The position numbers and the translations under genes are program-made. DNA of 52,770 bases from Gammaproteobacteria bacterium (GTDB lineage: Bacteria; Pseudomonadota; Gammaproteobacteria; Pseudomonadales; Azotimanducaceae), in the NCBI GenBank assembly GCA_009846005.1, contig VXYL01000047.1, forward strand, positions 1 to 52,770. Reading direction: 5' to 3'. The notes under the pieces are model-generated. The model worked only from the letters and a program-made list of their open reading frames with translations. It had not been told where the DNA came from and made no database searches. Shown here piece after piece: positions 1 to 52,770 of the stretch (positions are counted from its first letter, which is position 1; each line of letters begins with the position of its first letter).

Positions 1-434
1 CGGGGCGCGGCGGCATGACCGTCGATTGCCGCCGCCGGCGTGGGAATTCGCTGGAATCTCTGTGATCCGCAGGCCTCCGGGGATGTCGGCAATCCGCCCT
101 GCGCGATTGTCCGTGCCGCTTGGTGACACGAGGGCGGCCACGGGTACCCGTCGTGTGCCATCGGCACGTATTCCGCCTTGGAACGGATGGACCTAGTGCC
201 ACCCTCCGGCCCTTCAACTGCTTCCCCTCAGCGGGATCTCAGCGAGGCTGAGAGCATCGGTCGAGAAGTGCGTTAGCCACGGCGATGGGTCGGTAAAAGG
301 ATCGATGGCGGGTGTCCCTAGGCGGTGGGTGTCCCTTGGCGATGGGTCCCTTGGCGATGGGTCCTTGGCGGTGGACCCCTCTCGAAGCAAGCGGGGTATT
401 GGGTCGATGGGGCTTGCTAGATCGGACCGGAGGT
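1..434. other. Left-edge stretch with no recognised gene
   Basis: No recognisable coding region is seen here. A plus-strand frame is open from base 2 to 193 (about 63 codons, ending TAG) and might be the tail of a gene cut by the window edge, but its translation is Arg/Pro-rich and matches no family I know. The second half holds a short tandem repeat (307-380) that runs up to the 3' end of the ABC transporter gene. No convincing terminator for that gene was found. Confidence 0.5.
307..380. repeat. Degenerate tandem repeat, about 15-bp unit
   Basis: Five imperfect units of a GGCGATGGGTCCCTT-like sequence follow one another: 307-320, 321-337, 338-352, 353-366 and 367-380. Unit length varies from 14 to 17 bp and the units differ by A/G or short indels. 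A related GGCGATGGGTC occurs just before, at about 281. It lies downstream of the stop codon of the minus-strand ABC transporter. Function unknown; slippage in a GC-rich spacer is the simplest explanation. Confidence 0.7.
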
Positions 435-2441
435 TCAAGCGGATTGGAGTTGGACGAACGCCCTGTAACGCCCGTCTGGATTGCCGAGCAGATCCTCGGG
501 CGGACCTTGTTCCACGATCTTTCCGCCCTCGAGAAACACGACTTTGTGGGCGCGTGCCACGGTCGAAAGCCGATGTGCGATCACCACTACCAGCTTGTCC
601 TTCGCGGCCTCTTCGAGGGCGTCGACGAGGTAGGCCTCGGTTTCGGGGTCGAGGGCGGATGTGGGTTCATCGAGGATCAGGATGCTCGCATCCTGTAGAA
701 GCCCACGGGCGATGGCGATGCGTTGCTTCTGACCGACCGATAGTTTGCTGGTCACCGTGCCCAGTTGCGTGTCGTAGCCGTTGGGAAGCCCCGCGATAAA
801 GTCGTGGGCACCCGCGATGCGCGCGACCCGTTCGACTTCCGCGAGCGTGGCGTCGTGTTTCGCGTAGCGGATGTTGTCGAAAATGGAGTCGGAGAATAGC
901 TGCGTCTCCTGGAAAACGTATGCGACGTGGCGGCGCAGGCTGGCGACCGCAATCCTCGACACGTCGACGCCGTCGATCGACAGCGTGCCTTCGGTGGGCG
1001 CGTGGAACGCGGGTAGCAGGTGGGCGAGGGTGGTCTTCCCGGCACCTGTTGGGCCGACAAGCGCGATGATGTCGCCGACCTTGGCGTTGAGGTCGATGCC
1101 CGAAAGCGCCCGGCGGCCGTCCGGATACTCAAGGCCGACGCCGCGCATCTCGAAGCCGTCGCGGATCCGCTCGATTTGTCTTCCGGTGGTGTACGCCTCG
1201 CCCGGGAGGTCCATGAGGAAGAACACGCGCCGCACGCCGGGGATGTTGTGCTGGATTCGGATCCAGACGTACGGTATCGCCGTAAGCGCACCCGAGAACC
1301 AGGCGTAGTAGTAGATCAAGACGCCGTAGTCCCCCGGAGTCAGGACGCCTTCGATCACGCGCGCGCTGATGAGGTAGAAGGCGACAAGGCCCAGCAATCC
1401 ACGTGCGACGCCCATCGAAGCCCGGACCATGATGCCGACCAGCACCTGGCCCCGGAAGCGCTTGAACGACTCGTTGCTGTGGCGGTCGAACCGACCGCGT
1501 TCCTGGCGGTTGCCGCCGAGGCTCTGCACCGCCAAGACGTTGCTCATCCCCTCCTCGACGTTGCCGGTGGTCACCGCGCCTGCTGCGCGGCTCGCCTGGC
1601 TTTTGCGCCGCATGAGCCGGGGGAAGGGGATGATCGCCAGGGACTGCATGGGCAGGATGAACAGCGCAATGTAGACGACTTCCGGCGCATCGCCGTAGTT
1701 GAAGGACATCACCAGCAGGATGACGAAGGCGGTGATGATCGCCAGCACCGGCGACATGATGATCTGGTAGAAGACGTTGGTCAGTGCGGGCGTGTCGTAG
1801 AGCACGCGGTACAAGCTGTCGCCGATTCGCTGGTCGTTCAGAACCCGCATCGGCAAGGCCTGTATCCGCTCGAACAGTTGCGACCGGAGTAGGTGATTCA
1901 ACGCCTGGCTGAGCCGTAACTGCAATCGGAACTCGACGAACCCGGCGATGCCCGCGAACTTGCTGTACGCGGCGTTCGCCTCGTTCTCGGTCTGCGTGGC
2001 CGTGTCATGACCTTCCTCGAGCTGGGCCTCCGTAAAGTCGGTCGCGGTTCCGAAGGCGCCGAATGCGATCACCAGCACGGCCCCGAGACTGACGATCCAG
2101 AGCATCATCTCGACGGGTCCCATGCCGTCGAGGAACCGCACGAAGGGCGCGAAATAGACGGGGAAGGCCTCCGGGTCGGTGGGTGTCCCCAAGACCACGT
2201 TGTCGATGACGATCTTCAACGGCCAGGGCAGGATGAGCGGCGACAGGAGGGACAGCCACATCAGCAGGAACTTCGCGGTGAAGCGCACCCAGAAGTAGCG
2301 GATATAGGAGATGGCGCGCCCTACGAGTCGAAGCGTCTCGCGGAAATTGGTGTCCGTGTGCACGTCCAGCGGACTGGCGGCAGCGTCGAGCTTTCGCTCC
2401 CGGTCGCGCTGGGAACCGGGTGTGAATGTCGCCTCGGCCAT
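435..2441 (-). CDS. ABC exporter half-transporter (permease-ATPase), second of a pair
   Basis: 668-residue exporter-type ABC protein: six-helix membrane domain (about residues 40-400) then a nucleotide-binding domain. The Walker A motif (GPTGAGKTT), Q-loop (VFQETQLF), signature LSVGQ (consensus LSGGQ), Walker B with catalytic Glu (ILILDEP) and H-loop (IAHRLST) are all present, so this half looks competent for ATP hydrolysis. It starts at ATG 2441, six bases after the stop of the other half-transporter, so the two are almost certainly co-translated and form a heterodimer in the inner membrane. A central stretch (about residues 140-160) is rich in Glu, Asn and Thr and is not typical of exporters. 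A paralogous pair lies at 36826-41221. The substrate is unknown; lipid, peptide or drug export are all possible. The gene is last in the SDR-PhyH-ABC-ABC operon. Confidence 0.9.
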   Translation of the reverse strand: MAEATFTPGSQRDRERKLDAAASPLDVHTDTNFRETLRLVGRAISYIRYFWVRFTAKFLLMWLSLLSPLILPWPLKIVIDNVVLGTPTDPEAFPVYFAPFVRFLDGMGPVEMMLWIVSLGAVLVIAFGAFGTATDFTEAQLEEGHDTATQTENEANAAYSKFAGIAGFVEFRLQLRLSQALNHLLRSQLFERIQALPMRVLNDQRIGDSLYRVLYDTPALTNVFYQIIMSPVLAIITAFVILLVMSFNYGDAPEVVYIALFILPMQSLAIIPFPRLMRRKSQASRAAGAVTTGNVEEGMSNVLAVQSLGGNRQERGRFDRHSNESFKRFRGQVLVGIMVRASMGVARGLLGLVAFYLISARVIEGVLTPGDYGVLIYYYAWFSGALTAIPYVWIRIQHNIPGVRRVFFLMDLPGEAYTTGRQIERIRDGFEMRGVGLEYPDGRRALSGIDLNAKVGDIIALVGPTGAGKTTLAHLLPAFHAPTEGTLSIDGVDVSRIAVASLRRHVAYVFQETQLFSDSIFDNIRYAKHDATLAEVERVARIAGAHDFIAGLPNGYDTQLGTVTSKLSVGQKQRIAIARGLLQDASILILDEPTSALDPETEAYLVDALEEAAKDKLVVVIAHRLSTVARAHKVVFLEGGKIVEQGPPEDLLGNPDGRYRAFVQLQSA

Positions 2442-2446
2442 TCGCG

Positions 2447-4888
2447 CTACCCCGTCACGATCTTTTCGGAAAGCGCGGCCTCGGTCTCGACGAAGCGGCG
2501 GTAGCGGCCATTCGGGATTCTCATCAGTTCGTCGTGACTACCCTGCTCCTCGATGCGACCGCGCTCCAGGTAGAGAATCCGGTGCGCTTGGCGAATGGTC
2601 GAAATGCGATGGGTGATGAGGAAGATCGCCCGCCGCCGCTGCCCGTCGGTTCCTCGCGCCCAGTTGTCGAGACGTTGCAGGACGCGATGCTCGGTCGCCG
2701 CGTCCAGCGCCGCCGTGGGTTCGTCGAGGATCAGGATCTGGGCATCCTTCGCGATTGCGCGGGCGATGGACAGGCGCTGACGCTGGCCGGTCGAAAGCTT
2801 CCCGCCGCGGTCGCCGAGCTCGGTATCGAGACCGTCCGGCAAGCTCGCCACGTAGTCGTCCACGCAGGATACGTAGGCGGCCTGCCGGATCTGATCGTCG
2901 GAAGCATCGGGGGCCGCGTAGCCGAGGTTGTCGCGCACGCTCATGGCGAACAGCACATTCTCCTGGAGCGCGATGGCGACGTTTCGCCGCAGGCTCTCGA
3001 CCTCGATGCGTCGTAGATCGACGCCGTCGATGGCGATGCGGCCGTTGTCCGGGTCGAAGAGCCGGGTCAGGAGCGCCATCAGCGTACTCTTGCCCGACCC
3101 CGTTGGACCGACGATGGCGGTGATTTCGCCGGCACGGGCGGTGAAGCTCGCACCACGCAACACCGGTCGGTCGGCCTGGTAGGCGAAGGCGACATTGTCG
3201 AAGCGGATCTCGTCGGTGACGTCCTGCAGGGGCACGGCATCCGGGGCGTTCACGACGTCGGGTTCGATGTCGAGGATCTCGAACACGCGGTCGAGCCCCA
3301 TCGCCATGTCCTGGGCGTTCGTCCACTGCCGCAAAACGCCACCGACGACATTGCTACCGCCTATCAGTTCGTCCCGGGCCCATTGGAACGCACCGAGGTT
3401 CCAGCGCACGAAACTCAAACCCACGAGCCCAATCAGCACCGCAGCGAACGCTTCGCGGTTCTCGGCGGCCCAAACGGCCATGAGGAACTCGCCGGCAAGC
3501 AGGATGGTCCCGGCAAGCGTGAACATGATGATGGAGACGCCGGCGACCAGCGACCGAACGCGGTATGCGGCGTTGAAGGCCACCACCGAGTCGGATTCGA
3601 AACGTCGCCGCTCCGCGTTCTCGGCGCTGCAGGCCTTGATCACGCGCATCGCGCCGAGCACCTCCTGGGCGCGAGACGTCAGGTCCGAATTCGTCTCCCT
3701 TGCGGTGAGCGAGCGCGATCGAACGCGTCGGGAGAACCACCGCCCCCAGAGAATTGCGATTCCGGCGATCGTCACTCCCATCAGCCCCAGGATGGGGTCC
3801 AATGCCGCGATGAAGGTGATCGTCGTGGCGTAGGTCGTTGCCTGGGTCGCGACGGAAACCAACATGCCGACGATCGCCGTCACCTGCGCACTGTCCTGGT
3901 AGATCCGGTAGACCGAATCGCCGACCCGGTGGTCGCCGTGGTAGCGCAGCGACAACTGGTGCCAGCGTTCCACCAAGGCGAGGCGGAGGTCTTGGTTGAT
4001 GCGCTGCAGTATCCAGACGTTGTAGTAGGGCAGCCCATAGGCGAGGGGGAAGGTGAGTGTCCCAATGGCGACAACGAACGCCATGTAGATCCACTGCAGT
4101 TCCCGGCGCTCGGCGAGCGTCAACGCTTCGGTTGCTCCGCTGCCCAGGTCTTCGCGCCCGATGAAGTCGGCGAGGAATGGCGTGAGCGGTTCCGCCTGCA
4201 GGATGGACTGGTTCAAGAGGTCGACCGTGAAGAGCCCGGTAACGAGCCCCGTCAAGGTGGTGAGCCAGTAGAGGGCGTAGTAGTAGACGAGGTGGCAGCC
4301 CACGCGCACGCGTACCCGGAACACCCCGTGGGCGCGGCGGAAGTGCACGAGCCACATGCCCAGTGCCGCAACCGTCACGAGTGCCACGGCGACACTGTCC
4401 GGGGTGCCTTCCACCGCTAGGACGGCGAACAGGTTGACCAGCAAGCCGACCGCAACGAGAACCGCGACCGCAACAGCCAACAGGCGGGATTGAGTCTGCC
4501 ACCTGGCGCCGATAGCGATCCAGCTCGAGACCGCCATCGCGAGGACGCCACTCAGCAGCAGATCGTATTGCCAGTTGACGCCGACGGGCAGCCATCCGGC
4601 GAACGGTCCCGCTAGAGCAAGCAACGTCACGACAACGCCCGCGTAGGCGAAGCTCCAGTCCGAGTCGCGGCCACCGTTGGTGGAGATGGGAAGGGCACGT
4701 TCCCGCCAAGTGCCGACCACCATGGGCTTGAGCCATGGCCACGTGCGCAGCAGGATGCGCACAACGTCCGTGAACCCGCGTCCGTCGGCGTCGTCTGCCC
4801 GGTAGCGGTCCGGCGGCAGCGGCGCTTCGCCCCAAAGCGGCAAAGCAGCGACGCGTTCGGCGTCGCGGTCCGTCAGTCCTTGCGGCAC
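2447..4888 (-). CDS. ABC exporter half-transporter with extra N-terminal membrane helices, first of a pair
   Basis: About 813 residues from the GTG at 4888, chosen because it lies 19 bases after the preceding dioxygenase stop; the frame remains open to 4981 but only inside that gene. The order is unusual. An elbow-helix-like segment (VRILLRTWPWLKP) is followed by about 150 residues with roughly four hydrophobic segments, and only then by the usual exporter helices starting near HLVYYYALYWLTT. The C-terminal ATPase has Walker A GPTGSGKST, Q-loop ALQENVLF, signature LSTGQ, Walker B ILILDEP and H-loop ITHRIST. Both halves of the pair keep the catalytic Glu. It presumably forms a heterodimer with the downstream protein. 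The same inserted helices occur in the paralogue at 36826-39303, so this is a subfamily trait and not an artefact. Substrate unknown. Confidence 0.88.
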   Translation of the reverse strand: MPQGLTDRDAERVAALPLWGEAPLPPDRYRADDADGRGFTDVVRILLRTWPWLKPMVVGTWRERALPISTNGGRDSDWSFAYAGVVVTLLALAGPFAGWLPVGVNWQYDLLLSGVLAMAVSSWIAIGARWQTQSRLLAVAVAVLVAVGLLVNLFAVLAVEGTPDSVAVALVTVAALGMWLVHFRRAHGVFRVRVRVGCHLVYYYALYWLTTLTGLVTGLFTVDLLNQSILQAEPLTPFLADFIGREDLGSGATEALTLAERRELQWIYMAFVVAIGTLTFPLAYGLPYYNVWILQRINQDLRLALVERWHQLSLRYHGDHRVGDSVYRIYQDSAQVTAIVGMLVSVATQATTYATTITFIAALDPILGLMGVTIAGIAILWGRWFSRRVRSRSLTARETNSDLTSRAQEVLGAMRVIKACSAENAERRRFESDSVVAFNAAYRVRSLVAGVSIIMFTLAGTILLAGEFLMAVWAAENREAFAAVLIGLVGLSFVRWNLGAFQWARDELIGGSNVVGGVLRQWTNAQDMAMGLDRVFEILDIEPDVVNAPDAVPLQDVTDEIRFDNVAFAYQADRPVLRGASFTARAGEITAIVGPTGSGKSTLMALLTRLFDPDNGRIAIDGVDLRRIEVESLRRNVAIALQENVLFAMSVRDNLGYAAPDASDDQIRQAAYVSCVDDYVASLPDGLDTELGDRGGKLSTGQRQRLSIARAIAKDAQILILDEPTAALDAATEHRVLQRLDNWARGTDGQRRRAIFLITHRISTIRQAHRILYLERGRIEEQGSHDELMRIPNGRYRRFVETEAALSEKIVTG

Positions 4889-4907
4889 GGTGCGCGACCG
4901 ACGTCGG

Positions 4908-5660
4908 CTACAGCAACGCCTTGAGAGGGGCCGGCAGCCGGTCCACGTCGGCTTCGGGCAGCCCGCAGTAGTGGCCGTCAAGCGGCCGAAGCCAGGAGCA
5001 ACTGTAGAAGATGTTCAGCGCGCGCCGGCATCGGTCGGCTGTCGTGTTGGGTCCGCGACCGTGCCAGACGGCGCCGTTGAAGATCAGGATCGAACCGGCA
5101 TCCATCTCCACCGTCACGAAGTCGTGGTCGGGTTCGAGTTTCTTGCTCCAGTGGTGGCTTCGGGGAACGAGCCGCGTGGCGCCGTTGGCCACGGTGAACG
5201 GATCGATGGCCAGCAACGTGTTTACCGCGAGCGGTTGTCGTGGACGGGGAATCGGGAAGTAGCCGTCGTCCTGGTGCAGGGCTCGGATGTCTTCGCCCGG
5301 CTGCACGTCCTTGATCATCGTGGTGGATAGCTGGATATCCCGGAACGCGTTGCCGTAGTGGCTGGAGTAGCCGGACTCGGTTTGCTTGGGCCCGACGAGA
5401 ACGCCGCGGACCACCGCCAGGATCGTTGGATGCACGATGATGTCGTCGAATGCCCGGCTGGAGCGGAACAGCCCCTTGAACATGCGCCCCGTGGCCCTGG
5501 TGCCGTTCAAGCCGGGCTGGTCGATGGGATGGAGCAACGCGTCGCTGTCCTCGGAGAGCCGCGCGAGTCGGTCTTCGTCGACCAGGTTGGGAATGACCGC
5601 GAAACCCTCGGTTCCGATCCGCTCGACGGCCGCCTCGATGCTCGGGGTTGTGGCATCCAT
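4908..5660 (-). CDS. PhyH-type Fe(II)/2-oxoglutarate dioxygenase
   Basis: About 250 residues from ATG 5660. The upstream extension of the frame overlaps the SDR gene and is low-complexity, so it is rejected. The protein fits the phytanoyl-CoA dioxygenase family: the N-terminal segment (GFAVIPNLVDEDRLARL) is typical, the metal-binding HxD is in ALHQDDGYF, and the distal His is in AVWHGRGPN, followed by Arg residues (RCRRALN) suited to 2-oxoglutarate binding. Family members hydroxylate or halogenate small hydrophobic or amine substrates in the cytoplasm; the substrate here cannot be told. It lies two bases after the SDR stop and just before the ABC exporter pair, which suggests oxidative tailoring or breakdown of a compound handled by the exporter. 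That functional link is inference. Confidence 0.88.
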   Translation of the reverse strand: MDATTPSIEAAVERIGTEGFAVIPNLVDEDRLARLSEDSDALLHPIDQPGLNGTRATGRMFKGLFRSSRAFDDIIVHPTILAVVRGVLVGPKQTESGYSSHYGNAFRDIQLSTTMIKDVQPGEDIRALHQDDGYFPIPRPRQPLAVNTLLAIDPFTVANGATRLVPRSHHWSKKLEPDHDFVTVEMDAGSILIFNGAVWHGRGPNTTADRCRRALNIFYSCSWLRPLDGHYCGLPEADVDRLPAPLKALL

Positions 5661-5662
5661 CG

Positions 5663-6439
5663 TTACTGCCAGAACCGGTCGGATCTGAACCAGGCGCGCA
5701 CCGGCACGAGTTCGCCGGTGATCGCGCGTGCCGCGTCGGATGCCAGGAAACGGGCCATCTTGGCGACATCCTCCGGTCCCGGCGGCAATTCCAGGTGCGG
5801 CACCGGGCTGCCGTCGTCTTGGGTGTCCGATGGAATCGCGCCATGGCGTTTCATGGCATCGGTGGCGATGAGGCCCGGCGCGATGCAGTTGACGTTGATG
5901 TTGTGCTTCGCCCACATGAAGGCGAGATTGTTGGTCAGGCTGATCATGCCGGCCTTCGCGGCCGAGTAGTGCAGCATGAAAGGGTTGCCCTTGGTCCCTG
6001 CGGTGGAGGAGATGTTGATGATGTTGCCGCATTTCTGCTCGATCATCTGCTTGCCGGCGGCGATGCAGCAGAGGAACGTGCCGGTCAGGTTGAAGTCGAT
6101 GAGGCGAACCCAGTCGTCGTAGGGCGTCTCCTCCGGCTGGCGCATCCGCGCACCCCCGCCGGCGTTGTTCACCATGACATCGAGCCGACCGAACTCACGG
6201 ACGGTGCGCGCGATCAACGCGTCGACCTGCTCGGGCACGGTGATGTCGGTCGCGACCGCCAGCGCGCGGCCGCCGCCGTCAGCGATCTTTGCGACGACGC
6301 CGTCGATGCGCTCCTGATTGCGGCTCGCCACCACCACCGCGGCACCCGCGCGGGCGTATTCGAGGGAGATATGCGTGCCGATGCCGCCGGCACCGCCGGT
6401 GACAATGGCGACCTTGTTGTCAAGTTCGTAGTCGGACAT
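5663..6439 (-). CDS. Short-chain dehydrogenase/reductase (SDR)
   Basis: 258-residue classical SDR. The Rossmann cofactor motif TGGAGGIG is at residues 14-21, NNAG at 91-94, the catalytic Ser at 144/145, and Tyr158-x3-Lys162 (YSAAK). ASR after the second strand (38-40) suggests NADP(H), but this is not decisive. Family members oxidise or reduce secondary alcohols and ketones. ATG 6439 is preceded by AAGGA at good spacing, making this the first gene of the operon that continues into PhyH and the two ABC half-transporters. An SDR paired with a PhyH hydroxylase suggests sequential hydroxylation and oxidation of one substrate. Its specificity cannot be read from sequence. Confidence 0.93.
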   Translation of the reverse strand: MSDYELDNKVAIVTGGAGGIGTHISLEYARAGAAVVVASRNQERIDGVVAKIADGGGRALAVATDITVPEQVDALIARTVREFGRLDVMVNNAGGGARMRQPEETPYDDWVRLIDFNLTGTFLCCIAAGKQMIEQKCGNIINISSTAGTKGNPFMLHYSAAKAGMISLTNNLAFMWAKHNINVNCIAPGLIATDAMKRHGAIPSDTQDDGSPVPHLELPPGPEDVAKMARFLASDAARAITGELVPVRAWFRSDRFWQ

Positions 6440-6566
6440 GGTTTCCTTGGATTAGGTGACGGAAAGCTCGATGGGAACGCGATCAGCCTTCGATTGTCGC
6501 CCAATCGCCGCCGGCCCGGGGTGCCGAACGGCGAGAGTTCACCCACTTTCTGCGGGCATCCAATCG

Positions 6567-7934
6567 TCAGCTGGCTTCGGTGGGGGTTCCCTCCTCCGGC
6601 GCCTCAGCGCGGTAGAACTGGAAGGACCTCCCGCGCGGCGCCCGGAACAGCGACTTGGTCAGCGCGATGCCGGGCCATTGCGACTCCACGAAAGAAGCCG
6701 CAAGTACCAGGATGCCTAGATTGCGCAGGCGGTCGTAGGTGAGTACGCGGACATCGTCGAAATCGAACTGCCCCTTGATGGCCTGGTTGGTCTGGATGGC
6801 GTCCCAATAGGAAAGGAAGGACCACACGAGATCCCCGATGACTTTTCGGTTTCGGGGCATCGGCTCGGTGGTCAGGATCACGAACGGATCCAAATCCGTG
6901 GCGGCAGGACGCGGTTCGCCGGCCATGCCTTTGGCCACCACCAGCCACAATGGCTTGACGGGGTTCGCGGGCAACCTGACCGGCACTGCACCGAAATGCA
7001 CGAACAGTCCGATATCGACATCGGATTGATGCTTGTAGAGGGTCACGCCGTAGGGCGTCTCACAGGACTCGCCGAGTTCGCGCGCCGTGGTTTCCAAGCG
7101 ACCGTGCAGCAGCGCGTAGTCGCCAGGCACGCGTGCCGCGAATCGGCAGTCTGTGGCGGCGAGCAACTCGGGCAGTCCGCGTTGCTTTGCCAGGAGTTCG
7201 ACGGAGTGCCTCATGAGGGACCGTTTGGGTTGGAGCAATCCGACGGTGTCGACGGCGAACAGGCATCGGCGCTGGCAGGCGGTGTCGACCCGCTGGACGA
7301 GGTCGAGAATCTCGTCGGATTCGGATCTGAACGCGGGTGCGTTCGGCGAGAACAAGGCCTGGGCGAGCGGCGTTACGACCTGGTTGTCCCAAGCGCTGAT
7401 GTCGTGTTCCGCGTCGGGTTCGCTGCCCATCTGCCGGGCGAGATCCTCGTAACGCGGTAGCGGACCACCGTGGACGTCCCACCCGAATATCTCGCAGACA
7501 TGGTAGCCGCGGTAGGCATCGTCCTTTGGGCCCGCCCCATCCGACACGTCGCGGTCCGGTCGCGATGGCGAGTTCAGGAATTCCATCTTCTCGGCGTAGG
7601 GCTTCACCACTTCGAATAGGTCGATCACCAGCAGGGCGTCGTCGCGCACGACTTCTGCGCCCTCGGCGAGCAGGTTCTCGGCAACCACGTCGCCGACCCG
7701 GACATTTCCCAGATTGCGGCTGAGACGTTTGTGGGTCGCGTGCATCGGGATCGACTCACCGAGCGCTCGGGCGATCTCCGTTAGACGTACGGATTCCGAG
7801 ACCAGCATGCCGAGGAGCATGTCCTCGACGAATCGACTCGCCACCTTGCCGAGCCCCACCGACAACGTTGCGCCGATCGCGTGCACCTTGTTGCGCAGCA
7901 TTCCGATGTCGAAGTCCTGAGCGTTGCCGGGCAT
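6567..7934 (-). CDS. IS4-type transposase-like protein with degenerate catalytic site
   Basis: About 455 residues from ATG 7934; a longer open frame to 8069 would run into the divergent receptor's promoter. The fold follows the IS4 DDE transposases I recall: an N-terminal helical part (IARALGESIPMHATHKRLSR), a first acidic strand LLVIDLFEVVKPYAEKM (Asp105), a second strand CLFAVDTVG (Asp229) and a C-terminal segment ending QAIKGQFDFDDVRVLTY. In active relatives the last segment carries the YREK signature with the catalytic Glu seven residues before the Lys. Here that site is Ile380 (next residue Gln381), and the Arg and Tyr of the signature are replaced by Tyr and Phe. The frame is intact and no terminal inverted repeats were seen. 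It could be a domesticated, non-transposing DNA-binding protein or a recently inactivated transposase. It is divergent from receptor 1. Confidence 0.75.
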   Translation of the reverse strand: MPGNAQDFDIGMLRNKVHAIGATLSVGLGKVASRFVEDMLLGMLVSESVRLTEIARALGESIPMHATHKRLSRNLGNVRVGDVVAENLLAEGAEVVRDDALLVIDLFEVVKPYAEKMEFLNSPSRPDRDVSDGAGPKDDAYRGYHVCEIFGWDVHGGPLPRYEDLARQMGSEPDAEHDISAWDNQVVTPLAQALFSPNAPAFRSESDEILDLVQRVDTACQRRCLFAVDTVGLLQPKRSLMRHSVELLAKQRGLPELLAATDCRFAARVPGDYALLHGRLETTARELGESCETPYGVTLYKHQSDVDIGLFVHFGAVPVRLPANPVKPLWLVVAKGMAGEPRPAATDLDPFVILTTEPMPRNRKVIGDLVWSFLSYWDAIQTNQAIKGQFDFDDVRVLTYDRLRNLGILVLAASFVESQWPGIALTKSLFRAPRGRSFQFYRAEAPEEGTPTEAS

Positions 7935-8035
7935 CCGTCGCGGCTGTCGATGCGTAGACTCTTCATTGTCGAGCGTTGACCACTCCACCGCAACTCGGCC
8001 GGCTTCACGAGGCAGCGCTGGTCCACAGTGACTGA

Positions 8036-8050
8036 TTTTGGGGGAACTCC
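8036..8050. promoter_or_regulatory. Candidate operator upstream of receptor 1
   Basis: TTTTGGGGGAACTCC, continuing to AA, has TTGG...CCAA palindromic arms. The same 15 bases occur at 14488-14502, upstream of the paralogous receptor, at nearly the same distance from the -35 box (33 bp here, 34 bp there). There the arms read TGGG...CCCA, so the flanking change keeps the symmetry. Conservation in otherwise divergent DNA suggests a regulator site. The regulator is unknown; the adjacent transposase-like protein is one candidate. Confidence 0.5.
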
Positions 8051-8083
8051 AACCCGGGGGTGCGCGCATCGTTTCCTCTCCGG

Positions 8084-8112
8084 TTGACAGCGCGACGGGT
8101 CGGGCGTACTAA
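8084..8112 (+). promoter_or_regulatory. Sigma-70 promoter for TonB receptor 1
   Basis: TTGACA at 8084-8089, a 17-bp spacer and TACTAA at 8107-8112: a consensus -35 box at ideal spacing with a fair -10 box. The receptor 2 promoter at 14537-14565 has the same TTGACA, 17-bp spacer and TACTAG. The receptor GTG start lies 36 bases after the -10 box and is preceded by GGAGAGGGA. Confidence 0.75.
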
Positions 8113-8148
8113 GAGAGCTTAACGCGATTGACTTTTTGGAGAGGGAAG

Positions 8149-11127
8149 GTGACCAAATCACGCGTATTCCATGGTGCCTTGCTGGCGCTCTTTGCCGTCG
8201 CTGCCGGTGCCCAGTCCGACGAGGCCCAGGACTCGGAGGACGAGGCGGACCAGGACGGCGGCGGCTACATCGAGGAGATCGTCGTCACGGGCGAGCGGGG
8301 CGAACAGCGCTCCCTTGACCGCTCGATGACGGTCACCGGCTTCAACGCCACGATGATCGAGGAATTCGGCATCCAGAACACCGACGACCTCGAGGTGCTC
8401 GTACCTGGCCTGCAGGTGGGTGTGCGCAGCCATGCCGGCAAGAACGAGGACGGCCACCTGGTCATGCGCGGGGTCGCCAACGACCGGCGCGTGAACTTCT
8501 TCCAGGACTCGTCGGTGGCGGTCTACATCGACGGTATCTACACGCCCGTCTCCTACGGTCTGGACGCCGGCATGTTCGATGTCGAGCGGATCGAGGTGGC
8601 CCGCGGACCCCAAGGCACGACCGGCGGCAAGACCGCCATCGCCGGGTCCGTAAGCTTCGTCACCAAGAAGCCGACGCCGGAGTGGGACATGGTCGGGTCG
8701 GCGGAGTTCACGGATCAGGCCTCGCAGCGCTACAACGTGGCGTTCGGCGGGCCGATCGCCGACAGCAACTTCTCCTACCGTCTGGCCGTGGGGCGTCTGA
8801 CCGGCGACGGGCTGATCGAGAACGTCGGTGTGGGTCCCGACGCGGGCAAGCCCGACCAGCTACAGTACGCGCCCCAGCTACGCTTCACCAACGACCGTAT
8901 GGACATAACCACGCGGTATACGAAGCTGCGCGATACAGGCGTACAGAAGCTCTCGCTGGCCATCGGCGCCCGCAATACCGAGGAGCAGTACTTCCTCCTC
9001 AACGACGGCACGCCACGATGCGAAATCGACCGCTTCCCGGACTCGCCCACCTTCGGCGAATGCATCCGTGACCGAAACGGCAACATCGTCTATTACATCA
9101 ATCCGTTCTACGGCCTAGGGCAGAACCCGGCCGTCGAGGATTGTCCCGGGTTCAACAACGATGGCTCACGCGATCCCGGGCACCCGGTGGTCTGCGAAGG
9201 CAAGTACCTGAAGCTGAAGACGGAGCTCAATGCCCCCATCGGCGAGAACAACACCCAGGAAGCGTTCACCATCGAAGCCCACTTCAAGCTCAACGACACC
9301 CACGAGATCGTCTACCACTACGGCGACCGGGACACGAGAACGGATATCAGCAACGACCAGGACGGAACCAACCGGCAACCCGGCGGCCGTTGTTCGGCGA
9401 TTCATCCCCGGGTCCTCTCAGGTGAACTCGAGGAGGGTCAGGTGCATCCCCGGTGCGCGCTCGATGAGCGGGGAAATGGCGTGTACGGCGACACGATTTC
9501 GAACTACCTGCGTACCTCGGATCAGCAGAGCCACGAAATCGCGCTGGTTTCCAACAACGACGGGCCTCTCAACTACACGGTGGGCTATACCTATCTCTCC
9601 GGCGACGAGCCGTACGTGTACCGGAGCATCTTCAATGGGGTGGAGACCGGCAGCGACCCCGTGAACAACCCCGAGTTCTACATGGACACGACCGCGGTCT
9701 GCGAAGCGAACCTGGAAGCGCTGGCGTATCCATGGGAGAGGGGACGGTGGAACGATGACATCCGCGACCCGAGCAACCCGAGCAACCCATTGGCGCCGGG
9801 TTATATCCTCGGTTGCTACGGTGCTAACTATTCCGCCAACTGGAGCGACGTCACCAACGGACAGGTCCATGCCAACGGTAGCGGCGTGAAAGCCGGGTTC
9901 TACGGCAACGTGATCTATGAACAGGCAGCCTTCTACGGCAACGTCGAGTACGTGCTCAACGATCGGTGGAAGGTCTTCGGCGGCATCCGCTACAACGACG
10001 ATCACAAGGAGCACGACCAGAACGACTTCAGCACCGCGGCTCAACGTACGCTCCCCGACGGCACGGTCGTCAACGTAGTGAACGCCATCCTACGAAGCAA
10101 GCACTACGACGCGCAGTGTTGCGGGTATGTGGGCCTAGAACTGGATGCCGACGGCAACTTCATTCCTGACGACCGGACGCTCATGGACTCGAAACGGAAG
10201 ACATGGAAGGAGACGACCTGGACTTTCGGTGCCGAGTACTCGCCGACTGACAGCACGATGTGGTACGGACGAATCTCCAGGGGCTATCGAGCCGGCGGTT
10301 TCGCCGGGTTCGGCAACCGGCTCGGCGAAGCGTTCGACCCCGAAGCCGTCATCAACTACGAAGGGGGCCTCAAGGGTCTGTTCTTCGACAACGCGGTTCA
10401 ACTCGAAGTCAGCGCCTACTTCCAGGATTTCGAGGGCTTCTGGATCCAGTCGCAGCGCCTTAGAACACCGGCGGAGTTCCTCATCGACAATGCACGGAAC
10501 TCTCTCTATATCGGGGAGACCAATGCCATCGACGGCACGGAGATCGCCGGGATAGAGGCGCAAGGGGCATGGCGCGTCAGTGACCGGCTGACCGTACGTG
10601 GCTTCTACGAGTACATGTATTCGAGTTTCGGTAGTTTCGAGACGAACTACTGCTGCAGCCCGGCAGGAACCTTGGTAGAGCGAATCTCTGTCGAGGTGCC
10701 GGGGCCCGACGGGACGACCGTAACACTCACGGGCAACGCGCCGAGTGACTTCGGTGGCAACTCGCTGCGCATGCAGCCGGAGCACAAGATGTCCGCCGCT
10801 GCGACCTATGCCGTGCCGATCCCCGGCGACCGCGGCACCTTGGATGTGACGGCGATCATGAGCTGGCGGGACCAGATGTACCCGGACGAGTCCAACCTCG
10901 ACATCTACGCGATTCCCGCCTACACGAGATGGGATCTTCGTGCCAACTGGGTTGCACCCAACGGGCGCTACAGCGTTTCGGGCTGGGTGACCAACCTGTT
11001 GGATCTCGTCCAGGTGCAGAGCTATTCCCCGCGGGATGGCAACGGCGTGACCGCAGCTGTTCAGGGCAGTGTTACCGACTCACGACGGATGGGCATCACG
11101 TTCAACTACCGAATGGGCGAGGGTTAG
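8149..11127 (+). CDS. TonB-dependent outer-membrane receptor 1 (cysteine-rich)
   Basis: About 992 residues from GTG 8149, chosen for the GGAGAGGGA ribosome site and because receptor 2 starts at the equivalent GTG. A signal peptide (ALLALFAVAAGAQ) is followed by an acidic linker, an IEEIVVTGERG segment typical of the plug N-terminus, a plug domain to about residue 170 (VERIEVARGPQGT is the classic plug motif) and a 22-strand-type barrel ending in an aromatic-rich strand. The barrel loops hold an unusual number of cysteines, often paired, for example in DAQCCGYVG, TNYCCSPAG, RCEIDRF/GECIRD and RCSAIH/RCALD. Many are matched in receptor 2, so disulfide-stabilised loops are likely (inference). 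Role: energy-dependent import of an unknown ligand. It is followed by the TPR and FG-GAP lipoprotein genes and is probably co-regulated with receptor 2. Confidence 0.92.
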   Translation: MTKSRVFHGALLALFAVAAGAQSDEAQDSEDEADQDGGGYIEEIVVTGERGEQRSLDRSMTVTGFNATMIEEFGIQNTDDLEVLVPGLQVGVRSHAGKNEDGHLVMRGVANDRRVNFFQDSSVAVYIDGIYTPVSYGLDAGMFDVERIEVARGPQGTTGGKTAIAGSVSFVTKKPTPEWDMVGSAEFTDQASQRYNVAFGGPIADSNFSYRLAVGRLTGDGLIENVGVGPDAGKPDQLQYAPQLRFTNDRMDITTRYTKLRDTGVQKLSLAIGARNTEEQYFLLNDGTPRCEIDRFPDSPTFGECIRDRNGNIVYYINPFYGLGQNPAVEDCPGFNNDGSRDPGHPVVCEGKYLKLKTELNAPIGENNTQEAFTIEAHFKLNDTHEIVYHYGDRDTRTDISNDQDGTNRQPGGRCSAIHPRVLSGELEEGQVHPRCALDERGNGVYGDTISNYLRTSDQQSHEIALVSNNDGPLNYTVGYTYLSGDEPYVYRSIFNGVETGSDPVNNPEFYMDTTAVCEANLEALAYPWERGRWNDDIRDPSNPSNPLAPGYILGCYGANYSANWSDVTNGQVHANGSGVKAGFYGNVIYEQAAFYGNVEYVLNDRWKVFGGIRYNDDHKEHDQNDFSTAAQRTLPDGTVVNVVNAILRSKHYDAQCCGYVGLELDADGNFIPDDRTLMDSKRKTWKETTWTFGAEYSPTDSTMWYGRISRGYRAGGFAGFGNRLGEAFDPEAVINYEGGLKGLFFDNAVQLEVSAYFQDFEGFWIQSQRLRTPAEFLIDNARNSLYIGETNAIDGTEIAGIEAQGAWRVSDRLTVRGFYEYMYSSFGSFETNYCCSPAGTLVERISVEVPGPDGTTVTLTGNAPSDFGGNSLRMQPEHKMSAAATYAVPIPGDRGTLDVTAIMSWRDQMYPDESNLDIYAIPAYTRWDLRANWVAPNGRYSVSGWVTNLLDLVQVQSYSPRDGNGVTAAVQGSVTDSRRMGITFNYRMGEG

Positions 11128-11142
11128 GGGTACGAGAACCCT

Positions 11143-11294
11143 GTAGGGACGCCCTAGGGCGTCCCAAACCCGTAGGGGCGACCCTTGTGGTCGCCCGCTT
11201 CGGCCCGTGTGGTCGCCCGCTTGGGCCCTCTTGGATGCCCATGACGGTCGCGCCGGCTTGTTTGGTAACAGGACGGAACAAGCCCGTCGCCTAG
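11143..11294. repeat. GTAGGGG-family intergenic repeat, composite copy
   Basis: This copy contains a perfect 20-bp palindrome at 11146-11165 (GGGACGCCC centred on TA), the standard left half at 11172-11197 (GTAGGGGCGACCC...GGTCGCCCG hairpin), a second GTCGCCCG stretch, and a decayed right half with AACAAGCCCGTCGCCTA. It lies directly downstream of receptor 1 and could also end its transcription, but there is no T-run. Other copies: 24798, 24905, 28924, 31786, 33799, 36656, 43785 and a half copy at 20248. Confidence 0.75.
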
Positions 11295-11348
11295 ATCCGT
11301 CGCCCCCGCACGGTCGCGGCCCGGCCCCGGGGTACACTCGCGATTGCC

Positions 11349-12782
11349 ATGCGACTCGTTGCAGTCATCGTTTTCGCCGTTCTGCTTCTCGTGGGATGTT
11401 CCAAGTCGGACCCGGAAGCGGCGAAAGGGCCCATTGTGGCTGGCGTTGACATTAGCGATACCGACGTCGCGGAGCTCCTCGAAGCGCTCGTTCAATCGGT
11501 GCGCACGGTCCCGACATCGGCGTCGATACGGGGCCGTCTGGGAATGGCCTACGACATCAACGGCTTTCGCGAAGCCGCCATCGCGACATACAAGCAGGCG
11601 TCTCGGCTCGATCCCGACGACTTCCGGTGGCCCTACTTCCATGCTCATCTCGTTGCGGAAGACGGCGAATACGAACGGGCGCTTGAAGCCCTTGATCAGG
11701 CGCTCGAGGACGATGCCGGGTATGCGCCGGCTTGGCTGTTCCGAGGATCCTGGCTGCTGAAGGCCAATCGCCCATTGGAGGCAATGGACGCCTACCGGCG
11801 CGCGCACGAGCTGCAGGCAAGACCCTACGCGGCTTTCGGTCGGGCACAGTCGTTGATGGCAGTCGGTGAAATTCCCGCCGCCCTCGAGATTCTCGAACCA
11901 TTGGCCACGAAGTTCGACCACCCCTATGTACATCGAACCCATGGCGAGGCCCTGCGGGCGGTCGGTCGCTTGGATGAAGCCCGCGCCGCCATGGCGAGGG
12001 GACGCGAAGCTCAACCCCTTGCCTGGCCGGACGAACGTCGCGACCAGCGGAACGTCCACATGCGAGGCCACGCCAGCTACATGCTGGCCAAGGAGCTTTC
12101 GGCTTCGGGGCGCGTCGACGAGGCGGTGGCGATCCTTCGGCGGCTCCAGGGGCATCATCCGGAGGAACACTGCGGCCGAGAGGAGGAGTTCTTCCTGGCC
12201 TGCAATCTGATGAATTCGGTAAGCATCGCCCATGACCGCGCGGGTCGACCAGGGCAGGCCTTTGCGACGGTTCAGCTCGGCTTGGACCTCAGGCCGAGTT
12301 TCGCTCCGTTCCACCTGACGATCGCCAACTTGCTGCGCGACGGGCGTGACCTTGAGACGGCGCTGGGCCATGTCGAGCAGGCCATCGAGTTGAATCCCAG
12401 CAGCGGCTACGCGCATGAGCAACGGGGCCGGCTGCTGTTTGGACTCAACAGACACGAGGATGCCAAGGCCGCATTCGAATCGGCGTTGCAGTTCGAACCC
12501 GGGAAACGCACGACTCTGTTTTATTTAGGCTTGGCCCAAGTTGAACTGTCCAGCTACGACGATGCGGTCGAATCGTTTCGCCGAGTGACCGAAATCGAAC
12601 CGTATTTCGGGCTTGGCCATGTATTTCTTGCCCGTAGCCTTGCCGAGGTCGGTCGCATCGACGCAGCCCGGCGTGCACAGGATCGGGCAAGGGAATACGG
12701 GGCGAACCCAGCAGAGCTTCGCCGCAATGAGATTCAGCTGCGTGAACTCGAGGCGAACGAGCCCTTGGAACCACCCGGATGA
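11349..12782 (+). CDS. TPR-repeat lipoprotein
   Basis: 477 residues. The N-terminus MRLVAVIVFAVLLLVGC is a lipoprotein signal with lipobox LVGC (lipidated Cys17), so the protein is likely anchored on the periplasmic side of a membrane or on the cell surface. The rest is an array of TPR-like helical pairs, for example RGRLGMAYDINGFREAAIAT, RALEALDQALEDDAGYAPAW, and near the C-terminus ALGHVEQAIELNPSSGYAHE and AKAAFESALQFEPGKRTTLF. Such arrays bind proteins. Its ATGA overlap with the next gene shows translational coupling to the FG-GAP/UnbV lipoprotein. The two lipoproteins sit between paralogous TonB receptors, which suggests accessory proteins for ligand capture or receptor assembly. A role resembling SusD-type capture is inference only. 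Confidence 0.88.
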   Translation: MRLVAVIVFAVLLLVGCSKSDPEAAKGPIVAGVDISDTDVAELLEALVQSVRTVPTSASIRGRLGMAYDINGFREAAIATYKQASRLDPDDFRWPYFHAHLVAEDGEYERALEALDQALEDDAGYAPAWLFRGSWLLKANRPLEAMDAYRRAHELQARPYAAFGRAQSLMAVGEIPAALEILEPLATKFDHPYVHRTHGEALRAVGRLDEARAAMARGREAQPLAWPDERRDQRNVHMRGHASYMLAKELSASGRVDEAVAILRRLQGHHPEEHCGREEEFFLACNLMNSVSIAHDRAGRPGQAFATVQLGLDLRPSFAPFHLTIANLLRDGRDLETALGHVEQAIELNPSSGYAHEQRGRLLFGLNRHEDAKAAFESALQFEPGKRTTLFYLGLAQVELSSYDDAVESFRRVTEIEPYFGLGHVFLARSLAEVGRIDAARRAQDRAREYGANPAELRRNEIQLRELEANEPLEPPG

Positions 12783-14461
12783 TGAGGATTAGCCATCGGC
12801 TATCCCTCGGTCTGTGCGGCATCGTCGCGCTCGTGTGGGGATGTACGCCATCCGAGACCGCATGGTTCAGCGAGGAAGCCCACGAACGCGGAATCGACTT
12901 CGAACACCACTCCGGTTTCGACGGGCGTCCGATGATGCCCGAGATGATGGGTGGTGGCGTGGCGCTCGCTGACTTGGACGGCGATGGCGACCTCGACGCG
13001 TACCTAGTCCAGAGCGGCCGGGTGGACAGGACCCTGGCGGCGGAATTCTCGGCGAATCGACTCTACATGAACCGCGGCGACGGCTATTTCGACGAAGTGG
13101 AGGGCGCTGCCGGAGCGGGGGATCATGGCTACGGGATGGGCGTGGCGGCGGGGGACTACGACAACGACGGCGACATCGACCTGTACGTCACCAACCTCGG
13201 TTCAAACGTCCTGCTGCAAAACGACGGCACCGGCTCGTTCACGGACGTCACTGCCGAGAGCGGAGTTGGCGACCCGAGGTGGAGTACGGCCGCAAACTTC
13301 ATCGACCTCGATCTCGACGACGATCTGGACCTCTTCGTCGTTAACTACATCAACTGGGCGCCTGAGATCGAACGCGAGTGCTTTGTGAAGACGTTCTACG
13401 TCACCTACTGCGGGCCGACGGCCTACGGCGTTCCCGCGATGGACCGGCTATACCGAAACAACGGCGACGGCACCTTCACTGACGTCACGAAGGCGGCAGG
13501 AATCGATGTTGCCTTCGGAAACGGACTTGGCAACGTGGCCGCGGACTTCAACGCCGACGGCTTGGCCGATCTGTTCGTGGCCAACGACGGGACCACGAAT
13601 CAACTCTGGATGAATGCCGGCGACCTGCGTTTCGAGGAGGAGTGCGTGTTGTGGAGTTGCGCCATGGACTCGGACGGCATCGAGAAGGCGGGAATGGGCG
13701 TTGCTTCCGCCGATGTGGACGACGACGGCGACAGCGACTTGCTGGTCGTCAATCTGGAACGGCAGACGGACTCCTTCTTCCGCAACCAGGGATCCTATTT
13801 CTTCGACGCCACGCGTCTGGTTGGTCTGGGCACGACCAGCCTGCGTCACACACGATTCGGCGTGGTGCTGGCCGACTTGGACAACGACGGACGGCTCGAC
13901 CTCTACGAGGCGAACGGGAAAATCGCCTTGTCGGGGCCTGCGGAAGGCGACGGCTACGCCGAACCCAACACACTCTACCGCGGCTCGATGGACGGCGACG
14001 CCATCCGTTTCGACGAACTTGGCCCGACCGGGGGCGTCTCGCCCGGACTGGTCCACACCAGCCGGGCGGTGGCAGCCGGAGACCTCGACGACGACGGCGG
14101 AGTCGACCTCGTGGTGACCAATCGAGACGCTCCGGCTTACGTGCTGATGAACCGGGCCAAGCGCGGCAATTGGGCGCGGTTCCGAGTCCTAACCGCGCAG
14201 GGTCGCGATGCCCATGGCGCCACGGTCTCCGCGACGGTTGGCGGACGCCGATTCAACCGGGATGTACAACCATCCGCGAGCTACCTCGCGTCCAACGACC
14301 CACGGGTCCATTTCGGGGTCGGGGGCGAATCTCGATTGCAGAACGTGGTGGTCCGGTGGCCAGGTGGGTCCGAGGAAGCATTCGGCGACTTTACGGTTGG
14401 CAAGATCCACGAGCTCCGGCAAGGCGAAGGACTGGCTGCTCGGTCGTCACCAGAAGGGTAG
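12779..14461 (+). CDS. CRTAC1-type FG-GAP repeat lipoprotein with ASPIC/UnbV domain
   Basis: 560 residues. The signal ends in a lipobox-like VWGC (Cys21). Seven calcium-loop repeats follow, including DLDGDGDLDAYL, DYDNDGDIDLYV, DFNADGLADLFV, DVDDDGDSDLLV, DLDNDGRLDLYE and DLDDDGGVDLVV, consistent with a seven-bladed beta-propeller. The C-terminal 90 residues form the ASPIC/UnbV domain (RDAHGATVSATVGG ... VHFGVGGESRLQNVVVRWPG). Proteins of this type are secreted or surface-attached, bind calcium, and often lie near TonB/SusC-type receptors. A role in surface binding of a polysaccharide or other ligand is inferred from the fold and the neighbours. The start overlaps the TPR gene by four bases. 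The gene ends about 140 bp before receptor 2, across an intervening operator and promoter. Confidence 0.92.
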   Translation: MMRISHRLSLGLCGIVALVWGCTPSETAWFSEEAHERGIDFEHHSGFDGRPMMPEMMGGGVALADLDGDGDLDAYLVQSGRVDRTLAAEFSANRLYMNRGDGYFDEVEGAAGAGDHGYGMGVAAGDYDNDGDIDLYVTNLGSNVLLQNDGTGSFTDVTAESGVGDPRWSTAANFIDLDLDDDLDLFVVNYINWAPEIERECFVKTFYVTYCGPTAYGVPAMDRLYRNNGDGTFTDVTKAAGIDVAFGNGLGNVAADFNADGLADLFVANDGTTNQLWMNAGDLRFEEECVLWSCAMDSDGIEKAGMGVASADVDDDGDSDLLVVNLERQTDSFFRNQGSYFFDATRLVGLGTTSLRHTRFGVVLADLDNDGRLDLYEANGKIALSGPAEGDGYAEPNTLYRGSMDGDAIRFDELGPTGGVSPGLVHTSRAVAAGDLDDDGGVDLVVTNRDAPAYVLMNRAKRGNWARFRVLTAQGRDAHGATVSATVGGRRFNRDVQPSASYLASNDPRVHFGVGGESRLQNVVVRWPGGSEEAFGDFTVGKIHELRQGEGLAARSSPEG

Positions 14462-14487
14462 AACCCCGCCAGACGCCGTATGCGGTT

Positions 14488-14502
14488 TTTTGGGGGAACT
14501 CC
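14488..14502. promoter_or_regulatory. Candidate operator upstream of receptor 2
   Basis: An exact copy of the 15 bases at 8036-8050 (TTTTGGGGGAACTCC), extended here by CA to give a TGGGGGAACTCCCA imperfect palindrome. It lies 34 bp upstream of the receptor 2 -35 box, against 33 bp at receptor 1. See the entry at 8036. Confidence 0.5.
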
Positions 14503-14536
14503 CACGCGTGGGCCATCCCGCTTTCACTTTTGTTCG

Positions 14537-14565
14537 TTGACATCGCACCTAGCTGCGCATACTAG
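14537..14565 (+). promoter_or_regulatory. Sigma-70 promoter for TonB receptor 2
   Basis: TTGACA at 14537-14542, a 17-bp spacer and TACTAG at 14560-14565, matching the receptor 1 promoter in both boxes and spacing. The receptor GTG follows 35 bases later with TTTGGAGAGGAAA as ribosome site. The upstream ATG at 14480 lies before this promoter and is therefore rejected as the start. Confidence 0.75.
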
Positions 14566-14599
14566 TGAGCCGATTTTGATCGGGACTTTGGAGAGGAAA

Positions 14600-17554
14600 G
14601 TGGAAGCACGATCACGAGCATTTTATGGTGCCATTCTGGCACTCTTCGCCGTTGCTGCCGGTGCCCAGTCCGACGAGGCTCAGGACTCGGAGGACGAGGC
14701 GGACCAGGACGGCGCCGGCTACATCGAAGAGATCATCGTCACCGGCGAGCGCGGCGAGTTGCGGTCGATCGACCGGGCGATGACCGTCACCGGCTTCAAC
14801 GCCGGCATGATCCAGCAACTCGGCATTCAGAACACCAACGATCTCGAGGTGTTGACGCCCGGGTTTCAGATCGGTCCGCGCAGCCAGGGCGGCGGCAAGA
14901 ACGAGGACGGGCACATCGTCATGCGCGGCGTAGCGTGCGACCGTTGCGTCAACTTCTTCCAGGACGTCGGCACGGCGGTGTACATCGACGGCGTGTATTC
15001 GGATCAGTCCTACGGGCTCGATCAGGGTGCCATGTTCGATGTCGAGCGTGTCGAGATTGCCCGCGGTCCGCAAGGTACGACGGGCGGTAAGGCCGCGATT
15101 GCTGGGGCCGTCAATTTCGTCACCAAGAAGCCGACCGACGAATGGGACATGAAGGTGTCGGCGGAGCTTACCGACCAGGCCACTCAACAGGCCCTTGTCG
15201 CCTTCGGGGGTCCCGTACTGGACAGCGGCTTCTCCTATCGCCTTAGCCTGAGCCGTTTGACGGGCGACGGACTGATCGAGAACGTCGGCTCCGGCCCGGA
15301 CGCGGCCGAGCCCGATCAACTGATCTACTCGCCGCAATTGCGGTTCAAGAACGACCGCTGGGACATCACGGCCCGCTACTCGATGCTCCAGGACAAGGGC
15401 ACGCCGCGTGTCTCCCTGATACTGGGTCCCCGCAATACGGTGGACGAGTTCAGAATGGATGCGAACGGCAACCGGATCGCGACCCAGGATCCGCTGGGGA
15501 ATCCGATCACGGACGACAACGGCAACATCATCTACGAGCGGAATCCCTTCTTCGGCATCGGCCAGAACCCGGCCGTGGCGAATTGTCCGAGTTTCAATGA
15601 CGACGGGACGCGAACGCCGGGCACGCCGGTCGTCTGCGACGGCGAGAACATCGAGCTGAAGGTCGACCTCAACGGCCCCATCCTTCGGGACAACTCGCAG
15701 GAAGCCTACACGCTCGAAGCGCATTACCGGCTAACCGACTCGCATGAGCTGGTCTACAAGTACGGCAAGCGCGACACCCGGCAGCGAAGTCGAAACGACC
15801 TCGATGGGACGAGTCGCCAAGGCGGAGGCATCTGTTCGGCGATCCATCCGCGCGTCATCTCCGGCGAGCTGACGGCAGGCCAAAGGCATTCGCGTTGCGC
15901 ACTGGACGGCGGCGGCAACGGATCGTATTCGGACCGCATGAATGACTATCTGTTCACGTCGGACCAGGACAGCCACGAGTTGACGCTCATCTCCAATCTG
16001 GACGGACCGTTCAACTTCACGGTCGGATACACCTTCATAGAAGGCGAGGAGCCCTATGTCTATGCAGAGCGGTTCAACGGATTGGAAACCGGCAACAACA
16101 ATCTGAACAACCCGTTGTTCTACCAGGATACGTCCGAAGCATGTGAGGCCGCAGTTGAGGGCTTCTTCGGGGGATCCGGGCTGATTCGGAACATTCGCGA
16201 TCCGGATCATCCAGACAATCAGAGGGCTGCCGGTCTGGTGTGGGGCTGCCACGGCGCCGACTACGCGGCCAACTGGTCCGACGTCACCAACGGCTTGGCC
16301 CAGGTGGCCGGCGGTTCCGCCTTCCAGCACTTCTACGGCAACGTGAGCTACACCTCGCAAGCGTTCTACGGCAACGCCGAATACGTCCTGAACGACCAGT
16401 GGAAGGTGTTTGGCGGCGTCCGCTTCAACGACGACCACAAGGAACACGAGCAGAACGATTTCACGGGTGCCACCCAGATTGCGGGGATGAACTTCATCTT
16501 CGGCATTCACCGGTCCAAGCACTACGACACCCAATGTTGCGGCTATGTCGGACTTGAACTCGACGCCAACGGCAGGCCCATTCCGGATGACCGGACGCTC
16601 CGGGATTCGAAGGTCGCGGATTGGAACGAAACCACGTGGAACGTCGGTGCCGAGTACGCGCCGAACGACGTGTCGATGATCTACGGACGCATATCCAAGG
16701 GCTACCGTCCCGGCGGCTTCGCCGGTTTCGCCCAGAGGCTCGGGGAAGCCATGGACGCGGAAGAGATGATCAACTACGAAACGGGCTACAAGGGCTTGTT
16801 CTTCGACAACCGCCTGCAAATGGAAGCGAGCGTCTACTTCCAGGATTACAGCAAGTACTGGGTCCAGTCCGGTCGCTTGAGGACGCCTGCGGAAATACGA
16901 GAGGGAGAGTCCCTCATCACCGGTGAGACGGTTGTCGTCAACGGCACAAACATCTACGGGCTCGAGGTGCAGTACCAGTGGACCATCAGCGACAGCATGC
17001 GGCTTGGGGGTTTCTACGAATTCTCGGGTTCGAGCTTCGGCGACTACACAACGCTCTACTGCTGTACGCCTGAAGGGAACCGCCCGCCACCTTCCACTCA
17101 ACAGGCCGTGGACGCCGACGGCAACACCGTCACGGTCAACCTCTCCAACTTCTCCGGGAATCTCTTCATACTCGACTTCGGCGGCAACTCGCTGAGGAAC
17201 CAGCCGGCTCACAAGCTGTCCGCCGCGCTGACCTACGCTGTGCCGATGCCTGCGGACCGGGGTTCGCTCGATCTCGTGACCATCTACAACTGGCGCGACA
17301 TAATGTACGTCGACGAATCCAACTTCGACATCTACAGTGTCCCGGAGTACACCCGTTGGGACGTCCGCGCCAATTGGGTCTCGCCGTCGGAGAAGCTCAC
17401 GGTCACGGGCTGGGTCACCAACATGCTCGACCAGGTCGCGGTGCAGGCCTATGCACCTCGTGAAGGCAATGGCGTGAACGCGCCCATCGCGGGCACGGTG
17501 ACCGATGCGCGGCGGATGGGCATTACGGTCAACTACCAACTGGGTGCTGACTGA
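14600..17554 (+). CDS. TonB-dependent outer-membrane receptor 2 (cysteine-rich paralogue)
   Basis: About 984 residues from GTG 14600. It is collinear with receptor 1 throughout: the signal AILALFAVAAGAQ, the same acidic linker, IEEIIVTGERG, a plug with VERVEIARGPQGT, and barrel segments such as YGRISKGYRPGGFAGF and VFGGVRFNDDHKEHEQNDF. It keeps the paired cysteines (DTQCCGYVG, TLYCCTPEG). It differs by a CxxC in the plug (GVACDRCVNFF) where receptor 1 has GVANDRRVNFF. Proteins of this class bind ligand at the cell surface and import it with TonB-ExbBD energy. The extra plug cysteines could form a disulfide or bind metal; this is untested. The twin architecture suggests two related ligands or variants of one uptake system. 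A strong hairpin terminator follows. Confidence 0.92.
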   Translation: MEARSRAFYGAILALFAVAAGAQSDEAQDSEDEADQDGAGYIEEIIVTGERGELRSIDRAMTVTGFNAGMIQQLGIQNTNDLEVLTPGFQIGPRSQGGGKNEDGHIVMRGVACDRCVNFFQDVGTAVYIDGVYSDQSYGLDQGAMFDVERVEIARGPQGTTGGKAAIAGAVNFVTKKPTDEWDMKVSAELTDQATQQALVAFGGPVLDSGFSYRLSLSRLTGDGLIENVGSGPDAAEPDQLIYSPQLRFKNDRWDITARYSMLQDKGTPRVSLILGPRNTVDEFRMDANGNRIATQDPLGNPITDDNGNIIYERNPFFGIGQNPAVANCPSFNDDGTRTPGTPVVCDGENIELKVDLNGPILRDNSQEAYTLEAHYRLTDSHELVYKYGKRDTRQRSRNDLDGTSRQGGGICSAIHPRVISGELTAGQRHSRCALDGGGNGSYSDRMNDYLFTSDQDSHELTLISNLDGPFNFTVGYTFIEGEEPYVYAERFNGLETGNNNLNNPLFYQDTSEACEAAVEGFFGGSGLIRNIRDPDHPDNQRAAGLVWGCHGADYAANWSDVTNGLAQVAGGSAFQHFYGNVSYTSQAFYGNAEYVLNDQWKVFGGVRFNDDHKEHEQNDFTGATQIAGMNFIFGIHRSKHYDTQCCGYVGLELDANGRPIPDDRTLRDSKVADWNETTWNVGAEYAPNDVSMIYGRISKGYRPGGFAGFAQRLGEAMDAEEMINYETGYKGLFFDNRLQMEASVYFQDYSKYWVQSGRLRTPAEIREGESLITGETVVVNGTNIYGLEVQYQWTISDSMRLGGFYEFSGSSFGDYTTLYCCTPEGNRPPPSTQQAVDADGNTVTVNLSNFSGNLFILDFGGNSLRNQPAHKLSAALTYAVPMPADRGSLDLVTIYNWRDIMYVDESNFDIYSVPEYTRWDVRANWVSPSEKLTVTGWVTNMLDQVAVQAYAPREGNGVNAPIAGTVTDARRMGITVNYQLGAD

Positions 17555-17578
17555 TTCCCTAAGGGAAATCACGTCCAG

Positions 17579-17608
17579 GAGCGCACCTCGAACGAGGTGC
17601 GCTCTTTC
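17579..17608 (+). terminator. Rho-independent terminator after receptor 2
   Basis: A near-perfect stem GAGCGCACCTCG / CGAGGTGCGCTC at 17579-17604, closed by a very short AA-centred loop and followed by TTTCC. It lies 25 bases after the receptor stop codon. The T-run is short, but stem strength and position support termination. Confidence 0.7.
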
Positions 17609-17650
17609 CGTCGCCTGCGCGGATTCCGGGTACTATTCGGCGCAGGACAA

Positions 17651-18454
17651 ATGCGGTCGAGAGCGGTGGGGAACAACCAGTCGACCTTGCTTGCCGGAAT
17701 CCTGACGGTCTGCCTCCCGCACCTGGTCGGATGCGCGACAGAGCAAATTCGAGACCTCGACCATTGGGTCGCTGGCCGTTCCAGCGATTGCAGGGCGTTG
17801 AGCATCAGCTACACCGTCGCCGGCCCTGCGTTGCAGTCGATCCTAGGACCGAACTTTGTGCCGCGACTGGATCCATCGACGGGTCGGGGCATGCTTACCA
17901 TCGAGATGTACCGCTGCGGGGCGGCGCCCGCCGAGACCCGCCCTCACACCCCATATCGGGCCGCGCGTGTCCTCATAGCCTTGGACGATTCTCGGGCGCC
18001 CATCGCTGTGGCGGGCACGGATCGCTGGGACTCGTACGTCCTGCACATCGGTGGTGACGATGAACCGCTGACCCGGTTCATGAAGACCAACGACGTAGCC
18101 GTATTCGCTGGACGCAGTACGCTTGCGTCCTCGTACGGGGCGGACGGAAACACGCTCGTCGGCGGGATTCACTTCGAGAATGGTGCCGTTACCGTGCGGG
18201 CCCCGAGGATCTGCTCCCCTCGTCCGTATGAGGTACGGCGCGCCATGGTGGGTACGGGCCATGCAGCGTTCTCGCTGTTCCTGGGTAGGGAGTCCGGCTT
18301 GGTCTGCAGACTGGAAGATGCGCATGCCGCCATCGAAGGGATTACGCCTTTCGCCGATCTCGGACTTGATCCGGCGACTGCGTCAATGGAATATCGGGAG
18401 GCAGTATCTTGGGATTTCACGATCTGGCGACAAGCCGATCTCGGCCTCAACTGA
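17651..18454 (+). CDS. Putative lipoprotein of unknown function
   Basis: About 267 residues from ATG 17651, chosen because AGGA lies just upstream and the signal peptide then has normal length; the frame is open from 17597, inside the terminator region. The N-terminus ends in LPHLVGCATE, a good lipobox, so an envelope lipoprotein is likely. The mature part has several cysteines (SSDCRALS, MYRCGAAP, RICSPRPY, LVCRLED) and no repeat or catalytic motif that I recognise. An HFENGAVTVRAPRI segment and alternating hydrophobic strands hint at a beta-rich fold. It stands between the receptor 2 terminator and the sigma-factor gene, so it may be a single-gene unit. No function is proposed. Confidence 0.7.
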   Translation: MRSRAVGNNQSTLLAGILTVCLPHLVGCATEQIRDLDHWVAGRSSDCRALSISYTVAGPALQSILGPNFVPRLDPSTGRGMLTIEMYRCGAAPAETRPHTPYRAARVLIALDDSRAPIAVAGTDRWDSYVLHIGGDDEPLTRFMKTNDVAVFAGRSTLASSYGADGNTLVGGIHFENGAVTVRAPRICSPRPYEVRRAMVGTGHAAFSLFLGRESGLVCRLEDAHAAIEGITPFADLGLDPATASMEYREAVSWDFTIWRQADLGLN

Positions 18455-18496
18455 CCGATTTTCCGCCATGGCTGCCCATTGACTTGCGAATCGGTC

Positions 18497-18526
18497 TTGA
18501 GGCACTGAGGATGTTGTCCGTTATAC
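18497..18526 (+). promoter_or_regulatory. Possible promoter of the sigma-factor operon
   Basis: TTGAGG at 18497-18502, an 18-bp spacer and TTATAC at 18521-18526. If used, transcription would start almost at the ATG (18534), giving a very short or absent leader. Weak evidence. Confidence 0.25.
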
Positions 18527-18533
18527 GGGAAGC

Positions 18534-19139
18534 ATGTTGCGGACAGACCGGACATTGACTACGCGCAACACGTCGAACGTTGTCAACTTTCGAAGGAAGG
18601 ATGGGGCGTCAGACGCGCTTCGTCGCATTGCCTTGGAGCACGAACCCGCATTGCGGCGCTTCGTCGGTGCACGCCTGTCCGCACACGCGGACCGTGCCGA
18701 CCAAGAAGATGTCGTACAGGAGACCTTCCTGCGCGTAGCCCGTCAGGAAGGCGTGGAAGAGAAGCTCTCTCGAAGCCTCGACAGCGTCAGGTCGTATCTG
18801 TTCTCGATTGCTACGAACGTCATTAGGGACAACTACAGGAAAGCCGTTACGCGGCAGAAACACGACGACCTGACGAGGCACGTGCCAACAGCGCTCGGTG
18901 TAGAGAATTCGGCCGAAGAGATCGTCTCCACGCAGGAACAGCTAGGGTTCGTCAAAGCGGCCATCATGAAGTTGAGGCCCGATTGCAGAGACGCATTCGT
19001 GCTCAACCGGTTCGAGGGGCTGAGCTACCGAGAGGTCGCCGACACGATGAACGTCTCCGTCAGCATGGTCGAAAAGCACATCATGCGGGCGCTCTCGGAC
19101 ATACGACGACGCGTCGACCAAGGGCTGGTGGATCGGTGA
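18534..19139 (+). CDS. ECF RNA polymerase sigma factor, FecI-like
   Basis: 201 residues. Region 2 is clear (DQEDVVQETFLRVAR, then SVRSYLFSIATNVIRDNYRK, the -10 recognition and melting helices). Region 4 contains LRPDCRDAFVLNRFEGLSYREVA followed by the helix-turn-helix MNVSVSMVEKHIMRALSDIR, matching FecI-type ECF sigma factors. It directs core RNA polymerase to a small set of promoters, normally that of the cognate TonB receptor. It is followed without gap by a FecR-like regulator and then by a TonB receptor carrying an STN domain, the classical arrangement for cell-surface signalling. The 30-residue N-terminus before region 2 is poorly conserved in type, so a later start cannot be excluded. 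Confidence 0.92.
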   Translation: MLRTDRTLTTRNTSNVVNFRRKDGASDALRRIALEHEPALRRFVGARLSAHADRADQEDVVQETFLRVARQEGVEEKLSRSLDSVRSYLFSIATNVIRDNYRKAVTRQKHDDLTRHVPTALGVENSAEEIVSTQEQLGFVKAAIMKLRPDCRDAFVLNRFEGLSYREVADTMNVSVSMVEKHIMRALSDIRRRVDQGLVDR

Positions 19140-19147
19140 AGGAAAAG

Positions 19148-20203
19148 ATGACGGAGCGCGCGGACGACTCGGTGGCGGATTCCTCGAACCAAGCGGAACG
19201 CCGTGCCCAATGGTTCGTCATGCGTCTGTATTCCGGAGACATGACGGCCTCGGATGAGTCGGAACTCTACAGGTGGCTCGCTGAGGATCCTGGCCACCGG
19301 AGGGCCTACGAGCACCTGGTGCAACTGCGGGACGTATCCGGAGACCTGGCCGGTGACAAGGACATCGCGGCCTTGACCCGCAACGCGCTAGGTGCCCGGA
19401 CGCGAACGACATTCGATCGCCGCTGGGTTGTTGGGTTGGCGGCGGCAGTGTTTCTGGTGGCCATCACGGGCTTTTTGGCCAAGGTCCTGGTCACATCCGA
19501 CGGGGCTCAGATCTTCGAAACGGCTCTTGGGGATCGGCAGACCTTCGCGCTGCGGGATGGGTCTAGCGTTACGCTCAACTCGGGCTCGCGCATACTCGTC
19601 GACTTCGATTCCCTGGGAAGGCGCATCCTGCTGGACTTCGGGGAGATCTTCCTCGAGGTTGCGAAGGATCCCGAGCGCACCTTGACCATACGTGCCGGCG
19701 ATCACGTGGTCGCCGCGCTCGGCACGAAATTCAGTGTCCACCTGGCGGGCGATCGATTGGAGATCGCGGTGGCGGCAGGAAGGGTCGCCGTGACCGACGA
19801 CAACATTCGCTACCCGCGTCAGACCGAGTTCCTGGCGAGGTTCGAAGCGGGCAGCCTGATTCTCAACGCGGGTTCCGTGGCCACCTTCGAACAGCATCGG
19901 CAAACCGTCAAGGAAGACAGCATCGAGGAAGTTGAACGGTTGCAGAGTTGGCGTAGCGGCCGGGTGCGTTTCGAGGATCAGCGGCTGATGGAGGTGATCA
20001 GCGAGGTCAATCGCTACAGTCCGGTGAAGGTTCTGATCGAGGACAGCACGATCGCCGACCTGCGGATCAGCGCGGTCCTTAACCTCGATCAGGTCGAAAT
20101 GGCCGGCCAGGTGGAGCTGCTGCTCTCGTCGCTCGAGGACATCCACCCCATCAAGGTGGTTCGTCACCCGGACCGCTTCGTGCTGATCGCCGATCGCAGC
20201 TAG
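19148..20203 (+). CDS. FecR-like anti-sigma/transmembrane regulator
   Basis: About 351 residues from ATG 19148 (AAGGA just upstream); a GTG at 19136 overlapping the sigma-factor stop is an alternative that would imply tight coupling. The N-terminal cytoplasmic domain has the FecR-type helix (AQWFVMRLYSGDMTASDESE ... RWLAEDPGHRRAYE, similar to DUF4880). One membrane helix follows (VVGLAAAVFLVAITGFLAKV), then the periplasmic FecR domain (RQTFALRDGSSVTLNSGSRI ... GEIFLEVAKDPERTLTI), and a C-terminal STN-like segment (MEVISEVNRYSPVKVLIEDS). Such proteins hold or activate the sigma factor in response to the receptor's signalling domain. It lies between the sigma factor and the STN-containing receptor, as expected. 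Confidence 0.92.
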   Translation: MTERADDSVADSSNQAERRAQWFVMRLYSGDMTASDESELYRWLAEDPGHRRAYEHLVQLRDVSGDLAGDKDIAALTRNALGARTRTTFDRRWVVGLAAAVFLVAITGFLAKVLVTSDGAQIFETALGDRQTFALRDGSSVTLNSGSRILVDFDSLGRRILLDFGEIFLEVAKDPERTLTIRAGDHVVAALGTKFSVHLAGDRLEIAVAAGRVAVTDDNIRYPRQTEFLARFEAGSLILNAGSVATFEQHRQTVKEDSIEEVERLQSWRSGRVRFEDQRLMEVISEVNRYSPVKVLIEDSTIADLRISAVLNLDQVEMAGQVELLLSSLEDIHPIKVVRHPDRFVLIADRS

Positions 20204-20247
20204 ATCCCCGATGGCCTTGGCGTTCTCGAGGCGGCGCCATCCTTGCA

Positions 20248-20272
20248 ACGGGACAAGCCCGTCCCCTCGTAC
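20248..20272. repeat. GTAGGGG-family repeat, right half only
   Basis: ACGGGACAAGCCCGTCCCCTCGTAC contains the GGGACAAGCCCGTCCCC hairpin that forms the right half of the full repeats (compare 24851-24877 and 24980-25002). No left half is seen. It lies between the FecR-like gene and the receptor gene. Confidence 0.65.
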
Positions 20273-20380
20273 TCGCCAGACGATATCTCCCATTGAGGAA
20301 CTGATCGTCCCAGCCGTTCTACAACAAAGATGGTTCCCGGGTGGGACACCAATACAGCCGCAGCCTCCAGCAGGACGAAC

Positions 20381-23300
20381 ATGACACGCAATGCCTTGAT
20401 TCCCCATTGGGCGACTCGGTTCGCCGTTCCTTGCGCTCTGTTGGCGTTCGACTTGGCGAACGCCCAGGAAGTCGAATTCGACATCGATCCTCAAGCCACC
20501 GGCCAGACCCTGTTGGAGATAGCGGAGGTCGGTGACGTGCAAATCGTGTTTGTTCCGGATGTCGTGGAGAAGAGTCAATCCCCGGAAGTGCGCGGCAGCC
20601 AATCGGTTCGGTCCGCAATCGAGAGATCACTCGACACGACCGAACTGGTGTACGAGTTCAAAGCCAAGGACTTCGTCGTTGTGAGGCAAGAGCATGCCCC
20701 GGCACCCGAGCCAAGGGCGGTGGTTCGCAACATCCGGGCTGAACCGCTGCTGCTGGCCCAGCTTCAGAGCCCGGAGGAACCCGATGCAGCGTCGGTCCCG
20801 GCGGATTCCGAATCAGAGGGGTCATCCCCTGACCCCGAACCCGGACCGGTGGAGGAAATCGTCGTGACGGGTACCCGGCTGCGCGGCTCGAGTCCCACCT
20901 CGCCGGTGTTGGTGTTCACGATGGGCGACATGGAACGCATGGGGATCGACAGCGTCGAGGGGTTTGTCCGGGCACTACCGCAAAACTACGCAGGACACAC
21001 GCAGACCTCCGCAATCGACAACTCCAGCAGTGTCGGCACGCTCGGCGTTGCGACCGCGAATCTAAGGGGGCTGGGCTCGGATGGCACATTGGTGCTGATA
21101 AACGGTCGCCGGACCGCGTCAACCCCGACGATCCAGGGTTCGAACATCAATCTCAACTCGATTCCGTTCTCCGCCATCGAACGCGTCGAGGTGCTCACCG
21201 ACGGTGCCGCCGCGATCTACGGCGGCGATGCGGTTGCCGGCGTCATCAACTTCATCTTGAGGCAAGGCTATGACGCCGAGGAAAAACTCGCCCTGCGCTA
21301 CACCAGTGGCGCCCATGGCGGCGATTCGGTGCTGATCAGCCCAACCTTCGGCGTAGGCTGGGGATCGGGGTCCTTAAGCGGCAGCCTTCGGATCGAGTCG
21401 ATTGATCCGGTTGTTGCCGCAGAGACGGGCTTTACGACGCTCGACTACACCGCCCGCGGCGGATCGGACCAGAGATCGCAACCGGGGCCTTTCCATCCCC
21501 TGATCATAAGAAACGCGCTGACCTATCAGCCGCTCGGCGGCGTCGATCCCTCGAGAGACGGGACGGTGCCGGTGACGCTCGCGGACATTTCCATGGCGAA
21601 TCTCGCGCCATGGGATTCCGTTCCCGAGCACCTGACCGACGAGCGGGAGTCAACAACGGCTTTCTTATCCATGGAGCAGGAGCTGGGCGAGTTCATCGAC
21701 GGCTACATGGAGTTCAACTACGCGAGCTACGAGAGCTACGCCGAGCGCGGCGGGATTTTCGCCAGGAATGCCCTCGTTCCCCCGAGCAACGCGTTCAACA
21801 ATACCGGCGTGCCCCTGCTCGCGGGTTATCGCTTCCAGACCGAAACGGATAGGGGCTTGATCGAGCCTTCCACGAATCAGTCCGCGACCGACAGCTACGG
21901 GGTGGTGCTCGGCGCCACCGCCGAACTGCCGTTCAGAAACTGGCAAGTCGATGCCTTCGTCAAGTACGCCGAGGAGGAAGCTTGGATTCGCGCGTTCGAC
22001 GGGCCTGGCGCGACCGAACTCGCAGCGCGTCTAGCCGACTCGAACCCGGCAACCGCATTGAATCTCTTCGGCGACGGCTCGCAACAGACCGAAGCGGCCG
22101 TCGCCAACCTGTTCGAGGTCTCCACGCATCCCTGGTCGCTGCCGACAACCGACACAAACGACACCATGCAGTATTCGACCTCTGCGAACGGCAATCTGTT
22201 CTCGCTGCCGTGGGGGAACATCGCGGGCGTGCTTGGATACGACTACCGAAAAGACTCCCGAACGTTCTCCGGATATCTCGCAACCACATTGCTGGAGACG
22301 TCACCGGAGCGGGAGGTCAACGCGGTCTATTCGGAGGTCATGATCCCGATCGTCGGCGACGGCAACTCCATACCGGGGGTACATTCCTTGGAACTCAGGG
22401 CGGCGGCCCGATGGGAGGAATACGCCATCAACGGGCCGTTCGGGGGCGTCGGCAGCCGCAACGAGGAGCGGACGTTCGCCGAAACCTCGCCGTCCGTTGG
22501 CATCGCCTGGCATCTCACGCCCGGCCTCAAGATCCGGGCAAACGTCGGAGATACCTTCAAGGCGCCGCGACTCGACCAGCTCTTCGGAGCCCCGGACCCG
22601 AGGGTTACCTTCTTCTCCACCATCATCCCGGGGATACTCGCCGGCGCCGGCGTCCTGGCCGACCCGGAAACAGGTTCGCCCTTCGGCGTCTATCCGACGA
22701 ACTTTGGTGGCAACCCCGACCTCAAGCCGGAAGTCTCGGACACCCTGACCGTCGGATTCGATTTCAACCCCGAGGGTGTCCTCGCCGGCTTGCGCATCTC
22801 GGCCACCTATTCGGAAATAGATACCCAGCAGGTGGTCTCATCGTCCACGAACGTGCTGTTCGATGTTCCGGAGGAGTTCGTAGGGATCGCGGCTGGACGT
22901 GACGCAAGCGGCAACATCGTTCAATGGAACCTATTCCCGGTGAACTTCTCCCTGGAGACGGCCCGGGCGGCGGATCTCGACATGAGCTACGACTTCGACC
23001 CCGACTGGGGCCAGGTCCAGGTTGGGGTTTCCGGCACCTACACCTACGAGCGCAGCGTGACATTTCTGCCCGGCGGCGAGGCCGTTGAGTCGCAGGAGAC
23101 CATGTACGGTCCAGACCGGGTGAAGTATCGAGCCTGGTTCGCCTGGAACGACGGCCCTTGGGCAGCAACGCTCAACATGAACCATTCGAGCAGCTACGAA
23201 AACACCATCTCAAGGGTGCAGGATCGCGTCGACGAATACACCTGGTTCGATCTGACCGGGAGCTACGAATTCGATGACGGCTGGCGCCTCGATGGAGGCA

Positions 23301-23425
23301 TTCGAAACCTTACGGACGCGGACTTCCCGTTTGTCGATCAGCGCCAGCCGTTCGACCCGCGACGCGTGGACATCATGGGGCGTACGAGCTACCTCGAGGT
23401 GTCAAAGTCCCTTGACTTGCTGTGA
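20381..23425 (+). CDS. TonB-dependent transducer-type receptor with N-terminal STN domain
   Basis: About 1014 residues from ATG 20381, which has AGGA six bases upstream; a GTG-led frame reaches 20330. The signal peptide (CALLAFDLANAQ) is followed by a secretin/TonB short N-terminal (STN) domain, from VEFDIDPQATGQTLLEIAEV to about residue 100, an acidic Pro-rich linker, the plug (EEIVVTGTRLRGSSPTSPV, then AIERVEVLTDGAAAIYGGDA) and a long barrel ending in YLEVSKSLDLL. The STN domain is the signalling module that contacts FecR-type proteins in the periplasm, so ligand binding probably switches on the upstream sigma factor. Unlike receptors 1 and 2, it has almost no cysteines outside the signal peptide. 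The ligand is unknown; the plug sequence resembles receptors for organic nutrients as much as for siderophores. Confidence 0.93.
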   Translation: MTRNALIPHWATRFAVPCALLAFDLANAQEVEFDIDPQATGQTLLEIAEVGDVQIVFVPDVVEKSQSPEVRGSQSVRSAIERSLDTTELVYEFKAKDFVVVRQEHAPAPEPRAVVRNIRAEPLLLAQLQSPEEPDAASVPADSESEGSSPDPEPGPVEEIVVTGTRLRGSSPTSPVLVFTMGDMERMGIDSVEGFVRALPQNYAGHTQTSAIDNSSSVGTLGVATANLRGLGSDGTLVLINGRRTASTPTIQGSNINLNSIPFSAIERVEVLTDGAAAIYGGDAVAGVINFILRQGYDAEEKLALRYTSGAHGGDSVLISPTFGVGWGSGSLSGSLRIESIDPVVAAETGFTTLDYTARGGSDQRSQPGPFHPLIIRNALTYQPLGGVDPSRDGTVPVTLADISMANLAPWDSVPEHLTDERESTTAFLSMEQELGEFIDGYMEFNYASYESYAERGGIFARNALVPPSNAFNNTGVPLLAGYRFQTETDRGLIEPSTNQSATDSYGVVLGATAELPFRNWQVDAFVKYAEEEAWIRAFDGPGATELAARLADSNPATALNLFGDGSQQTEAAVANLFEVSTHPWSLPTTDTNDTMQYSTSANGNLFSLPWGNIAGVLGYDYRKDSRTFSGYLATTLLETSPEREVNAVYSEVMIPIVGDGNSIPGVHSLELRAAARWEEYAINGPFGGVGSRNEERTFAETSPSVGIAWHLTPGLKIRANVGDTFKAPRLDQLFGAPDPRVTFFSTIIPGILAGAGVLADPETGSPFGVYPTNFGGNPDLKPEVSDTLTVGFDFNPEGVLAGLRISATYSEIDTQQVVSSSTNVLFDVPEEFVGIAAGRDASGNIVQWNLFPVNFSLETARAADLDMSYDFDPDWGQVQVGVSGTYTYERSVTFLPGGEAVESQETMYGPDRVKYRAWFAWNDGPWAATLNMNHSSSYENTISRVQDRVDEYTWFDLTGSYEFDDGWRLDGGIRNLTDADFPFVDQRQPFDPRRVDIMGRTSYLEVSKSLDLL

Positions 23426-23432
23426 GGTCGAC

Positions 23433-24779
23433 ATGAATGAACCGACATACCGCACAAGAGTGGTGACGAGCTTGGCAAGGGCCTGTTCCGTGGTCGGGCT
23501 TCTGGCGTTGTACGCTTGCAGCGATTCGGCGATCGTGGAGGATGAGCCCCCTGCCAGCCATGCGGAGCCTGGCATGGCGTTCTTCCATGGCAGCTTCGAC
23601 GATGCGGTGGCAGAAGCCCGGGAACAGGGCAAGAAGGTGTTTCTGGACGTCTACACGGACTGGTGCGGACCGTGCATCGTCATGCAGGAGACCGTCTTTC
23701 CACTGCCGGAAGTTGGCGAGTACTTCAACGCCCGATTCGTGAACTACAAACTGGATGCCGAGGACGAATCCATCGGGGGTCCGGAAATCGCCGCGCGCTA
23801 CGAGGTGAAGGCGTATCCCACCTACCTGATTCTCGACAACAAAGGTGCGGAGATCGGTCGCGCGACGAGCGGCATGTCCGGCGATCAATTCGTCGCCTTG
23901 TTCAGCCGGATGCTGGGTGAGACCGAGTCGCAGTTCGAGACGATAAAGGCGCGCTTCGACTCGGGCGAGAGATCGCCGGAGTTCGTGCAGGAATACCTGG
24001 ACGCGGCCATTGTCGATCAGAGCATGGGCAGTGATTTCGACTTCCAGCGATTTGCAGAGCTGAAGAAGGTTGCCGGCGACTACTTCGCGAGTCGGGATCA
24101 TTCCGTCCTGGTCAACGAAACCGATGCTCGGCTCATAACGACCTACTGGGACAAGACACCGAGGGGTGATTCACTGGTCGAATTCGTGATCGACAACTAC
24201 GATGAATTCGTTTCGGTCTCGTCTGACGCGGCGATGAGCCAGTTTGTTCTCGGTGCGACTTGGTACGCGGGGCTGGCTGCTGCTGAACTCGGAGACGGAA
24301 GCTATGAGGCTCTCCTCGAGGAACTCGGCGAAGAGCCGCTGTCCAAGGCCGTCGCCTATGATCTGGCACGGGACCCCGCCAGCGTTCTCGATCCCGTCCG
24401 AATGCACAGCGTGTTTCAGATGCGGGACCTTGTCGCGAGCGAGAATTGGGGCGGGGTGGCGAGCGAATGGGCGCGTCGCATCGCGGACGCGGGAGCTACG
24501 GCGGACGCGCGGACGTACAATGGCGCGGCCAGAGACTTGGCGGGCTCACCCGAGGCTGCACATCAAGCCCTTGCGCTCGAATACTATTCCAAAGCCTACG
24601 AACTGGATTCTTCGGACGCCTTGGTCGCGGCTTCCTACGGGGCACAGTTGCGTCGCGCCGGTCAAGACGAGCTCGCGGAGCAACTGATGGAGGAATTCCG
24701 AGCGTCCTTGGGGGACTCTGCTGAAGACCAGCGCCAACTCGAGCTCTTCAACAGATTGAATCCTCAAACCTCGGACTAG
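23433..24779 (+). CDS. Thioredoxin-fold lipoprotein
   Basis: About 448 residues from ATG 23433, eight bases after the receptor stop with GAGG upstream. The signal peptide ends in LALYAC (probable lipid Cys29). A thioredoxin-like domain follows (about 48-170): FLDVYTDWCGPCIVM with the redox WCGPC at residues 77-81 and a cis-Pro region AYPTYLIL. The remaining 270 residues are helical with TPR-like C-terminal parts (ALEYYSKAYELDSSDALVAA). It should act as a periplasmic disulfide reductase, isomerase or chaperone. Its place directly after the STN receptor suggests a role in folding or maintaining it, or in handling its ligand. That receptor is nearly cysteine-free, while receptors 1 and 2 upstream are cysteine-rich, so the real client may be elsewhere. 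Confidence 0.87.
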   Translation: MNEPTYRTRVVTSLARACSVVGLLALYACSDSAIVEDEPPASHAEPGMAFFHGSFDDAVAEAREQGKKVFLDVYTDWCGPCIVMQETVFPLPEVGEYFNARFVNYKLDAEDESIGGPEIAARYEVKAYPTYLILDNKGAEIGRATSGMSGDQFVALFSRMLGETESQFETIKARFDSGERSPEFVQEYLDAAIVDQSMGSDFDFQRFAELKKVAGDYFASRDHSVLVNETDARLITTYWDKTPRGDSLVEFVIDNYDEFVSVSSDAAMSQFVLGATWYAGLAAAELGDGSYEALLEELGEEPLSKAVAYDLARDPASVLDPVRMHSVFQMRDLVASENWGGVASEWARRIADAGATADARTYNGAARDLAGSPEAAHQALALEYYSKAYELDSSDALVAASYGAQLRRAGQDELAEQLMEEFRASLGDSAEDQRQLELFNRLNPQTSD

Positions 24780-24797
24780 CGTTCTTGAGCAAAGTTC

Positions 24798-24877
24798 GTA
24801 GGGGCGGGGCTTGTCTCCGCCCGCATCCGGGCGTTGTTGTTGCTGCCGAAACGGGACGGGACAAGCCCGTCCCCTAC
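24798..24877. repeat. GTAGGGG-family repeat, full copy
   Basis: Runs from GTAGGGGCGGGGCTTGTC to ACAAGCCCGTCCCCTAC, so the ends form an imperfect inverted repeat. The middle holds CCGCCCGCATCCGGGCG and a GTTGTTGTTGCTGCCG stretch shared with the adjacent copy. It is first of a tandem pair between the thioredoxin-like gene and the hydrolase gene. Confidence 0.85.
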
Positions 24878-24904
24878 GAAATGCCCCGACACGCGGCAAA
24901 ACCG

Positions 24905-25002
24905 CGTGGGGGCGGGGCTATCGCGCCCGAAGGGCGCGCCCCCGCCCGCATCGGGCGTGGTTGTTGCTGCGGAAACGGGGACGGGACAAGCCCGTCCCCT
25001 AC
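24905..25002. repeat. GTAGGGG-family repeat, full copy supplying a stop codon
   Basis: GTGGGGGCGGGG... to ...GGGACAAGCCCGTCCCCTAC. Same organisation as 24798-24877, with an added hairpin CGCGCCCGAAGGGCGCG. Its outermost bases CTA (24999-25001) are, on the minus strand, the TAG that ends the hydrolase gene. Confidence 0.85.
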
Positions 25003-26435
25003 GCCGTGGCTCGGTGCCCAAACCATGACTGCAGCTTGCGAGAGGCTTCCTCGACTCGGCTGCGGTAGCGGGGATCGGAGGCGAGATTGAACGATTCCCC
25101 GGGATCGTCGGCAAGATCGAAAAAGACGTCCGGCAATGCGGGGAAGTGCACGTATTTGCTGTTTTCGTCCCGGACCACCGCAAGCCTGCTTTCCCCGGTG
25201 GACACCCTGAGAGCGTCCCCGGCCTGGAAGTAGCTGAAGTCGAACTCCCAATGCGCTTCGGTGCGCCAATGGTCGCCAAGGTTACCGCTCGTCGTGGCGG
25301 GAAGCAGCGATGCACCGCGGCATTGCTCCGGAATCTCCACACCGAGCCAGTCGAGCAGGGTGGGCGTGATGTCGACCCCTTCCGTGAAGGCGTTGATGCG
25401 CTGCCCACGGTGTTGTCGGGCCTCCGGCGCGGGATTGAACACGATCATGGGCACGTGGAACGACTCGTCGAAGTAGCCGAACTTGCCAATCAGCCAATGG
25501 TCCCCGATCTGCTCGCCGTGATCGGACGTGAATACGACAAGGGTGTCGTTCCAGGCGCCCGACCGTTTCAATTCGTCGAAGAGACGACCTAGGTTGTGGT
25601 CGACTTCGGTCATCAAGCCGTAGTAGCTGGATTGCCATTGTCGCCGACTCGCATCGTCCCGGGACAGGCGCTGGTATTTCCGATTCAAGGCATAGGCCAG
25701 AAACGGGTGCTGCTTCGCTTCATTGTCGGGATCGGCTGCACGGTTCGGGAACGGCAGGTCGCCCGGAGGATACATTCGATTGTAGGGCTCGGGCGCCGTC
25801 CACGGCGGATGCGGTCGTAGTAGCGATAGGTGCACGCACCATCCGGATCGATCGCGGATGTAGTCGAGAACGTTCTCGACCATGAAGTAGGTGTCGTGGA
25901 GTTCGGCCGGCACCTCGAGTGCCGGAGCGATGTCGTTGCGTTCGTCCGTGTCTGAACGCGGTCTCGTCTTCCGGTAGAGATCCGCGGGCGTATCCGGGGC
26001 GGGATACCCCTTGGCGACTAGCCAATCGACCCATTCGAGTGGTTCCCAGATATCCTTGCCGAGTTGAACAAGGGGGGCGAGCCCCGGCAGGACGCCGTCC
26101 GGATAGGAATCCTGCTGGCCTTCATCCAGAGTCGTATCGGTATAGCCGAACAGAACGGGGTCGTGACCGGCACGGCGTGCTTCGAGCGCCCAATTGGTGT
26201 ACCGGGCCGAGAGCGGTACGTGGTTGAAGGTGACGCCATGCTCATGCTGGTAGACACCGGTGTGGATGCTGGCCCGCGAGGGCCCGCAGGGGGCGGTGTT
26301 GGCGAAATGGTTGGTGAACAGGACACCGTGCGCCGCCAACGCGTCCAGGTTGGGCGTCTGGACGAAGTGCCCGAGGCACGACAGGCACTCGCCCCGCCAT
26401 TGGTCGGCGGTTATGAAGAGGACGTTTCTAGCCAC
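24999..26435 (-). CDS. Sulfatase-superfamily hydrolase resembling phosphonate monoester hydrolase
   Basis: 478 residues from GTG 26435. Alkaline-phosphatase/sulfatase fold: metal ligand Asp11 in FITADQWRGE, and the formylglycine motif CGPSR with Cys50 (consensus CxPSR), expected to be oxidised by a formylglycine-generating enzyme encoded elsewhere. FTSDHGEQIGDHWLIGKFG supplies further metal and substrate residues, and the C-terminal KYVHFPALPDVFFDLADDPG is typical. From memory, the overall pattern (VDQWR, TAPCGPSRAS, SLLRPHPPW, YVHF.ALP) matches the Rhizobium/Burkholderia phosphonate monoester hydrolase/phosphodiesterase group better than classical arylsulfatases. No signal peptide, so probably cytoplasmic. 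It is last in a minus-strand cluster with a PhyH dioxygenase. Substrate could be a phosphonate or phosphate ester, or a sulfate ester. Confidence 0.88.
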   Translation of the reverse strand: MARNVLFITADQWRGECLSCLGHFVQTPNLDALAAHGVLFTNHFANTAPCGPSRASIHTGVYQHEHGVTFNHVPLSARYTNWALEARRAGHDPVLFGYTDTTLDEGQQDSYPDGVLPGLAPLVQLGKDIWEPLEWVDWLVAKGYPAPDTPADLYRKTRPRSDTDERNDIAPALEVPAELHDTYFMVENVLDYIRDRSGWCVHLSLLRPHPPWTAPEPYNRMYPPGDLPFPNRAADPDNEAKQHPFLAYALNRKYQRLSRDDASRRQWQSSYYGLMTEVDHNLGRLFDELKRSGAWNDTLVVFTSDHGEQIGDHWLIGKFGYFDESFHVPMIVFNPAPEARQHRGQRINAFTEGVDITPTLLDWLGVEIPEQCRGASLLPATTSGNLGDHWRTEAHWEFDFSYFQAGDALRVSTGESRLAVVRDENSKYVHFPALPDVFFDLADDPGESFNLASDPRYRSRVEEASRKLQSWFGHRATA

Positions 26436-26534
26436 GACCAGTCGAACCCAAGCATGTGACGACCGAAGGGCCGACCCTGACGCACAATAGCGCGGTCGCC
26501 GGCGTCGGCACTAGGGAGGTCGGTTCGTTCGGGT

Positions 26535-27167
26535 CTACAACTCGACGGCGCACAACCCGAGGAAGAACCGCTTCTGCTCCTCGGTCATCTTGGAGAATAC
26601 GGGAACGCCCAACTCGGTCGTCGGCAGGACCGCGAACTCGGGTGACGGCGACTGCAGGCTCGCGGCGATGTTGTGCAGGCCACCGCCCTCCTCCGAACCT
26701 GCTCCCAAGGCCGCAGCTACGGCCTGTGGCCAGACGAACTTGGGCCGTTCGCCGCGGCCAAACGGGTCGGGGCGACCAATGTACTGTTCGATCTCCCGGG
26801 TTAGGACCTGCTCTTCGGCCGAGCGTTGGCGTTGACCCTCGCGCCCGTACTTCGCCGCGGACTGGTTGCAGATGGCCGCCCATTGGATCTTCGGGTGGAA
26901 GCCCGGCAGGGCGAGGCATTCTTCCGGCGCGCCGTCGCCGCCGGTGATCTTGCCATCCTTGACCATCAGGTAGTAGGCCGCCATTTCCCTTCCGCCCTCG
27001 AGGAGCCGTGCCGGCGGGTGTGTGTAGATTTCGCTGAAACCCCAGGCGGTGTCGGCGGGCAAATTGCCTTCCTCGAGTAGCTGTACGCCGTACTTGCCGC
27101 AGGCCTCGCACCAGGCCTTCGAGCCGAATTCGCCGACAGGTTCGAGTTCGGCAACGTTTACACCCAT
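26535..27167 (-). CDS. Conserved-looking protein of unknown function
   Basis: 210 residues from ATG 27167 with GAGGAG well placed upstream. Not recognised. Visible features: CxxC in KAWCEACGKYG near the N-terminus, two more cysteines (PEECLALPGF, WAAICNQ), and a central YLMVKDGKITGGDG segment. No signal peptide or membrane helix. Charge and composition look like a real soluble protein, not a shadow frame. Its start overlaps the end of the PhyH gene by 10 bases, so the two are translationally coupled and probably serve one pathway. The WCxxC could bind metal or act in redox. It is followed after about 100 bp by the phosphonate-hydrolase-like gene. Confidence 0.75.
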   Translation of the reverse strand: MGVNVAELEPVGEFGSKAWCEACGKYGVQLLEEGNLPADTAWGFSEIYTHPPARLLEGGREMAAYYLMVKDGKITGGDGAPEECLALPGFHPKIQWAAICNQSAAKYGREGQRQRSAEEQVLTREIEQYIGRPDPFGRGERPKFVWPQAVAAALGAGSEEGGGLHNIAASLQSPSPEFAVLPTTELGVPVFSKMTEEQKRFFLGLCAVEL

Positions 27168-27901
27168 GATCTTTGCTCCTCTTCCTTCCTAGCCCGCCAC
27201 CGGGCGAGAATCTCGTCGACCTGTTCCGGGGTTTGGTTCGAAGCACCCCAGTAAAAGAACGATACTGCACGGCGCGGGCGGTCTGTTGGATTTCCTCCTG
27301 ACCAATGCACGGTCAGAGAACTGTGGATGACCGCATCTCCCGGTTGGACGTTGGCTGGCACAGCGGTTCCGTCATTCACGTCGAAGCCGGGGATGGGAAT
27401 GCCGTAGCCGTATTCGTGTCTGTGGGAGCCGCGACCGTAGTGGAGGCAGCCGTTCTCCGGATCTGCGGAGTCGAGTGCGATCCAGATGGTTGCACCGGGT
27501 TTGAGGCCCGGCGGTTGGCCGATAGCGTCGCGGTGCGGGCCGATCTCCGCCATTGAACCTGGATGTTTGGTGAACCAGGCGGCCGTACCCGGCACGGGCT
27601 CGTCGTCGATGAGTGCCTTAATCAACGGCACATGGCTGCCCGCCTTGAGTTCGTGGTCGAACCATGCGTCGTGATTCTGAAGGCCCTTGAACACGTCGCC
27701 GGAACGCCGTCCGCGCCTTGGTGCGCTTCCACGAACCGCGGGGTCTGCGCGCTTGGGTTGACGCTGGCGAAGAAAGTCGGTGAGTCGCGTGGCCCGCTCG
27801 CGCAATTCCTCCAGCGCCTCGCCACTGAGATAGCCGGGAACGATGGCGAAGCCGCCTGGGTCGTAGTCGCGCTTGATGGCTGCAATCTGGTCGTTGGTCA
27901 T
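27158..27901 (-). CDS. PhyH-type Fe(II)/2-oxoglutarate dioxygenase
   Basis: About 247 residues from ATG 27901; the frame stays open to a TTG at 27970, which would add a Pro-rich tail of doubtful value. Family features: GGFAIVPGYLSGEALEELRE at the N-terminus, the HxD metal motif in IGPHRDAIGQ, GATIWIALDSADPENGCL, the distal His in LTVHWSGGNP, and RPRRAVSFFYWG for 2-oxoglutarate binding. The substrate is unknown. PhyH relatives include PhnY, which hydroxylates 2-aminoethylphosphonate; with a phosphonate-hydrolase-like gene in the same cluster, a phosphonate role deserves a test but is not shown by the sequence. It is coupled to the unknown 210-residue gene by a 10-base overlap. Confidence 0.88.
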   Translation of the reverse strand: MTNDQIAAIKRDYDPGGFAIVPGYLSGEALEELRERATRLTDFLRQRQPKRADPAVRGSAPRRGRRSGDVFKGLQNHDAWFDHELKAGSHVPLIKALIDDEPVPGTAAWFTKHPGSMAEIGPHRDAIGQPPGLKPGATIWIALDSADPENGCLHYGRGSHRHEYGYGIPIPGFDVNDGTAVPANVQPGDAVIHSSLTVHWSGGNPTDRPRRAVSFFYWGASNQTPEQVDEILARWRARKEEEQRSWV

Positions 27902-28045
27902 GATCACTGTGGCCCAGGGTCCGGCACCGGGTTCGGGTGCCCGGAACCCTGCGGGAGGGATGTCGGGCAAGCCAGAGTCAGTCAGTCAAACTAGCACGAC
28001 CGAATGTCGAACGACACCGCACGACGTTGTCGAGCTTTGGAAAGA

Positions 28046-28843
28046 TCACCCAAATACCGCCATCATCCGCACTTCAATGCTGCGTCTCGGCCGCGCGTCG
28101 TCCGGCGAGCCGGGATCATCGAACGACGTGTGCGGGCAGACCTTCGATAAACCCTGGCGAGTATCCAACTGCTTGATGAAGAGCAGTTCGTCGGTTTGCA
28201 TCCGCCGGACGTAGTAGAACCGGTGGTGGGGGCTGGGAAGCGGCATGGCCGACTTTCCCTTCTGTCCGTAACCCGTGTAGTGGTAGTCGAGGACGTCCTC
28301 GGCGTTCACCGTGCTGGCATCGACCACGGCGAGCGGGTTTCGCTCAACCGCATGGTCGAACGGCTGCCAGCTGTTGAACCATGCGAATTCGCTCGTCGAA
28401 TAGTCGTTGCCGTCGAGGTCCCGCCGCGCCAACGCCCGTTCGGCCAAGCCCCGGGGGTCGCCGAGGGTGTAGTCGCAGTGCAGGAAACGCGCGTAGGCTC
28501 GGTTGAAATCCGACGTATCCTCCGTGCGCACCACGTGTTGGGTGACGACGACTTCCCTGGCGCCGGTGGCGCGTTGTGCGAGAGCGACGACTTCCGGATA
28601 GTAGATGCGACGGACTTCCTCGTCGTCGCGAAAGTCCCGAACGGCGGAAGCATGGCGAAGGAGGGCGAATCCGTTCACGTCGAGGGTCAAGTCGCCCCTG
28701 GCAAGACCGCCCCGGGCGTCGTGAATCTCGACGGGATGTTTGGAGGTATTGGCGCGTCGACTCTCGCGATCGCCGACGACGGGTATCTCGGAGCGATCGC
28801 GCCATTCGGCGTTCAGGTAGCGGACATCAGCAAAAACGGGCAT
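28046..28843 (-). CDS. CmcJ/AsaB/NvfI-family oxygenase-like protein
   Basis: About 265 residues from ATG 28843; a TTG at 28873 in the same frame is less likely. The conserved order of this family is visible: YARFLHCDYT (His122, Asp124), FAWFNSWQPFDHAVERNPLA, VVDASTVNAEDV, a central PHHRFYYVRRMQTDE, KVCPHTSFDDP (His238), and a C-terminal RRSIEVRMM. Fungal and bacterial members (CmcJ, AsaB, NvfI) are linked to natural-product pathways, and the HxD...H set fits non-haem iron/2-oxoglutarate chemistry. Here it lies downstream of a TonB receptor and upstream of a PhyH dioxygenase, so the cluster may take up and oxidise a complex small molecule. The assignment rests on remembered motifs; the substrate is unknown. 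Confidence 0.82.
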   Translation of the reverse strand: MPVFADVRYLNAEWRDRSEIPVVGDRESRRANTSKHPVEIHDARGGLARGDLTLDVNGFALLRHASAVRDFRDDEEVRRIYYPEVVALAQRATGAREVVVTQHVVRTEDTSDFNRAYARFLHCDYTLGDPRGLAERALARRDLDGNDYSTSEFAWFNSWQPFDHAVERNPLAVVDASTVNAEDVLDYHYTGYGQKGKSAMPLPSPHHRFYYVRRMQTDELLFIKQLDTRQGLSKVCPHTSFDDPGSPDDARPRRSIEVRMMAVFG

Positions 28844-28879
28844 CGGCGCCTCGTCGTGAACGGCTACCCCCAATAGTAA

Positions 28880-28910
28880 CGACGCCCGGGACCAAGGTCA
28901 CCGGGCGTCG
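28880..28910. terminator. Strong intergenic hairpin between receptor 4 and the CmcJ-like gene
   Basis: A 10-bp stem CGACGCCCGG / CCGGGCGTCG (28880-28889 with 28901-28910) encloses a loop that contains the small palindrome ACCAAGGT. There is no T-run on either strand. It could weaken read-through from the receptor into the downstream genes or stabilise mRNA ends. Confidence 0.45.
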
Positions 28911-28923
28911 CTTGTCTCGCCCC

Positions 28924-29032
28924 GTAGGACGACCCCAACGCGCCCGTTGGGGCGCGCGGTCGCCCGTGAAGGGACGCTTCCTAGACAACGCGGGACAGGC
29001 CCGCTACGGGACGGCGCAAGCCCGTCCCCTAC
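28924..29032. repeat. GTAGGGG-family repeat, extended copy supplying a stop codon
   Basis: Begins GTAGGACGACCCCAACGCG and ends GCGCAAGCCCGTCCCCTAC, with inner hairpins CAACGCGCCCGTTG and GGTCGCCCG and an additional internal GGGACAGGCCCGCTACGG half. The terminal CTA at 29029-29031 is the TAG stop of the receptor gene on the minus strand. Confidence 0.8.
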
Positions 29033-31590
29033 TCGGTACGCCACTGCGCCCTTACGTAGTAGAACCCGCCGTTGAAGCCGAACGGCGACTGTTCCGGGTA
29101 GACGAGACCAGCCACTTCGCCGTGCGGGTTCTCGGACGGATACTCGTCGAAGATGTTCTGCAGACCGAACACCATCGACACCGAGTCGGACACATCCAGC
29201 GCGATTTCCGCATCGAACAACAGGCTCCTGTCCGGATGGTACGCCACCGAGCCGTCGTTGGTCGGTGCGTCGTAGTAGTCCCCGTAGAACCGGGCCCGCG
29301 CCATCGTGCGCCACCGGCCTTGGGTGTGGGTCCACGTCAACGTGAACCTCGAGTCGGGGCGGCCTTGCTCGATCTGGAGGCGTCGGTTGTCGCTCGTGAA
29401 GTCGGGGTTGAATTTCGTCAGATCCACGCTTTGCCAGTTTCCGGCGAAGGTCAGGTTGGAAAGCCCTTCACCCAGCGAAAACGGCCAGGTGGCCACCACA
29501 TCGATGCCGGACGCTTCCACGGTCTGCAGGTTCGAGAAGAACCGGACCGACGTGAAGCTCTGCGCGTCGCTGACCCCTGCCGCCAGCAGCGCCGTGATGT
29601 CTTCGGGCGTCAGGTTGAACCGGCTCGTGAACGAGATCCGATCCTTGATCTCGATCAGATAGTAGTCCACCGTCACGTCGATGCCGCCGACATCGAAGAC
29701 CACGCCGAGCGTCGTATTGACGGACTCCTCGGGAGTCAACGCTTTGGCGCCTTTCTGCTGTGCGATGGGATTCGTCGGCGGAAGCGTTGCGATATCCGCC
29801 AGGAAGCCCATGTTGAACTCGGTCGTGACGTTGCGCAGGTTCGCCTGACCGGCGGTGGGTACCCGGAACCCGGTGCTCACCGCACCCCTGATGGCCAGGT
29901 TGTAGCCCACTTGCAGGCGGGCGGCGACCTTGCCGTCCAGGGTGTTGCCGAAATCGGCGTAGTTCTCGTAGCGAAGCGCACCGCCGAGAAGGAGGTTCTC
30001 GGACACGTTGGATTCGATGTCGAGATAGGCGGCAAGCGCTCTCACGGTGTTCTCGCCCGCATCGCCGGGCTGGAACCCGGGGAAACCGTTGGAGCCGACG
30101 CCGAAGCCCTGCGCGGCGAGTCCGTGCTCGAGATTGGGGTCGATGTAGAACGAGTTCGGCTCGCCGTTGTCGATCCGGAAGGTCTCGTCGCGGTACTCTA
30201 GGCCGGCGGCCACGTTGACCGTGCCGAAGGTTTGGACATCGAACGGCTTCGACAGATCGAAGTTCAGTACGCGGTCGGTCTCGGTGTAGGCGCCGGCCTC
30301 GTAGTAGGTGTCGATCTCGTTGCGCTGCCACAGCAGTTGCGGGTTGATGGTGTTGTAGATGTAGAACTGCGCGTTGCTGCGCCCTGCGGTGGCGCTCAAA
30401 TCGTAGAACCAGCCGGAATCCAGCGTGCCGCGGATCCCGCCTGCGATGCTCAGATCGTGGACGAAGCCGCCGAACTGCGGGGTGAAGCCGCCCGGGAACC
30501 TCTCGATCAGCGAATAGCAGTTCGGGTCCGCAGCGATCGCGGCCAGCGCGGCGCTGTCGGGGGCGTTGTTCACGATTCGCACGACCGGGCAGTTTCCAGT
30601 GCCGTCGGGGGTTAGGTCAGCGACCTTGACCGTGGGCGTCCCGTCCACGACGGGACCGCGGAACACGCCGCCCCGGGTATGGGGATTCCGATAGTAGAAG
30701 CCGCCTTCAACCTGTCGCTCGGCCCAGTTGCCGAACGCGTAGGCCTCGCTACCGTTGCCGAGATCGAGGCCGAAGTTGCCGAACAGTTTGAAGTCGTCGG
30801 AGATTCGCGGGGCTCCCCAGATCTGCGCTGCAGGTCGCCGGACCTGGGAATTGCCGGCGTCGATCAAACCCTGCGCATCGCCGCGCTGGGCGCTTCGGCT
30901 GGTCGGATCCGACTCCTTCCATTCAAAGCTCAGGTTGGCGAAACCTAAGTCCGTCAGCGGGAGTCCCACGTTCGCGGCGATGGTGAGGGCGTCGCCGTCG
31001 CCCTCGAGGTACCGGCCCCACTTGGCCTCGACGGTCGTGCCATGGGTATCCTCTCGCAGCACGAAGTTCATGATTCCGGCGATGGCGTCGGAGCCGTACT
31101 GCGCCGAGGCACCGTCCCGTAGCACTTCGAGGCGATCCAGAGCGATGGCAGGTATAGCCGACAGGTCGGGGCCCTGGGAACCGCCGGAGATCCCGGCGCC
31201 GAGCAGGGCGATGACTGCGGCCCGGTGGCGGCGCTTGCCGTTCACGAGAACGAGCGTGGCATCCGGTGGAAGCGATCGCAGGGTTGCCGGACGAATGAAC
31301 GTCGCGGCGTCGCTGATCGGCTCCTGGGCGACGTTGTACGACGGCACAAGCGCCGCGACGAGTTCGTCCAGGTCGGTATTGCCATGGGCGCGAAAATCGT
31401 CTCCGCCGATCACGTCGACGGGAACGGGTGAGTCGGATGCCGAGCGGTCGCGGCGTCGGGAACCGACGACTACGACCTCTTCGATCGGTCCGGACGATGC
31501 TTCCTGACCGGACTCCTGCGCCATTGCCGGATCGACGCCGAAGGCCAGCGATGCAATGACGGTAGTAACTGCGATTGCTAACGTTTTCAA
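29029..31590 (-). CDS. TonB-dependent outer-membrane receptor 4
   Basis: 853 residues from TTG 31590 (GGAG upstream at suitable spacing). The signal peptide ends in DPAMAQES. The plug has IEEVVVVGSRRRDRSASDSP, TLVLVNGKRRHRAAV and ALDRLEVLRDGASAQYGSDA, all typical of TonB-receptor plugs. The barrel is shorter than in receptors 1-3 and includes paired cysteines (GTGNCPVV / DPNCYSLIE). No STN domain, so it does not signal through FecR. Ligand unknown. It heads a minus-strand run that continues into the CmcJ-like oxygenase, PhyH, unknown protein and phosphonate-hydrolase-like genes; uptake coupled to breakdown is a reasonable inference. A perfect TATAAT lies 36 bases upstream of the start. Confidence 0.93.
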   Translation of the reverse strand: MKTLAIAVTTVIASLAFGVDPAMAQESGQEASSGPIEEVVVVGSRRRDRSASDSPVPVDVIGGDDFRAHGNTDLDELVAALVPSYNVAQEPISDAATFIRPATLRSLPPDATLVLVNGKRRHRAAVIALLGAGISGGSQGPDLSAIPAIALDRLEVLRDGASAQYGSDAIAGIMNFVLREDTHGTTVEAKWGRYLEGDGDALTIAANVGLPLTDLGFANLSFEWKESDPTSRSAQRGDAQGLIDAGNSQVRRPAAQIWGAPRISDDFKLFGNFGLDLGNGSEAYAFGNWAERQVEGGFYYRNPHTRGGVFRGPVVDGTPTVKVADLTPDGTGNCPVVRIVNNAPDSAALAAIAADPNCYSLIERFPGGFTPQFGGFVHDLSIAGGIRGTLDSGWFYDLSATAGRSNAQFYIYNTINPQLLWQRNEIDTYYEAGAYTETDRVLNFDLSKPFDVQTFGTVNVAAGLEYRDETFRIDNGEPNSFYIDPNLEHGLAAQGFGVGSNGFPGFQPGDAGENTVRALAAYLDIESNVSENLLLGGALRYENYADFGNTLDGKVAARLQVGYNLAIRGAVSTGFRVPTAGQANLRNVTTEFNMGFLADIATLPPTNPIAQQKGAKALTPEESVNTTLGVVFDVGGIDVTVDYYLIEIKDRISFTSRFNLTPEDITALLAAGVSDAQSFTSVRFFSNLQTVEASGIDVVATWPFSLGEGLSNLTFAGNWQSVDLTKFNPDFTSDNRRLQIEQGRPDSRFTLTWTHTQGRWRTMARARFYGDYYDAPTNDGSVAYHPDRSLLFDAEIALDVSDSVSMVFGLQNIFDEYPSENPHGEVAGLVYPEQSPFGFNGGFYYVRAQWRTE

Positions 31591-31625
31591 GGGAGTGCTC
31601 CAGAGCGACGAAAAACCTGCACGGC

Positions 31626-31631
31626 ATTATA
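31626..31631 (-). promoter_or_regulatory. TATAAT -10 box for receptor 4
   Basis: A perfect TATAAT on the minus strand, 36 bases upstream of the TTG start. No good TTGACA lies 16-18 bp further upstream, so activation or a non-standard -35 box is likely. Confidence 0.45.
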
Positions 31632-31785
31632 AGCTAAGACGCGTTATACCGGCGCGCGAAAAATGATGTCTCAGTTTGAACCGATTGATCTGGCGACCGT
31701 TTCGCGCGGGGTCGGTGGCCGAAACGCGCGGCTGAGTTTGGTGCAAAGAGCGTTTGCAACCCTTTGAATCACATAGAGCAGCCCC

Positions 31786-31864
31786 GTGGGGCGACCCTTG
31801 TGGTCGCCCGCACACGACGTACCGTCTTCGCAAGCGACGGCACGGGACAGGCCCCGTCCCGTAC
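31786..31864. repeat. GTAGGGG-family repeat, full copy
   Basis: GTGGGGCGACCCTTGTGGTCGCCCG on the left, GGGACAGGCCCCGTCCCGTAC on the right. The left half matches the copies at 11172 and 33799 almost base for base. Lies about 90 bp upstream of the amidotransferase gene. Confidence 0.85.
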
Positions 31865-31954
31865 GGTCCGTTGTTCGTTGCTGCGCCACGCGGTGGGTGC
31901 AATGCCGTTCCCCATGTCTTTTGACGGCCCTCGCAAGGCGATGGGCGACGTTCG

Positions 31955-32680
31955 ATGAGCCGGAACCGCGCACCTGTTAAGGTGATCCGCCACGTCGACT
32001 TCGAAGGCGTCGGAACGATCGGGGACGAGCTCGCCGATCGCGGCCTTGCATTCGAATACGTCGACCCCACGCGCGAGCCGGTAAGCGTCGCCCGGACGGC
32101 GCATCTCGTGATCGTGATGGGGGGGCCGATCAGCGTCAACGACGTGGATCGCTTCCCCTACTTGGTCGATGAGATCGAGCTGATTCGGCATCGCATTGCG
32201 AACGGTTTGCCGACCTTGGGCATTTGCTTGGGTGCGCAGTTGATCGCGCGGGCATTGGGTGCGGCGGTTGCACCCATGCCCAGCCCGGAGATCGGCTGGA
32301 AGAACCTCATGCTTTCGGTTGCCGGGACGGCGAGTCCGCTATGCCGCCTTGCAAGCCCAGTACTGCATTGGCACGGCGAGATGATCGAGTTGCCGACGGG
32401 ATGTGAGACGTTGGCGTCGACACCGGACTGCGCGAATCAGGCGTTCGCGGTCGGGTGCCACACGCTCGCCCTGCAGTTTCACATCGAGGTCGGCCATTCC
32501 GACCTCGAACGCTGGCTGGTTGGCCATGTCCACGAGTTGGACCATCATGGTATCAGCGTGGCGAAGCTCAGGGACGACACGGTCAAATATTCCCCGGCGG
32601 CTACGGCCGAGGGGCGGGAATTGCTCTCCGCTTGGCTGACCGGCATTCGAATCGACACCCTTGACCGGTCTACCGGGTGA
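31955..32680 (+). CDS. Class I glutamine amidotransferase (GMP synthase-like domain)
   Basis: 241 residues from ATG 31955. A free-standing GATase1 domain: oxyanion-hole region VIVMGGPISV, nucleophile elbow GICLGAQ (Cys91), and the His-Glu pair in LQFHIEVG (His176, Glu178), which together form the catalytic triad. Such stand-alone proteins release ammonia from glutamine or hydrolyse gamma-glutamyl bonds (as the E. coli YfeJ/PuuD-like groups do); the partner or substrate here is unknown. No signal peptide, so cytoplasmic. It is a single plus-strand gene whose last 11 bases overlap tail-to-tail with the GH26-like gene. Confidence 0.9.
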   Translation: MSRNRAPVKVIRHVDFEGVGTIGDELADRGLAFEYVDPTREPVSVARTAHLVIVMGGPISVNDVDRFPYLVDEIELIRHRIANGLPTLGICLGAQLIARALGAAVAPMPSPEIGWKNLMLSVAGTASPLCRLASPVLHWHGEMIELPTGCETLASTPDCANQAFAVGCHTLALQFHIEVGHSDLERWLVGHVHELDHHGISVAKLRDDTVKYSPAATAEGRELLSAWLTGIRIDTLDRSTG

Positions 32681-33791
32681 ACCCCGATTTCCAATCTGCC
32701 ACTGCCCGGGAAAAGCGTTTCGCCAACCGGGCGTTCATTTGCAGCCGGCTGTCTCCCCAATACCCGGCGGCGTAGGGTGGTCCCCACATCGGCTGGGCAT
32801 CCCAGTCGCAGTTGATGTAGGCCAAGGCGCGAACGACATCGCGGTTGTCCTCCAGCAGGTGGAACAGGGGCTCGTACCATGCCCGCCAGATCTCATCGCT
32901 CGACACCGCCGTGAATCCGGTTCCGGCGCCGCCATCCCAGATGGGGCTGATCGAGCGCCGCGCCAAACGCTCGAGATCGAATCCCTGCGGTGCGGCCTCG
33001 GCGATCATGACCGGCTTTGCGGCGGCACGGGCCAGGGTCAACACTTCATCGGCAAGCTCCCTAGGCGTGGCGGGCCGGTGATCGACCGGAACGGAGGGCA
33101 TGGCGTGGGGATGGTGAAACCACGAGAAGGCGAACCAATCCACGTATTCGTCGCCGGGGTAGAAGCGCACAATGTTCTCGCGATGTCCGTCAAGCACATC
33201 GTCGAGCGGCGACGCAGACGCCTGCCAGACGAACTGCACGTTGCCCGCGTTTCGGGATCGCACCGCCTCGACGATGTGCCGGAACGCCGCGACGTAGCGC
33301 GCGGGATCGGCGTAGGCCGCGTTCCAGGCACCGTCGAACTCGTACCCGATGCGCAGATAGACCGTGCCTTCGACCAGGGCAAAGAGTTTCACCAATTTGT
33401 CAATGTTCACGTCGTACTCGCCCGCGATCAGCCGATCGAGCGACCCGGATCCCGTCGTATCGATCAGGTGCAGTCCAATCGCGAGGTCGCGGATAGCGAA
33501 GGCATTGGCGGTTTTGCGAGCGTCAACAGGTCCGGACCCCCATGAGTGTTCCTCGGCAAGGGGTTTGCCGACGTTGTCGAAGCCTATGCCGCCGTAGCCG
33601 GCGGCCTCGGCGCGAAGGTTGAAGAACGACAGGTAGGCGGTCAGGGCGTCGGGGCGCGGACAGCAACCGCTCTCCAGGTAGCCGCGAATGGCATCGAGGT
33701 CCTGCCCGACGATGAAAACAGGCGGCTGGTCGAGAACGGCAGCGTCCTCACCGGCCTCGCAGGCGGCGAGAAGCACCGCCAAGAACCACAT
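32670..33791 (-). CDS. GH26-like glycoside hydrolase lipoprotein
   Basis: About 373 residues from ATG 33791 (a GTG at 33797 is equally possible); the longer frame to 33869 is only repeat sequence. The short N-terminus MWFLAVLLAACEAG reads as a lipoprotein signal with LAAC lipobox, though with almost no charged n-region. The catalytic domain resembles family 26 hydrolases (beta-mannanase group): acid/base Glu in VYLRIGYEFDGAWN and nucleophile Glu in KPVMIAEAAPQG, plus aromatic VDWFAFSWFHHPH. It would cleave beta-linked glycans at the cell envelope. It is last in the operon behind the selenoprotein, separated by a GTAGGGG repeat, so co-transcription is uncertain. Substrate specificity unknown. 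Confidence 0.8.
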   Translation of the reverse strand: MWFLAVLLAACEAGEDAAVLDQPPVFIVGQDLDAIRGYLESGCCPRPDALTAYLSFFNLRAEAAGYGGIGFDNVGKPLAEEHSWGSGPVDARKTANAFAIRDLAIGLHLIDTTGSGSLDRLIAGEYDVNIDKLVKLFALVEGTVYLRIGYEFDGAWNAAYADPARYVAAFRHIVEAVRSRNAGNVQFVWQASASPLDDVLDGHRENIVRFYPGDEYVDWFAFSWFHHPHAMPSVPVDHRPATPRELADEVLTLARAAAKPVMIAEAAPQGFDLERLARRSISPIWDGGAGTGFTAVSSDEIWRAWYEPLFHLLEDNRDVVRALAYINCDWDAQPMWGPPYAAGYWGDSRLQMNARLAKRFSRAVADWKSGFTR

Positions 33792-33798
33792 GGTCACT

Positions 33799-33870
33799 GT
33801 TGGGGCGACCCTTGCGGTCGCCCGTGCCGGTCGTGCCCGGTCAACCGGACGGGACAATCCCGTCCCCAAT
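33799..33870. repeat. GTAGGGG-family repeat overlapping the selenoprotein 3' end
   Basis: GTTGGGGCGACCCTTGCGGTCGCCCG on the left and CGGGACAATCCCGTCCCCAAT on the right; the G-to-T change at one end and the matching CCCCAAT at the other preserve the terminal pairing. The last ten or so codons and the stop of the selenoprotein lie inside it. Confidence 0.8.
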
Positions 33871-34734
33871 GGTTCGTTCAGCCATCAGCCTATCCTCCTC
33901 GGTCTGGTACTGCGGCCTAGTGGTTCGGGGACTGCGGTGATCCAGCTTGCCTTTCTCGCGCTTGCGGACCATGTCCCAGCCGCGCTGCCATTCGAAGGGC
34001 AGGGGCTCGATCCCGGGGGATGTCATCTCATCGAATCCCTTCAACGCCCCGGCCACGACATCGAACTGGTTCTGGCCGTCTCTGAATCGGCCGGATTCGA
34101 ACCCAAGGGGATAGTTGACGAACTTCGCCCGAGGCGGCTTGCCGGCCGTGAGGATGTCCAGGGCGCTACCGAGGATCAGCGTCGGCAGACCCCGCTCTTC
34201 GAAGTGCCGGGCGACCAGACACACGGTCTGGTGGCAAACCGGTCACAGCGGTACCAGGAACAGGAGATCGACACGCGCCTTGGCAATGACTTCGGCGAGG
34301 GTCGGGATGAGTTCCGCCGTCACCCGCTTCTGCGAGTAGATGCCACCCATGCAGGAGTAGTAGTCGTCGGCAAGCTCGCCAATCATGCCGTGGGCGTTGA
34401 GCTTGGCGAGCACTTCCGAGGGGAATACCGTACCGGGATCCTGGCGGGCTTCGACCAGGTAGTTCTCCATGATGTGGGAAAACCGAATCCTCGTCATCGG
34501 CGTGTCGCTGGGAATCGCCCTGACGCTGGTGTCGTCCTTGTAGTAGTAGGCGACTTGGCCCTGAACATAGGTGCCGGCGGTCGAAATCATGCCGAGACGT
34601 GACTCGGCCAGCGGTTTCGATGGCATGGCAAAGGCAGGCTCGGTCTCGGCTTGGAACCAACGATAAGGTTCGAATCCGAGCTTTTCGTAGTTTTCGCGGG
34701 TCTTGCGAATGTACTCGGTTGGCGCTGGTCTCAT
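33841..34734 (-). CDS. Selenoprotein of the glycine/sarcosine/betaine/proline reductase (GrdB/PrdB-like) family
   Basis: One 297-residue frame interrupted by a single in-frame TGA at 34243-34245, read as selenocysteine 164. ATG 34734 has AGGAG upstream. Context of the TGA is LFLVPL-U-PVCHQTV, a UxxC redox pair on a beta-strand-to-helix turn. Reading on gives CLVARHFEERGLPTLILGSA, the continuation expected for this family (one-nucleotide-shifted frames do not). A seven-bp hairpin at 34214-34232 has its loop 17 bases after the UGA with G in loop position two, fitting bacterial SECIS rules. Proteobacterial relatives carry U or C at this site and are thought to be thiol oxidoreductases; the exact reaction is unknown. 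Lies between a CoA-binding protein and a GH26-like gene; the C-terminus runs into a repeat. Confidence 0.88.
34214..34232 (-). promoter_or_regulatory. Bacterial SECIS-like hairpin
   Basis: On the mRNA, ACCAGAC pairs with GTCTGGT around the five-base loop CGUGU (34221-34225). Distance from UGA to loop is 17 nt (reported range 16-37), the loop is 3-14 nt, and a G is present in the first two loop positions, as bacterial SECIS rules ask. It lies within coding sequence, as bacterial SECIS elements must. Confidence 0.75.
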
Positions 34735-34741
34735 GTTGCTC

Positions 34742-35218
34742 CTAGACTGGGCGGCGGCGCTCCGCCGAAATGACCTCGGTGTTGAAACCCAGCCAATGCA
34801 TCCGGCCGACGTGGCGAGCGTGTTCGATCTTCAGGCAACGGTCGACGATGACGTCGATGCCGCCTTCCTTGGCGATCTCGATACCCTCCTGGCTGATCAC
34901 GCCGAACTGCAGCCAGAGATACCGGGCGCCGATGGCCAGAGCCTGCCTCGCGATGTCCGGAACCGCATCCGGTGTGCGGAACACGTCCACGACCCCGACA
35001 GGACCGGGGATGTCGGTCAGACTCGGATAGCACTCGTGACCGAGGATCGAGGTCTCCCGGGGATTGACCGGAACGATCTCGTAGCCGTGCCGCTTCAGGT
35101 AGAAACCGACGAAGTGGCTGGCCCGGAGTTCGTTCGCCGAGAGGCCTACGATAGCGATTCGCCGCTCATCAAGCGCGGCTCGGACAATGCGCGGATCCTG
35201 AAAGGCGGTCAGTTCCAT
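34742..35218 (-). CDS. CoA-binding domain protein (YccU-type)
   Basis: About 158 residues from ATG 35218, which directly follows the GTG at 35221; either may be used. A Rossmann-like CoA-binding fold of the CoA_binding_2 group: RRIAIVGLSANELRASHFVG, GYEIVPVNPRETSILGHECY, VGVVDVFRTPDAVPDIARQA, ARYLWLQFGVISQEGIEIAK and a conserved end VIVDRCLKIEHAR. Such proteins bind CoA or a related nucleotide; their role is not settled. Its start touches the stop of the O-acetylhomoserine sulfhydrylase (35222) and its stop is eight bases before the selenoprotein start, so all three are one operon. Proximity of CoA-binding proteins to O-acetylhomoserine sulfhydrylases hints at thiol/sulfur metabolism. Confidence 0.9.
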   Translation of the reverse strand: MELTAFQDPRIVRAALDERRIAIVGLSANELRASHFVGFYLKRHGYEIVPVNPRETSILGHECYPSLTDIPGPVGVVDVFRTPDAVPDIARQALAIGARYLWLQFGVISQEGIEIAKEGGIDVIVDRCLKIEHARHVGRMHWLGFNTEVISAERRRPV

Positions 35219-35221
35219 CAC

Positions 35222-36508
35222 TCAGCCAATGGCCGCGAGGCCCCGCTCGAGATCCCAGATGAGATCCTCCGCATCCTCGATGCCAACGGATAGACGGATC
35301 GTACCCGGGCCGATCCCGGCGGCGGCCAGTTCCGCGTCACTCAGTTGCCGATGCGTGGTTGTGGCGGGGTGGATCACCAGGCTCTTGGCGTCGCCGACGT
35401 TGGCGAGATGGGAAAACAGGTTGAGTGCGCGGATGAACTTCTGGCCGTCCTCGCGACCACCGGCGAGGTCGAAGCAGAACACCGCCCCGGGGCCGTCGGG
35501 GAGGTACTTGTCCACCAACGGCGCGTACGTGCTATCGGAGAGCCCGGGATAGCTGACCTGAAGGACCTTGTCGTGCCGGGAAAGGTGGTCAGCGAGTGCG
35601 GCGGCGTTTTCGACATGCTTGCGCATGCGCAGTGGCAACGTCTCGATGCCCTGGGCGAACAGGAAGGCGTTGAACGGGCTCATGGCCGCGCCGAGGTCCC
35701 GCAGGGTTTCCGCGCGCAACTTCATCAGGTAGCCGTACGCGCCGAAGGTCTCGTGGAACGCCAGCCCGTGGTAGGCATTGGAGGGTTCGGCCACGACGGG
35801 GAATCGCCCGTTGGACCAGTCGAACTCGCCCGAGTCGACCACCGCGCCCCCTATGCTCGTGCCGTGTCCGCCCAGGAACTTGGTCGCCGAGTACACGACG
35901 ATGTCCGCCCCCCAGGACATGGGGCGACACAGGAACGGCGTTGCGAACGTGTTGTCCACCATGAGTGGCGCGCCGTGATCGTGGGCGATCCCGGCGACGG
36001 CTTCGATGTCGAGTACGTTGCCGCCGGGATTGCCGATGGTCTCGGCAAACAGCAATTTCGTGTTGGGTCTCACGGCCGCCCGCCAACCATCGAGATCGTC
36101 GGGGTCAACGAAGCTGAGCTCCACCGACAGTTTGCGGAACAGGTGTTTCAGCTGGGAGATCGTGCCGCCGTAGAGAGCGGCGGACGAGACCACGTGATCG
36201 CCGGGATCGAGCAGCGTGAAGAAGGCCGCCGTCTGGGCCGCCATGCCGCTGGCGAAACACACCGCCCCGACACCGCCTTCCAGGTTGGCGATGCGTTCCT
36301 CGAGCGCGGCAACGGTCGGGTTCATGATGCGGGAATACGTGTTGCCGTATTCCTGCAGATTGAAATACGCCGCCGCGGATTCCGGATCCTCGAACACGTA
36401 GCTCGTGGTCTGGTAGATCGGCAGCGCCCGCGCGCCGGTGGTCGGCTCCGGTCGGGACCCGGCGTGAACGGAACGCGTGTGAAACCCGAACTCCCGATCC
36501 GTACTCAA
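35222..36508 (-). CDS. metY: O-acetylhomoserine sulfhydrylase (PLP enzyme)
   Basis: About 428 residues from TTG 36508, the usual length for the family; the frame stays open to 36865 but that part is Arg/Ser-rich intergenic sequence. Cys/Met-metabolism PLP fold: GFHTRSVHAGSRPEPTTGA, TSYVFEDPESAA, YSRIMNPTVAALEERIANLE, the phosphate-binding ASGMAA, ETIGNPGG, LMVDNTFATPF, and VVYSATKFLGGHG with PLP-Lys210. It makes homocysteine from O-acetylhomoserine and sulfide in the cytoplasm, part of methionine synthesis, and may also use selenide or methanethiol. First gene of the operon with the CoA-binding protein and the selenoprotein. A 10-codon upstream frame (36537-36505) ends with a TGA overlapping this TTG. 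O-succinylhomoserine sulfhydrylase is the main alternative. Confidence 0.93.
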   Translation of the reverse strand: MSTDREFGFHTRSVHAGSRPEPTTGARALPIYQTTSYVFEDPESAAAYFNLQEYGNTYSRIMNPTVAALEERIANLEGGVGAVCFASGMAAQTAAFFTLLDPGDHVVSSAALYGGTISQLKHLFRKLSVELSFVDPDDLDGWRAAVRPNTKLLFAETIGNPGGNVLDIEAVAGIAHDHGAPLMVDNTFATPFLCRPMSWGADIVVYSATKFLGGHGTSIGGAVVDSGEFDWSNGRFPVVAEPSNAYHGLAFHETFGAYGYLMKLRAETLRDLGAAMSPFNAFLFAQGIETLPLRMRKHVENAAALADHLSRHDKVLQVSYPGLSDSTYAPLVDKYLPDGPGAVFCFDLAGGREDGQKFIRALNLFSHLANVGDAKSLVIHPATTTHRQLSDAELAAAGIGPGTIRLSVGIEDAEDLIWDLERGLAAIG

Positions 36509-36655
36509 GATTGACCCTGCGCTTGCGGTTGTTCCATGGGGGGACGTCAACCTACCGCAAAGCCAAGCGGTAGTCATGGTGGGCAACGGGAGGGCGGATG
36601 AACTGCTGGTACCATCTGTCGGCGGGACCGAGCTACGAACAAAGAACAGTGGGCC

Positions 36656-36748
36656 GTAGGGGGCGGGCTTGTCCGGTCCCGTCGCCAAGGGCACCGGCAT
36701 GTTGGCACGGGGGAGGGTGCCCCGACGGGCCGATGGCGTTGCCCCTAC
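36656..36748. repeat. GTAGGGG-family repeat, reversed copy
   Basis: Starts GTAGGGGGCGGGCTTGTCCGG and ends GATGGCGTTGCCCCTAC; relative to the copy at 24798 the halves are inverted (CGGGCTTGTCC comes first). The middle has GGCACCGGCATGTTGGCACGG and GGGTGCCCCGACGGG. Decayed but with both termini. Confidence 0.75.
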
Positions 36749-36813
36749 GACGCACGAGCCTCGGCCAAGCCCCGTCCAACTGTTTCTCCGAGGGGCGGGG
36801 AGTTCCCTCCGGG

Positions 36814-36819
36814 AAGGAG
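36814..36819 (+). promoter_or_regulatory. Ribosome binding site deciding a TTG start
   Basis: AAGGAG followed by six bases and TTG 36826. The adjacent in-frame TTG at 36823 would leave only three bases. No ATG or GTG is available at this point in the frame. Confidence 0.75.
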
Positions 36820-36825
36820 TAATTG

Positions 36826-39303
36826 TTGAAAGCGGGCGACCATCGCCGTAACCGGGCACTCGCAAGGGCGCTGCCGTACTTGTGTGAAGGCGACCCGATA
36901 CCTCCGCGTCGCGACCTGCGCGTGGCCGACGACGAGGGCAGCATCAAGGCCGTTCTCTATCTGCTGCTGCGGGCGTGGCCGTATATCAGGCCGCAGGTCT
37001 ACGGTCGCTGGTGGATACCCGGCAGCGGCATCGAGGACCGATTGGCCGAAGCCGTGGCGGGCGGGGGCTTTGGCTTCGCCTACATGCCACCCCTGGTGGC
37101 TGCCGTCGCCATCGGCGGTCCCTACCTGGGCTACGTTCCCGCCACTCTCGAATACCCCTTCAATCTCCTGTACGCGCCGATTCTGGCCATGGCGCTATGT
37201 GCTTGGCCAGTCGCCTTTGCGAAAGGCAGGATCCAGAAGGCCGCGGCACTTGCCCTGTTGGCGTTCGGCGTAGCCGCCAACGCGGCGGCAAACACGTATG
37301 TCGAAGGTGTCGCCGACGGCTGGTACGCCGGGGCCGTTACCGGCACCTGCATGCTGGGCTGGTTGTTGCAGTTTCGAGTCGATGGCTCCGGGGTGGGCGC
37401 GCGCATTCGATGGCGGATTCGCTTGGCCTCGCATTTGGTCTACTGGTACGGCATCGCAGCGATTCGGGGGATCCTTTGGCTCGTACTGGGGCTGGTGGTG
37501 GCGGATCTCCTCAACCAGTCCATTCTCCAGTCCGAGGCGCTGACGGCCAGTAGAGCGGAACTTCTCGGCGAGTCCGAGATGTCCCGCGAAGTCACGGAGC
37601 GACTGACACAGGACCAGCGGATGGCCCTTTTCTGGAAGGTGGTCCTGATCGAGATCGCGGTGTTTGTGCCGATGTGGCTCACGGGTCCCCTCGTCGACTA
37701 TTACCGCACGTGGATCATGCAGAACATCGAGCAGGATCTGCGCCTTGCCCTCGCGGACAGTTGGCAGAGCCTGTCGCTCAGGTACCACGTCGACCACCGC
37801 ACAGGCGACTCCATCTTCCGTGTCCAGATGGATGCCAGCGAGGTCACGGGGGTCCTGTACGTCCTCCTGGCGATATCGAGGAACGTCGTCGAGTGCGTAT
37901 TTCTGTTGGCCCTCGTGGCTCTCCTGTCGCCCTGGCTGGGCTTGGTTGCCATCGGCGGCGTTTTCCCCGCCCTTGCGCTCGCCTACTGGGCCATGCGCAG
38001 GATCCGCACCCGGAACCTCGTCATGCGGATGGCCAACTCCGACCTGATGTCGAGGATTCAGGAGGCCTTCCGCACGGTTCGGATCACCAAGGCCTACGCC
38101 GTTGAGAAGCAGTCGCAGGCCCGTTTCGAGTCGGACTCGGTCGTCGCCTTCAACACCGATTACCGGCAGAGGCGTGTGTTCGCGGTAGTCAATGCGGCGC
38201 AGGGACTCATCATCGGCGTTTTCGTGCTGTGCGGCACGATGCTGATGGCACGGTGGGCGAGCCAGGCGCGTCCGACCTTCGGAAACGAACTGATCGCGCT
38301 GGCCGGGTTCTCGTTCGTGGTGTGGAATCTGACCGCCTATCGGTGGGCCGAGGAGCGGTTCCGCGAAGCGACCGGAGCATTTCCGAACATCATAGAAGCC
38401 TGGGCCAAGGCCCAAACGATGGCCATGGGACTGCGCCGGGCGTTCGACATCCTGGACATGGATCCCGAGGTCCAGGACCGGGCCGGCGCAATCCCCTTCG
38501 GCGTTTTTTCAAAGGAGATCCGGTTCGAAGACGTGACGTTCGCATACGGGGAAGATCGCCCGGTGTTGAACGGCGTCAGCTTCACTGCACGGCCCGGCAG
38601 GGTCACCGCCATCGTCGGTCCGACCGGCGCCGGCAAGACAACCCTCTTGAATCTCCTGCTTCGCCTCTACGATCCGGACGAAGGGTCGATACTCGTCGAC
38701 GGTCGCGACCTGCGCGACTACCGGCTCGACTCTCTGCGCGCCAACATCGGCGTCGCGCTGCAGGAAGACGTCCTGTTCCGCCTGTCGGTCCGCGACAACA
38801 TCAGATACGCCGCCCGTGAAGCCAGTGATGAATCCGTGGCCCAGGCCGTGCGGCTAGCCTGCCTGGACGACTTTGTCGATGGGTTGCCCGAAGGGCTCGA
38901 TACTGTCCTCGGCGACCGCGGCGGCAGGTTGTCTGCCGGTCAGCGTCAACGCCTCTCGATAGCCCGCGCCGTGGTGCGCAATACGCCGATTCTCGCATTG
39001 GACGAACCCACCTCGGCCCTCGACGCCGAGACCGAACTCCGGGTTCTGTCGAACCTAGGGGAATGGAGCGCCGGACACGTCAGCGAGACAGGTATCCGAA
39101 CCGGCGCGCGGGCGATTTTCTTGGTGACGCACCGGATTTCGACCATCCGCCAAGCGGACAACATCCTCTACCTCGACGCCGGCCGCATCGTGGAAAGCGG
39201 TAGCCACGAGACCCTGATGGGCATGGCGGCCGGCAGGTACCGGGCGTTCGTTGACTCCGAGGCGAATTTGGTCATCGGCGAGGACGATCAAGGCGATGCC
39301 TGA
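36826..39303 (+). CDS. ABC exporter half-transporter with extra N-terminal helices (second pair, first half)
   Basis: About 825 residues from TTG 36826, set by AAGGAG. Paralogue of the protein at 2447-4888 with the same layout: an elbow-like segment (VLYLLLRAWPYIRPQVYG), about 150 residues with several hydrophobic stretches (PPLVAAVAIGGPYLGYV, LLYAPILAMALCAWPVAF and others), then the standard exporter helices from HLVYWYGIAAIRGILWL. ATPase motifs: Walker A GPTGAGKTT, Q-loop ALQEDVLF, signature LSAGQ, Walker B ILALDEP with catalytic Glu, H-loop VTHRIST. It is coupled to the next gene by an eight-base overlap. It should export an unknown substrate as a heterodimer across the inner membrane. An arylsulfatase and a PhyH gene follow the pair. 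Confidence 0.9.
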   Translation: MKAGDHRRNRALARALPYLCEGDPIPPRRDLRVADDEGSIKAVLYLLLRAWPYIRPQVYGRWWIPGSGIEDRLAEAVAGGGFGFAYMPPLVAAVAIGGPYLGYVPATLEYPFNLLYAPILAMALCAWPVAFAKGRIQKAAALALLAFGVAANAAANTYVEGVADGWYAGAVTGTCMLGWLLQFRVDGSGVGARIRWRIRLASHLVYWYGIAAIRGILWLVLGLVVADLLNQSILQSEALTASRAELLGESEMSREVTERLTQDQRMALFWKVVLIEIAVFVPMWLTGPLVDYYRTWIMQNIEQDLRLALADSWQSLSLRYHVDHRTGDSIFRVQMDASEVTGVLYVLLAISRNVVECVFLLALVALLSPWLGLVAIGGVFPALALAYWAMRRIRTRNLVMRMANSDLMSRIQEAFRTVRITKAYAVEKQSQARFESDSVVAFNTDYRQRRVFAVVNAAQGLIIGVFVLCGTMLMARWASQARPTFGNELIALAGFSFVVWNLTAYRWAEERFREATGAFPNIIEAWAKAQTMAMGLRRAFDILDMDPEVQDRAGAIPFGVFSKEIRFEDVTFAYGEDRPVLNGVSFTARPGRVTAIVGPTGAGKTTLLNLLLRLYDPDEGSILVDGRDLRDYRLDSLRANIGVALQEDVLFRLSVRDNIRYAAREASDESVAQAVRLACLDDFVDGLPEGLDTVLGDRGGRLSAGQRQRLSIARAVVRNTPILALDEPTSALDAETELRVLSNLGEWSAGHVSETGIRTGARAIFLVTHRISTIRQADNILYLDAGRIVESGSHETLMGMAAGRYRAFVDSEANLVIGEDDQGDA

Positions 39304-41221
39304 AGAATCCCAACGACCGCGGTTCTCGCTTCGCGCCCTGCGCGAGGACGAGAAGGCTCTCGATACGCGCGCGAGTCTCGCCGACCTCGAGACCGACATC
39401 GACTATCGCCGAACCTTCCACGTCATTGGCCGAAGCGTGCTCTTCGTGAGGTACGTGTGGCTGCGGTATGTCATTAGCTTTGCGAGCCACTTGGCACGCG
39501 AGAACCTGACCATCGTATTGGCTCCGTGGATCGGGAAGATCCTCATCGACCATGTCGTCCTGGGGGCGCCCGTCGAAGACGCTACGGGCTATCCGTCGTT
39601 CCTAGTCCCGGCGATAGAGATGCTCGAAGGCGCGTCCGTGGGCGCAATCCTGTTCTGGGTGGTCCTTTGCTCGGTCGCGGGGTTGGTCGCGAGCCTTGCG
39701 CACGGCTATGTGATGACACTATTCGACACCCGCTTGACCCAGTCTATTGCCCACCTAGTGCGCTGCCGCCTCTTCGGCGGCGTGCAGGCGCTTCCCATGA
39801 CGAAGCTGGACGACCAGCCCATCGGCGACTCCGTGTACCGTGTGGTCAACGACACGAGGGTGATTCCCGACGTCATCGGCACGGTGCTGATACAGCCGGT
39901 CAGTGCCGTGTTTGCTTTTGCGGTGGCCCTGGTCACGCTGCAGAGCGCCTACTCGGATTCCCCCGTCGTTGCGGTCTTCGCCGTGGGTGCTCTGCCGATG
40001 TACGTGCTGGTGATCGTGCCTTTTTCGCGCATGCTGCGGCGCCGCTCACAAGCCGTGATCGCAGCGCAAAGCGCCTTCACCAGCAATATCGAGGAAGGAA
40101 TGGACAACATGCTGGCGGTGCAGGCCCTCGGTGCGACCGCGACCGAACGCGAACGGTTCCGCAAGGACAGCGCAGAATCGTTCAAGCGCATCCGCTTCAG
40201 CGGATTGGCTTTCGATGTGGCGGGAACCCTCCTCGAGATCGCTACCCAGGTCATGGTATGGGGCTTCACCGTGTATGTCGTCGCTCAGGTGATATTCGGT
40301 GGCTTCTCCCCGGGCGACTTCGTCGTCGTGCTCGGATACTTCGCCCTGATGCGTGAACCGGCCGAGAAGCTGGCCTACCTCTGGATCGGCCTGCAGGGCG
40401 ATGCGGCCAGGGCACGCCGGGTGTTCGCGATGCTCGATGCGCCACCGGAAGCGGAGACAGGTCGCTCCGCGTTGCCCCCGATCGAGGCGGGCGTGTCGTT
40501 CCGCGACGTGGGATTTGTCTACCCGGACGGGCGACGGGCCCTTCGGGATGTGACCTTCAACGCGCGTTTGGGACAGATCTTAGCCATCGTGGGACCGACC
40601 GGCGCAGGCAAGACGACGCTTGCCTACCTGATTCCGCGGTACCACACGGCGAGCGAGGGCCAGGTTCTGATCGACGGGCACGACGTCAACGACGTGTCCC
40701 TCGAGAGTCTGCGCGGGCAGACCAGCTACGTGTTTCAAGAGACCCAAACCGTGAACGAGTCCATCCTCGAGAACATTCGGCTGGGCAAACCGGATGCCAA
40801 CACCGAAGAGGTGGAGCGGGCCGCGCGAGACGCGGGCATTCACGACTTCATCGTCGGAACGCCGGATGGCTACGACACCCTGCTCGGAACGTCGACCAGC
40901 AAACTGTCGGTGGGACAGAAGCAGCGCATCGGCATTGCCCGCGGCCTGTTGAAGGACTCGCGCATCCTCATCCTGGACGAGCCGACAGCAGCGCTGGACC
41001 CGGAGACGGAGAGGCACGTCGTGGGTGCGCTACGGGAAGCGGCTAGGAACCGCATCGTGATCATCATTGCCCATCGACTGTCCACGGTGGCGCTGGCCGA
41101 TCATGTGGTGTTCCTCGACGATGGCCGGGTAATGGAGCAGGGCACGCACGCCGAATTGATGGATCGCGAGGACGGGAACTACCGCAGGTTCGTGGATCTG
41201 CAGACCGAATCCGTGGATTGA
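39296..41221 (+). CDS. ABC exporter half-transporter (second pair, second half)
   Basis: About 641 residues from ATG 39296, which has AAGG upstream and overlaps the end of the previous gene. Paralogue of 435-2441. The membrane domain (about 40-370) includes FRKDSAESFKRIRFSGLAFD and FGGFSPGDFVVVLGYFALM; the ATPase has Walker A GPTGAGKTT, Q-loop VFQETQTV, signature LSVGQ, Walker B ILILDEP and H-loop IAHRLST. It lacks the long acidic insertion seen in the first pair's counterpart around residue 145. Heterodimer with the upstream protein is expected. Both nucleotide sites appear complete apart from LSxGQ variants in both halves. Substrate unknown; the same downstream-PhyH context as the first pair suggests a shared theme. 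Confidence 0.92.
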   Translation: MPEESQRPRFSLRALREDEKALDTRASLADLETDIDYRRTFHVIGRSVLFVRYVWLRYVISFASHLARENLTIVLAPWIGKILIDHVVLGAPVEDATGYPSFLVPAIEMLEGASVGAILFWVVLCSVAGLVASLAHGYVMTLFDTRLTQSIAHLVRCRLFGGVQALPMTKLDDQPIGDSVYRVVNDTRVIPDVIGTVLIQPVSAVFAFAVALVTLQSAYSDSPVVAVFAVGALPMYVLVIVPFSRMLRRRSQAVIAAQSAFTSNIEEGMDNMLAVQALGATATERERFRKDSAESFKRIRFSGLAFDVAGTLLEIATQVMVWGFTVYVVAQVIFGGFSPGDFVVVLGYFALMREPAEKLAYLWIGLQGDAARARRVFAMLDAPPEAETGRSALPPIEAGVSFRDVGFVYPDGRRALRDVTFNARLGQILAIVGPTGAGKTTLAYLIPRYHTASEGQVLIDGHDVNDVSLESLRGQTSYVFQETQTVNESILENIRLGKPDANTEEVERAARDAGIHDFIVGTPDGYDTLLGTSTSKLSVGQKQRIGIARGLLKDSRILILDEPTAALDPETERHVVGALREAARNRIVIIIAHRLSTVALADHVVFLDDGRVMEQGTHAELMDREDGNYRRFVDLQTESVD

Positions 41222-41319
41222 CATCAAGACAGCTTGTTTTGGGTGAGCTTCGGCGTCAATCACTCTGTCCGCGCTGATTCCCCGTTGCTAGGCTCGACGG
41301 AACGTCTTGGGGCATAGGC

Positions 41320-42879
41320 ATGGAGAGTGGAATGCATCGAAGCGTAGTGTCAGCTAGGGCGACGGGTCTTGTGGCGATGACAGTCCTAATGCTGACGGCC
41401 GGCGCGTTTGCCGATACCCGGCCCAACGTCATCCTGCTCATGGCCGATGACATGGGGTGGGCGCAGACGGGCTACTACGGTCATCCCGTCATGAAGACCC
41501 CCAACCTCGACGATATGGCGCGTAGCGGTCTGCGGATGGACCGATTCTATGCCGGCGCACCGAGTTGCACGCCGACCCGGGCATCGGTAATGACAGGTCG
41601 CACCAACGACCGAACCGGAGCGTTCCGCGTCGGGCACGCCATCAACAAGCAGGAGAAAGTGCTCTCCACCGCCTTCAGGGAAGCCGGCTACTCAACGGCC
41701 CACTTCGGCAAGTGGCACCTGAACCAGGCGGCAGTCAAAGGCCATCCGCTGCCCGCCGACGACCCCCATGGTCCAGGTGAGTTGGGGTTTGACTACTGGC
41801 TGAGTACGACGAGCGGGTTTGATCGATTCAGCCTCGAAGGTGGCGGATTCGAACTGAGCCGCAATGGCACTGTCGAACGGTTTCAAGGGGACGGCTCGGA
41901 AGTCATCGTTGACGAGGCGTTGAAGTACATCACAACGCAGGTCGCCGAGGAAAAACCGGTTTTCGTCGTCATCTGGTATTCGGCGCCCCACGGTCCGTGG
42001 GAAGCCTCCGAGGAGGATATCGAGCCTTTCCTGGGGGTGATCGATCGAGTCTCGGCGCATATGCATGGCGAAATCGTGGCTATCGACCGGTCCATCGGTC
42101 ACCTGAGGCGCCGACTCAAGGATCTTGGCATAGCCGAGAATACGCTCGTCTGGTTTACCAGCGACAACGGGGGCACGCCCAACATCGATTATCCGTCGGA
42201 CTGTGGTGCCGAGTTGGATCCCGACCTGACCAGCGACGAAGCCAGGGCGTTCGGCTGCTATAGGGGAGGCCGCCCCGACAGCACCGGTCATCTTCGCGGA
42301 TTCAAGAAGGACTTCTACGAAGGCGGACTGCGCGTACCGACCGTCGTCGAATGGCCCGCCGGCATCGAGCCACGGGTGTCGAACTTCCCCGCGGGGACCG
42401 TGGACATGTTTCCGACGCTCATCGACGTGGCGGGCCTCAGTCCGGATTCCATCAACAGGGTGCACGATGGCATTTCGCTCGCTGGCGTCTTCAAGTCGGA
42501 ACCGGCACGACGCGATCAGCCGCTGGGATTCAGAGCAAGCGACGGGAGGATGTGGCTCGACAACGACTGGAAGCTCGTCCAGAACGTCACCCACAAAGCG
42601 GGTGGAGAGTCCATCCAGGAGGCCTTTGAGCTCTACAACGTCATCGGCGATCCGAAGGAAGAGCAGAACCTGATCGAGCTGTATCCCGAAATCGCCGAGC
42701 GCATGCACCGTGAACTGGCGGCTTGGAGCGTCTCGGTGAGTCGCAGTGCGTGGGGCGCCGACTATCCCGAAGGAAAGGTTCTTCCGACCGGACGCGAGGG
42801 CGATCCCGTCATTGACGAGCGCAGGATTACCCGAATGAAGGAATGGGCCGAGGAAGTCAAAGCCGCGAAGCTTCGCTGA
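41320..42879 (+). CDS. Secreted arylsulfatase
   Basis: 519 residues from ATG 41320; a second ATG at 41332 is possible. Signal peptide LVAMTVLMLTAGAFADT, so periplasmic or exported. Sulfatase motifs: metal Asp pair in LLMADDMGW, active-site PSCTPTRASVMTGR (Cys83, to be oxidised to formylglycine; Thr replaces the usual Ser of CxPSR), FGKWHL, and WFTSDNGGTP. C-terminal LYNVIGDPKEEQNLIELYPE is usual in family S1 sulfatases. It should hydrolyse sulfate esters, perhaps of sulfated glycans or small molecules. Needs a formylglycine-generating enzyme or anSME not seen here. Next to the second ABC pair and immediately before a PhyH gene (GTG 42880 follows the stop without gap), so part of the same operon-like run. 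Confidence 0.92.
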   Translation: MESGMHRSVVSARATGLVAMTVLMLTAGAFADTRPNVILLMADDMGWAQTGYYGHPVMKTPNLDDMARSGLRMDRFYAGAPSCTPTRASVMTGRTNDRTGAFRVGHAINKQEKVLSTAFREAGYSTAHFGKWHLNQAAVKGHPLPADDPHGPGELGFDYWLSTTSGFDRFSLEGGGFELSRNGTVERFQGDGSEVIVDEALKYITTQVAEEKPVFVVIWYSAPHGPWEASEEDIEPFLGVIDRVSAHMHGEIVAIDRSIGHLRRRLKDLGIAENTLVWFTSDNGGTPNIDYPSDCGAELDPDLTSDEARAFGCYRGGRPDSTGHLRGFKKDFYEGGLRVPTVVEWPAGIEPRVSNFPAGTVDMFPTLIDVAGLSPDSINRVHDGISLAGVFKSEPARRDQPLGFRASDGRMWLDNDWKLVQNVTHKAGGESIQEAFELYNVIGDPKEEQNLIELYPEIAERMHRELAAWSVSVSRSAWGADYPEGKVLPTGREGDPVIDERRITRMKEWAEEVKAAKLR

Positions 42880-43788
42880 GTGACGTCCGTGGATATCGAA
42901 ACGCTGCGCCGGGATTTGGAGGCCAACAACGGCATGCCGGGTCTCGAGATCCTGGGACCCGAGGAAGTCGATGCGGCGGTCCGCATCTTCTACCGGGACG
43001 GCTTCGTTGTTGTCCGGGACGTGCTGACCGAGGACCAGGTCAAGTTCCTGCGCCAAGGGTGCGAACGCGAAGCGGCCGAGGTCGTCGCGATGGATCCGAA
43101 CCGCGACGGCAATCGTCACCGCAACCGCTATTCCTGGGGCGGTGCGAGCCTCACGAATTCCGTCCTGCACCGCGAGGAGTGGGTCATGTTGGTGGACCTG
43201 CCGACGCTCAACCCCATCGTCACCGCGATCTTCGGTTCCTCGGACTACCACGTGCGGCGAGCCGCCGGCGACTTCTGCCTGCCCGGTGCGATGTATCAGC
43301 GCCTGCACGCGGACATCGGCGACCGCGTCGGCGGGTTCATGGACCCACGCGGCGTCCTCTCGATCCGGGATCTACCGTGTCCCGTGGTCTGCTGCAACTT
43401 CCTCGCCCAGGATTTCACGAAGACGAACGGCCCGACCCGACAGATACCCGGCACGCAGAACTCCCGCGAGAAGATCCCCGAGCTTGACGCTGAGCCGCTG
43501 TGGATGAAGTACTCGACCGTCTGTCCGGCGCCAGCCGGATCCGTGCTGATCCGGGACATCCGCGCCTGGCACGGCGGTACGCCGAATCTGTCGAACGAGA
43601 TGCGGGCGATTCCTAACGCCGTCTTCCTGGCACCCTGGTTCCACGAACGCCAGCTACCGGCGATGCCGCGGGAAATGTTCGACCTGCTGTCCGAACACGG
43701 GCGGCGGGTCTGCGAGTCGGTGGTCGCTGACGAACCGCTTGAGATCGGGTACACGTTCGACCCGGCCGGCAAGAAGAAATTCGCGTAA
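42880..43788 (+). CDS. PhyH-type Fe(II)/2-oxoglutarate dioxygenase
   Basis: 302 residues from GTG 42880, directly after the sulfatase TGA; an in-frame GTG at 42889 is the alternative. Family pattern: AAVRIFYRDGFVVVRDVLTE, metal-binding HxD in QRLHADIGD, GTQNSREKIPELDAEPLWM, PAGSVLIRDIRAWHGGTPN with the distal His, and an Arg-containing strand NEMRAIPNAVFLAPWF. Larger than the two other PhyH proteins in the window and not their close paralogue. Substrate unknown. Its stop TAA (43786-43788) is the first part of a GTAA-type repeat terminus. Pairing with a sulfatase suggests oxidative and desulfating steps on one compound; this is inference. Confidence 0.9.
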   Translation: MTSVDIETLRRDLEANNGMPGLEILGPEEVDAAVRIFYRDGFVVVRDVLTEDQVKFLRQGCEREAAEVVAMDPNRDGNRHRNRYSWGGASLTNSVLHREEWVMLVDLPTLNPIVTAIFGSSDYHVRRAAGDFCLPGAMYQRLHADIGDRVGGFMDPRGVLSIRDLPCPVVCCNFLAQDFTKTNGPTRQIPGTQNSREKIPELDAEPLWMKYSTVCPAPAGSVLIRDIRAWHGGTPNLSNEMRAIPNAVFLAPWFHERQLPAMPREMFDLLSEHGRRVCESVVADEPLEIGYTFDPAGKKKFA

Positions 43789-43857
43789 CGGCCGACCCTT
43801 TGCGGTCGGCTGCCCCTGCAACGCTGATCCGTTGGGGCGGGACGAACCCTTCCCCAC
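43785..43857. repeat. GTAGGGG-family repeat, divergent copy supplying a stop codon
   Basis: GTAACGGCCGACCCTTTGCGGTCGG (hairpin CCGACC...GGTCGG) to GGGACGAACCCTTCCCCAC. The 5' GTAA contributes the TAA stop of the PhyH gene. The most divergent of the recognised copies. Confidence 0.65.
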
Positions 43858-44043
43858 GACTCGTGCCGGCCGCCCATTTCGTGTTCTCTAGGCAACGTGA
43901 GTGTGCCAGGGCACGAAACTCTGCCTTGTACATGGATTAGTTACATAAAGGCAGCTCTAGTGCACAAAAAGTCCACAGTTGTCCGGTACGGTTCGTTTGG
44001 TTGTGGGTCTCCATTGGTACCGGCACTAAGGGGTTTGGGAGTA

Positions 44044-44256
44044 ATGAGGTCGAGAATCGTGCGGAAACGGTTGCTGCCGATCATGTTGGGTACAGTAATG
44101 GTTGGGTTGGCGTACGCAACGTACGGGTATGCGCCCGCAGACTCGATGAAGGACTGCGTTTGCAAGCGGTACGAGTACCCTCCAGGGTCGAAGATCAAAC
44201 AATGCGTTCTGTGGGCGTGCAAGATCCCGGTAAGAGTTCCGATCCCGGGGCCGTAG
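44044..44256 (+). CDS. Small secreted cysteine-rich peptide
   Basis: 70 residues from ATG 44044, with AAGGGG ten bases and GGAG two bases upstream; the frame is open from 43897 but that part is unlikely coding. A basic n-region and hydrophobic core (RKRLLPIMLGTVMVGLAYAT) suggest a signal peptide cleaved near YGYA-PADS. The predicted 40-residue mature peptide has four cysteines arranged CxC-x13-CxxxxC, several Lys/Arg and a proline-rich tail (IPVRVPIPGP). It matches no peptide family I know. Directly downstream lie a secreted TPR protein, a duplicated FtsX-type permease, an ATPase and a membrane-fusion protein, so it could be the export substrate, a bacteriocin-like or signalling peptide, or a small envelope protein. 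Coding status rests on signal peptide, ribosome site and context. Confidence 0.55.
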   Translation: MRSRIVRKRLLPIMLGTVMVGLAYATYGYAPADSMKDCVCKRYEYPPGSKIKQCVLWACKIPVRVPIPGP

Positions 44257-44331
44257 TTGATTTCGGTTGGCGCGGGCAGTTCTGCGGTGGCCGGGTGACC
44301 TCGTCGCTTTGGTGACGGTGTAGTACCTGCG

Positions 44332-45069
44332 ATGTGGCACGCTGCGAGGGCAGTGGCCGTCCTCTTCGCTGTTGGCCCTGCGATGTCGATTGGCTCAGAG
44401 TACGATGTCATTCATCTCGATCACGTCGGGATGGTGTACTACCGCCAAGGGACGGCGGTCGTCGAGAGCATCGAATCGGGCGACATCGCCTCCGCGGAGG
44501 GGGGGATTCGCGCCTTGGAGGCGTTGGAGCCCCCAACAGCGGCTGTCGTTGCCTACGTGCAGAACTCGATTGGCGTTGCGTATGTGGGTTCGCGTCGCTT
44601 CGAGGCTGCGATCGAACACCACGAGGAGGCACTCCGTGTCGACGACGGCACCATGCCGGGACTGTGGGAGTCGTCCCACGGGTCGCTCGTCTATTCCCAT
44701 GTCGCGCTGGGGCACTACGAAACGGCGGAGCGGCTTCTTGCATCGCGCGGGACACAATGGGCATGGCTGCTCACGTCGTTGGCCTCCCTTTACGCGGATC
44801 GCGGGCGAATCGAGTGCGCACTCGTGTTGGGGGAAAGGGCGCTCGAACTCGGTCGTGCCGGTGCCGCCGTGAACCCTTACGAGCCCATGACGGTAGAGGT
44901 TGACCGGGACGCGGTGCTTCGGCGATGGTCGGAACGCGTCGACGGGATGCGGCACGCGAGCACCGGGGCCCCGGCGTCTGGGACAGATCCCGGCGAGGCG
45001 TCAGCGATTCCCTGTGTGGGTGCCGATGTTGAACACCTCGTGGTACCGAGTCCCGAGCCTGAACCTTGA
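44332..45069 (+). CDS. Secreted TPR-like protein
   Basis: 245 residues from ATG 44332. Probable signal peptide AARAVAVLFAVGPAMSIGS. The core has TPR-type helical pairs: SIGVAYVGSRRFEAAIEHHE, SLVYSHVALGHYETAERLLA, SLASLYADRGRIECALVLGE, then a low-complexity acidic C-terminus (GVLGADVEHL-like end rich in Pro and Glu). TPR proteins hold complexes together; with a signal peptide it would do so in the periplasm. It overlaps the permease start by four bases (TTGA), so both are made together. Its neighbours suggest a partner of the exporter or of the small cysteine-rich peptide. Codon use and GC content appear slightly lower than in the receptor genes. Confidence 0.7.
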   Translation: MWHAARAVAVLFAVGPAMSIGSEYDVIHLDHVGMVYYRQGTAVVESIESGDIASAEGGIRALEALEPPTAAVVAYVQNSIGVAYVGSRRFEAAIEHHEEALRVDDGTMPGLWESSHGSLVYSHVALGHYETAERLLASRGTQWAWLLTSLASLYADRGRIECALVLGERALELGRAGAAVNPYEPMTVEVDRDAVLRRWSERVDGMRHASTGAPASGTDPGEASAIPCVGADVEHLVVPSPEPEP

Positions 45070-47456
45070 CGCGTTTGTGGTCTGTTCGGGGAGTGCCCGC
45101 TCTTTTCGGCTCTGCAACGGCCCGTTGGAGTGTCCGCCGACCCCCTCCAACTACACCGCGCGTGGCCTGGTTGGTAGCTGGACTCGGGTTGTCTCTTGGC
45201 TTCATCGGCGTCGTGTTGGCGATCGCGTACGAAAGCGCTGTTTCTTTCCCCGGCGGCGTACGCGCCAACGACTATGTCACGGTCGGGCGCCGCGAGGCCG
45301 AGTCGGGGCTTTTCGCAGGCGTGACATCGGCAGATTTCCGCGTGATCGCGAACTCTTCGCCGGAAGTTCGATGGTCGTACGGCAGCATCTATCTGGAGGA
45401 GGGTCAGGTGGTCGACGCGCGTGGCGTCGCGCGTACCGTCCAAGGGCGGCGCGTGTCGTCCAACTTCCTACGGCTTCTAGGTGTTCGCAGCGTGCTTGGA
45501 CGGGTCGACGGCGATGGGCGCACGGAAGTCGCGGTCATTAGCGCTAAAACGTGGAACGAGGTGTTCGCGGCCGACCCCGCCGCAGCAGAGCGGGCCGCGA
45601 TTGTCGGTGACGGTGTGCCCGTGCCCATCGTGGGAGTCGCTGAACGGGATTTCGCGGGCGTGTTCAAGCCTCCAACGGACTTCTGGATTCTCGAGACCGA
45701 GGGCGCCGCGCATGCTGGAGGGGCGGTGATCGTCCGTTCGGGCCTGTTCATGTTCGGTGTATTAAAAGCGGCAGTGCCCCACGAAACGTTGCGCTCTCTG
45801 TTGGCCGAACACCGATTCTCGTCTGTGGAGCGGCGCAATGACCGGGTGGAAGTCGTGCGCGGATTGGAACTGCGCCCGGACACTAGGCGCGAGATGCAGC
45901 AACGCATGGTTTGGCTGACGATGTTCGTCGCGCTCCTGCTGGCACTTGCCTTCGTGGGCTTCGTCGATTTCCTTGCGGCGGATCACGCGGTGCGGGAAGC
46001 CGGGCAAGCCGTCAGACTGGCTCTCGGGGCGACACCGGGCGACGTAGTCCGCGAGAGCGTCGCAAGTCACGCAAAGCTTGGGTTGTGGATCGGCGGTGTT
46101 GGTCTCGGGGCGTTCCTGTACGTAGGGGACGTTTTGATCGGTATGGAACCATTCGCCTCTGCTATCGGCGAAATCGGCCTTGCCTCCTACGCGATTGGTT
46201 TCGGTGCAAGCGTTTTCCTTTTGGCTGTAGCGTTTCTGTGGTCGTGTTGGTTGGTCGCTCGAGTTGCGTCACGCAGAAACCTGTTTCACACCGGAAGTAC
46301 CCGTCCCGCTCGCCGGCCACGGCTCTCGTGGGTAGCGCTGCTGCTCATCGCAGCATCGAGCCTGTTGCTCTGCCTGTCGGTAGGATGGCGCTACGTCGCC
46401 AACGCCATCTGGGCCGCCCCACTGGGTTTCGCACACCACCAGGTGGAGATGGTCGGGGTTCTGTATCCCATGGGGCCAACGCCTGAGGCGACGCGAAGAA
46501 TTAGCGATGTGTTGGCGAAGGACGCCGCGGTGGCTGCGGCGGGACGCGGCGGGATGTTGCCGTTGCTGGCGGAGAGCATTCAACCGCAGAACCGCGTCAA
46601 GGTGGCAGGGCGGCCCCGCTTGGCCGACACGGTTCTCTACCGTAACCCTGTCGACGCCGCCGTCTTTGATGTGCTCGCCATGGACCTGCTAGCGGGCTCG
46701 TTTCTGGTCGCAGGACAGCGTGGACAGGCGGTACTGTCGCGGACCGCTGCGCTCCTCTTCAGCTCGAACATCGACGATGTGTTGGGGATCGCCATCGAAC
46801 TGTATCCGGAGAACTCGCCCGGACTCGGCGACGTGCTCACGGTGGTCGGGGTGGTCGGCGACATCCCGTACGACGTGTTGGAGGCACCGCAGCGGCCAGT
46901 GGTCTACACCCGGCTAGCGGAGGCGGATAGCAGCGGGCGATTCCAGGACTTCTGGTTGGTCCGCGCCGACAGTGGCGCCGACGTTGTCGGCCTCCTGCAG
47001 CGGCTTGGCGGTGGCATCGAGGATGCCTACCTCATCGGAACACCGGCAGGGATTCTAAGCGAACGGTTCGAGGAACGCAGCTTGGACCTGGTATTGGGGA
47101 TGGCCGGGGCGTTCGCCTTTGTCCTCGCCCTCGGGGCCGTCGCGAACGCGCTCGTTCGGGCGGTTGCCAACGACGCCAGACAAATCGGGATTCGCTACGC
47201 GCTGGGTGCCACGGAAATTGGGGAAGCGCGTCGGGTCGCTGCCGATGCGCTCACGGATCTCCTCATCGCGGGTGTGGTTGTCTGCGGCGCAATGCTGGCA
47301 TGCCGGTTCGTCGCGCCGGGGGTGCTAGCCGTCGTTACACTTCCTTTGGTTCTCGGGGTCCTTGCCATTGTTGCCTGCGTGTGCGGGCTTGGGAGCTACT
47401 TGAGCGTGCGGGGTGTGTCGCGCAAAGTGTCCGTAACAGAGATGGTCAGTCGGTAG
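45066..47456 (+). CDS. Duplicated FtsX/MacB-type permease (ADOP-like)
   Basis: 796 residues from TTG 45066, overlapping the TPR stop; later starts are possible. Layout: a membrane helix (AWLVAGLGLSLGFIGVVLAI), a large periplasmic MacB-type core domain (about 60-270), three helices (from MVWLTMFVALLLALAFVGFV), a second helix-plus-periplasmic module starting at LSWVALLLIAASSLLLCLSV (about 420-680), and three terminal helices (LVLGMAGAFAFVLALGAVAN onwards). Two copies of core plus FtsX module in one chain is the plan of the ADOP permeases I know from Acidobacteria. Each FtsX half keeps an RxALGAT motif (VRLALGATPGDV, IRYALGATEIGE). It should act with the downstream ATPase and adaptor in mechanotransmission-type export of a peptide or lipoprotein, rather than as an orphan. 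Confidence 0.85.
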   Translation: MTRLWSVRGVPALFGSATARWSVRRPPPTTPRVAWLVAGLGLSLGFIGVVLAIAYESAVSFPGGVRANDYVTVGRREAESGLFAGVTSADFRVIANSSPEVRWSYGSIYLEEGQVVDARGVARTVQGRRVSSNFLRLLGVRSVLGRVDGDGRTEVAVISAKTWNEVFAADPAAAERAAIVGDGVPVPIVGVAERDFAGVFKPPTDFWILETEGAAHAGGAVIVRSGLFMFGVLKAAVPHETLRSLLAEHRFSSVERRNDRVEVVRGLELRPDTRREMQQRMVWLTMFVALLLALAFVGFVDFLAADHAVREAGQAVRLALGATPGDVVRESVASHAKLGLWIGGVGLGAFLYVGDVLIGMEPFASAIGEIGLASYAIGFGASVFLLAVAFLWSCWLVARVASRRNLFHTGSTRPARRPRLSWVALLLIAASSLLLCLSVGWRYVANAIWAAPLGFAHHQVEMVGVLYPMGPTPEATRRISDVLAKDAAVAAAGRGGMLPLLAESIQPQNRVKVAGRPRLADTVLYRNPVDAAVFDVLAMDLLAGSFLVAGQRGQAVLSRTAALLFSSNIDDVLGIAIELYPENSPGLGDVLTVVGVVGDIPYDVLEAPQRPVVYTRLAEADSSGRFQDFWLVRADSGADVVGLLQRLGGGIEDAYLIGTPAGILSERFEERSLDLVLGMAGAFAFVLALGAVANALVRAVANDARQIGIRYALGATEIGEARRVAADALTDLLIAGVVVCGAMLACRFVAPGVLAVVTLPLVLGVLAIVACVCGLGSYLSVRGVSRKVSVTEMVSR

Positions 47457-47468
47457 GCGGATGGCACG

Positions 47469-48167
47469 GTGACCGCGAGAACGATTGACATGGTCGTGCG
47501 CCTTGAGGAGTTGGGGAAGGTGTTCGTAACCGAGAGAGTGGAAACCCACGCGCTTGCTGAGGTGACGCTCGACATCGCGCGGGGCGAATACCTGCTGGTG
47601 CGCGGCCCGTCGGGTTGCGGGAAGACAACCCTTCTTTCCATTCTGGGGCTGCTCGATACGCCGTCGAGCGGCTACTACGGGTTGCTCGGCGTAGATACCA
47701 GCGAACTGGGGCTTGCGGCGCGCGCCAGGCTTCGCAATAGAGAGCTCGGCTTCATCTTCCAGACGTTCAATATGATCCCGGACCTCACCATCCTGGAGAA
47801 TGTAGAACTACCGCTGCACTATCGGAGAGGCACGGCAAGACCAAGCGCCGATGAAATGAGGGGCAGGGCGGAGGCGCGGCTAGAGCAGGTCGGAATCGCG
47901 CATCGGGCCGATCACTATCCGGCCCAGCTCTCTGGCGGACAGCAACAGCGCGCGGCTGTCGCCCGCGCGCTGATCGGCGAGCCGTCGCTGCTCCTCGCCG
48001 ACGAACCGACCGGCAACCTGGACGAAGGCTCGGAGCACATCGTGATGGAACTCCTTGCGGACTGTCACGCCCAAGGCAATACGGTCTGCGTCGTATCGCA
48101 CAATCCGAAGTACATCGAAGCTGCCGACCGTGTCGTGACGTTGGCGGAGGGACGACTGGAAGCCTGA
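47469..48167 (+). CDS. MacB/LolD-type ABC ATPase
   Basis: 232 residues from GTG 47469; ATG 47490 would give a shorter N-terminus and is also plausible. Complete ATPase: Walker [11 protein letters not shown]-loop [13 protein letters not shown], canonical signature [15 protein letters not shown], Walker [13 protein letters not shown], and H-loop [15 protein letters not shown]. The FQTFN Q-loop and TGNLD sequence put it in the LolD/MacB/FtsE group, which drives type VII ABC export or envelope remodelling. It lies 12 bases after the permease and before the HlyD-type gene, giving a complete tripartite-style inner-membrane complex; no TolC homologue is in the window. Confidence 0.95.
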
Positions 48168-48321
48168 CGCGGGCGTGGGGACGCGAACTGCATTTGATTG
48201 CCTGACGCTGTGGGATGATCAACGGAGCACGACCTCGGCAACCCGATGCCGTTACCCCACTGAAGAACCCGCGGCCCCGGCAGTCGAAACGGGAACTAGC
48301 GTCCACGACTAGGGTCGAGTG

Positions 48322-49602
48322 ATGGAGGCACGATCAATGGATATGCCGCCCATGGATAGGCCACGCAAGGCGGCGTCGCGCTGGTCGGTCCGGCGCGTGG
48401 CGTGGGTCTCGACAGCGGCCTTGGCGATCATTGCAGCTATTGGCGCGGACCGGTTTTGGCTGCGTGCCCAGGAGGGCGTCGACCTCGCCGATTTCGTGAC
48501 TGCGGATGTCCGGCGTGGCACCTTGCTTGTCGAAGTGCAAGGCGCAGGAGTATTGGAACCGGTTTCCGAACGATGGTTGACTGCGGTTGTCCCGGGGACA
48601 GTGGAAGAGGTGCTCGCGCGACCGGGTGCCAAGCTTGGCGCGGGCGACCCCATCGTCAGATTCGCGAATCCAACGGTCCGTCGTGAGCTGGTCCAGGCGC
48701 GACTCGTGTTGGCCGAACTGGAAGCAGATGACCGCCGTCACGCCGCCGAGGTCACGGATCGTCGTCTTGCAGCGGAGGCCAGGCTGCTTGACGCGAATGC
48801 CCAACGGCACGAACAGGAACTCCGCCTCGACGCGCAGGCGCAGCTTCGCGAACAGAATGCCATCTCGGAGATCGACTTCCGCAGCCAGCAGATCCGAACT
48901 GATCAGGCGAAGACTCACGCCGAGTTCGAAGCCAGGCGTTTCGAGGAAGTCAAGACGGCGTTGCAGGCGGAGCGTCAGGCGAGCGAGGCTCGCGTGCAGG
49001 CCCGGCAAGCGGTAGTCGAGGAGGCGGAAGGGGCGCTCGCATCCCTGGTCGTGGCGGCGCGCGTCCCCGGCACCGTTCGCGAGGTGTTTGTCAACCCTGG
49101 CGAGTTCGTGGTCGCTGGGGGGCAGGTGGCCCGAATGGTCGACACCTCCTCCCTCGTTGCCGTAGTACGCGTTCCCGAGTTTTATGCAAGCCGCGTAGCG
49201 GCGGGCCAAGACGCTACCGCCACTGTTCTGAACAGCGACATCCTCGGCACCGTGGGTCGTGTCGATCCGGCGGTGACCGAGGGTACCGTGGCCGTGGACA
49301 TCGTACTTGACGGTCCGTTGCCGACCGGCGCAAGACCGGACCTGTCGGTGCGCGCGACCATTACTGTCGCCGAACTGGATGATGTCCTCTACGTGCGGCG
49401 ACCGTTGCACGTTCGGGACAACTCGACCGCCGACGTATTCGTTCTCGACGAGGACGATCGTGTCGCGACCAGAACGACAGGGCGCTTCGGCATGGGCACG
49501 TTGAGAGACATCGAGGTCGCCGACGGGTTGCGGGAGGGCGACACGCTGCTGCTGGGCAACCAGACGCGGCTGGAGAGACTGGATGTGGTCGTCGTGCGTT
49601 GA
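48322..49602 (+). CDS. HlyD/MacA-type periplasmic adaptor
   Basis: About 426 residues from ATG 48322; the GTG at 48319 directly before it is possible. One N-terminal membrane helix (VAWVSTAALAIIAAIGADRF), a lipoyl-like half (VVPGTVEEVLARPGAKLGAG), a long alpha-helical hairpin (about 120-235, highly charged with ARLLDANAQRHEQELRLDAQ), the second lipoyl half (ARVPGTVREVFVNPGEFVVA) and a beta-barrel segment with a conserved VRRPLHVRDNS. This is the membrane-fusion protein plan, linking an inner-membrane ABC pump to an outer-membrane channel. Separated from the ATPase by about 150 bp without a visible terminator. It fits MacA-like partners of FtsX-type permeases. Substrate presumably peptide-like, by inference. 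Confidence 0.92.
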   Translation: MEARSMDMPPMDRPRKAASRWSVRRVAWVSTAALAIIAAIGADRFWLRAQEGVDLADFVTADVRRGTLLVEVQGAGVLEPVSERWLTAVVPGTVEEVLARPGAKLGAGDPIVRFANPTVRRELVQARLVLAELEADDRRHAAEVTDRRLAAEARLLDANAQRHEQELRLDAQAQLREQNAISEIDFRSQQIRTDQAKTHAEFEARRFEEVKTALQAERQASEARVQARQAVVEEAEGALASLVVAARVPGTVREVFVNPGEFVVAGGQVARMVDTSSLVAVVRVPEFYASRVAAGQDATATVLNSDILGTVGRVDPAVTEGTVAVDIVLDGPLPTGARPDLSVRATITVAELDDVLYVRRPLHVRDNSTADVFVLDEDDRVATRTTGRFGMGTLRDIEVADGLREGDTLLLGNQTRLERLDVVVVR

Positions 49603-49782
49603 CATAACCCGGTCCCCCGGAGAGTTTCTATTCGGAAATCGCGAAGCGCATGCCCAAACAACTGCACGCCTCTAGCATTCTGTGAGTCGTGGTGAGACGC
49701 TTCCGACGGAATCGTTCCACGGACTACACGACCTAGGAAATCGGCGTGGCGTCATCACTCGGTGGCTAGGGTGCTCCAGCGA

Positions 49783-50223
49783 ATGGTCTTTGTATGGGTC
49801 GCCATGGTTGGTGTGGCGAGCGGCGAAGTAGCCTACGGCGGTGGCGTTGCGATTTGCATCGCCATGGAGAAGAGCGGGCTCGTATTCACGGACGTGGAGT
49901 ATTTCCTGCGCTACGACGCGGACCCCGAGACGACTGGCTGGGACGCCCGACGTGCAGCGAGGCGGGACCATGATGCGAAATACGGCGGCAAACCGTACTG
50001 CCGCGGTTCTGCGAGTAACCTCACCAAAGGTGGACGGTTTGTGGTGATCAAGGGCGGTCGGACCAGAGATGCGCTGGGCGGATCCTACACAAGGTGGGCG
50101 TTGGGTTTCGGTAGCACTCCCGAGGTCGCGCTCGACGACGCCTTGAAGGTACTCGGCGCACGAGATCGGTCATGGGACGAGAGCCAACACGGCTACTCGG
50201 TCGTGGAACGGGGGACGTTCTGA
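49783..50223 (+). CDS. Small secreted protein of unknown function
   Basis: About 146 residues from ATG 49783; an in-frame GTG at 49762 would add MARVLQR. Signal-like N-terminus (MVFVWVAMVGVASGEVAYGG). The mature protein has two cysteines (AICIAMEK, PYCRGSAS), an acidic middle (FLRYDADPETTG) and a C-terminal WALGFGSTPEVALDDALKVL segment reminiscent of small periplasmic domains (DUF4189-like) with an A-rich helix after a glycine strand. No family match is claimed. It follows the adaptor gene on the same strand by 180 bp and may be the last gene of the export cluster or the neighbour of the mobile island that begins at about 50390. Confidence 0.55.
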   Translation: MVFVWVAMVGVASGEVAYGGGVAICIAMEKSGLVFTDVEYFLRYDADPETTGWDARRAARRDHDAKYGGKPYCRGSASNLTKGGRFVVIKGGRTRDALGGSYTRWALGFGSTPEVALDDALKVLGARDRSWDESQHGYSVVERGTF

Positions 50224-50324
50224 GTGCGCCTAGTGGCAGCGTTTGGCGGAGGGGCAGACCGTCATTTGGGTGTTCTATGGGTTGTCTCAGGGTCTCGGTA
50301 AGTTAGGTTAAGCATCTGATAAAT

Positions 50325-50340
50325 AGAGATTAATTTCTCT
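50325..50340. terminator. Weak AT-rich hairpin before the integrase
   Basis: AGAGA-TTAATT-TCTCT, a five-bp stem with six-base loop inside an AT-rich stretch (50300-50350), downstream of the small secreted protein. Weak as a terminator; it may instead belong to the attachment or regulatory region of the integrase. Confidence 0.25.
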
Positions 50341-50389
50341 CTTGTAGTCTTGACGACTCGTCCGGCCTCACCGAAAATCACGTCAATCC

Positions 50390-50412
50390 GGGTACGGATT
50401 GGGGTACGGATT
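50390..50412 (+). repeat. Direct repeat GGGTACGGATT at the integrase start
   Basis: Two exact copies of the 11-mer GGGTACGGATT (50390-50400 and 50402-50412), one base apart, the second ending in the first base of the TTG start codon. Short direct repeats of GGGTAC type are common just upstream of integrase genes of this family and could be arm- or core-binding sites. Confidence 0.5.
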
Positions 50413-51587
50413 TGGCGAAACTCACGGTCAGACGAATCGAGACGGCTAAGGGCCCGGCGAAACTCAGCGACGAGCACGGATTGTACCTGCGCGTGTCGCC
50501 GCGTGGCGCGAAGTCGTGGATACAGCGGCTCAACATCCAGGGACTGAGGACGGACAACGCGATCGGCCACTATCCGTCGATGGGTTTGGCGGACGCGCGG
50601 GCGGTCGCCTTCGAACGCTGGAAGACCGCCAAGGGCGGCGGCGATCCCCGCCTGGCCGACGGCAAACCCGCAGGTCCGACCTTCCGGGAAGCCGCCGAGG
50701 CGGTGATCGCCATGCACGGGCCGACGTGGCGGAGCCCGAAGTCGGGGCCGCAGTGGCGCGCGAGTCTTGAGACCTACGCCTACCCGGCCATCGGCGACCT
50801 GCCTGTCTCCGAGGTGTCGCCGGGGCACGTCATGGCCGTCCTGCAGCCGATCTGGAGCGAGAAGCGCGAGACGGCGCGACGAGTCAAGCAGCGCATCTCG
50901 GCCATCTGCCGCTGGGCGGTGGCGCAAGGTCACAGGACGGACGACCCCGCGGGCGTGGTCATTGACGCGGCGCTGCCGCGAATCGGAGTCGAGCGGCGAC
51001 ACATGCCGGCGCTGCCGTACGACGAAGTGGCCGGCTGCCTCGCCAAGGTGAAGGCCAGCAAGCGGGCGAGCCGATCGTCGAAGCTGGCGCTGGAGTTCCT
51101 GGTGCTGACGGCTGCGCGTTCGGGGGAAGTGCGCAAGGCGACCTGGGACGAGATCGAAGCCGGCGATGCGTTGTGGACGCTCCCGGCCGAGCGCATGAAG
51201 GCGAACCGCGAACACCGCGTTCCGCTGTCGGCGCGAGCGCTCGAAGTGCTGGCGGAGGCCGCCGAACTGTCGGACGGTTCGGGGCTGATCTTCCCAGGCG
51301 CGCGGCAGGACCGTCCGCTGAGCGAGAACACCCACGCGAAGCTGCTCCGCGAGCTCGGCTTCGACGCCGTGACGCACGGCTTCCGGTCGAGCTTCCGCGA
51401 TTGGGCGTCCGAGCGGACGTCCACGCCGCACGCCGTGATGGAGGCGGCCCTCGCGCATACGATCAAGAACAAGGCGGAGGCCGCGTACGCGCGCAGCGAC
51501 CTGTTCGAGAAACGCCGCGAACTCATGGAGTCCTGGGCGGAGTACCTTAGCGGCGAGCCGCAGAACCGGGAGCCGTTCGGCAAGTGA
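50412..51587 (+). CDS. Tyrosine recombinase (DUF4102/P4-type integrase)
   Basis: 391 residues from TTG 50412, the only start that keeps the typical N-terminus MAKLTVRRIETAKGPAKLSD. The arm-binding DUF4102-like domain (1-90, GLYLRVSPRGAKSWIQR) is followed by a SAM-like core-binding domain and the catalytic domain with Arg236 (TAARSGEVRKATWDE), a Lys in RMKANREHRVPLS, His322-x2-Arg325 (THGFRSSFRDWASE), His349 and nucleophile Tyr359 (AEAAYARSDLFEKRR). All catalytic residues are present, so it looks active. It excises or integrates a genomic island by site-specific recombination; the target site is not identified and no tRNA gene was seen beside it. It overlaps the next gene by four bases (GTGA). 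Confidence 0.95.
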   Translation: MAKLTVRRIETAKGPAKLSDEHGLYLRVSPRGAKSWIQRLNIQGLRTDNAIGHYPSMGLADARAVAFERWKTAKGGGDPRLADGKPAGPTFREAAEAVIAMHGPTWRSPKSGPQWRASLETYAYPAIGDLPVSEVSPGHVMAVLQPIWSEKRETARRVKQRISAICRWAVAQGHRTDDPAGVVIDAALPRIGVERRHMPALPYDEVAGCLAKVKASKRASRSSKLALEFLVLTAARSGEVRKATWDEIEAGDALWTLPAERMKANREHRVPLSARALEVLAEAAELSDGSGLIFPGARQDRPLSENTHAKLLRELGFDAVTHGFRSSFRDWASERTSTPHAVMEAALAHTIKNKAEAAYARSDLFEKRRELMESWAEYLSGEPQNREPFGK

Positions 51588-51859
51588 CGGCACTGCCGTT
51601 CACGGTCGCGTTCTATCGCAGAACGCCGGAGTTCACCGAGACTTCGGTCCCGGAGGGGCTGCGGCGGTCCCACAGGACGAAGGCCGGGGTCTGGGGGCGG
51701 ATTGTCGTTCTCGAAGGGCGGCTTCTTTACCGGATCCTCGAAGCGCCGGCTCGCGAGTTCACGCTCGATGCGGACAATCCGGGAATCGTGGAGCCCGAAG
51801 TCGAACACGAGGTCGAACCGCTGGGGCCGGTGCGGTTCTTTGTCGAGTTCCACCGGTGA
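51584..51859 (+). CDS. DUF1971 (YeaR/TehB-like cupin) protein
   Basis: 91 residues from GTG 51584, overlapping the integrase TGA. Almost the whole length matches the DUF1971 pattern I remember: ALPFTVAFYRRTPEFTETSV, KAGVWGRIVVLEGRLLYRIL and the end HEVEPLGPVRFFVEFHR. A small cupin-like beta-barrel, related to E. coli YeaR and to the N-terminal part of some TehB proteins; linked to tellurite or nitrosative stress, but without proven activity. Coupling to the integrase suggests it is cargo of the mobile island. Confidence 0.87.
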   Translation: MTALPFTVAFYRRTPEFTETSVPEGLRRSHRTKAGVWGRIVVLEGRLLYRILEAPAREFTLDADNPGIVEPEVEHEVEPLGPVRFFVEFHR

Positions 51860-51892
51860 GCGGAGGAGAGGTGGCGGCGCAAGCGGCGTTGT

Positions 51893-52654
51893 CTACGCTC
51901 CGCGTTCCCTGTTCAGCGCCAGCAGCCTGCGTAGGGTTTCGTCCTCGGATATTCCGGCATCCCAGCCGTAGGCGGCGGCGACCGCGGCATCGAGATCCGC
52001 ATGCGCGTCCGCAAGCCATTGAGGTCGAGCGTTGTAAAGCCGCGTAAGGGTCCGGCGCTTCAGTTCGGCCGCTGCGTCGTCGTCGCGCGGCATGGGCGAC
52101 TTCGGGAAATCCGGATGCAACTCCGACCAGTCCACGCAGTCGGGCGGATTGAGCCAGCGGTCGCGCAGTTCCACCAGCCGGCGGGCAGCGTCGGCAATCG
52201 CAACCGCGTGGGGCGAGGCCGCGTAGTCGACCGGAGGCAAACGTGCCGGCGTGAGGCCGTCCGGGAACGGGAAGGTCTCGAAGGTCGTCGTGGGCGTTTA
52301 GCGCGGGTCGTTGCCCTTTCCCAGGGACGTACCCAACCGCAAGGACCACGCTTCGTGGAACCGGCTGTGCAGGATGCCGAACATGGTGTCGTCGTCGCAC
52401 GCAAAGACGATCAGCTGATGGTCGGGGCAGACGCGTATGTCGAACCACGCGAACAGGCGGTACTTGGCGAGATTCGGGGTGGCGATGTACCGCGACATTC
52501 CCGCCAGGCGCGCCCACATGTTCGGTCTAGGGCGTTCGTGGCGGTACCAGTGGACGCGGCACGACTCGGTTCGATGAGTTTGGCGTTTCGGATGGACATG
52601 CTCGCGTAAGTGACGAAAAGGCTCCTCGAATAGGGCTGCCTCCCTCTCCGCCAC
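51893..52654 (-). pseudogene. C-terminal remnant of an MmeI-like type IIG DNA methyltransferase/restriction enzyme
   Basis: A minus-strand reading frame in which the typical C-terminal third of a large (about 900-residue) MmeI-family enzyme can be followed: FEEPFRHLREHVHPKRQTHR, LSRYIATPNLAKYRLF-like segments, SRFHEAWSLRLGTSLGKGND, then TPTTTFETFPFPDGL, PPVDYAASPHAVAIADAARR and KRRTLTRLYNARPQWLADAH. A TAA at 52298-52300 replaces the codon expected for Tyr in the conserved RYTPTTTFETFPFP block; the frame continues correctly after it. The 5' side breaks off near 52655 in AT-rich sequence, so nuclease, helicase and methyltransferase motifs are missing. Non-functional; a relic of a restriction-modification system in a mobile island. 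Confidence 0.88.
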
Positions 52655-52770
52655 TCAAATGATCTAAAAGGTTGATTTTTAACATTTTATTTTTTGATAT
52701 TTGCAAGAGTCCCCCGTTTGGTCCCACATCTGGTTTGCGATACGTCTAGTGCCCGCTGCGGGGTCGCAGG
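52655..52770. other. AT-rich right edge, probable island or breakpoint boundary
   Basis: 52657-52705 is a strongly AT-rich stretch (TTTTTAACATTTTATTTTTTG) in an otherwise GC-rich window, ending in GTCCCCCGTTTGGTCCCACA. It coincides with the break in the methyltransferase remnant. No gene is seen; an insertion scar or attachment region is possible. Confidence 0.4.

Follow-up and report, generated by a model that had tools for sequence, protein, structure and literature searches.

On the minus strand of the window, by which the whole analysed stretch of 52,770 nucleotides is meant, the open reading frames 34243-34734 and 33841-34224 form one frame that is interrupted by a single TGA. This agrees with the sequence-only reading, which had described two same-frame minus-strand open reading frames one TGA apart; the TGA is codon 164. 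When it is translated as a residue, a product of 297 residues followed by a terminal TGA is obtained, with U at position 164 in the context LFLVPL-U-PVCHQTV. The product, which had been described beforehand as continuing as one protein, matches the PrdB model TIGR04483 (E 7.9e-27). An annotation that takes UGA as a stop only would split the gene in two, and the active-site pair would be lost. The features of the locus are collected in Table 1. The neighbouring genes were predicted with a hexamer-scored caller; picking the longest open reading frames chose frames on the wrong strand in this G+C-rich DNA. The exact start of the MetY gene is uncertain. Directly downstream of the predicted selenoprotein gene and on the same strand, a frame at 32670-33797 encodes 375 amino acids, for which a Pfam search at E 0.01 gave no match.

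Table 1. Features of the locus in the window, with two related genes of a distant genome
Feature	Position	Strand	Evidence or remark
Predicted selenoprotein gene, PrdB/GrdB-like family, 297 aa	33841..34734	(-)	ATG 34734-34732; terminal stop TGA 33843-33841
In-frame UGA, predicted Sec 164 of U-P-V-C	34243..34245 (34245-34243 as read)	(-)	U/C alignment of homologues
SECIS-type hairpin	34214..34232	(-)	stem 34232-34226 with 34220-34214; loop CGUGU 34225-34221
CoA-binding protein (PF13380, CoA_binding_2)	34742..35221	(-)	Pfam E 1.5e-38; 7 nt upstream of the predicted selenoprotein gene
MetY-type O-acetylhomoserine sulfhydrylase	35222..36508	(-)	TIGR01326, 612.9 bits > cut-off 495.1; first of the three-gene cluster
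Class C genes L257 and L258 of genome G230	G230:C1:2204878-2205645, 834642-835364		in-frame TGA

Two other sources of the in-frame TGA were considered. A genome-wide reassignment of UGA was ruled out, because TGA terminates 22 of the 40 predicted open reading frames of the window (the UGA at 34245-34243 being counted among the 22). A sequencing error was ruled out because the TGA repeats across separately assembled genomes, and it is also countered by the presence of TGA in paralogues of other classes in the single-contig genomes G012, G013 and G053.

Codon 164 among the homologues

Across 97 genomes, the window's own included, 147 matches were found in 56, and 145 of these matches, counted by hand, carried one in-frame TGA, two of the 145 together with a TAG. 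Of the remaining two, the G042 match is a Cys copy and the G001 match a fragment from the 3' end. This would mark a gammaproteobacterial lineage that uses selenium recurrently in PrdB-like proteins. In the fetched contexts, which include some contigs twice, the TGA was situated at the Sec position in 100 of 101. Among the 42 rows of close relatives (L002-L031, the window's gene included, and L050-L061; seven rows are repeated contigs) the codon aligned to 164 was TGA in 41, and the remaining row, L059, breaks off ahead of it. From the named genomes the best 80 of 134 relatives were used, and within these the codon was TGC or TGT in all 68 rows L062-L129, which come from Bradyrhizobium, Rhodopseudomonas, Acetobacteraceae and others. 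The Cys homologues resemble the window protein in their similar length, in the PVCHQTV motif and in an identity of about 30-36%, and differ from it in the replacement of TGA. U or C was therefore what the homologues aligned with residue 164, a comparison that had been proposed from the sequence alone. In an alignment of 35 proteins C164-P-V-C-H-Q-T-V was invariant (C standing for U); L096 was omitted from it because of an internal stop. In this Cys-type homologue from a Rhizobiaceae MAG (L096:5001-5261) the frame runs into the stop near residue 87 of the stretch that was matched. A sample of the phylum comprising 398 genomes gave matches at E 1e-10 in 16 of them. The 19 matches consisted of the two of the window's own genome and two in G230, all four with TGA, and 15 without a stop. 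G230 is a distant genome within the phylum and consists of a single contig, and its two class C genes (Table 1) stand with their in-frame TGA among otherwise Cys-type relatives.

In class A, the paralogue class to which the window gene belongs (see below), the same codon was TGA in 15 of 15 rows, the window included, at identities of 57-100%. Between the window gene and four members of its genus (L003-L006) dN/dS was 0.09-0.16 before the UGA and 0.09-0.18 after it. For L011, L016 and L017, where dS was finite but near-saturated, the values were 0.08-0.18 before and 0.13-0.25 after; the seven class A pairs left over gave no estimate of dS for at least one side of the UGA. This indicates that the part behind the UGA is constrained about as much as the part in front of it, with purifying selection acting on both. 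Homologues that end or decay after the UGA, for which the sequence-only reading had advised to look, were not encountered, apart from the copy of the genus member G001 with its further breaks (a TAG and a frame break besides the TGA). In this genome (L144:10750-13473) the frames of both MetY and the selenoprotein gene are broken, by assembly error or by decay.

The standard code would terminate the frame at codon 164, with GTG 34224 as a possible start of the second open reading frame, and the locus would then be a pseudogene or encode two separate proteins; the additional damage in the G001 copy could be read in the same way. Such a true stop is hardly credible given the retention of the UGA in all 15 class A rows and the low dN/dS of 0.09-0.18 behind it in the genus. 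The Cys homologues carry a sense codon at this site and the hairpin described below covaries, while a restart at the GTG would remove the invariant UPVC motif. On these comparisons it is practically certain that the UGA is decoded and that one full-length protein is made.

The hairpin and the selenocysteine machinery

Behind the UGA the transcript can fold into ACCAGAC-CGUGU-GUCUGGU, a hairpin of seven pairs with a loop of five bases. The stem starts after a gap of 10 nt and the loop at nucleotide 18 after the UGA; the seven base pairs and the 17 nt between UGA and loop that had been given beforehand were both exact, and the hairpin folds in the window sequence. All seven pairs were present in 27 of the 33 distinct UGA rows versus 3 of the 65 distinct Cys rows, the latter from the best 80 of 134 relatives, a difference that follows in part from the protein sequence. 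In a synonymous-codon test 6.82 of 7 pairs were formed versus 5.46 in the shuffles, and the mean fraction of shuffles that were equally good was 0.24. This result is mildly unusual only, pairing being favoured already by the protein sequence, and covariation is the stronger evidence.

Covariation was assessed over 77 distinct UGA contexts from four paralogue classes. Of the stem cells 92.4% were paired, versus 70.0% in shuffles, and sliding one side of the stem by 1-3 columns left 18-42% paired. Two-sided changes amounted to 121 cells versus 31.8 in shuffles and the covariation score was 0.591 versus 0.153, whereas two other measures were level with the shuffles (5 versus 4.2 pairs that change on both sides; 13 versus 12.0 further pair types). 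The stems of the classes lie equally far from the UGA and are quite different in sequence (ACCAGAC/GUCUGGU, AUCAGUC/GACUGAU and GCGUAC/GUACGC); the outermost pair is unformed in class D. The earlier suggestion that the hairpin fits the bacterial SECIS type gains from this covariation. An Rfam scan of 33000-35500 returned two matches, both far below their gathering scores. The covariance model R1 gave strong matches in the window's own genome to the two PrdB-like genes only (E 1.2e-11 and 2.1e-10), both of which are members of its training set. The next match had an E of 0.75; no further selenoprotein was shown by this search of a genome in which others may exist.

The sequence-only reading required SelA, SelB, SelC and SelD to be encoded elsewhere, and all four were found over cut-off in the window's own genome (G000; 106 contigs, 97.16% complete, 2.43% contaminated). 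Single matches were obtained for SelA (contig C6, 475 bits), for SelB (contig C6, 377 bits, beginning 48 bases past the end of the SelA match), for SelD (contig C72, 246 bits) and for tRNA-Sec (contig C92, 69.5 bits versus a gathering score of 47). ARAGORN reported a tRNA-SeC with anticodon tca (TCA in DNA; UCA). The selD gene (L047:1501-2403; G000:C72:17291-18193) lies inside an open frame of 755 amino acids and may represent a fusion of SelD to another domain. The formate dehydrogenase that was over cut-off in this genome has no internal stop. SelB was over cut-off in 57 of the 97 genomes, the window's own included, and by hand tally these were 50 of the 56 genomes that bear the gene versus 7 of the 41 that do not. 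The six that bear the gene and have no SelB over cut-off (G005, G031, G033, G043, G055 and G056) are draft assemblies in 90 to 550 contigs.

From this combination UGA 164 is very probably read as selenocysteine. There is a slim chance that it is decoded as cysteine instead, by way of thiophosphate or a mischarged tRNA-Sec, or through another suppressor: the inserted residue is not tellable from sequence, and the homologues have Cys at the site, so cysteine chemistry would probably be workable. Against it argue the complete SelA/SelB/SelC/SelD set, the SECIS-type hairpin and the fact that selA and selB adjoin the gene in G081. Selenocysteine would be inserted at UGA codon 164 by SelB and tRNA-Sec under the direction of the hairpin, which begins 10 nt further downstream, with SelA and SelD supplying Sec-tRNA and selenophosphate.

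Family membership and paralogue classes

The best family for the protein was NCBIfam PrdB TIGR04483, with 94.2 bits versus a cut-off of 300 (89 bits in the genome search) and a match that covers profile positions 17-235 of 238. The GrdB-type models were weaker and all below cut-off, GrdB itself with 24 bits versus 602, and GrdB PF07355 reached 17.8 bits, which is below the Pfam gathering score of 22. With PrdB of D-proline reductase the protein thus shares homology over nearly the whole profile and the UxxC motif; it differs in its score far under the equivalog cut-off, in its 297 residues versus a profile of 238 and in its gene neighbours. To selenoprotein B of glycine/sarcosine/betaine reductase (PF07355, TIGR01917/01918) the likeness is weak and partial, at positions 277-374 of 431 together with UxxC; here the window protein is below every cut-off and shorter than the profile. 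PF09338, which we take to be the family covering PrdA, had zero matches in G000 and likewise zero in the control genomes, so the search had no positive control.

By these scores the protein is assigned to the GrdB/PrdB superfamily with UxxC, and not to authentic PrdB or GrdB. The designation 'GrdB/PrdB-like' of the sequence-only reading stands at the level of the superfamily and fails for PrdB or GrdB proper, the scores being far below the cut-offs. It is quite improbable that the gene encodes the true catalytic subunit of a D-proline reductase (PrdB) or of a glycine/betaine/sarcosine reductase (GrdB). Such an identity would account for TIGR04483 as the best family, its extent over the profile and the common UxxC; it is opposed by the bit scores, by the neighbours in the window's genus (MetY and the CoA-binding protein) and by the lack of a PF09338 match in the 97%-complete genome, in a search without positive control.

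In the Sargasso Sea set, 'PrdB' with Sec in UxxC ranked third in abundance among the known selenoprotein families, with 42 genes (Zhang et al., 2005; PMC1088965), and in the GOS set 'PrdB' comprised 235 Sec genes and 110 Cys homologues (Zhang and Gladyshev, 2008; PMC2398784), according to the available portions of these papers. Proteins of this general kind have been in print since 2005; therefore the window gene belongs to a known kind, to which it adds one more. It was matched by description only to these marine 'proline reductase PrdB' selenoproteins (Sec in UxxC, PrdB/pfam07355). Gene context and paralogue classes, which are treated in the present analysis, are absent from the portions of both accounts that were available.

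In an AlphaFold model (mean pLDDT 77.9, pTM 0.82) residue 164 follows a strand (157-162) and precedes a helix (167-180). As modelled, this strand-helix junction is a usual place for a redox or nucleophilic residue. A sequence search of the PDB gave a best E of 0.43, and Foldseek of the model against the PDB gave zero matches at E <= 0.001. The product would be a protein of the PrdB/GrdB superfamily in which the helix begins with a redox pair, U164-x-x-C167. Its selenolate could attack a small substrate at an electrophilic sulfur or carbon, after which Cys167 would resolve the adduct and a dithiol donor would re-reduce the pair.

Four UGA-bearing paralogue classes, A, C and D among them, are present in the gammaproteobacterial family of the window. 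In a tree of 116 proteins, with an unsettled bootstrap and two unsure long rows, class A had Sec in 19 of 19 and a mixture of U and C was present within class C only. Four U/C label changes were needed, three of them forced by well-supported branches. With the PrdB model just two matches were obtained in the window's own genome, the class A gene of the window and a class C gene (G000:C16:57731-58453). The class C gene (L146:8696-9583) bears a UGA, is 36% identical and has its own hairpin. The class D paralogues (L160:8800-9957, L163 and L164) are extended at the C-terminus, and their stem differs completely in sequence; the proteins are 381-403 amino acids long in these three, the starts of others being unsure. 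Of these, L160 was compared with Pfam GRDB and exceeds the gathering score of 22 with 35.3 bits. In a PrdB-like gene of G035 (L183:673-711, minus strand) the UGA is followed by PLD instead of PVC, which gives U-x-x-D with an intact hairpin, and the resolving Cys seems to have been lost in this sequence, which is one of the long, unsure rows of the tree.

Gene neighbourhood and possible function

The order MetY, CoA-binding protein, selenoprotein was found at seven of seven class A loci in the window's genus (the window, L130-L133, L144 and L145). In G081, from another family of the same order, the genes run selenoprotein, CoA-binding protein, MetY, with selA and selB adjoining on the other strand, and its MetY is 58% identical to that of the window. 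In the tree the G081 copy groups with that of G060, apart from the window's genus, which, as far as the sequences go, agrees with two independent joinings or with a transfer. Among the 30 loci of the CoA-binding protein that were fetched, MetY was present in 26 and the selenoprotein in 7; therefore the selenoprotein seems to have joined a pre-existing pair of MetY and CoA-binding protein. At 13 of 21 distinct class A loci (L134-L139, L141-L143, L054, L055, L056 and L060; L061 repeats the contig of L137) neither MetY nor the CoA-binding protein was found in the examined stretch, and the same holds for 68 of 68 Cys homologues within the best 80 of 134 relatives. The neighbourhood points to a functional tie, not strongly, and the link is not general, because 13 of the 21 distinct class A loci are without these neighbours. 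No report of the MetY/CoA-binding/selenoprotein cluster was found among open-licence papers judged by title.

We lean slightly towards an accidental neighbourhood, with the protein acting as a reductase of general thiol-disulfide or detoxifying function that has no connection with methionine. Apart from the class A loci that lack the neighbours, this accords with the Cys homologues, which stand in other contexts and are followed by a CoA-transferase-like gene (named by eye) in 6 of 68 cases (within the best 80 of 134). It is countered by the occurrence of the trio in two gene orders, with MetY at 58% identity between G081 and the window, which suggests two separate assemblies. A tie to methionine-sulfur assimilation or to CoA-thiol chemistry, as suggested by the operon partners in the window's genus, is doubtful by comparison; the protein might, for example, free or reduce the sulfur donor for MetY, which is a guess of about the same weight. 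In its fullest form, which is rather unlikely, the proposal would be that a branch of PrdB/GrdB without a pyruvoyl partner serves sulfur or CoA-thiol metabolism, as an enzyme that depends on selenium and provides or regenerates the sulfur donor of MetY in methionine synthesis, and that it is one of at least four Sec paralogue classes diversified within one uncultured gammaproteobacterial family. The name 'PrdB' implies proline reduction, to which the gene context lends no support; the cluster with MetY and the CoA-binding protein provides a starting point from which the function of such 'PrdB' proteins can be tested. In G081 (L140:5933-12160) selA and selB are divergent from this cluster, and the machinery is thereby located beside a gene that needs it.
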